A stretch of 30,567 bases of DNA from a virus, in IMG/VR virus record IMGVR_UViG_3300037165_000008, positions 1-30,567 of that record, one strand, 5' to 3'. The notes beneath the pieces are model-generated. The model did not search any database. It was given only the letters and a program-made list of their open reading frames with translations, and was not told the DNA's origin. Positions 1-30,567 of this stretch are shown one piece after another; position 1 is the first letter of the stretch; each line of letters opens with the position of its first letter. A program made the translations under genes and the position numbers.

Positions 1-114
1 GAAGTGGTATCAATAGGAACTGCATTTTCGTCGCCAGTGATTTACGATTGCGGGCGAGCGCTGATTGCCTGGAAGTTTCCCGATTTGCGCAAGCACCTGG
101 ACAACGAACCATGA
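1..114 (+). CDS. 3' end of an unidentified phage gene (partial)
   Basis: The first reading frame is open from the first base to a TGA at 112-114 and gives 37 residues ending in DLRKHLDNEP. The stop lies ten bases before the start of the holin-like gene and just upstream of its ribosome binding site (GAGGAT), which is the normal spacing between genes in this window. The fragment is mixed in character, with no membrane segment or motif I recognise. The gene begins outside the window, so the product cannot be named. A chance open frame of this length is possible, but the tight fit to the next gene makes a real 3' end more likely. Confidence 0.5.
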   Translation, partial: EVVSIGTAFSSPVIYDCGRALIAWKFPDLRKHLDNEP

Positions 115-124
115 GGATCTCCCT

Positions 125-436
125 ATGAACCCGACCCTTGCCGGCGCCCTGAAGTCTAAGACCATGTGGGCAGGCGCCATCATGCTTGTACTCTCCAACC
201 TTGCCCCCGTCGTCGGTCCCGCGCTGGCCGTCGCCGGAGTCAGCGCCAGCACGACCCAGCTTGTCGGGTCTGGCATGTCGGTGCTGATGATGCTGCTGCG
301 CACCGTGACCAACCAATCCCTTGCCGATAAAGGAGCTTCCAATGTTGCTGTCCCTGTTGCCCCACTTTCTGCCGCGCCGACTGTTTCACTCGCTGCTGTT
401 GCCAATCCTCCTGGTACTTCTCCTCCCGCTGCTTAA
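125..436 (+). CDS. Putative holin-like small membrane protein
   Basis: This 103-residue protein has two hydrophobic stretches, about residues 13-38 and 46-59, followed by the polar motif LRTVTNQSLADKG and a proline/alanine-rich tail. Short phage proteins that start near a KSKT(M/V)W motif, carry two membrane segments and end the second with a sequence like RxVTxxPLSxK are commonly annotated as holins or lysis-region membrane proteins. A holin would make lesions in the inner membrane and so time lysis. The start is the ATG at 125, seven bases after a GAGGAT-like site; the longer frame upstream has no such site. The 3' third overlaps the start of the lipoprotein gene in another frame. No endolysin is visible next to it, so the lysis role rests on topology, motif and position only. 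Confidence 0.5.
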   Translation: MNPTLAGALKSKTMWAGAIMLVLSNLAPVVGPALAVAGVSASTTQLVGSGMSVLMMLLRTVTNQSLADKGASNVAVPVAPLSAAPTVSLAAVANPPGTSPPAA

Positions 437-842
437 TGCCTGCAGCACGCTCGGGAATCTCGCTACGCCAGCCGCCAATCCGCTCGTGCAGGTGGCCGTC
501 GACGTCGCAGTCGCTCAGGTGGTTGGAACGCCGGGACCGGCGGCTCATGCCAAGGCGCAGCAGATTGCGGCCATTGCCAATGCGGCCCTTGGGGTGGATG
601 AGGGCAGTTCGGTCGCGATTACCGCCATCGAGGCGGCTGTCACGGCTCAGGTGGCAAAGCTGAGCCTGCCGCCGGCTGACCAGATGGCCGCGCAGATCCT
701 GATCCAGACCGTCGAGGGGATCATCGGACAGAAGCTGTCAACCGGCTCGACCAGTACCGCGGCTGGCACCGTGACGGCGCAGTCGAAGGTGGCGATCGCG
801 CAGGTCCTGAACGATGTGATTCAGGCGACCGCGGTCTACTGA
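342..842 (+). CDS. Phage-encoded lipoprotein, function unknown
   Basis: The protein has 166 residues. The N-terminus is a classical lipoprotein signal: arginines near residues 12-13, a long leucine-rich core and the lipobox LLNAC, with the lipidated cysteine at about residue 34. The ATG at 342 is chosen because AGGAG lies at 331-335; an in-frame TTG at 321 has no such support. The gene starts 95 bases inside the holin-like gene in a different frame, an arrangement seen in lysis cassettes where spanin genes are nested. The mature part is alanine/valine-rich, probably helical, and has no C-terminal membrane segment, so it is not an obvious u-spanin and is long for Rz1. It could be an outer-membrane lysis factor, a superinfection-exclusion lipoprotein or a lysogenic-conversion protein. 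Confidence 0.65.
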   Translation: MLLSLLPHFLPRRLFHSLLLPILLVLLLPLLNACSTLGNLATPAANPLVQVAVDVAVAQVVGTPGPAAHAKAQQIAAIANAALGVDEGSSVAITAIEAAVTAQVAKLSLPPADQMAAQILIQTVEGIIGQKLSTGSTSTAAGTVTAQSKVAIAQVLNDVIQATAVY

Positions 843-847
843 CGCCT

Positions 848-1315
848 ATGTTCCTCACCGACCCAGGCCTCGTGCCAATCCCCCAAGTGCCGGATCTCTG
901 GTATCTGGACGGCCCGCTGGTCTGGGTCGACGCGGCCGTGCGTATCGTCATCCCGGCCGGTTTCATCTCGGATGACGCCTCGGTGCCTAAGTTCCTCGAC
1001 TGGGTGCCGTTCCTGGACCGCCAGGGCCTCTCGAGGCGCCCGGGGCTGATGCACGACGGGCTCTACTCGCTCGGTCGGGGCCGAGGCAAGGACTGGTGCG
1101 ATCTGATGCTGCGCGAGGCATGCGTGGCCGAAGGCCTGACACCGTTTCAGGCCGGCTGCTATTACCAAGGGGTTCACCTGTTTGGCGGATCCAGTTGGTC
1201 GGCGGACGCTCAACACGGCATCTGGCCAGGGTCGGTTGTCGAGGGGGATTTCATTTCACAGGCAGCGGCTGACGCCTACAATGCGGTCGGCGCGACGATT
1301 TTTTTCAATCCATAG
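848..1315 (+). CDS. DUF1353 family phage protein
   Basis: This 155-residue protein matches what I know of the DUF1353 family found in many phages and prophages. It has the block PAGFISDDASVPKF at about residues 36-49, a histidine-aspartate pair in MHDGLYS near residue 70, and a following helix with D-x-M-x-x-E (DLMLREA). The conserved H, D and E residues suggest a small metal-dependent or peptidase-like fold, but no activity is established for the family as far as I know. Genes of this family often sit beside holin or lysis genes, as here. The start is the ATG five bases after the previous stop; no strong ribosome binding site is visible, so translation is probably coupled to the lipoprotein gene. 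Confidence 0.75.
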   Translation: MFLTDPGLVPIPQVPDLWYLDGPLVWVDAAVRIVIPAGFISDDASVPKFLDWVPFLDRQGLSRRPGLMHDGLYSLGRGRGKDWCDLMLREACVAEGLTPFQAGCYYQGVHLFGGSSWSADAQHGIWPGSVVEGDFISQAAADAYNAVGATIFFNP

Positions 1316-1323
1316 GGGGCACC

Positions 1324-1713
1324 ATGCGAAATCTGATCCTTCTCACTCTCGGGTTGCTGCTGGCTGCCAGCGCGGCGATCGCCGTCGGCACGACCGCCAA
1401 TGTCGCCTGGACGGCGCCGACCACGTACAGCGATGGCACGGCGCTACCGCTGACCGATATCGCCAGCTACACGATCACCTGGTCTCCGAACAGCCCCTAT
1501 GCCAAGCCCGGCACGATCACAGCCGCCTCGAGCGCCGGCACGGCGACCGTTACGGGCCTGACATGCGGCACCTACAATTTCACCGTGACCGTCACAACGA
1601 CCGCTACGGCGTACAGCCCGAACGCGAGCGCGACAAGTTCCCCCGTGATCTACAACACGGGCATTACTTGTGTGGCGCCGAAGCCTTCCACCTTCACGGT
1701 GACGGTGACGTAA
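1324..1713 (+). CDS. Secreted fibronectin type III-like protein
   Basis: The 129-residue product begins with a Sec-type signal peptide (MRNLILLTLGLLLAASAAIA, cleavage likely near residues 19-21). The rest is one beta-sandwich with fibronectin III character: an early V-x-W-x-x-P (NVAWTAP), a DGT-x-L turn, the strand SYTITWS, and a late G-T-Y-N-F-T-V-T-V strand with two cysteines (in LTCGTY and GITCV) that could form a disulfide after export. The ribosome binding site is AGGGGG just before the ATG. Exported single Fn3 proteins are found in phage lysis or accessory regions, but their role is not settled. Possible roles are adhesion at the cell surface or an envelope function during lysis. The gene overlaps the next one by one base. 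Confidence 0.6.
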   Translation: MRNLILLTLGLLLAASAAIAVGTTANVAWTAPTTYSDGTALPLTDIASYTITWSPNSPYAKPGTITAASSAGTATVTGLTCGTYNFTVTVTTTATAYSPNASATSSPVIYNTGITCVAPKPSTFTVTVT

Positions 1714-1985
1714 TGCTGCCGAAAGTCGCGCACCTGAATACCCCTGTCGTCACGGCGATGCCGTCTGGCGAGGAGGTTCAGCAGGCGCGCGACTTTTTGC
1801 GCGGGCATATCTTCAATCGGGGTGGCACAGAGATTAAGCCGCGGGCCTTTGCTGCGGCTGCCAAGGAAACGGGTGCGTCCCACGCCGACCTTCTTGCGTT
1901 GATCGCCCGCTCGTACATGGGCGGTCAGGGACAGGACATTGAGCGTCAGAACCAGATTCACGACATAGCAGCATCAGGAGGATGA
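1713..1985 (+). CDS. Hypothetical phage protein, 90 residues
   Basis: The start ATG at 1713 shares its A with the TAA stop of the preceding gene, a TAATG junction that indicates coupled translation. The product is soluble, mixed alpha in appearance, with the segment VQQARDFLRGHIFNRGG near residues 23-39 and a helix-forming C-terminal half that includes ADLLALIARSYMGG. I do not recognise the family. The gene ends at the ribosome binding site of the acidic protein gene, so the two are likely expressed together. Confidence 0.5.
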   Translation: MLPKVAHLNTPVVTAMPSGEEVQQARDFLRGHIFNRGGTEIKPRAFAAAAKETGASHADLLALIARSYMGGQGQDIERQNQIHDIAASGG

Positions 1986-1987
1986 CC

Positions 1988-2608
1988 ATGAACAGATCAG
2001 ACACAGGCCGGCAGGTAAAGCCGGGTTTGGGGCGCATGGGCGCCAGCAGCCGACCGAACCGGGACGATGATGGCGACGAGGACGATGTGACCACCGCCGA
2101 CTCGAGTCACGACGCCAGCGGCGCCGAGGACGACGACGAGGAGATGGACGAGAAGAATGAGAACGCTGAGCCGCACGCGCGCGGCGACGCCATGACCAAT
2201 CGTGCCGATCAGGACTCCGAGGAAGCGTCCGAGGAGCGCCAGAAGGCGGGCAACATGGGGGGCAAAGGCATGAAGGCCACCGAACCGAAAATCCAGGGCA
2301 ACGAGCTGTCCGAACGGGACATCGAGGAGAATCCGGCTGACAAGGCAATCCACGGTCGCGGTTCACCGCCGGCCGGAGAGCGCCGTGTGCCGATCAGCGG
2401 CTCGCATCAGGGCCCGGGCGGCGCGGATCACGGCGAACCGCGGCATTTCACGAACCTGGGCCACGGCGAGCGTGAGGCGACCATCAGCGGGGCGCATCAG
2501 GGCAATCACGGCGGCGGCAACAAGGGCGGCATGGCCGGCGAGGGCTTCGAGGCGGGCGGCAGCATTTCCAAGGAGCGCGCGCGCGGGCCGTCGGGCACGA
2601 AGCGGTAA
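1988..2608 (+). CDS. Acidic, glycine-rich low-complexity protein
   Basis: The 206-residue product has no recognisable fold. Residues 25-60 form a very acidic tract with runs such as DDDGDEDD and EDDDEEMDE. The C-terminal third is rich in Gly and His and repeats a motif, PISGSHQG and TISGAHQG. The ATG at 1988 is preferred over the one at 1982 because the AGGAGG at 1976-1981 then has normal spacing. Disordered acidic proteins in phage head regions may act as assembly helpers, DNA mimics or virion surface extensions; none of these is shown here. Its place in a cluster of small proteins before the scaffold gene suggests a structural or assembly job. Confidence 0.5.
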   Translation: MNRSDTGRQVKPGLGRMGASSRPNRDDDGDEDDVTTADSSHDASGAEDDDEEMDEKNENAEPHARGDAMTNRADQDSEEASEERQKAGNMGGKGMKATEPKIQGNELSERDIEENPADKAIHGRGSPPAGERRVPISGSHQGPGGADHGEPRHFTNLGHGEREATISGAHQGNHGGGNKGGMAGEGFEAGGSISKERARGPSGTKR

Positions 2609-2611
2609 ACC

Positions 2612-2827
2612 GTGTCGGAGCTTCCTGACTATGTCCTGGCGGCGGTGCGCAAGCACATCGAGGCCCGTCGCCGTGACATAGCCGCGAAGTTTCCGCGCAA
2701 CCTGCCGCGCCGGGAGTATTGGAAGCTGGTCGGCAGGAGCGAGGAGCTCGAGGCCGTTGCGGCTGAAGTGCAGGCGGCGGTACGCAGGGCGAACGATGCC
2801 GGGAGGAGCGATGATGAAGCGACGTAG
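2612..2827 (+). CDS. Small helical hypothetical protein
   Basis: The 71-residue product begins at a GTG three bases after the preceding stop. It is charged and probably all-helical: an Arg/Lys-rich first half (VRKHIEARRRDIAAKF) and an acidic-amphipathic second half (RSEELEAVAAEVQAAVRRAN). No strong ribosome binding site precedes the GTG, so it may be translated by re-initiation. The 3' end overlaps the start of the next gene, and its own last codons contain that gene's AGGAG. The family is not recognised. Confidence 0.45.
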   Translation: MSELPDYVLAAVRKHIEARRRDIAAKFPRNLPRREYWKLVGRSEELEAVAAEVQAAVRRANDAGRSDDEAT

Positions 2828-3029
2828 CAGGGGCCATGCCAGCGCGCCGATCGCGGCGAACCAGCCGGGTCCGCTGGCGCGGCACAGCGCGCTCAACCCG
2901 CAGCCGACGGGCGCGCATTACAACCCGCTTGCCTCTGGCGTGCCGGGGGCGGATGATGCCGTGCAACAGGACCCCGACGCCATGGTAGGCATGCCCGATG
3001 ACACCATGAACGCTGGAGGCGCTCCGTGA
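2814..3029 (+). CDS. Small basic-to-neutral hypothetical protein
   Basis: The 71-residue product has a basic N-terminus (MKRRSRGH) and then a proline/glycine/alanine-rich, probably disordered body with the phrase RHSALNPQPTGAHYNP. A related phrase, RHSALMP, occurs in the histidine-rich protein encoded at 3950, which hints at a shared binding motif in this cluster. The ATG at 2814 is favoured over the adjacent ATG at 2811 because AGGAG at 2804-2808 then has a five-base spacer. The gene ends with a 4-base GTGA overlap with the next gene. Function unknown. Confidence 0.4.
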   Translation: MKRRSRGHASAPIAANQPGPLARHSALNPQPTGAHYNPLASGVPGADDAVQQDPDAMVGMPDDTMNAGGAP

Positions 3030-3607
3030 ACCGAATCCCTACCGCCGCCGAGCTGCTTGTTTGGAAGGCCCGGTACAAGGCCGGCTACAAGGCGCGGCAC
3101 CGCGCACAGAACGACGCCGCGCGCCGCCTTGCCACCGAGGAGCTGACCAGCAACAGTCCCGGGATGGTCCGCGCCGACGGGAATTGCTTCACCGGCAACG
3201 TGGCCGAGGTCGCCGCTCACGTCGAGGCCGAGATCGAGGCGGTCGAGTCGCTGGTCAGCCAGGGGAGCGATGAATTCACCGCTGTCGCGCGCGGATATGG
3301 CTTTGGCGCTCGCCGCGACGGCTTGCCAGCCACGGACAACCCCTACGATGAGGGGCGCGACCCGGAAAGTTTCATGGCCTGGTACGCCGGCTGGGTGCAG
3401 GCGGACCCCAACGTGGTCGTGCCGCGTTCCGCTGGCTACATCCCGCCGACCGGGTATCGCTGCGTCGAGTGTGATCGCCCGGAGAACACGCTGCATCGAC
3501 GCGCGTGCAGCTACCGGGGGATCTACACCGAGGATGCCCTGCGCGTGACGCGCGGCCAGTGCGGGGAAATGGTCAAGGATACGTTCCACGTGGAGAAACC
3601 AACGTGA
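3026..3607 (+). CDS. Hypothetical protein with Rmf/CrpP-like segment
   Basis: The 193-residue protein starts at a GTG that overlaps the previous stop as GTGA. Residues 88-123 have the pattern G-x-x-x-G-A-R-x-x-G then DNPYD and a closing AWYAGW, which resembles the small Rmf/CrpP fold found as stand-alone or embedded modules in phage and bacterial proteins. Downstream, Cys146, Cys149, His157 and Cys161 (CVECD...HRRAC) could bind zinc. The N-terminus is basic and aromatic (VWKARYKAGYKARHR). A nucleic-acid or ribosome contact would fit the basic region and the Rmf resemblance, but this is inference from motif spacing only. Confidence 0.5.
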   Translation: MNRIPTAAELLVWKARYKAGYKARHRAQNDAARRLATEELTSNSPGMVRADGNCFTGNVAEVAAHVEAEIEAVESLVSQGSDEFTAVARGYGFGARRDGLPATDNPYDEGRDPESFMAWYAGWVQADPNVVVPRSAGYIPPTGYRCVECDRPENTLHRRACSYRGIYTEDALRVTRGQCGEMVKDTFHVEKPT

Positions 3608-3978
3608 AGCGCCGCGCGTTCATCAGCCTGCTTGTCGGCGCCGCCGGAGCTGCCGCACTGCCGATCTGGCGCACGCCGCGCCCGGTCCTGTTCTTGCCAC
3701 CGCGCCGACCGCCAGTATTTCTGCATGATTACTTCGCGTCGCCGCACGCCTGGTACATCAAGACTGAGCACGCCGACGGGATTGCGCTCTACAACCGCGT
3801 GCATCCGCAGCCGTTTCACGTCATGACCGATGACGGGCTGATTGAGCTGAACGAGACGTCGCTCGAGGATTTGTGCTTCGAAATTCGGCGGCTCACCGTC
3901 GATCGAAAGGTCGCGTTCGCAATTCCGCCGTTCAACTTCAGGAGGCTCCATGTCACGACTGACCGCTCGCGCGCGTAA
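3604..3978 (+). CDS. Exported hypothetical protein with Tat-like signal
   Basis: The GTG start overlaps the previous stop by four bases. The N-terminus KRRAFISLLVGAAGAAALP looks like a short twin-arginine or Sec signal: two arginines, an F-x-x-L and an alanine-rich core. The body has a proline-rich linker (PRPVLFLPPRRPPVFL) and then a mixed region with HDYFASPHAWYIK and a C-terminal part that may form one alpha/beta domain. The 124-residue length is complete. It shares no motif I can name. It is the fourth product in the left third of the window with an export signal. Confidence 0.45.
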   Translation: MKRRAFISLLVGAAGAAALPIWRTPRPVLFLPPRRPPVFLHDYFASPHAWYIKTEHADGIALYNRVHPQPFHVMTDDGLIELNETSLEDLCFEIRRLTVDRKVAFAIPPFNFRRLHVTTDRSRA

Positions 3979-4477
3979 GGCGCTCCCAGCATCCACATTC
4001 GCCGGCCCTGGCCGGAGTTTCCCCATACCCGATGCGGGCCACGCCAAAGCGGCGCTGGGCCTGATCGGTCATGCGCCCGCCGCGGCGCGTCCGAAGATCA
4101 GAGCGAGGGCTGAGGCCATGTTGCACGGAAAGCGAGAGTCAGCACAGGAACCGAAGAAGCTGGACGAGGGCGGCTTGGCGCCAGGCGGTCAGCACGGCGG
4201 CACGCACGGGGGCCCGAACTTCCACGAGCATCACCCGCATGTGAACAAGGCCGGGGTCCACCAGCACCACAGAGAACACGAAATTCAGCATCACCACATG
4301 GCGCCGGAGCCGCGTCATTCGGCGCTGATGCCGAGTGCCGAGGGCGAGGAGGGTGAGCATTACACCGAGCGCCACGAGCTGCATCACAAGGCGCACCCCG
4401 GCGAGGGCGGGTACAAAGGCCGCGAGGGTAACAAGACGATCATGCGTCGGAGCCCCAAGACAAACCTGTTCACGTGA
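3950..4477 (+). CDS. DUF6582-like protein with histidine-rich region
   Basis: The start ATG has AGGAGG at 3940-3945, inside the end of the preceding gene, which it overlaps by 29 bases. The first 60 residues follow a pattern common in phage proteins: basic leader, LPASTFAGPGRSFPIPD, then GHAKAALGLI and a short charged helix. This motif is annotated as DUF6582 in many phages. The remainder is unusual: residues 78-123 contain 14 histidines, with runs such as HEHHPH and QHHH, and five more lie in EHYTERHELHHKAH. Such a tract can bind Ni, Zn or Co, or change charge with pH. The gene could be a virion component; function unknown. Confidence 0.55.
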   Translation: MSRLTARARKALPASTFAGPGRSFPIPDAGHAKAALGLIGHAPAAARPKIRARAEAMLHGKRESAQEPKKLDEGGLAPGGQHGGTHGGPNFHEHHPHVNKAGVHQHHREHEIQHHHMAPEPRHSALMPSAEGEEGEHYTERHELHHKAHPGEGGYKGREGNKTIMRRSPKTNLFT

Positions 4478-4558
4478 TTCCGCGGCTCTGTCGGGTCTGC
4501 ATGTGCCCATGGCAGCCGGCCCGGCGGTGTTGCGTCAAGAGACGACAGGAGATCGACA

Positions 4559-4786
4559 ATGCCATCCAGCAGCGAGCCACAGCACAGACTGATGGCGGCG
4601 GTAGCGCACAGCCCGGCCTTCGCCAAGAAGGTCGGGATTCCGGTATCCGTGGGGAAGGACTTCACGGCGGCGGATCAGGGAGGGCCATACGATCGGGGCG
4701 ACTATCAGAGCGACCCGCATCACAAAAAGGCACGGCCACGCGGAAAGTGGCACGACCAGCACACAGGACACCCTCGAGGAGCATAA
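4559..4786 (+). CDS. Small conserved phage protein (KKVGIPxSVGK motif)
   Basis: The 75-residue product begins at an ATG preceded by CAGGAG. Residues 17-40 include AFAKKVGIPVSVGKDF followed by AADQG, a phrase I have seen in short proteins near phage head genes, where it lies in a helix-turn of unknown role. The C-terminus is basic and polar with His and Arg (HHKKARPRGKWHDQH), suggesting nucleic-acid or protein contact. The 81 bases before it hold no gene. It ends three bases before the start codon of the co-chaperonin-like gene and inside that gene's ribosome-binding region. Confidence 0.5.
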   Translation: MPSSSEPQHRLMAAVAHSPAFAKKVGIPVSVGKDFTAADQGGPYDRGDYQSDPHHKKARPRGKWHDQHTGHPRGA

Positions 4787-4789
4787 GCG

Positions 4790-5362
4790 ATGGCAAGGGA
4801 CAAGGTTTACAGTCTGGGAGCAAGGGTGGAGGAGACCGCGCTCGAGCGAAAGCGAAACGCCGAAGTGGCGGCGCAGGAAGCCAGCGCTCAGGACGAGCTG
4901 GACGCGCGCCAGCAGCAGGTGGATCAGGACGAACGAGAGCGCCAGCTCGCGGACAAGTACGATCTGGCGGCAATGTACGCCAGAGATCCGGCGCTGTTCC
5001 CGCTGGAAGTGGCGATGTGGAACATCCTGATCGAGATGGTCCGGCCGGCGGCGAAGTTCGGCGGTCTGATCCACAAGACCCCAGGCCAGCTCCAGGCTGA
5101 GGAATACCTGTCGGTCATCGGCAAGGTCATCGCATGCGGACCGACCGCGCTCGAGGGCAAGACTGAATCGGGGATCGCGCTGAAGGACTTCTCCGCGAAC
5201 GTCCGCACGCCCGCCGATTTGGTCGGCAAGTACGTCATCCATCAGCCGCACGTGGGAGCGCCGATATGGTTTGCACCGTTGCCCGGCAAGAGGCTCAAGA
5301 TCATCACCGCCACCGAGGTTCTGGCCATCACCACGAACCCGACGATGTTCATGAAACCGTGA
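4790..5362 (+). CDS. GroES-like co-chaperonin candidate
   Basis: The 190-residue protein has a charged, coiled-coil-like N-terminal arm (about residues 10-55) and a C-terminal beta domain of roughly 100 residues. That domain has the order of a Cpn10/GroES fold: a mobile-loop-like GGLIHKTP, then VIGKVIACGP, a VGKYVIH strand matching the family's 'G-D-x-V' step, and a final EVLAI strand. T4 gp31 is the known precedent of a phage co-chaperonin that lets GroEL fold the capsid protein, and phage GroES-like proteins have been found beside head genes. Sequence similarity is weak, so a GroES role is inferred from strand order and placement before the scaffold and capsid genes. GAGGAG at 4776-4781 sets the start. 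Confidence 0.5.
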   Translation: MARDKVYSLGARVEETALERKRNAEVAAQEASAQDELDARQQQVDQDERERQLADKYDLAAMYARDPALFPLEVAMWNILIEMVRPAAKFGGLIHKTPGQLQAEEYLSVIGKVIACGPTALEGKTESGIALKDFSANVRTPADLVGKYVIHQPHVGAPIWFAPLPGKRLKIITATEVLAITTNPTMFMKP

Positions 5363-5556
5363 GACGCAAGGCGCGATCGCAGGCAGAAGTGGTCGCGCAG
5401 GCACGGGCCCGGGCGATCAAAGCCTTCGAGTTGCGCCAAGCCGGAAAGCTGCTCAAGCAGATCGGCGCCGAGCTCGGTGACGTGTCATACAGCCGCGCAC
5501 GCCAGCTTGTCGAGGCCGGCAAGCGGCTGTGCGCCAAGGGATTCCGCGCAGGCTGA
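5359..5556 (+). CDS. Small helix-turn-helix protein
   Basis: The 65-residue product starts at a GTG overlapping the previous stop (GTGA). It is basic at the N-terminus (RRKARSQAEVVAQARAR). Residues 25-58 read as a helix-turn-helix: LRQAGKLLKQIGAELG, a turn, then YSRARQLVEAGKRL. The 'LR..GK.L..IG..LGVS..RARQ' pattern is typical of sigma-region-4-like HTH modules in phage proteins. It probably binds DNA. It could regulate late genes or help the adjacent nuclease; neither is shown. It is too short to contain a second domain. Confidence 0.6.
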   Translation: MRRKARSQAEVVAQARARAIKAFELRQAGKLLKQIGAELGDVSYSRARQLVEAGKRLCAKGFRAG

Positions 5557-5560
5557 GCGT

Positions 5561-6094
5561 ATGGCAAATACCTCGACGCGGCGCCGCGGCGCGCACCTTG
5601 ATCGGTTGGCGTCCTTACCCGCCGAATTGCCAGGCTACCTGTTGCGGGCTCATGCCAGACTTCACCGGGAAATGAATCTCGATCCGCTCGCGGTGGCCGA
5701 AAAAACCCGGCTGTTGACCGGACTGTCCGAGAAGCGGGCACAATGGCTGGCGGACCGCGAAATCGGTCGGTCTCCGACGTGGGTTTACTTGATCCGCGAA
5801 GCCGGCGCCGACCCGGGCATCGTCAAGGCCGGGGTCACGCTGGACCCGCACGCGCGGTTGCGCGACCTTCAGGGCGGCAACCCGCGACAGCTCGAAGTGC
5901 TGTGTGCCATCCGTGTATCGACCGGCGTCATGGCGCGGCGAATCGAGGCCATGATCCTGACCGCAAACTTGCGATTGGTCGGGGAATGGGTGCGGATCGA
6001 AGGCGCCGACTTGCCAGCCTTGCTCACGACCGTAGCCGCCAAAGCAGGTGCGCAGGTCATTGATAGTTTTGTAGGTTCGTACCTACAGTCATAG
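5561..6094 (+). CDS. GIY-YIG nuclease, MUG113/T5orf172-like
   Basis: The 177-residue protein has a helical N-terminal region of about 70 residues and then a GIY-YIG-like domain. The first strand is WVYLI at 74-78, the second VKAGVT at 88-93, followed by ARLRDLQGGNP at 98-108, whose arginine matches the catalytic Arg position, and GEW at 141-143, whose Glu142 matches the metal-binding Glu. This order is that of the MUG113/T5orf172 branch, which is common in phages. It would cut DNA as a structure-specific or homing-type nuclease. The gene follows the helix-turn-helix gene by four bases, so the two may act together. An 18-base inverted repeat lies in its last codons. The domain call is firm; the target is unknown. 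Confidence 0.75.
   Translation: MANTSTRRRGAHLDRLASLPAELPGYLLRAHARLHREMNLDPLAVAEKTRLLTGLSEKRAQWLADREIGRSPTWVYLIREAGADPGIVKAGVTLDPHARLRDLQGGNPRQLEVLCAIRVSTGVMARRIEAMILTANLRLVGEWVRIEGADLPALLTTVAAKAGAQVIDSFVGSYLQS
6070..6087 (+). promoter_or_regulatory. Inverted repeat at end of nuclease gene
   Basis: TGTAGGT and ACCTACA are perfect inverted copies separated by TCGT. The element sits in the last codons of the nuclease gene and in an AT-richer patch that continues to about 6105, unlike the surrounding DNA. It could be an operator for a DNA-binding protein, a small RNA stem-loop, or a chance palindrome. No T-run follows, so it is not an intrinsic terminator. Confidence 0.4.
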
Positions 6095-6117
6095 CATTAT
6101 GTCAAATCGGCGGGTAC

Positions 6118-6153
6118 TCTCTCCTCGAACGCTCATCCCGAGCGCAGGAGAGA
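6118..6153 (+). promoter_or_regulatory. Leader hairpin sequestering the scaffold gene's SD
   Basis: An RNA hairpin can form directly in front of the scaffold gene. TCTCTCCT at 6118-6125 pairs perfectly with AGGAGAGA at 6146-6153, and inside it CGCTC at 6130-6134 pairs with GAGCG at 6140-6144 around the loop ATCCC. The only irregularity is a 4/1 internal loop (CGAA against C). The 3' arm contains the whole AGGAG ribosome binding site of the TTG-initiated gene at 6157. Folding would therefore hide that site and lower translation, or make it depend on a factor, a ribosome or temperature. Confidence 0.55.
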
Positions 6154-6156
6154 TAC

Positions 6157-7146
6157 TTGAACGAAGCCAGCCTGGCTGACGGCGGTGGCGCCGGAGAGTC
6201 AGAGAATACCGGCATCGCGGTTGACCTCGATGCTGAGGACGGCAAGGCCGTCGTACGACAGAAGCCCCGCAGCGCAACCCCCAAACCGACTGAGGGGCGC
6301 TACAACCCGGACGCTCTCTCGAAAGAGATGAAAAAGCGCCTTGAGCGCCAGGCCCGCGGTTTCAACCAGCAGATCGCAGACCAGCAGGCCGCGCACCAGC
6401 GCGAGCTGGCCGAAATCCGTGGTCGCCTTGACAAGCTCTCAGTGAACCGTGAGGACGTCCCGGCCGGCGACGACGCGGCGCATTCGGAAGCCATGGAAAA
6501 ACTGCAGGCCGACCTCGAGGAAGCGCAGGAGCGCGGCGACTCGAAGGCGGTTGCCAAGATCACGCGCGACATGTCCTCTCTCGAGGGCAAGTATTGGGCA
6601 GCCAAGGCCTCCAAGGCCGGCGTCCAGGAGAATCGCAACGGCCAGCAGCAGGCGGCGGCGCAACCCGCCGCTCAAACCAAGCCGACCAAGGCCGGCGCCA
6701 AATGGGCCAAAGCCAACGCCGATTGGTGGAACGACACCACGGATCCGACTGCGTGCGGCGCTCGTGCGTTGGCCAATTCGCTGTATGCGACCTTCAAGGC
6801 GGACGGCGATGACATTGAGAGCGACGAGCTCTACGAGAAAATCCGCAAGGAGGTCCAGAAGCGCTTTCCGGAGGTCCAGACATTCTCGACGCTGCGCTCT
6901 CGGCAGTCGCAGCTTGACGATGACGACGATCCGGAAACCGCAGGCGACGACGACCCAGCGCCGCAGAACCGCCGGGGGCCGCCCAGCCTGCCGAACCGCG
7001 GCGACGTGCCGCGCCGGCAGAACCTGCAAACCCTGACCCAGGCGGATATCGCCACGATGCGTCAGGTCAATCTGGACCCCAACAACAACAAGCACGTCCT
7101 GCAGTTCATCCGGTCGAAGCAGGAAGTTGCGGAGAATGAAGCATGA
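6157..7146 (+). CDS. Putative head scaffolding protein
   Basis: This 329-residue protein is highly charged and helical. It has an acidic, disordered N-terminus, a coiled-coil-rich stretch at about residues 55-160 (for example QIADQQAAHQRELAEIRGRL), an Ala/Gln linker, a more conserved block near 181-240 with AKANADWWNDTTD, and an acidic tract DDDDDPETAGDDDP. Composition, length and place, two genes before the decoration-like and capsid genes, fit the internal scaffolds of podovirus-like phages, which guide capsid assembly and then leave the head. The start is a TTG with AGGAG six bases upstream. No protease motif is seen. Assignment is by context and composition, not by a specific signature. 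Confidence 0.65.
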   Translation: MNEASLADGGGAGESENTGIAVDLDAEDGKAVVRQKPRSATPKPTEGRYNPDALSKEMKKRLERQARGFNQQIADQQAAHQRELAEIRGRLDKLSVNREDVPAGDDAAHSEAMEKLQADLEEAQERGDSKAVAKITRDMSSLEGKYWAAKASKAGVQENRNGQQQAAAQPAAQTKPTKAGAKWAKANADWWNDTTDPTACGARALANSLYATFKADGDDIESDELYEKIRKEVQKRFPEVQTFSTLRSRQSQLDDDDDPETAGDDDPAPQNRRGPPSLPNRGDVPRRQNLQTLTQADIATMRQVNLDPNNNKHVLQFIRSKQEVAENEA

Positions 7147-7796
7147 GCCGCACCCTCCCAAGAGCCGATGTAGGCAGCGCCGATATCAACGAAACGGCGT
7201 CCCGCGCCCGCGCGAACGCCCCAGAATTTGCCCGTCAGGCGCGTCAGAACCGCAGCAAGACTGCGGACGGCGGCATTCATGCCGTCAAGCGCGCCGTCGC
7301 CAAGAGTCGCGTACAGGAGGCCGCAGCGGCCACTGAAGTCGCGCTCCCTCCGGCGAAACGATGGATGAAAGCCTCCGCTCTACCGAGCATCCCCGCACCG
7401 CCAGGGTATTACCTTGAATGGGTGCGCAGGGACAACTCGGTGCGCGGTGATTGTGAAAACCTGGTCGCGCATCTCTCAGAAGGCTGGGAAATTGCCAGGA
7501 AGTCCGACTTCCCCGGCAAGTTCTTACCGACCCAGCGCGTCTCCGACCACGGTGAATGTATCGGTAATGCCAGTTCGATCCTCATGAAACTGCCATTGGC
7601 GATGAAGCAAGAACGCGATGCGTACTACCGCAACCAGCGTGACCGCGCGACGAAATCTGTAGGTATGGCCGATCCCGCCCCCGAGGGTGTATCGCACCAT
7701 TCCATGCCGATCGTCGAGGACACGAATCAGGTGCGGGTGGCCATGCGAGCCGGCAAGGCGCGCAGAGCCCCGGTACGGGTCGCGGACGATGCTTGA
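7143..7796 (+). CDS. Conserved accessory head protein
   Basis: The ATG overlaps the scaffold stop as ATGA. The 217-residue product has a basic, disordered N-terminus and a central block PPGYYLEWVRRDNSVRGD followed by a region ending LSEGWEIARKSDFP. A 'P-G-(Y)-x-x-x-W-V-x-x-D' pattern followed by a 'GWE/GYE' phrase is found in small proteins that sit between scaffold and capsid genes in podovirus-like phages, where the role is unknown. A second segment (KLPLAMKQERDAYYRN) is helical. It is probably a minor virion or assembly protein. Confidence 0.55.
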   Translation: MSRTLPRADVGSADINETASRARANAPEFARQARQNRSKTADGGIHAVKRAVAKSRVQEAAAATEVALPPAKRWMKASALPSIPAPPGYYLEWVRRDNSVRGDCENLVAHLSEGWEIARKSDFPGKFLPTQRVSDHGECIGNASSILMKLPLAMKQERDAYYRNQRDRATKSVGMADPAPEGVSHHSMPIVEDTNQVRVAMRAGKARRAPVRVADDA

Positions 7797-7821
7797 TTGC
7801 CGTTAACCCGGAGACCTTCTC

Positions 7822-8421
7822 ATGACCAACCTCAATTCTCCCGCTGGTTTGCTGCCGCTTCGGCACGCGAACGGCGGCACGATGCGGACCAACCGGTATT
7901 ATATTGCCGGCGGTCTGGCGTCCAATATCTACCGCGGTTCCGCCGTGGTGGCGACAGGCACCAGCAAGCAGATCAACGTGGCGAGCGCCGCCTCGACGAC
8001 TCTGCTGATCGGCGTGTTCAAGGGCTGCTTCTACGTCGATGCCGGCAACAACACGCAGTTCCGTCCCTACTGGGGCACGGGTCAGACGATCGCCGCGGGT
8101 TCCATTGTGGAAGCCGAAGTGTTCGATGACCCGAACATGCTGTACGCGATCCAGGTCTCCGGCGCGGCCGGCCTGGTTGCGGCGAACGTCGGCCTGCTCG
8201 CCAATCTGGTGATCGGCACCGGCTCAACCCTCACCGGCAACAGCGCCGACCAGCTCGACCAGACCACGATCGGCTCTGGCGCTCAACTGCGCATCGAAGA
8301 ACTGCAGCAGGTTTCTTCGCCGCAGCAGGCGGGTTCTCTCAACCAGTACGGGCAGTACGCGAAGGCAGTCGTCAGATTCGCCATCGGCCAGTTCATCCCG
8401 ACCAGCTTGGTGCCGGCGTAA
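7822..8421 (+). CDS. Capsid decoration-like protein
   Basis: The 199-residue protein is beta-rich and nearly without charge clusters. Its pattern is familiar from genes placed just before the capsid gene in podovirus-like phages: start with a SPAGLLPLRHANGG phrase, then YYIAGGLASNIYRGS, a strand pair ending in LIGVFKGCFYVD, FRPYWGTG, and EVFDDPNMLYAIQ. Proteins of this kind are reported as structural, most likely decoration or head-surface proteins. GGAG at 7810-7813 precedes the ATG. The gene lies 32 bases before the capsid gene. The virion role is likely; the exact location is inference. Confidence 0.6.
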   Translation: MTNLNSPAGLLPLRHANGGTMRTNRYYIAGGLASNIYRGSAVVATGTSKQINVASAASTTLLIGVFKGCFYVDAGNNTQFRPYWGTGQTIAAGSIVEAEVFDDPNMLYAIQVSGAAGLVAANVGLLANLVIGTGSTLTGNSADQLDQTTIGSGAQLRIEELQQVSSPQQAGSLNQYGQYAKAVVRFAIGQFIPTSLVPA

Positions 8422-8453
8422 GCCGCGCCTCCAGCCAACAGGAGTAACTGACC

Positions 8454-9359
8454 ATGACAATTTTACGAAGCGACCAACGCAAGCAGCTCCAGCAGGGGCT
8501 GAATGCGGTAGTGGGCCTCAATTACAACGAGTGGCCCCAGCTCTGGAAGGATATCTTCACGGAGGAAGGCTCGGAGAAGGCGTACGAGGAGGACGTCCTG
8601 ATGTCGACCCTGGGTGCCGCCCAGGACAAGGCCGAAGGCGCCGCCATCGAGTACGACGACATGTACGAAACGTATGTGTCGCGCTACCAGCACAGCACGA
8701 TCGTCAAGGCGGTGGCCATCACCGAGGAAGCGGTTGAGGATAACCTGTACCTTTCGATGGGCGCGAAGATCGCTGCGGCGATGACGCGCGCCATGATGTA
8801 CACGAAGGAAGTCCGGCGCGCGGACGTGCTGAACTACGCGACTGCCGCCACGAACGTCGGCGGCGACGGTGTGCCGCTGCTTTCGACGGTCCATCCGCTG
8901 GCCAACGGCGGCTTTCTTTCGAACACGCTGGCGACCAACGCGCAGCTCTCGGAAGCGGCCATCGAACAGCTCAGCATCCAGATCGGTGATTGGACGGACG
9001 AGCGTGGCATTCCGATCCGCACGATGGTCAAGAAGATGATAATTCCGACGGCGCTGCAGTACGTGGCCGCTCGCATCCTCATGACCCCGTACCAGCCGGA
9101 CACGGGCGACAACAACATCAATGCGTTGTTCAAGCTCGGAACGATCCGCGACGGCTTTTCGGTGAATCGCTACATCAGCGATCCGACAAGCTGGTTCCTC
9201 ATTACCGACATTCCGGACGGCCTGAAGGCTTTCCGGCGTCGCGCGCTGAAGAAGGGCCTCGAGGGCGACTTCGAGACCGGAAACCTGCGGTACAAGCTGT
9301 CGGAACGGTACAGCCAGGGCTGGACCAATCCGCGCGGGTGCGCCGGCTCAGGGTTCTAA
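8454..9359 (+). CDS. Major capsid protein (HK97 fold, gpT-like)
   Basis: The 301-residue protein matches the Mu gpT-like major head subunit family. Signs are the N-terminal GLNAVVGLNYNEWPQLW, then an acidic EEDVLMSTLGAAQ, the phrase EGAAIEYDDMYETYVSRY, TEEAVEDNLYLSM, GGDGVPLLSTVHPLANGG near residue 143, and the late DPTSWFLITD. No long N-terminal delta domain is present, which agrees with a separate scaffold gene. It forms the icosahedral shell. AGGAG at 8440-8444 sets the start. A strong GC hairpin follows the stop codon by about 20 bases. Confidence 0.9.
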   Translation: MTILRSDQRKQLQQGLNAVVGLNYNEWPQLWKDIFTEEGSEKAYEEDVLMSTLGAAQDKAEGAAIEYDDMYETYVSRYQHSTIVKAVAITEEAVEDNLYLSMGAKIAAAMTRAMMYTKEVRRADVLNYATAATNVGGDGVPLLSTVHPLANGGFLSNTLATNAQLSEAAIEQLSIQIGDWTDERGIPIRTMVKKMIIPTALQYVAARILMTPYQPDTGDNNINALFKLGTIRDGFSVNRYISDPTSWFLITDIPDGLKAFRRRALKKGLEGDFETGNLRYKLSERYSQGWTNPRGCAGSGF

Positions 9360-9377
9360 CATCAACCTCAACGCCAA

Positions 9378-9401
9378 GGGGCCGGCAATCGTGCCGGCCC
9401 C
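9378..9401 (+). terminator. GC-rich hairpin after the capsid gene
   Basis: GGGGCCGGCA and TGCCGGCCCC form a perfect 10-base-pair stem with an ATCG loop, centred about 30 bases after the capsid stop. There is no T-run after it, so efficient intrinsic termination is doubtful. It may be a partial terminator, a pause site, or a 3' mRNA-stabilising structure that raises capsid output relative to downstream genes. Confidence 0.55.
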
Positions 9402-9442
9402 ATCTGCGGATGGTCTCAAGACCGCTCAACTAGGAGCTTCCA

Positions 9443-10447
9443 ATGCCCAATTTGTCACGACACAATACTTCGCGCGCTGGCCGTCAATTCCAAGGCTCGG
9501 CGCAGCATGCCGCTTACGAAGGCGGCAAGGACGGGATTGAAACCCCGCCAACGTACATCTGGCGCCCGAAGGGCTACCTTGCCATCACTTTCACGGGCGT
9601 TCTGGCTGCCGGCGTTTCGGCTGCAACGCTGACCGGCAACTGGGCCCCGCCGACGGGCTACTACAACGTCACGCTGTCCAATGGCCAGGTGGTCAATGCG
9701 TGGTTGGTTCAGGGTTCGACCGCGGTCGTGTTCTACCAGCAGTTGCCGCTTGCCGGCCAGACGCTGGCCACGGTCAACACGGTCTCCGCTGTCACCGCGA
9801 GCGCGGTTGTCGCTGGCGTCCCGCCGATCGTCGGCGCGGCGACTCAGGTCGCGGCCTCGCAGGCGATCACCGCCGGCAACAACGCAGTGCTGAACGGGAC
9901 GCTGCTGGCGCTTATCACGTCCGGCTTCCCGGTCAACATCAACGGCATCACGTTCAACGGCTCGATCGTCACGGTCAACGGCACGGCGTACACGCCAGCG
10001 ATTTACCCCGACGTGCCGCGCAACGTGGTCGGCGCCTGGACGACGTCCAGCACTGTCAAGGTGTCTGGCTTCGACCTGTACGGCCTGCCGATGACCGAGA
10101 CCCAGACGGGAACCTCGTTCACCGGCAAGAAGGCATTCGCCGTCGTCACGAGCATTAGCAGCACGGCGTCGATCACCGCAGCGACCTTCGGGTTCGGCAA
10201 CGTCATCGGCATTCCGTTCTGTGTCGTCACCGGGGACTTCTTGGGCGCGGTATTCAACGACAACGTCGAAACCTCCGGCACGTTCGTCCAAGCGGACTTG
10301 ACGTACCCGGCGACCACCAGCACAGGGGACCCTCGCGGCACCTACGTTCCGGCCGGTACGCTGAATGGCGCCAAGTTCTTCAATACCGAGATCCGGGTGT
10401 ACGACACGGCTTCGGAGATTGGGTCCTTCGGCCAGCTCCCTGCTTAA
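9443..10447 (+). CDS. Virion structural protein, probable head decoration
   Basis: This 334-residue protein is beta-rich, with many Thr/Val/Ala strands. It has the phrase DVPRNVVGAWT near residue 190, YGLPMTETQTGTSFTGKKAF, FGFGNVIGIPF and a late GDPRGTYVPAG. This order is shared by proteins encoded immediately after the capsid gene in podovirus-like phages, where it is found in virions. The 40-residue N-terminus is polar and may be flexible. The ribosome binding site and start, AGGAGCTTCCAATG at 9432-9445, are base-for-base identical to those of the lipoprotein gene. It is placed between two GC hairpins, so it may be produced at a different level from its neighbours. Confidence 0.6.
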   Translation: MPNLSRHNTSRAGRQFQGSAQHAAYEGGKDGIETPPTYIWRPKGYLAITFTGVLAAGVSAATLTGNWAPPTGYYNVTLSNGQVVNAWLVQGSTAVVFYQQLPLAGQTLATVNTVSAVTASAVVAGVPPIVGAATQVAASQAITAGNNAVLNGTLLALITSGFPVNINGITFNGSIVTVNGTAYTPAIYPDVPRNVVGAWTTSSTVKVSGFDLYGLPMTETQTGTSFTGKKAFAVVTSISSTASITAATFGFGNVIGIPFCVVTGDFLGAVFNDNVETSGTFVQADLTYPATTSTGDPRGTYVPAGTLNGAKFFNTEIRVYDTASEIGSFGQLPA

Positions 10448-10453
10448 CCTCGA

Positions 10454-10475
10454 GGGGCGGGACTGACACCGCCCC
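10454..10475 (+). terminator. Second GC-rich hairpin, no T-run
   Basis: GGGGCGG at 10454-10460 pairs with CCGCCCC at 10469-10475 around an eight-base loop, directly after the stop of the structural protein gene and before the AGGAG of the next gene. As with the hairpin after the capsid gene, no T-run follows. A role in mRNA end protection or partial termination is possible. Confidence 0.45.
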
Positions 10476-10492
10476 GAATGTAGGAGACGCCA

Positions 10493-11026
10493 ATGCGATC
10501 ACCCCTTCTCGTAGCACAGGCTGCCGCGGGACCGTCCGCATGGCAGCGTGTGGACTTCCAGCAGCGCCCTTTCGTCGAGGGCCTGTTTTGCTCCCTCAGC
10601 GAAGATGCCAACGCGATCACGTTTCAGGTCGAACACACGCCAGACAATCCGGATACGTTCGTTTATTACACCGCCGTACGCGCCGGCACGGTGCTGACTC
10701 TCACGTTCGCCAGCCCGCACGGCCTGGTGACGGGGGATGCGGTCACGATCAACAACAGTGTTCTGTGGAACGGCCAGTATACCGTTGCGTCGACCCCCAG
10801 CACGACGACCCTGACCGTGACGGTGGCCAACAGTGGCGTGACGGTGGATCAGCCGATCGCGCGCGCCGCGCTCTGCCGCGTGTTCGTCGATGCCGTGATC
10901 GCCTCCAAGACGGCGAAAATCTACGGCAGCAACTTGGTGCCCGTCCTCGCGTCGCGCATCAACAACACGGCCTGGACTGCCGGGACGTCGTACTTGGAGA
11001 TCGTGCAGGGCCACGCAAGGGGATAG
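10493..11026 (+). CDS. Small beta-rich virion protein candidate
   Basis: The 177-residue product has an N-terminal phrase AWQRVDFQQRPF, then a beta-sandwich-like core of Thr/Val strands (TVLTLTFASPHGLVTGDAV) with an embedded TVASTPSTTTLTVTVA hairpin, and a polar C-terminus. The 'SPHGL.TGD.V' pattern is common in repeated domains of phage structural proteins and suggests a surface or neck-associated beta domain. AGGAG at 10482-10486 is well spaced from the ATG. Between the decoration-like gene and the connector gene, it is most likely a minor head or neck protein. Confidence 0.5.
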   Translation: MRSPLLVAQAAAGPSAWQRVDFQQRPFVEGLFCSLSEDANAITFQVEHTPDNPDTFVYYTAVRAGTVLTLTFASPHGLVTGDAVTINNSVLWNGQYTVASTPSTTTLTVTVANSGVTVDQPIARAALCRVFVDAVIASKTAKIYGSNLVPVLASRINNTAWTAGTSYLEIVQGHARG

Positions 11027-11029
11027 CCC

Positions 11030-11746
11030 GTGACCATAGCGGGCGTCTACACCCCTTTTGCGCCGGACATAGCGTACCTGTTCGACGAAGCCTTCGAGCG
11101 CGCCGGCATTGCGCCGGAAGCGATCGGCCAGGGGCACATCGACAGCGCGATCCGATCGGTCACGTTCATGCTCAATTCCGAGTGGCATACGCTCGGAATC
11201 AGGCAATGGATGATTCAGGACGCGACCGTGACGACCGTGCTGGGTGTCAACACGTTCGTCCTGCCGATCGGCGGCATCGACATATTTGACGCGGTCCTTC
11301 TGCGCAACGGTGCGGCGACGCCGATCAACCGCATGAGCCCGGCGGAGTACCTCGAGATCCCGGTCAAGACCCAGACTGGCAGGCCCGATCGGTACTACGT
11401 CCAGCGCCTGTACAATCAGTCGAATGTGTTTCTCTGGCGCACTCCGGAGAATTCGACCGATCAGATCGTCTACAAGTATTTCCAGCAGATGAGCGTGCCA
11501 GGATCCATGTCCAACACGCTGCAGATGCCGCCGCACGTCATCGAGGCCTTCTGTTCTGGGCTCGCCGCGAAGCTTGCGCTGAAGTTCAATCCGGCGAAGT
11601 ACCAGCTTCTCAACGGCATCTACTTGGGTCCTGCGATGGATCCGACTGTACCGAGGGGTATGCTGGGCGCCGCACTGATGGAGGACCGTGACAGGTCCGA
11701 CGTCCAGCTTACCGTCATGTTGAATACCCGAGGAGGATCCCGATGA
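11030..11746 (+). CDS. Head-tail connector, P22 gp4-like
   Basis: The 238-residue protein is mostly helical at both ends with a beta middle. It shows the pattern of gp4-type connectors (packaged-DNA stabilisation proteins): LFDEAFERAGIAPEAIG near the N-terminus, a W-x-x-x-G-x-x-x-W step (EWHTLGIRQW), a VNTFVLPIGGIDIFD strand, and helices around EAFCSGLAAKLALKFNP. This protein would bind below the portal ring and hold DNA in the filled head. The start is a GTG, four bases after the preceding stop. The portal gene itself is not in the window. Confidence 0.7.
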   Translation: MTIAGVYTPFAPDIAYLFDEAFERAGIAPEAIGQGHIDSAIRSVTFMLNSEWHTLGIRQWMIQDATVTTVLGVNTFVLPIGGIDIFDAVLLRNGAATPINRMSPAEYLEIPVKTQTGRPDRYYVQRLYNQSNVFLWRTPENSTDQIVYKYFQQMSVPGSMSNTLQMPPHVIEAFCSGLAAKLALKFNPAKYQLLNGIYLGPAMDPTVPRGMLGAALMEDRDRSDVQLTVMLNTRGGSR

Positions 11747-12063
11747 GTCTTATCAATGCGAAAACCCGCTTTGCGGTCGATGATGCGGACGGTCGCGTGT
11801 TCTGCTACGTCACCAGTCGCTACTTTCAGCCAGTTGGAGAGCAAACGCTTCCCGATGGCACATGGGACATGGCGAAAGTCAAAGCGCTCATTTTGGCCGG
11901 AGAAACGATCGAGACCGCGCTTATCAGCGCCCCGGGACCTGCGCCCGACAAAGTCGCGCAGGCCAACGCAGATTTTGAGGCAGCGGTTCAGGCTGCCATA
12001 GCGCTGCGCGAGACCGAGGCCGCGCTGGCGCCGCAGCCGGGCGGAGCGCCCCCGGCGGCGTAA
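11743..12063 (+). CDS. Small hypothetical protein in the neck module
   Basis: The 106-residue product starts in an ATGA overlap with the connector gene, and GAGGA at 11731-11735 precedes it. The first 60 residues are mixed and contain DDADGRVFCYVTSRYFQP and LPDGTWDMAKVKALILAG; the rest is an alanine-rich helix ending in a proline-rich tail. No family is recognised. Position between two neck genes suggests a role in neck or tail assembly. Confidence 0.5.
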   Translation: MSLINAKTRFAVDDADGRVFCYVTSRYFQPVGEQTLPDGTWDMAKVKALILAGETIETALISAPGPAPDKVAQANADFEAAVQAAIALRETEAALAPQPGGAPPAA

Positions 12064-12071
12064 CGTAGGCC

Positions 12072-12647
12072 ATGCCGGGCGCCAAATACGCATGGGGTAG
12101 AGTTGCCTGGGGCGATTGCCAACGCTGCGGGCTTCGATTCCTTTTGATGGATTTGGTGTTCGACGGTTACATGCCGGGCTTGCGGGTGTGCGTGGATTGC
12201 TACGATCCGCGCCATCCGCAGGAATTCCTGCAGGACGTGACCGACCCGGTGGCGCTGTGGAAGCCGGCGCCGGACAACGTGCAGTTTACCGCTCCGGTTC
12301 TGACCTGCTCGTCTGGCCTTGCCATCCCGGTCGTGTTGAACTGGACCGTCGCTGACTTCCAGGCCTACACCGTCGGCGGGTACACGGTGTACCGCGCGCC
12401 CCAGTCAACCGGCGTATTCGTGGCGCTGGCGACCTTCAAGAACACGGAGAACCTGTTCGCCAATGGCCAGCCGCCAATCGGCCAGACGCTCACGTATTCT
12501 GACGCCACGGCGGCGCATGCGACCGCGTACCTGTATTACGTCCAGGCATTCTCGCTGACCGACAGCACGGTGACGGGCCCGGCGCCGATCGATCCGCCGA
12601 TCCCGTACGTCGTGCCTTCCAACACCTTGACGATTACGCCCACATGA
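12072..12647 (+). CDS. Zinc-ribbon plus Fn3-like virion protein
   Basis: The 191-residue protein joins two modules. Residues 1-52 form a zinc ribbon with Cys16/Cys19 and Cys40/Cys43 (CQRCG ... CVDC), followed by DPRHPQEF, a phrase I know from short phage proteins near neck genes. Residues from about 75 on look like a fibronectin III domain with VVLNWTVADFQAYTVGGYTV and a closing YYVQAFSLTD strand. The ribbon probably anchors it to the neck, and the Fn3 domain could extend from it or bind sugars weakly. The stop overlaps the first adaptor gene as ATGA. The fusion order is visible; the neck role is inference. Confidence 0.6.
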   Translation: MPGAKYAWGRVAWGDCQRCGLRFLLMDLVFDGYMPGLRVCVDCYDPRHPQEFLQDVTDPVALWKPAPDNVQFTAPVLTCSSGLAIPVVLNWTVADFQAYTVGGYTVYRAPQSTGVFVALATFKNTENLFANGQPPIGQTLTYSDATAAHATAYLYYVQAFSLTDSTVTGPAPIDPPIPYVVPSNTLTITPT

Positions 12648-13981
12648 TCGGCTTTACCTATGCGCAGCTCCTTCAGGCCATGCAGGACTGGCCAGAGAAT
12701 CAAGGCGCCAATTACATCGGCAACATCCCGCGATTTGTCGAGCTGGGCGAGCTGCGCCTTGTGCGAGACCTCGACCTTGAGATATTCGACGTCACCGACA
12801 CGCTGTACCTTGCGGCAGGCCAGAACACGCTGGCGAAGCCACCTGAGCTGCTTCAGCTTCGCACCATGCGTTACGGCAACGTGCTGGATTTCGTCGCCGG
12901 AGACCCGTCATTCTCAGACGTCGTGATGCTGCTGCACATGGATGGCACGTCCGGCTCGAGCGCTTTCGTTGATTCGAGCGGTTACGGCTACGCCATGACC
13001 TCAAGCGGAGCTGCGATTACGGCTTTGAATGCCTACTTCGGTTCTGGCGCGGCGAATTTCACGGCGACGAACCAATATATTCAGAGCCCCTCGTTTGCGA
13101 TCAACGCGCCGCAGGATTTGAGCCAAGGGGATTTTACGGTCGAGTGCTGGATCAACCCGATGGCGCTCGCAAATGGCTATTTCTTGGGTGTGGGCACGAT
13201 TGCCAACTCCGACGGGATCTACCTCGAGGCGCTGTCGAACGGCACCATCACGGCGACCTTGTACACAGGCGCGGGCACGCAGACGCTCAATTCCAACACC
13301 GTGACCTATGCGGCGAATGCTTGGGCGCATGTGGCTTTCGTGTCCTACAACGGCGCCGGTTCCTTGTACATCAACGGTATTTTCGTCGGCACGGCGATGA
13401 ATTCCCAATTCCCGATCAGCATGGCTGGCAGCGTTTGGGTGGGCAACTCAAGCTCTGGTGGCACCGGGTTTGTGGGACTGGTGGATGAACTTCGGATCAC
13501 CGCCGGGCTTGCCCGCTACACGGCAAACTTCACGCCGCCGAGCGGACCGTTTCCCGGGTCCAGCGCGCCGATCATTACGACCGGGATGAAGGCCCCGACC
13601 TACAAACGCGCATTCGATTACCTGCGCAACTTCGGCAACAATCCAGCGGTAACAGGTCCGCCTCGTTATTACGCCGAACAGGACAGCAACACATGGCTTC
13701 TGTCGGCCTATGCCGATCAGAACTATGGAATCGTTGTGCGTTACCTCATGAGGCCGTTGTCGGTCGTCGTACTTGGTTCAAGCTGGCTTGCCGACCGATG
13801 CGGCGACCTTCTGTTGCTTACTTCCCTGATGGAGGCCGAGCATTACCTGAAGGGTGACGATCGCTTCGGGGACCTGGAACAGGACTACAAGATGAAGCTC
13901 CAGATCGCCAAGGCGGAGCTGCGCAACTCGACCCGCCAGGGTGACTATTCGCCCGTTAAATCAGCGGCGATGCCCGCATGA
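12644..13981 (+). CDS. Adaptor protein split by a LamG domain (copy A)
   Basis: The 445-residue protein has three parts. Residues 1-80 (GFTYAQLLQAMQDWPENQG, then an ELGELRLVRDLDLE helix) and residues 315-445 (GPPRYYAEQDSNTWLL, ending with RQGDYSPVK) together match short adaptor proteins that form the ring between portal/connector and nozzle. Between them, residues about 88-304 form a laminin-G/concanavalin-like domain with DVVMLLHMDG, FTVECW, AWAHVAF, LYINGIF and GLVDELRI. Removing it leaves about 225 residues, the usual size of the adaptor. The insert points outward if the fold is kept, and could bind glycans or protein. Start and stop are ATGA overlaps with both neighbours. Confidence 0.75.
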   Translation: MIGFTYAQLLQAMQDWPENQGANYIGNIPRFVELGELRLVRDLDLEIFDVTDTLYLAAGQNTLAKPPELLQLRTMRYGNVLDFVAGDPSFSDVVMLLHMDGTSGSSAFVDSSGYGYAMTSSGAAITALNAYFGSGAANFTATNQYIQSPSFAINAPQDLSQGDFTVECWINPMALANGYFLGVGTIANSDGIYLEALSNGTITATLYTGAGTQTLNSNTVTYAANAWAHVAFVSYNGAGSLYINGIFVGTAMNSQFPISMAGSVWVGNSSSGGTGFVGLVDELRITAGLARYTANFTPPSGPFPGSSAPIITTGMKAPTYKRAFDYLRNFGNNPAVTGPPRYYAEQDSNTWLLSAYADQNYGIVVRYLMRPLSVVVLGSSWLADRCGDLLLLTSLMEAEHYLKGDDRFGDLEQDYKMKLQIAKAELRNSTRQGDYSPVKSAAMPA

Positions 13982-15369
13982 AAGGCTTCACTTACGCGCA
14001 GTTATATCAGGCCCTGCAGGATTGGCCGGTTGCTGCATCGGCAAATTACTTGTCGAACATCAATCGGTATATCGAGCTCGGTGAGTTGCGCCTCGTCAAA
14101 GACCTCAACCTGGAGTTGTTTGACCAGACCAATATCCAAGCGCTGTTGGCTGGCACAAACGTCGCGATTAAGCCGCCAGAATTGTTGTCGGTGCGTTCGA
14201 TGTGGGGGGCTATCGCGCAGACCTACATTCCGCCTGACCAGAAATACACGGACGTCGTGCTGTTGCTCAATTTCGATGGAAATAACGGCCAGACCGCGAT
14301 TACCGATTCCTCGCCCTTTCCTCTTGCCATCACGCGCACCGGAAACGCAGCCTTGACCACGACCGCGCCAAAATTCGGCAGCGCTTGCGGTAATTTCGTA
14401 GACGCCAATAACGGCGGTTGGACGGCACCTATTGTTGCCACGCAAGGCTTGGACCTGCACAAGACGGCATTCACGGTCGAATGCTGGTTAAAGACAACTG
14501 CCGGTGTCATCAACGACATTTGGAGCGACAACAGCAATCCTTTTACTGGGCTGGATGTGCTGCGCTCTTATATGCAGAGCAACGGAGTTCCCTTCATGCA
14601 GGTGATTTATTCAGGCGGCGGTGGAGGAGGCTCACAAGGCCCGAACGCTTCGCCTATCAATGACGGAAACTGGCACCACGTCGTTTTTTCCGCTTCCTCA
14701 AGTCAATCAGGCGTCGCCGTAGACGGCGTCTGGGGAGGTTTGTCCTCGTATGCTTTCGATACCGTTCAGTCGATCGGCCCCTATTTCTCGATAGGTTTCG
14801 ATGAAGGAAATTCTCAAATCCACAATAACCACGGGTGGATCGGAGAGATGGACGAATTTCGCGTCACGCGCGGCATCGTGCGCTACCCGCTGGGGACCAA
14901 TTTCACGCCACCGACAGTGGCGTTTTCGCAGTCCGGGTCTCAAGGTACGATCATTCTTGGGGAGGCCTTCCCGGTGGTCAAACGTAGTGCAGATTTTGTG
15001 CAGAATTTCACCGACGATCCGACCATTACCGGGCCTCCTCGCTACTACGCTGAACTTGATTCAGGAACATGGCTGGTCGCACCTACGACCGACCAGATAT
15101 ACGGTCTTGAGTGCCGGTACATCATTCGTCCCCAATCGGTCGTTACGGCAAGCAACACCTGGCTAAGCGATCGGTGTGGAGACCTGATGTTCCTGTGCGC
15201 TTTGATGGAAGCCGAGCATTACCTCAAAGCGGACGACAGATTCGCGGACCTGTCCGGGGATTACCAGACCAAGCTCGCCGCCGCACGCACGGAATTGCGC
15301 AACAGCATCCGCCAGGGTGATTACTCGCCCGTCAAAGCCGCCGCAGCGCCGGCACAAGGACAGCCATGA
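13978..15369 (+). CDS. Adaptor protein split by a LamG domain (copy B)
   Basis: This 463-residue paralogue of copy A has the same layout. Its first 80 residues and last 130 residues are roughly 60% identical to copy A by eye, sharing GFTYAQL, ELGELRLV, KPPELL, TGPPRYYAE, DRCGDL, LMEAEHYLK and RQGDYSPVK. The LamG insert (about residues 88-318) is far more diverged, but keeps DVVLLLNFDG, FTVECWL, NWHHVVF, GWIGEMDEFRVT and NFTPP. It also has a run of six glycines near residue 217 not found in copy A. The pair must come from a duplication, after which the inserts changed quickly. Hetero-oligomer formation in one ring or alternative use is possible. Confidence 0.75.
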   Translation: MKGFTYAQLYQALQDWPVAASANYLSNINRYIELGELRLVKDLNLELFDQTNIQALLAGTNVAIKPPELLSVRSMWGAIAQTYIPPDQKYTDVVLLLNFDGNNGQTAITDSSPFPLAITRTGNAALTTTAPKFGSACGNFVDANNGGWTAPIVATQGLDLHKTAFTVECWLKTTAGVINDIWSDNSNPFTGLDVLRSYMQSNGVPFMQVIYSGGGGGGSQGPNASPINDGNWHHVVFSASSSQSGVAVDGVWGGLSSYAFDTVQSIGPYFSIGFDEGNSQIHNNHGWIGEMDEFRVTRGIVRYPLGTNFTPPTVAFSQSGSQGTIILGEAFPVVKRSADFVQNFTDDPTITGPPRYYAELDSGTWLVAPTTDQIYGLECRYIIRPQSVVTASNTWLSDRCGDLMFLCALMEAEHYLKADDRFADLSGDYQTKLAAARTELRNSIRQGDYSPVKAAAAPAQGQP

Positions 15370-17021
15370 GCGATACTTTCTCGACCTCCCTTGCGATCCG
15401 GCTGCCGGCGACAGGGGCGTACAACAACACCTGGGGCGCGGTACTCAATGCCAACGCGCTCCAGCTTCTCGATACCGCGATCGCCGGCTTGAACCAAGTC
15501 AGCATCGGCAGCTCTATCGCGTACTCCATGCCGGCCATGAGCCAAGGATCGGATACCCCATCCAGGTACTTCTGCCTGCAGTTCTCGGGTACGCCGGCCT
15601 CCGCGGTGACGGTGACGCTGCCCTCGAGCGTTGTCTCGAAGTTCTACCTGATCGACAACCTGGCGACCGGCCAGACGCTCACCTTCACGTACGTCGGATC
15701 GACGAATACCGTCACGGTGAAGGTTGGCGAGAAGCACCTGATCTGGTGTGACGGCGCGAACGTCTGGGATTGCACGACGGCAGGGTCGACGCTGCTCAGC
15801 GGCATCGCCGCGGTGAACTTCGCGCGCGTGAGCCGCACGGCAGCGGAAATCACTGCCAGCACGATTGTCAAGAACGTCTATTCGGACGTTTCCAACGTCA
15901 ATCCGTTTCATGCCCTGACGTTGCCGGGCGGAAGCACGATTACCCTTGATCCGACGACTGGCGATGTGCAGGCCATAGCCCTGACCGGGAATTACATTTT
16001 CGGCGTGCCGGCCAATGCGGTCGACGGCGCCAAGATCGAACTGTACGTGGCGCAGGACTCGACGGGAGGGCGCACGGCGACGTGGAATTCCGTATTCGTG
16101 TTTGAAAGCGGCATTGTCCCGACGCTGACCGCGGCTCCCGGCAGCGTTGACCGTTTCGATATGCGCTACGCCTCCGCCCTGTCGAAATGGCTTGTTACGC
16201 CTTTCTTGAATTACACGACGCCGGCTGGCGCCACTTACCCGCTGACCATCTCAAGCAACGTCACGAACTGGCAGCTCGCCCCGCTACTGGGCGCGACGGG
16301 CGCCGTGTCAGTCGTCGTTACCGTGAATCAGGGCGTCGTCGTCTCCTCGGTAAGAGCCAGCGATCCGGCAATGGATTTGTCCGGGCTGCCGTCAGGATCG
16401 ACGGTCACGCTGGTCAATAACGGCTACATCATCGGGTGCGGTGGTCGCGGCGGCAGCGGCGCGGCAAGCGCCTATAACGGGACTTCCGGCGTTGTCATTC
16501 AGGGCGGAAAGGGTCGCCCCGGCGGAACGGCAATCGTCGGCCCGGGCATCGGCCGCTCGTTCAACTGCACGAACACAAACGGTCATATATGGGGCGGCGG
16601 GGGCGGCGGTGGTGGCGGTAGCAGCAACACGCCGTTCGCAAACGGGGAGGCCCTTGCAGGCGGCGGCGGTGGCGGAGCTGGCGGTGGCGTCGGCGGTCCT
16701 GCGGGGCTGCTGGGCAACATTTATACGCTGTACCCCTATGCTACGGAACCGACGCTTTCTGGCGACGGCACGGCCGGCCCCAACGGGACTGGCGGCAGCG
16801 GCGGCGTAGGCACTACTGCAGGGTCTGGCTCACCGACAGTGGGAGTCGCCGGAAACGGCGGTAATTATGGGGCCGCAGGTGGTGCGGGAACCAATGCGAC
16901 TCCAAGCGGTTGCTATGGAACGGCAGGGATTGGCGGTATCGCAGGCAACGCGATCGCGCTTGGTGGCGGTTCGGTAGTTCCTGCCTCGCCGGCCGGTAGT
17001 GTGCTGGGCATCATCTCGTGA
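15366..17021 (+). CDS. Tail fibre with glycine-rich receptor-binding tip
   Basis: The 551-residue protein starts with a pattern shared by many phage fibre proteins (SLAIRLPATGAYNNTWG, ALQLLDTAIAG), then a beta domain with YLIDNLATGQT and IWCDGANVWDC, a middle beta region, and a C-terminal tip from about residue 350. The tip opens with VTLVNNGYIIGCGGRGGSG and is a long glycine-rich zone with runs such as GGGGGGGGG and GGGGGGAGGG. This resembles the polyglycine type II helix sandwich of gp38-type adhesins of T-even-like phages, in which loops between Gly stretches bind the receptor. It is an unusual place, between adaptor and nozzle genes. AAGGA at 15356-15360 and an ATGA overlap define the start. 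Confidence 0.75.
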   Translation: MSDTFSTSLAIRLPATGAYNNTWGAVLNANALQLLDTAIAGLNQVSIGSSIAYSMPAMSQGSDTPSRYFCLQFSGTPASAVTVTLPSSVVSKFYLIDNLATGQTLTFTYVGSTNTVTVKVGEKHLIWCDGANVWDCTTAGSTLLSGIAAVNFARVSRTAAEITASTIVKNVYSDVSNVNPFHALTLPGGSTITLDPTTGDVQAIALTGNYIFGVPANAVDGAKIELYVAQDSTGGRTATWNSVFVFESGIVPTLTAAPGSVDRFDMRYASALSKWLVTPFLNYTTPAGATYPLTISSNVTNWQLAPLLGATGAVSVVVTVNQGVVVSSVRASDPAMDLSGLPSGSTVTLVNNGYIIGCGGRGGSGAASAYNGTSGVVIQGGKGRPGGTAIVGPGIGRSFNCTNTNGHIWGGGGGGGGGSSNTPFANGEALAGGGGGGAGGGVGGPAGLLGNIYTLYPYATEPTLSGDGTAGPNGTGGSGGVGTTAGSGSPTVGVAGNGGNYGAAGGAGTNATPSGCYGTAGIGGIAGNAIALGGGSVVPASPAGSVLGIIS

Positions 17022-19003
17022 GTACCCCGGGCGACCAGATGGTTCCGGCGAGTACCCTTACCGGGTACACGACGACCAATCCGCCCAAAAGTCCGCGGGC
17101 GCATAACTTCAGTGACATGGCCTTCGCGCCGGGGGTCGCATCGAACGCGCCTGGCCGAACCCTGACGAGTCGCTGGGTCGCCTCGAACCGCGTGCGTTGG
17201 CACAAGGGGCTGCCGGAGAAAATCGGCGGCTGGCTCGCACAGCCGCTGACGGGTGCGAACAACGGCGTCATAATCGGCACCGTGCGCGCGGCTTGCGACT
17301 GGGCATCCCTAGATGGCCAGTATTGGATCGCGGTGGCGACCGAGCAAAAGCTGTACATCATCAACAATTTGACGCTGTACGACATTACGCCGATCCGGCG
17401 CAGCTTCAACACGACGAACGCTTTCTCGCTGGTCAATGGCAGCAACGTCGTGACCATAACCGATCCCAATAATTTCGCCAACGTGGGCGACTGGATGGTC
17501 GTCAATGGCCCGATCACCGGATATAACGTCACGCTGAACGGCGATTACCAGATCCAGTCGGTCATCGACCCGAACACCTACACGATCCTTGCCAGCACAA
17601 ATGCGAACCAGACGATAAACAACGTCGGCGGTGTGGTGACGCTGCAATACGAAGTCTCGATCGGATTGGCCACCAACGGATTTCTGTACGGTTACGGGAC
17701 CGGGCTTTATGGCGAAGGGACGTACGGCACGCCGCGCTCGTTTCCGAACGGTGTCGCGGCCAAAATGCGCACCTGGTCGCTGTCGAACTGGGGCCAGGAC
17801 CTTGTCGCCAGCTACAACAACGGCGAAATCTACTGGTGGCAATGGAACACAGGGCCGCTTTCGCGCGCAGCCCTGATCGCGAATGCGCCGACCGATGTGC
17901 AGCGGATTATCGTGGACGCAGACCGCCAGTTTCTGATCGCGGTGGGCGCGTCCGACATTACCAGCAACGCCGACCCCATGAACGTGCGCTGGTGCAGCGA
18001 ATCCAATCTGAACGACTGGGTGCCTGTTGTGTTGCCTGTCGCCAATACAGCGGGTGGCCAGCGGCTCAACTTCGGCTCGCGCATGGTCACGGCGCTGCAG
18101 TCTCGCGGCCAGAATCTTCTCTGGTCGGACACGCAGCTTTATCAGATGCAATTCATCGGGTATCCCGATTACTTCGGGTTCGTTGAGCTCGGGAAGTGTT
18201 CGATCGTAGGCCCGAACGCGGCGGTTGACGTCAATGGCGTCGCCTTCATGATGTGTTTCGATAATTTCTACATGTACGACGGCACGCTGCGCATTCTGCC
18301 CTGCGATATGTGGGAGACGGTGTTCGGGTTTCCCGGTGAGCCTGGCACCGGCCTTGATCGCTCGCAGGCCGAAATGGTGTATTGCTCAAGTTTTCAGTCG
18401 AAATCTGAAGTGACGTGGTTCTACCCGGCGCAAAACAGCGACGTCATGCAATACATTACGTTCAATTACGACAGCAATTGCTGGTATGGCGGCACGATGC
18501 CGCGCACTTGCTACAAGGACGTCACTCCGGCGCTGGCTGGGTACGTTGAGTATCCCTACGCTTTCAACGGCGGAAATTTCTATCAGCACGAAATTGGCTA
18601 CGATGAAGTCGAGCCCTCGAGCGTCAAGAACCCGATGTACTGGTTCCTGCAGAGCTGGGACATTGGCCAGCAATCTGACAAGCCGGTCCTCATCAACAGC
18701 GTAATTCCGGACTTCCAGCGGCTCAGGAATGGCTGTCAGTTCAGTTGGCTTTGCAAGGATTTCCCGCGGGACGCGGCTTACACGCAAGTCGGTCCGTTTA
18801 TCATCACGCCGGACGCCAGCAAGTACGACGCGCGAGCGTCAGGAACCCAGATCGCGTTGCTCCTCGAGGCCGCGTCCGTCGCCAGCGCCGTCGTCGTGGG
18901 CCAGGACATGCGCATGGGTATCTGGCAGGTTCAGGTAGGACCGCACGGCAAGCGCCGCGGCGCCGGCAACATGGGATCGCCGATCAACACGAGCAACCCG
19001 TGA
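17018..19003 (+). CDS. Putative tail nozzle/hub protein
   Basis: The 661-residue protein starts with a GTG in a GTGA overlap. It has a polar leader, then SRWVASNRVRWHKGLPEKIG near residue 50, a phrase typical of the long beta-propeller-like proteins that form the distal tail tube of podovirus-like phages (P22 gp10-like). The middle has repeats of beta strands with Trp/Asn/Gly motifs such as YNNGEIYWWQWN and DADRQFLIAVGA, consistent with a propeller. A segment at about residues 130-205 (NGSNVVTITDPNNF) looks like an inserted beta domain. It would form the hexameric nozzle below the adaptor ring. Size and context support this; individual blades are not resolved by eye. Confidence 0.65.
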   Translation: MSTPGDQMVPASTLTGYTTTNPPKSPRAHNFSDMAFAPGVASNAPGRTLTSRWVASNRVRWHKGLPEKIGGWLAQPLTGANNGVIIGTVRAACDWASLDGQYWIAVATEQKLYIINNLTLYDITPIRRSFNTTNAFSLVNGSNVVTITDPNNFANVGDWMVVNGPITGYNVTLNGDYQIQSVIDPNTYTILASTNANQTINNVGGVVTLQYEVSIGLATNGFLYGYGTGLYGEGTYGTPRSFPNGVAAKMRTWSLSNWGQDLVASYNNGEIYWWQWNTGPLSRAALIANAPTDVQRIIVDADRQFLIAVGASDITSNADPMNVRWCSESNLNDWVPVVLPVANTAGGQRLNFGSRMVTALQSRGQNLLWSDTQLYQMQFIGYPDYFGFVELGKCSIVGPNAAVDVNGVAFMMCFDNFYMYDGTLRILPCDMWETVFGFPGEPGTGLDRSQAEMVYCSSFQSKSEVTWFYPAQNSDVMQYITFNYDSNCWYGGTMPRTCYKDVTPALAGYVEYPYAFNGGNFYQHEIGYDEVEPSSVKNPMYWFLQSWDIGQQSDKPVLINSVIPDFQRLRNGCQFSWLCKDFPRDAAYTQVGPFIITPDASKYDARASGTQIALLLEAASVASAVVVGQDMRMGIWQVQVGPHGKRRGAGNMGSPINTSNP

Positions 19004-19578
19004 CGGTCAACGTCACCGACATTCAGTTCAACGGCGACGCCCTCACCGACGCCAAGCTACGCCGCTTCGTGCAGGACGTGGTAGCGGCGGAGCGCGCGAT
19101 CAACCTGCTGATCTCGCAGGTCTCGACGTTGCAGACGGAAGTCGCCGCCAGCGGCGGAACCGAAGTTTTGGCCACGACAACCAGCTTGGGCCCAAACTTC
19201 ACCGTCTCCGGCCTGACCGCCGGCATGGTGTTGAAGGCGCTGTCTGCGACCAGCGCAGCTTTCGCAAAGCTCAAAACGACCGAACTGGGCGATACGAACA
19301 TTGATTCGCCTGTCAACGGTCAGGTCATGACGTACGTCAATGGCCAATGGGTCAATGAAGTGCCCCCGGGCGCGGGTGCGCCGACCATGGGCGAGAACAT
19401 CGGTTCGGGTGTCGGGGTGTACGCCGGCATTGCCGGCGGCGCGCTGGCCTTCAAAAGCATTACTGGCGATGGAACCACGATCGGAGTCAACTTTACCGCT
19501 GACACGATCACCCTGTCCTACATCGGGGGCGGTCTGACCTATGCACAAGCCTCCGCCATCACGAGCATCCGAATTTGA
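19000..19578 (+). CDS. Short tail-fibre-like protein
   Basis: The 192-residue product starts with a GTG in a GTGA overlap with the nozzle gene. Residues 10-50 form an amphipathic helix (DAKLRRFVQDVVAAERAINL), probably a trimeric coiled coil. The rest is beta-structured with QVMTYVNGQWVNEVPPG, a fibre repeat phrase, and GSGVGVYAGIAGGALAFKSI near residue 145, a motif repeated in many phage fibres. It ends in a TTGA overlap with the collagen-like gene, so the two could be a two-component fibre with this protein as the attachment base. Function by composition and context. Confidence 0.55.
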   Translation: MTVNVTDIQFNGDALTDAKLRRFVQDVVAAERAINLLISQVSTLQTEVAASGGTEVLATTTSLGPNFTVSGLTAGMVLKALSATSAAFAKLKTTELGDTNIDSPVNGQVMTYVNGQWVNEVPPGAGAPTMGENIGSGVGVYAGIAGGALAFKSITGDGTTIGVNFTADTITLSYIGGGLTYAQASAITSIRI

Positions 19579-22316
19579 TCCTCCTGACCCAAATCACCGA
19601 TTACCTCGAGATGAGCCTGGCGGCGAATCTATCGACGGACTGGACGAGTTCCTGGGTCGATATGAGCTACTCCGCGAACACGTTCATCCCCGGGAGCGCG
19701 GAAGGGAACACGGCGGTCTCGGGGCTGACGACGCTGGTGCCAGCGCCGGCCGGAGCGGTGCAGCGCCAGTTGAAATACCTGTCGATCACGAACCGGGATC
19801 TGGTCGGCTCCCAGACGGTGACGGTCGATAAGAATTCGAGCGGGGCATTCAATCTGCTGGGTCAGATTACGCTGCCGCCCGGGTATTCGCTGCAGTACGT
19901 GGACTCGCGCGGTTTTTACGTCCTCAGCGCTTCAGGCCAGGAGCTGTTTGTTGGAGCCACCGGGGCTACCGGTGCGACCGGCTCACCGGGGCCACCGGGC
20001 GTCACGCTGTTCCTGGATCCGGATCAGCCGGATGACCCGGCCTCAATCCCCGGACAGGCGGGATCTGCGGGCAATCCCGGAGCCACCGGGCCCGCCGGCT
20101 CAACCGGGCAACCGGGCGTCGACGGTATCGACGGCGAAGAAGGCATGCCGATTCCGGGCACGCCGGGAGCCCCGGGAAGCACCGGCGCCACGGGCGCGCA
20201 GGGTGTAGCGACCTTCCTCGAGGGCGAACAGGGGCCAGACGGCGATCTGGGGCCGCCCGGCGGCGCAGGTCCGCCAGGCCCTCAAGGAACGACCGGCGGA
20301 CAGGGGCCGGTTGGGCCAGCCATTTTCCTCGAAGCGGATCCGGGCGAAGAAGCGCAGATGACCCCGGGCGTCCCTGGACCGCAAGGCAACCCAGGGGTCA
20401 ATGGCATCGTAGGCGTCAATGGCGCCCCAGGAGCCGATGGCGACGTTGGCGAGGATGGCATGCCCATTCCCGGCCCGATCGGCGCTCAAGGCGCTACAGG
20501 CGGAACCGGGGCGCAGGGGCCGGCTGGGCCGGCGGTGTTCCTTGAGGCTGACCCCGGCGAAGAAGCCATGATGACGCCTGGTGTTGCTGGTCCGCAGGGC
20601 AACCCCGGCTCGAATGGCATCGTAGGCGTCAACGGCGCCCCAGGAGACGCTGGCGATCCGGGCGAGGACGGTATGCCCATCCCGGGGCCGATCGGCGCTC
20701 AGGGCAGCACAGGCGCTCAGGGACCCCCGGGGCCCGCCACCTTCCTCGATGCGGACGTGGTCGAACCGGACTTGTTGCTGGTTCCCGGCCCGCCAGGCGC
20801 TCAAGGCGCTACAGGCGGAACCGGGGCGCAGGGGCCGACTGGGCCAGGGGATCCGCTGGGCTGGCACGAGCTGTCGTGGGACGACTGGTTTCCGCAGGGT
20901 CCGGGGAATCGCGTTGGAAGTGATTGGACTATTGACGGTGCGCTGAACGTAGCGGGGAGCTCCACGCTTGCCGCCCCTGTCAGAATTACGGCCACGTCCG
21001 GCTTTGCGTCATTGACGTCGACAGGAGCCGCTGGGTCTTATGCCGGCGTATTTAACGGCAGCAGCGTATCGGGTTCCTCTAGCGGCCTAATCGTCAAAGC
21101 TGGCTTTGTCGCTGGAGACACCGCTTTCGCCGTGCAAAATCAGGCGGGCACGACCCAGCTTTTCGCGCTTACGGGCGTCGGCAGCTTTGGGCTCGGAAAT
21201 AACGGCACCACGTACCTGATTTCAGGCTCAGCCGCCGGCAACGTCAACATCAACCAGCCAGCCTCTGGAATCGCGCTCACCGTTCAGGCTTTAAGTGGAC
21301 AGCAAGGCCTTACGGTCACGGGAGCGAATGGCACCGGCATTCAGGTGGACGGAACGGGCCCGGTCCTCGGAGTTCTGGACACCAACGCAAATGCAGTGTT
21401 TGCCACTCTGCAGGCGTTGAACACGGGATGGTCTTTGAATTTCTCCTGGAACACGTCGCCTCCTGCTGGAAGCGCGCAAATTCAGATCAACGGGCAACAA
21501 GTAATAACTCTGCTGCAAACAAGCGGACTGACCAACGGCGTATCTTTGTCAGCGCCTACCAACACGGCGGCAGCCACGACGCTCACGGTTAATGGCAGCG
21601 CGGTCGCCGGATCTATTGGCGTCACCATCAATGGCGGCTTTACCGGAGCTGGCACGACGTCGTTGCTGAATATCAGCGATGTGAACAACACCAACGGCGT
21701 CAACATCAAGATGACCGGCGGGGGTGCCGCCCCGAGCAAGTATTTGCGCGTCAGTTCCACCGGAAATTTTCAGATATTTAACAACGCCTACACGGCAAGT
21801 CTGTTGACTATTGGCGATTTGGGGAATCTGTCGATTAATGGTTTGCCTGCCGTGGATACGAACAACCATGGCAACGTCAATGCCTATGGGTATTTCATCA
21901 ACGGCAACCCGATTTCCACGGGCGCCGAAGGGTCCATGTTGGCCGCGGAATACGATCGCGACGACGAGGGATGGCATGTAATCACGCCGGGGCCGGCCGC
22001 AGCCGCTGCAGGATTTTCGCAGGAAGTGGTGCTTACGAGTGGCAGTGCGATCACGGTCACTGCGGCGCAAATCCAAGCCGCGAACGCTCTGTTGCTGATC
22101 CTCAACAGCAACTCCGGCGTCGCCAAAGTAGTCACCCTGCCAGCTTCAACCGGATCGCTTTCTAGGATCTGCGTAATCGACGGCTTTGGGGATGCTGGTA
22201 CGAACAACATCACTTTCGCTGGCGCCACAGTATTCGGCGTCAACCTGATTTACACCAACAAGGGACAGCTATGGCTCACCGACACGAAAACATTGGGATG
22301 GGTCGCGGGTATCTGA
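19575..22316 (+). CDS. Collagen-like tail fibre, 913 residues
   Basis: Three zones are visible. Residues 1-125 form a beta domain (DWTSSWVDMSYSAN, SGQELFVG). Residues about 126-427 are collagen-like Gly-X-Y repeats (GATGATGSPGPPG, GAPGSTGATGAQG). Five non-collagen interruptions break them, each opening with FL(D/E): TLFLDPDQPDDP, ATFLEGEQGPDG, AIFLEADPGEEA, AVFLEADPGEEA and ATFLDADVVEPD. Residues about 430-913 form a long beta-rich shaft with Thr/Gly/Val strands ending in IYTNKGQLWLTDT. It is probably a trimeric fibre. The TTG start (TTGA overlap) is chosen because no SD supports the ATG at 19611; this is uncertain. A 213-base unit duplication lies inside the collagen part. Confidence 0.75.
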   Translation: MILLTQITDYLEMSLAANLSTDWTSSWVDMSYSANTFIPGSAEGNTAVSGLTTLVPAPAGAVQRQLKYLSITNRDLVGSQTVTVDKNSSGAFNLLGQITLPPGYSLQYVDSRGFYVLSASGQELFVGATGATGATGSPGPPGVTLFLDPDQPDDPASIPGQAGSAGNPGATGPAGSTGQPGVDGIDGEEGMPIPGTPGAPGSTGATGAQGVATFLEGEQGPDGDLGPPGGAGPPGPQGTTGGQGPVGPAIFLEADPGEEAQMTPGVPGPQGNPGVNGIVGVNGAPGADGDVGEDGMPIPGPIGAQGATGGTGAQGPAGPAVFLEADPGEEAMMTPGVAGPQGNPGSNGIVGVNGAPGDAGDPGEDGMPIPGPIGAQGSTGAQGPPGPATFLDADVVEPDLLLVPGPPGAQGATGGTGAQGPTGPGDPLGWHELSWDDWFPQGPGNRVGSDWTIDGALNVAGSSTLAAPVRITATSGFASLTSTGAAGSYAGVFNGSSVSGSSSGLIVKAGFVAGDTAFAVQNQAGTTQLFALTGVGSFGLGNNGTTYLISGSAAGNVNINQPASGIALTVQALSGQQGLTVTGANGTGIQVDGTGPVLGVLDTNANAVFATLQALNTGWSLNFSWNTSPPAGSAQIQINGQQVITLLQTSGLTNGVSLSAPTNTAAATTLTVNGSAVAGSIGVTINGGFTGAGTTSLLNISDVNNTNGVNIKMTGGGAAPSKYLRVSSTGNFQIFNNAYTASLLTIGDLGNLSINGLPAVDTNNHGNVNAYGYFINGNPISTGAEGSMLAAEYDRDDEGWHVITPGPAAAAAGFSQEVVLTSGSAITVTAAQIQAANALLLILNSNSGVAKVVTLPASTGSLSRICVIDGFGDAGTNNITFAGATVFGVNLIYTNKGQLWLTDTKTLGWVAGI
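20400..20646 (+). repeat. Direct repeat in collagen part, 213-base period
   Basis: The segment starting AATGGCATCGTAGGCGTCAA occurs at 20400-20433 and again at 20613-20646, with one base difference in 34. The surrounding protein is also repeated (LEADPGEEA ... GIVGVNGAPG ... GEDGMPIPG), so the unit is a 71-residue cassette. The near identity in DNA shows the duplication is recent or maintained by recombination. Confidence 0.75.
20481..20837 (+). repeat. 42-base exact direct repeat in collagen part
   Basis: The 42 bases at 20481-20522 are repeated exactly at 20796-20837, 315 bases or 105 codons later, coding for GAQGATGGTGAQGP. They flank the second 71-residue cassette. Exact copies such as these let the fibre lengthen or shorten by homologous recombination without loss of frame. 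Confidence 0.75.
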
Positions 22317-24403
22317 CGCGCCTCGCGGCGCTTCTGCTTTTGGTCGCGGGCACCGTCCACGGCCAGGCGCTCATCCCGCCGGGCTCCGCCGGTCAGCCGC
22401 TCTACAACCTGAACGGCGTGCAGATCGGCGCGTACACGACCCAGATCAGCGCCTTCTCGACCTACGTCAATTCCGACAATCAGGCGCTGAAAGCCTTCTA
22501 CGCCTGCAACCCCGCGACCACCATTTGCCGGATCATCGACAACGCGGACTCAGAACACACCTGCTGGCTGGGTGCGACGAGCTGCGCTTTCGGGCCGCAG
22601 CACGAATCGAACCTGTGGCAACCGAGCTTGATGAACCTTTTGACGAAGCGCGGGTATCCACTTTACTCGACCGGGCTTATCGGGCCGATCGGCACGGTCT
22701 CGACCTCGACCCTGTTCAATAACGGCATCCTGCCAGGCATTACCTGTTCCGGCACCGTCACGCAGGTCTCGCTGTCCGGGGTAGGTCCGCAGCAGGCAAC
22801 CGGCGCGCTGACGGGCGGCGGGACGCTCCAGATGGCCTCGGGCGCCGTGTGTACGGTTGCCGTATCCACCTTCGTCGCGACCCCTGGCGGCACGGCCGGT
22901 GCCTTCAACCGCTTTGAAGTGTACTGCGCGATCAACTCCACCACGGGCACCATGACCGTGACCATCTCCGGGCAAACGGCTTCCACCGCCTGCACCGGAA
23001 CCAATGCGTCCCCGTTGGCGCAGGCGTTTACCGTCACAAACTCTGCCGGCACAACCGCCCTCACCGTGGCGATCACTTGCACCACCGGCACGTGTAACTT
23101 GGGGGGTTGGGAGGAAATCTACACTACCAGCAATGTCGGCTACGCGATCGACGGCTTTGAGGCGACGGGCGGCGCGAACAGCTACTGGCTCGGCGCCGCG
23201 GCCGGCAATGCTGCGTACCTGAAACTCACCAGCGGGACCGTCGCGCTTCTCGACATTGCGATCGGTATCAACGATGCGGCTGGCTCGATCGCTTCGGCCA
23301 CCGTCAACACGAACATCGGCACCTTCATCGCCAACTGGCCCTCGGCAAGCGTCCTCATCTGGTCGTCTTTCCCATACACCGGCACGGGTTCCGCTGGGTA
23401 TCCAGCGATCCAGCAGGGCGAACAGCAATACGCCCTCACCAACAAGTACGATTTCTTGAACACGGCCGACAACGTGCCCGTCAACACCAGCGTCGCCTAC
23501 TGGGCGGGGCTGATGAACAGCGACACGACGCATCCCACGGATACCAGCGCGGCTTCTAACTTCGCGCAGTGGTGGCAGCACATTTTCGGCAGCACGCCGC
23601 AAGTGGTATCGACCATGGGTGTTTACCAGAACTGCTACACCAACGGCTGCGTGGCCGCAGTCGATGGGCTCGACACTACATCCACCATGGACAGTTACGT
23701 CTGCTATGTAACCTCGATGGCCTGGTGCGGCGGGCGGCGTTTCGTCGCAGCTTCCGGTGCCACCTTTCAGTCGATCGTGCAGGACGGGGTAGTCGGCACC
23801 GCGGTTACGGGCATCGGTGCTAACGGCGGGGTAGCCTCGGCGGGCTCTTGGGGCATCGGCTCGAACACTACCGCCGGCACGCAGACCCCGACCCTCACGA
23901 ATCTGTCGATAGTGGTTGACGCCACCAATCACATCGTCCAGCACCCCTACAACACCGTCGTCCTGACCGCGGCCTACACCAACGCGACGACCACGTTCAG
24001 CACGGTCCAGGATGCCACCCCGCACGTTCTAGCGTTTGCGGTCAACGCCAACCAGACGATCGTTGTTAGATGCAAACTCATGTACCAAGCGAGCGCCACC
24101 ACGGACGGGTTGATCGTGCAATGGACCGGACCGGCGAGCCCCACGGGGTTCCAAGCGGACATGCAGTATGCGACCAGCTACGCCGCGGCGATCAACAGCG
24201 ATTTCGTCGCCCCGGTCACGGCGCTCTCGACCCAGATACCGACCACGGGCGTCGCGGTAAATGCGGCGACCACAAACTACATGGCAATTGTCCACGCGAC
24301 TCTCATCAACGGCGCGAACGCCGGAACCTTGACGCTTCAGGCGAAGGGAGTCGGTACGGGCACGCTCACCATTGGAATCGGCAGCTTTTGCCACGCGGAA
24401 TGA
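22271..24403 (+). CDS. SGNH/GDSL hydrolase with inserted beta domain
   Basis: The 710-residue protein has a signal-peptide-like N-terminus (LAALLLLVAGTVHGQA) and an SGNH-type hydrolase whose motifs lie far apart: block I as DNADSEHTC near residue 90 with the candidate serine in ADSEH, block III as IGINDA near residue 332 (G-x-N-D), and block V as SDTTHPTD near residue 417 (D-x-x-H). The gap of about 240 residues between blocks I and III holds a beta-rich insert at about 145-290. The C-terminal 200 residues are beta-structured. Phage G7C gp63.1 is a known SGNH tail esterase with an inserted module that deacetylates O-antigen, so a surface-glycan esterase is a plausible role. The ATG at 22271 has AAGGGA upstream; the one at 22298 has none. 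Confidence 0.65.
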   Translation: MAHRHENIGMGRGYLTRLAALLLLVAGTVHGQALIPPGSAGQPLYNLNGVQIGAYTTQISAFSTYVNSDNQALKAFYACNPATTICRIIDNADSEHTCWLGATSCAFGPQHESNLWQPSLMNLLTKRGYPLYSTGLIGPIGTVSTSTLFNNGILPGITCSGTVTQVSLSGVGPQQATGALTGGGTLQMASGAVCTVAVSTFVATPGGTAGAFNRFEVYCAINSTTGTMTVTISGQTASTACTGTNASPLAQAFTVTNSAGTTALTVAITCTTGTCNLGGWEEIYTTSNVGYAIDGFEATGGANSYWLGAAAGNAAYLKLTSGTVALLDIAIGINDAAGSIASATVNTNIGTFIANWPSASVLIWSSFPYTGTGSAGYPAIQQGEQQYALTNKYDFLNTADNVPVNTSVAYWAGLMNSDTTHPTDTSAASNFAQWWQHIFGSTPQVVSTMGVYQNCYTNGCVAAVDGLDTTSTMDSYVCYVTSMAWCGGRRFVAASGATFQSIVQDGVVGTAVTGIGANGGVASAGSWGIGSNTTAGTQTPTLTNLSIVVDATNHIVQHPYNTVVLTAAYTNATTTFSTVQDATPHVLAFAVNANQTIVVRCKLMYQASATTDGLIVQWTGPASPTGFQADMQYATSYAAAINSDFVAPVTALSTQIPTTGVAVNAATTNYMAIVHATLINGANAGTLTLQAKGVGTGTLTIGIGSFCHAE

Positions 24404-24537
24404 GTTTTTCCCTGATGCTGCCCTCACATTTTAGTTGGTGCACGGTTTTCCCCGGTGGGCGACCATGCAACCTAACCCAATTCCGGCCTGAGAAGCCAGA
24501 ATCCTTGCCGATTGCCTCAACCTGACAGGAGTTCAAA
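24404..24537 (+). other. Longest intergenic gap, no gene found
   Basis: This 134-base gap holds no open frame worth calling on either strand. It has a less GC-rich start (GTTTTTCCCTGATG, ACATTTTAGTTGG) that could carry a promoter, but no matching pair of -35 and -10 boxes is convincing. A weak stem with one bulge, GGTGCA near 24436 with TGCAACC near 24468, is possible. AGGAG at 24527-24531 serves the next gene. Confidence 0.5.
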
Positions 24538-24918
24538 ATGGCCAGTAACAAGATTCTCAACGCGCCTCCGGTGGCGCTCACCCTTACGCTGACAACGAAT
24601 ATCTTCAACGTCGGCGGCTCGGTCCTGACGACCGCGCAGACCGGCTTCACGTTCTCGGGCCTGTATGCGGTCATCCGCCATGCTCGCGTCCTGAACAAGA
24701 CCGGCACGGCGGCGACCGTATCGCTCTGGAAGGGCGCTTCCGCCGGCAACGTGGCCGGCACGGAATGGAACTGGCAGGCGACGAGCGTCGCAGCCAATTC
24801 CTTCCTGGACGAATACGGCATCGCGCGTTTCGACACGGCGGACTACCTTGTGGGCGGCGCAGGCACGGTCACGGCCCTGACGCTGATGCTCGAGGGCGAA
24901 ATCGGGGTCGCAGGCTAA
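24538..24918 (+). CDS. Small tail-associated beta protein
   Basis: The 126-residue protein is beta-rich. It has the pattern HARVLNKTGTAATVSLWKGA, then GTEWNWQATSVAANSFLDEY and a late LVGGAGTVTALTLMLEGEI. Such small proteins are widespread next to fibre genes in phages and probably form one jelly-roll-like or Ig-like domain in the tail. AGGAG with a six-base spacer sets the start. Role is inferred from family pattern and place. Confidence 0.6.
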   Translation: MASNKILNAPPVALTLTLTTNIFNVGGSVLTTAQTGFTFSGLYAVIRHARVLNKTGTAATVSLWKGASAGNVAGTEWNWQATSVAANSFLDEYGIARFDTADYLVGGAGTVTALTLMLEGEIGVAG

Positions 24919-24927
24919 GAGCCGGCG

Positions 24928-25431
24928 ATGCTTCGATTCATGGTCATTGGTGCGCCTAGGTCGGGAACGGCCTGGGCAGCCAACTGGCTCACGTCAGACG
25001 GATACCTGTGCCTGCACGATCCTCTGTGGGACCACCACTACGGGGACCTCGATCAGTTCAGCGATCCAAAGACGGGGATTTCCTGCACCGGCATCGCCTA
25101 CTTTCCGGATTGGGTCAACCAGCATCCGGCCAGGAAGGTGATTCTGCATCGCCCGCGGCATGAAGTTCAGGCGAGTCTTGATGCGCTGGGCCTGCCCCCA
25201 TGTCCTCAGAAGCTGTTCGATAACCTGTGGCAGATCCGGGGGCTGCACGTTGAATGGCGCAGCCTGTTCACGCTCGAGGCTGCTGGAATCCACAAGCACC
25301 TGCGGCTCGGGTATTTCGACCCGATCAGATGGAAGATGCTCAAGGACATGCGCATCACGGCCAACTACCAGAAGCGCAAACAGAATCCGGAAGTTTGGGC
25401 GCGCATCCAAGCCGAAGGAGCCCTGCCGTGA
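24928..25431 (+). CDS. Sulfotransferase-like P-loop protein
   Basis: The 167-residue protein has the two PAPS-binding signatures of sulfotransferases. The 5'-phosphosulfate loop is GAPRSGTAWAANWL at residues 8-21. The 3'-phosphate site is LHRPRHEVQAS at 73-83, where Arg75 and Ser83 are eight residues apart as in human SULT1A1 (Arg130, Ser138). It would transfer sulfate from PAPS to a hydroxyl on protein, sugar or lipid. It is shorter than most cellular enzymes (about 250-300 residues) and has only part of the acceptor-binding half, but short phage homologues exist. Its stop overlaps the oxygenase start as GTGA, so the two are translated together. No strong SD precedes the ATG. Substrate unknown. 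Confidence 0.65.
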   Translation: MLRFMVIGAPRSGTAWAANWLTSDGYLCLHDPLWDHHYGDLDQFSDPKTGISCTGIAYFPDWVNQHPARKVILHRPRHEVQASLDALGLPPCPQKLFDNLWQIRGLHVEWRSLFTLEAAGIHKHLRLGYFDPIRWKMLKDMRITANYQKRKQNPEVWARIQAEGALP

Positions 25432-26024
25432 TTCACTACCTCGAGCCAGGCCGCAAAGCCAGAATGACGCCCATCACCGAGCGCCCCATCGATGTTTCCG
25501 CCGTGGTTGGCGAGTTAGATGCGCACCCGGAGCTGTGGAACCAGTTCACTTTGCGGACCAAGGAATACGGCGGCGACAAGGGGCCGCATCGGGCGATCGA
25601 CGACATTTGGGTCCGCTACAACGATTGGGTCAACTTCGACCCGGAGAACCCCAAGAAATTCTTCGAGGAACATGACTCGTCATGGTATCCGGCCTATGCG
25701 AAACTGCCGGCGCTCCGGCCGCTGATCTTCGGGTTGATGCAGGTGGTTGAGGGCGAGCGCCTTGGAGGCGTTTTGATTACCCGCATCCCAGCGGGCAGCA
25801 GCGTCGCACCCCACAAGGATCCGGGGTGGCACGCGGGTTACTACCGTAAATTTGCTGTGCAGCTCCGGGGCGGACCGGATCAGTACTTCTGTTTCGAGGG
25901 CGAATCCATGATCGCTGAAGCGGGAGAAGTGTACGAGTTCGATAACTCGGAGACGCACTGGGTCAATAACGACAGCGATCGCGAGCGCATCACGTTGATC
26001 GTGTGCATTCGCGCAGGAGCGTAA
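25428..26024 (+). CDS. 2-oxoglutarate/Fe(II) oxygenase, Asp-hydroxylase-like
   Basis: The 198-residue protein starts at a GTG with GAAGGAG upstream. It carries the iron facial triad of the 2OG-Fe(II) oxygenase superfamily: His129 and Asp131 in APHKDPG and His177 in SETHWVNN, followed by Arg185/Arg187 in DRERITLIV, in the place of the 2OG-binding arginine. Its pattern (RIPAGSSVAPHKDPG, YEFDNSETHWVNN) is closest to the aspartyl/asparaginyl beta-hydroxylase branch. Such enzymes hydroxylate protein side chains using O2 and 2-oxoglutarate. Coupling to the sulfotransferase gene suggests a two-step modification, hydroxylation then sulfation; the collagen-like fibre is one possible substrate. The chemistry is well supported by residues, the substrate is not. 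Confidence 0.75.
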   Translation: MIHYLEPGRKARMTPITERPIDVSAVVGELDAHPELWNQFTLRTKEYGGDKGPHRAIDDIWVRYNDWVNFDPENPKKFFEEHDSSWYPAYAKLPALRPLIFGLMQVVEGERLGGVLITRIPAGSSVAPHKDPGWHAGYYRKFAVQLRGGPDQYFCFEGESMIAEAGEVYEFDNSETHWVNNDSDRERITLIVCIRAGA

Positions 26025-26026
26025 CC

Positions 26027-27028
26027 ATGCCATGGGCAGTTGCCGCAGCAGCGGTCGGCGCAGGCGCCAGCATTTATGATACGAATCAACAGATCGACGC
26101 GCAGAAAAATGCGATCTCGCCGCTGCAAGGTGCGAATTCGGATCTTTACAGCAAGGCCGAAGGTATCGCCAATACGCCGTATACGCCGTACACAGGCGCT
26201 CAGGTAGCGCCTCTCTCGAGCGGCCAACAGCAGGCGGTCACGGCAGCGCAGACGAACGCCAATAATCAGGTAGGTCAGAACGACGTTTCGCAGGCGACTG
26301 ATCTCGCCGCAGGGGTCGCTGACAACGGTTGGAACAGCGCGACCGCCTCGAAGTACATGAGCCCGTACACGCAGAACGTCACCGACGTCGCGGAACGCCA
26401 GCTCAATCAGACCTACGCGAACACGGTGAATAACCAGCAGGCCACGGAGGCATCATCCGGTGCATTCGGCGGCGATCGCGCGACGCTGGACAAGGCGGCG
26501 ACGACGGGCGAGTACCTGAATACCGCCGAGAACACGGCGGCGATCAATCAGGCGAATGCCTACCAGTCCGCGATTCAGACGTGGCAGGCCGATAACACTC
26601 GCGCCCTTGGGGCCGCGCAGTCGTATCAGGCGTCTGGTAACGACATTACCCAGATGAATGCTTCGCAGATCAAAGACCTTTTGGCGACTGGCGGCGTCGA
26701 GCAGGCGACCCAGCAGATGCAGTTGAACGCCAATTACAACAACTATCTCGATAAGCGTAACTGGTCGACGACCGAGCTGCAGCCGTTGCTTCAGGCAACC
26801 ACCGGTAAAGGCACGCCGGCTGGCGTCACGCCAGCAAATACGGCAACGGATCTGCTTGGCATGGGCTCAGCGTTGGCCGGGTATTTTGGGTCGAACACGG
26901 ATTCTTACAACCCGTCGACGACCACGGACATGACCAACTCCCTGACGGCGTCGCAGAATTACACGGCGCCGTCGATTTCAACGAACAACAACACAATTTC
27001 CGGATTACCTTCGACGATCGGTGAATAA
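26027..27028 (+). CDS. Putative internal virion / DNA ejection protein
   Basis: The 333-residue protein has a short glycine/alanine hydrophobic N-terminus (MPWAVAAAAVGAGASIYD) and a long Ala/Gln/Asn-rich helical body. It includes PYTPYTGAQVAPLSSGQQQ, KYMSPYTQNVTDVAERQLNQ and ASSGAFGGDRATLD, which form a pattern I know from phage proteins encoded after tail genes and thought to be carried in the head and ejected with DNA. The C-terminus is Ser/Thr/Asn-rich and disordered. AGGAG at 26015-26019 sets the ATG at 26027. It is the first of three such genes in a row. Confidence 0.6.
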   Translation: MPWAVAAAAVGAGASIYDTNQQIDAQKNAISPLQGANSDLYSKAEGIANTPYTPYTGAQVAPLSSGQQQAVTAAQTNANNQVGQNDVSQATDLAAGVADNGWNSATASKYMSPYTQNVTDVAERQLNQTYANTVNNQQATEASSGAFGGDRATLDKAATTGEYLNTAENTAAINQANAYQSAIQTWQADNTRALGAAQSYQASGNDITQMNASQIKDLLATGGVEQATQQMQLNANYNNYLDKRNWSTTELQPLLQATTGKGTPAGVTPANTATDLLGMGSALAGYFGSNTDSYNPSTTTDMTNSLTASQNYTAPSISTNNNTISGLPSTIGE

Positions 27029-27037
27029 GGAAAAACC

Positions 27038-28810
27038 ATGCTCGTACAAGCACCAGACCCGCAGCAGGTAGACGCCGAGGAAATTGCTCCTGTTGACGTC
27101 GGGACAGGGGCGGACGCATCACCGGACCCGATCGCGGAGTACCGTCGTTACCTTGAGGCCAACACCGGGGATCGTCAGGTCGGGGAAGGACCGAACATTG
27201 ACGCTTCAAACCTTGAGCGCGAAAGGCAGGCCGGCGGACCGGATAGCGACCTTGCGCAGCTCGCGCAGCCGCCCGGCGCGCAAGGTCCTGCCGTATCCAG
27301 CGTGCCGCCCCCTGGCGCCGGTGGCGCCGGCCCCACGATCGACGGTGAGCCGCCGCCAGGAGCCCCGCAGGCTGGCCCGGCTGGACCTGTGCCGAATCCC
27401 CCGGCGCAGCCTCAGTCAGGGCCGGCCCGCCCGGCACCGCAAGCCGAGCCCGACACGATCGCGCCGGTAGCTGGCGGCGCACCCCAGGCGCCGCAGGCAC
27501 CCCAGGCGCCGCAAGCGCCACAGGCCAAGAGGGCCAAGAATGCCGCGCAGGCAAAACAGGCCGCGCAGGCGCCTACCATTGGCGCTGCCCACACGGACCC
27601 CACAGACGTTGCTACGCCGATCCCTGGCGTCACCGGAGGCCTCGCGGCGTCACTCGCCGCGGGTCCGGGCGGCGCAGATCAGGGCGGCGCAGGTCTCACC
27701 GCGGACGCATCCCAGCACACGCCGGCTTCCGGACATGTAGTGCCTGGCGCCAAGACCCCCGACGGCAGGCCGCAGGTAGCAACCAAACCGCCAGGCATGG
27801 ATGAAACTTGGTTCAAGAGCAAAGACACGTCCGACGTGCACAACGTCGAGGATTTGTTCAACATGCTGAAGCCGTCCAAGCAGACGACTTACATGGATTG
27901 GTGGGAGAAGCAGCATGGCGATATCAACAGTCGCTACGATGCGATGCGCCAGGATCTGGGCAACCGCCCGGACCCGTATCGCGATCCGACTCGCAAAGAA
28001 AAATTCACTGAATTGATGAATTTCGGCTTGCAGCTCATGCAGAACGCGAAGCGCGGAAACGATCCCATGGCGGCGCTCGGCCAGTCCATTCAGGAGGCGC
28101 GCGGTATCCAGCAGGGCAAGCAGCAAGCGCAGACCGGCGAGTACGATGCGCGCGTTGCTTCGATCGAAGGCCAGCGCCAGAACCAGTTGAAAGACATTGG
28201 CAACTACGGCCAAGCGGTCCGCGAGGATGCGCTCATCAACAATGCGAACGTGCGCACCGCGGTCTCCGCAATCAGCGCGCTCAAGCCCCCGAGGTCTGGT
28301 CAGCCGACCACCATGCAGCTCCAGAACGGTCGGGCGATCCAGTACGACCCGGACACAAAAGCGTGGGATTTCGTCAAGGACGCCAACGGCAAGCCGATCG
28401 AGGGCGTGCAGAAATCCGCAGCGTCCGGTGGCTCCGCCAAGCGAATGCAGGAGATGAACGACTTGATCGGCAAGGGCGTCGATAAAGACGTCGCCATGCA
28501 CGAGGTCTATGGCTCCGGCGGGTATGCGAAGGACGACCCCAACAAGACGTATATCAGCGTCTACAACAGCGCGAAGCGCAATCTCGAGACTGAGGGGGAT
28601 GCGCGCCAAGAGGCCGAACAGGTCACGGCGTCGCTGCATGGCCAGAACTGGCGTCAGACGGTCGCCGGCCGGCGAGCGCCGCAGGTCCCGGGCAGCCGCG
28701 GACCGGCGCCAACACCGCCGCAAACCCTCTTGCCGCCCGGCAAGATCGGCACTGACGCGCAGGGCAACCGATGGAGGACGGTCAACGGTCAAAACGTCTT
28801 GGTGCAGTAA
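27038..28810 (+). CDS. Putative internal virion protein, Pro/Gln/Ala-rich
   Basis: The 590-residue product has two halves. Residues 1-245 are disordered and rich in Pro, Ala, Gly and Gln, with a QAPQAPQAPQAP run. Residues from about 250 on are charged and helical and include DLFNMLKPSKQTTYMDWWEK, LMNFGLQLMQNAKRGNDPMA and LGQSIQEARGIQQGKQQAQ, a pattern seen in ejection proteins of podovirus-like phages. It is followed with a one-base overlap by the next large gene. AAGGA precedes the ATG. It could also be a head-DNA packing aid; no enzymatic motif is seen. Confidence 0.55.
   Translation: MLVQAPDPQQVDAEEIAPVDVGTGADASPDPIAEYRRYLEANTGDRQVGEGPNIDASNLERERQAGGPDSDLAQLAQPPGAQGPAVSSVPPPGAGGAGPTIDGEPPPGAPQAGPAGPVPNPPAQPQSGPARPAPQAEPDTIAPVAGGAPQAPQAPQAPQAPQAKRAKNAAQAKQAAQAPTIGAAHTDPTDVATPIPGVTGGLAASLAAGPGGADQGGAGLTADASQHTPASGHVVPGAKTPDGRPQVATKPPGMDETWFKSKDTSDVHNVEDLFNMLKPSKQTTYMDWWEKQHGDINSRYDAMRQDLGNRPDPYRDPTRKEKFTELMNFGLQLMQNAKRGNDPMAALGQSIQEARGIQQGKQQAQTGEYDARVASIEGQRQNQLKDIGNYGQAVREDALINNANVRTAVSAISALKPPRSGQPTTMQLQNGRAIQYDPDTKAWDFVKDANGKPIEGVQKSAASGGSAKRMQEMNDLIGKGVDKDVAMHEVYGSGGYAKDDPNKTYISVYNSAKRNLETEGDARQEAEQVTASLHGQNWRQTVAGRRAPQVPGSRGPAPTPPQTLLPPGKIGTDAQGNRWRTVNGQNVLVQ
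27479..27513 (+). repeat. Tandem 18-base repeat coding APQ units
   Basis: Seventeen bases starting GCACCCCAGGCG at 27479-27495 recur at 27497-27513, an 18-base period in frame, coding the APQAPQ run. The array continues less exactly to about 27525. It is a likely site of length change by slippage. Confidence 0.6.
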
Positions 28811-30567
28811 TGGGCGATTTCGTGAACATCGAGGACGATCCGAGCCCGGCGGGCGCGACCCCCGCGGGTTTCGTTTCCATCGAGGACGATCCGCAGGCAG
28901 CGCCTGCCATGACGCCGCAGGGCAATTTTCGTCAGGAATCCGCGTACAGCGGGTGGCTTGACCAGAACCGCGACGACAAGGGTGGAGTCCAGTTTGAAGG
29001 CACGCACACCGACAACGGGGCAAACGAGAATGGCCACGACAACTCGCTGACCATTGACCCGTACGGCAACGGCGTCTCGCATGACCTTCGAGGCCTGTGG
29101 AACAAGTACAGCTCCAAGGATCCGATTACCGGCCAGGTCGATTTGAAGCCGACCAATGCGCAACTTGATGAATTCGCCCTTCCCGGCCAGCGTGGATTTA
29201 CAGCAGCCTCGAGATACGCCAAGGGCGTGCCGGCAGACAAGCTGGGGAGCTGGAACGACGATCACACCGAGTACCATCGGCCCGGGTGGCAACCGACCAG
29301 CGTCACTGAGAAAATCATGGCCGGCGCGACCAAGATGGCCGGCGACGCCTATAACGCCGCCGGGGAGGTCGCGGCGGACCCCAGCCTGGTAGCGCAGACC
29401 GCTGGCAAAGTCGGGTACGCCGCGGCGCAGGGCATCGGTACGCTGGCCCACAAAGGGGCGGAGGAGGTCAATCTGGCCGCTGGCACGGCGCCGATGGCGT
29501 GGGATGCGATCAAGAGTCGGATCACCGGGGTTCAGACAACCGCGGCGCAAGATGCGTGGTTCAGGTCAACGGTGGATCCGCTGACCGAGTCAGACGACGC
29601 TTTTGATCTGGCCAAGAACGCCAGCTTCCCGGAAAAGGCCGCGCACATGTTCGGAGACATGGCTTCCCAGCTCTCCGCGATGATCCTGACGGGCGGGGAA
29701 GCGCAAGCCCCTGGAGCGTTGGATTCAGGCCTCGAGGCGCTGCGCAAAGCTGTCGCGCATGGCTCGCAGGCGGCATTTGCGCCCGCAATGACCAGCGCGA
29801 CCGATACCGCCCGCAAGGTGTACGCCGAAACCGGCGACGGCGCGACAGCGGCGAAAGCGGCGCAGGTGGACCTGTTCACGAACATGCTGGGCGCCGTGGT
29901 GCCGCTGCATGCTCCGGGCGGCGCGATCCGGCGCATGGCGCAGGGTGCGGCGTCCGGCGCGACGGTGGGAGAAGCCAGTCGTGAGGCTCAGAACGCGGTC
30001 CTGCCGCAGAACATGCAGACCCCGCTGACCGCGGAAGGTGTCGCCTTGAACGCCGCGGGCGGGGCGTTGATCGCGGGCGTCGGCGGGCGCAGCGCGCAGC
30101 CGCGTGTACAGGATGCGGACTTTGAGCCAGAACCCGGCCAAGCGGGCGCGACCGCTGGAGATGGCGGGCCTGGCGACAAACCGTTCAATACGGATAATTT
30201 GAAAGGCAACAAGCCCTATGATCGTCAAGGCACGCATTTTCTGTACACCGAGGCCCTGAAAGCCGCTGGTAATCAGGATGCAGACGCCTACAAAGCCGCT
30301 GGCGATGCGGCGGGGCAAGACGCTGACGCTGCGGAGGCCTACGCCGCAAAACGTCCTGACGACGCTCAGGCGCAGCAGGACGCCAAGGATGCGCGCCAAG
30401 CGGCGGATGCGCTGCAGAGTCAGGAGTTGTACAAGCGGTACGGTCCGAAGGCCAAGGCTGAGGCGAATACGGGCGCTGGTGAGACGAAACCGCCTCCTGG
30501 CGGTACGGGCGGCGGCGGTGAGACGAACGGGGCGGAAACGAGCGAATCGCCTGTTTCTCCTGAGACG
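28810..30567 (+). CDS. Large internal/ejection protein candidate (3' partial)
   Basis: The ATG at 28810 shares a base with the TAA of the previous gene (TAATG). The frame is open for 586 codons to the last base, so the gene is longer. The N-terminus repeats a motif, FVNIEDDP and FVSIEDDP, as do the starts of some long phage ejection proteins. Residues 40-150 form a mixed domain (GGVQFEGTHTDNGAN, SLTIDPYGNG). From about 160 to 300 Ala/Gly-rich amphipathic helices follow (AGATKMAGDAYNAAG, VGYAAAQGIGTLAHKG), suited to membrane insertion or bundling. The end is low-complexity Gly/Thr. A lytic or peptidase domain could lie further right. Size, context and composition favour an ejection protein. 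Confidence 0.6.
   Translation, partial: MGDFVNIEDDPSPAGATPAGFVSIEDDPQAAPAMTPQGNFRQESAYSGWLDQNRDDKGGVQFEGTHTDNGANENGHDNSLTIDPYGNGVSHDLRGLWNKYSSKDPITGQVDLKPTNAQLDEFALPGQRGFTAASRYAKGVPADKLGSWNDDHTEYHRPGWQPTSVTEKIMAGATKMAGDAYNAAGEVAADPSLVAQTAGKVGYAAAQGIGTLAHKGAEEVNLAAGTAPMAWDAIKSRITGVQTTAAQDAWFRSTVDPLTESDDAFDLAKNASFPEKAAHMFGDMASQLSAMILTGGEAQAPGALDSGLEALRKAVAHGSQAAFAPAMTSATDTARKVYAETGDGATAAKAAQVDLFTNMLGAVVPLHAPGGAIRRMAQGAASGATVGEASREAQNAVLPQNMQTPLTAEGVALNAAGGALIAGVGGRSAQPRVQDADFEPEPGQAGATAGDGGPGDKPFNTDNLKGNKPYDRQGTHFLYTEALKAAGNQDADAYKAAGDAAGQDADAAEAYAAKRPDDAQAQQDAKDARQAADALQSQELYKRYGPKAKAEANTGAGETKPPPGGTGGGGETNGAETSESPVSPET

Follow-up and report, generated by a model that had tools for sequence, protein, structure and literature searches.

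A predicted sulfotransferase and a predicted 2OG-Fe(II) oxygenase form a recurrent gene pair in a variable slot beside the phage DNA-ejection gene

Gene layout of the locus

The 30,567-base virus record analysed here (referred to in its entirety as the window) raises the question of why two small genes, predicted to encode a sulfotransferase (ST) and an oxygenase (OX), overlap each other between tail and ejection genes, and whether the two enzymes might act on a common substrate. ST and OX are both intact open reading frames, and lie in the following surroundings:

17018–19003: structural gene, matching a virion structural family
19575–22316: fibre/tail gene, with tail-fibre family matches
24538–24918, + strand: small gene 5′ of the pair (126 aa), with homologues at three other loci (L094, L095 and L118)
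24928–25431, + strand: ST, 167 aa, ATG at 24928 to TGA at 25431; phrog_10855 family, predicted minimal sulfotransferase
25428–26024, + strand: OX, 198 aa, GTG at 25428 to TAA at 26024; Asp_Arg_Hydrox, PF05118
26027–27028, + strand: EJ, DNA-ejection (internal virion) protein; phrog_4287, E 4.9e-9; directly 3′ of OX

The initial annotation had described a four-base overlap of ST and OX within the tail region, before the ejection genes, and both descriptions hold. The two reading frames share the bases GTGA, and a GAAGGAG motif lies 7 nt 5′ of the OX GTG; that start codon and the ensuing V-I-H-Y-L are kept in the nearest relative, L094. Fibre/tail genes stand 5′ of the small gene at 24538–24918, which is followed by the pair and then by EJ. 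Comparison of ST with its L094 counterpart (69% identity) gave a dN of 0.24 with saturated dS, indicating purifying selection on ST. A search of Pfam and PHROGs profiles found no family match for the product of the small gene.

ST is a predicted minimal sulfotransferase

ST belongs over its entire length to phrog_10855 (E 3.4e-39), a family that PHROGs labels ‘hydrolase’. The initial annotation had instead read it as a PAPS-type sulfotransferase with both phosphate sites, and had left in doubt whether so short a protein would possess a catalytic base. The features that bear on this reading are:

24949–24975, + strand: 5′-phosphosulfate loop, residues 8–16 (GAPRSGTAW), in which the Walker-A lysine is absent
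25009–25023, + strand: CLHDP motif, residues 28–32
25015–25017, + strand: H30, candidate catalytic base
25150–25176, + strand: 3′-phosphate site, R75…S83, spacing 8 (Arg-x7-Ser)

Across an alignment of 57 family members, P10, R11, W16, C28, H30 and R75 are present in all 57 and S12, T14 and S83 in 55 each, while R134 is nearly invariant. A PRSGT loop without the Walker-A lysine, combined with Arg-x7-Ser, is the PAPS signature of the sulfotransferase superfamily, and ST has both elements, and probably the core fold, in common with that superfamily (PF13469/PF00685), including its tyrosylprotein and bacterial members. The invariance of H30 makes it a candidate for the catalytic base. The same invariant residues are shared with the phrog_10855 proteins of cultured phages (for example Pseudomonas phages PaMx25, NP1 and PSASB_03 and Variovorax phage VPv64), to whose family members ST is 39–43% identical.

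The ST protein by itself gave no trusted Pfam match, and pairwise phmmer against the PDB returned irrelevant matches only. At E≤1, 43 of the 57 family members matched Sulfotransfer_3 and 29 matched Sulfotransfer_1; these matches are weak (best Sulfotransfer_3 E 5e-6), and the single Sulfotransfer_3 score compared with its Pfam cut-off fell below it. The ST model is confident (pLDDT 95.3, pTM 0.91), and its top structural neighbours are sulfotransferases, including tyrosylprotein sulfotransferases, with Z scores of up to 9.9 over 143–145 residues; Foldseek E values with the same model were never better than 3e-3. At 167 residues the protein is shorter than the solved sulfotransferase chains (195–330 aa), and it lacks most of their usual substrate-binding additions.

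Might ST instead be a P-loop hydrolase or kinase, as the deposited annotations would have it? Both phrog_10855 and GenBank name a hydrolase, and shikimate kinases come within 1 Z of the top sulfotransferases, so that the fold alone is not decisive and the residues must decide. The missing Walker-A lysine and the conserved Arg-x7-Ser site both speak for a sulfotransferase, the Sulfotransfer profile matches contrast with one weak guanylate kinase match in the family, and the kinases align over only ~122 residues as against ~145 for the sulfotransferases. We therefore regard a hydrolase or kinase as very improbable. The family profiles, invariant residues and confident model together support the prediction that ST is a minimal PAPS-type sulfotransferase, and likewise support re-annotation of phrog_10855 from ‘hydrolase’ to a putative minimal sulfotransferase. 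When genome contigs were searched with the family alignment, four MAG contigs matched, few enough that ST looks phage-specific.

OX is a predicted 2OG-Fe(II) oxygenase

OX matches the PF05118 profile (Asp_Arg_Hydrox) with 34.2 bits, above the curated cut-off of 22.6. The HxD…H…R set ascribed to it in the initial annotation is found at the following positions, with counts taken over an alignment of 46 OX proteins for the iron ligands:

25812–25820, + strand: iron ligands H129-x-D131, present in 46/46
25956–25958, + strand: third iron ligand H177, present in 46/46
25986–25988, + strand: R187, 2OG-binding arginine ten residues past H177, present in 26/26 ST-paired and 8/15 cupin-paired OX

The OX model is likewise confident (pLDDT 94.4) and adopts a double-stranded beta-helix fold. 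Its matches include 7v4m (Z 15.5 over 155 aa), L-proline cis-4-hydroxylase 4p7w (Z 14.4 over 168 aa) and AspH (Z 14.1), and its structural neighbours are non-heme hydroxylases of amino acids, of proteins and of an antibiotic pathway. PF05118, which takes in AspH, L-proline cis-4-hydroxylase and the lipid A hydroxylase LpxO, has in common with OX the HxD…H motif, the arginine at H+10 and the fold (Z 14–15.5); unlike these relatives, OX is phage-borne and is without a TPR or membrane part. The profile match, the invariant residues and the confident model support the prediction that OX is a 2OG-Fe(II) oxygenase of this family.

The pair recurs in many phages

By its own criterion the initial annotation would have been refuted had the pair proved absent from other genomes; in fact it is widespread. 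We drew two independent samples from IMG/VR, one with OX and one with the ST alignment, and clustered each at 90%. ST lies nearby in 11 of 29 OX clusters from the first sample, and OX nearby in 13 of 45 ST clusters from the second. The pair was found in more than 20 ST clusters altogether, which argues that the pairing is not due to chance; it occurs in both gene orders, and its junctions mostly overlap, by 1–20 bases. Across many contigs it lies directly 5′ of the ejection gene, and it is also present on a MAG contig (L177) binned as Microbispora. In a phylogeny of 56 ST proteins, adjacency to OX was gained or lost ~10 times, at least five of these changes being forced by well-supported branches, so the pair has formed or broken up repeatedly. 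To judge from these sequence comparisons, the pair is neither a chance arrangement nor an accident of one lineage.

The association is at the same time far from obligate. An adjoining OX is lacking in 32 of 55 ST clusters, and it is likewise common for OX to stand without ST, a cupin accompanying OX as often as ST does; since each enzyme also occurs without its partner, neither needs the other. In the four cultured-phage records examined (PSASB_03, VPv64, PaMx25 and a Stenotrophomonas phage), the phrog_10855 gene has no adjoining OX and sits near replication, nucleotide or lysis genes rather than tail genes, which counts against a tail-associated module.

Phage-borne sulfotransferases and 2OG oxygenases have each been reported as auxiliary metabolic genes of unclear function (PMC10580990; PMC8290583), and the function of the phage sulfotransferases is expressly stated to be unclear (PMC10580990). 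The initial annotation knew of no described phage system that pairs the two enzymes, and in the open-access literature that we searched no paper describes such a pair. Given its recurrence in many unrelated environmental phages, we conclude that the pair is real and a putative modification module, so far undescribed in that literature.

A slot of varying content next to the ejection gene

The initial annotation had overlooked that the genes just 5′ of the ejection gene vary between phages, ST and OX being one of several fillings of a common slot. An ejection gene stands in the same place in most OX loci and marks this slot, which holds interchangeable small enzymes (cupin, OX, ST and GNAT) in the arrangements ST OX, OX ST, GNAT ST OX, OX cupin, cupin OX, OX GNAT and ST alone. 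The cultured Pseudomonas fluorescens phage PfAn1 carries OX together with a GNAT. Of ten further phages whose ejection gene falls in this family, all of them cultured or complete, eight have a cupin of the phrog_12032 type directly 5′ of the ejection gene, making the cupin the commonest filling in known phages. This cupin, named ‘short tail fiber protein’ in PHROGs, occupies the slot of OX, belongs to the same beta-helix fold class and is sometimes fused or adjacent to OX; it differs from OX in having no 2OG signature, and is never found together with ST. No OX cluster contained both ST and a cupin with the same OX, an exclusivity that is suggestive, its probability being uncorrected for phylogeny.

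One example of fusion is found at L041 4659–5540 and in relatives from a freshwater clade, where cupin and OX form one ORF of 294 aa. Slot cupins (L021, L039, L046, L078, L081 and others) retain a conserved H-x-H…H pattern and may be enzymes rather than the fibres that their name implies.

The company of cupins raises the alternative that OX is itself a virion component, its double-stranded beta-helix having a structural or binding function. Slot cupins are annotated as tail fibre or adhesin in phrog_12032 and phrog_24280 and also in cultured phages, and the 2OG-binding arginine is gone in 7 of 15 cupin-paired OX. The iron ligands are nevertheless invariant, the complete H/D/H/R set is found in all 26 ST-paired OX, and the cupins themselves keep a metal-type pattern. 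We consider a purely structural role for OX to be quite improbable.

A broader alternative holds that the site is an accessory-gene slot, tolerant of small genes, in which ST, OX, cupin and GNAT are independent enzymes with host-surface or metabolite targets and no shared substrate, their adjacency being an effect of the slot. The many combinations and orders fit such a site, as does the occurrence of ST among tail-tip, lysis and replication genes. HNH genes, too, are found in the slot, which is what a site prone to insertions would be expected to show. Set against this are the stop/start overlaps in most pairs, the full catalytic set in all ST-paired OX, the separation of cupin and ST, and the cupin–OX fusion, which argue for non-random partners. 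On balance this explanation seems doubtful, if still a serious contender.

A comparable arrangement is known from T7, whose gene 13 (PF11090; GNATs by internal virion proteins) is a small gene in the same position, 5′ of the first internal virion gene. A published proposal makes a GNAT in this place the counterpart of gp13 and suggests that it takes part in virion morphogenesis (PMC6775973). The resemblance is one of position only: homology to T7 gp13 was rejected for ST and OX, neither of which matched PF11090 at E≤1, whereas T7 gp13 itself matched at 1e-47.

Several other genes were observed in or around the slot. At L108 an ORF (5406–6005) directly 5′ of an intact ST begins ST-like and continues HNH-like, apparently through invasion or partial duplication of an ST gene. 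An ORF annotated ‘sulfotransferase family 2’ (L191 182–712, Phage CBW1004C-Prop1) lies in a head-tail module, four genes 5′ of the ejection gene. Members of phrog_21390 lie beside or near ST at L120 (6506–6979), L131 (6507–6962), L125 and L143.

A putative two-step modification and its candidate substrates

How might the pair act? We propose that ST and OX, encoded where tail and ejection genes meet, make up a late modification module with coupled translation and a shared substrate that is most likely a virion protein, and put the probability of this reading as a whole at roughly one in three. OX would use Fe(II), 2-oxoglutarate and O2 to hydroxylate a substrate, and ST would transfer sulfate from host PAPS to a hydroxyl of that substrate. 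Genomic position points to a tail or ejection protein from the same operon as the likeliest substrate, and in other phages a cupin or GNAT acetyltransferase would take the place of ST in a modular slot. The sequences and models best support the first part of this reading, namely that the two genes encode a late, coupled pair of probably active enzymes. Hydroxylation followed by sulfation of one substrate, as the initial annotation had suggested, is plausible, being chemically sensible and in keeping with the coupling of the genes; its two enzymes are supported, while strict coupling of the two steps is no more than plausible given the many ST clusters without an adjoining OX.

The modified molecule could instead belong to the host: lipid A, O-antigen, a peptidoglycan precursor or a free amino acid might be hydroxylated and then sulfated towards the end of infection, for instance so as to prevent re-adsorption or to block defence. 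PF05118 does include LpxO and hydroxylases of free proline, and known bacterial sulfotransferases use glycans and small molecules. Neither OX nor ST has an apparent membrane segment, however, and their constant neighbour is a virion gene rather than a host-takeover gene, so that a host target appears unlikely to us.

Further candidate substrates lie within the window. The fibre encoded at 19575–22316 is collagen-like (Pfam Collagen, E 1.5e-22), its G-X-Y blocks being interrupted. As a general substrate it is not supported, because within flanks of 4–6 kb such repeats do not track the pair: they occur near 2 of 37 ST+OX loci, 0 of 65 OX-only loci and 1 of 69 ST-only loci. Each of the three loci with repeats carries a small gene like that at 24538–24918, whose product is a possible substrate of the pair.

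A predicted phage sulfotransferase thereby gains a recurrent overlapping partner and a fixed address beside a DNA-ejection gene, together with a few candidate substrates and the proposed re-annotation of phrog_10855. Were the virion the target, the pair would be a system by which phage particles are enzymatically hydroxylated and sulfated. The boldest version, in which many environmental podovirus-like phages hydroxylate and then sulfate their own tail or ejection proteins, with sulfation, acetylation and the cupin reaction as interchangeable second steps, strikes us as improbable in its full extent.

Other observations

One of the loci collected (L092, PQ492659.1) comes from the 39-kb Limnohabitans phage DC33, which is classified under Inoviridae although its genes are ordered as in a tailed phage. 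Within the window, 12644–13981 and 13978–15369 encode two SU10-adaptor-like head-tail proteins in tandem, both interrupted in the middle by a laminin-G/concanavalin-type domain. The large protein after the fibre (22271–24403) has a weak, below-cut-off match to GDSL/SGNH hydrolases (E 0.053), and is perhaps a deacetylating tailspike.
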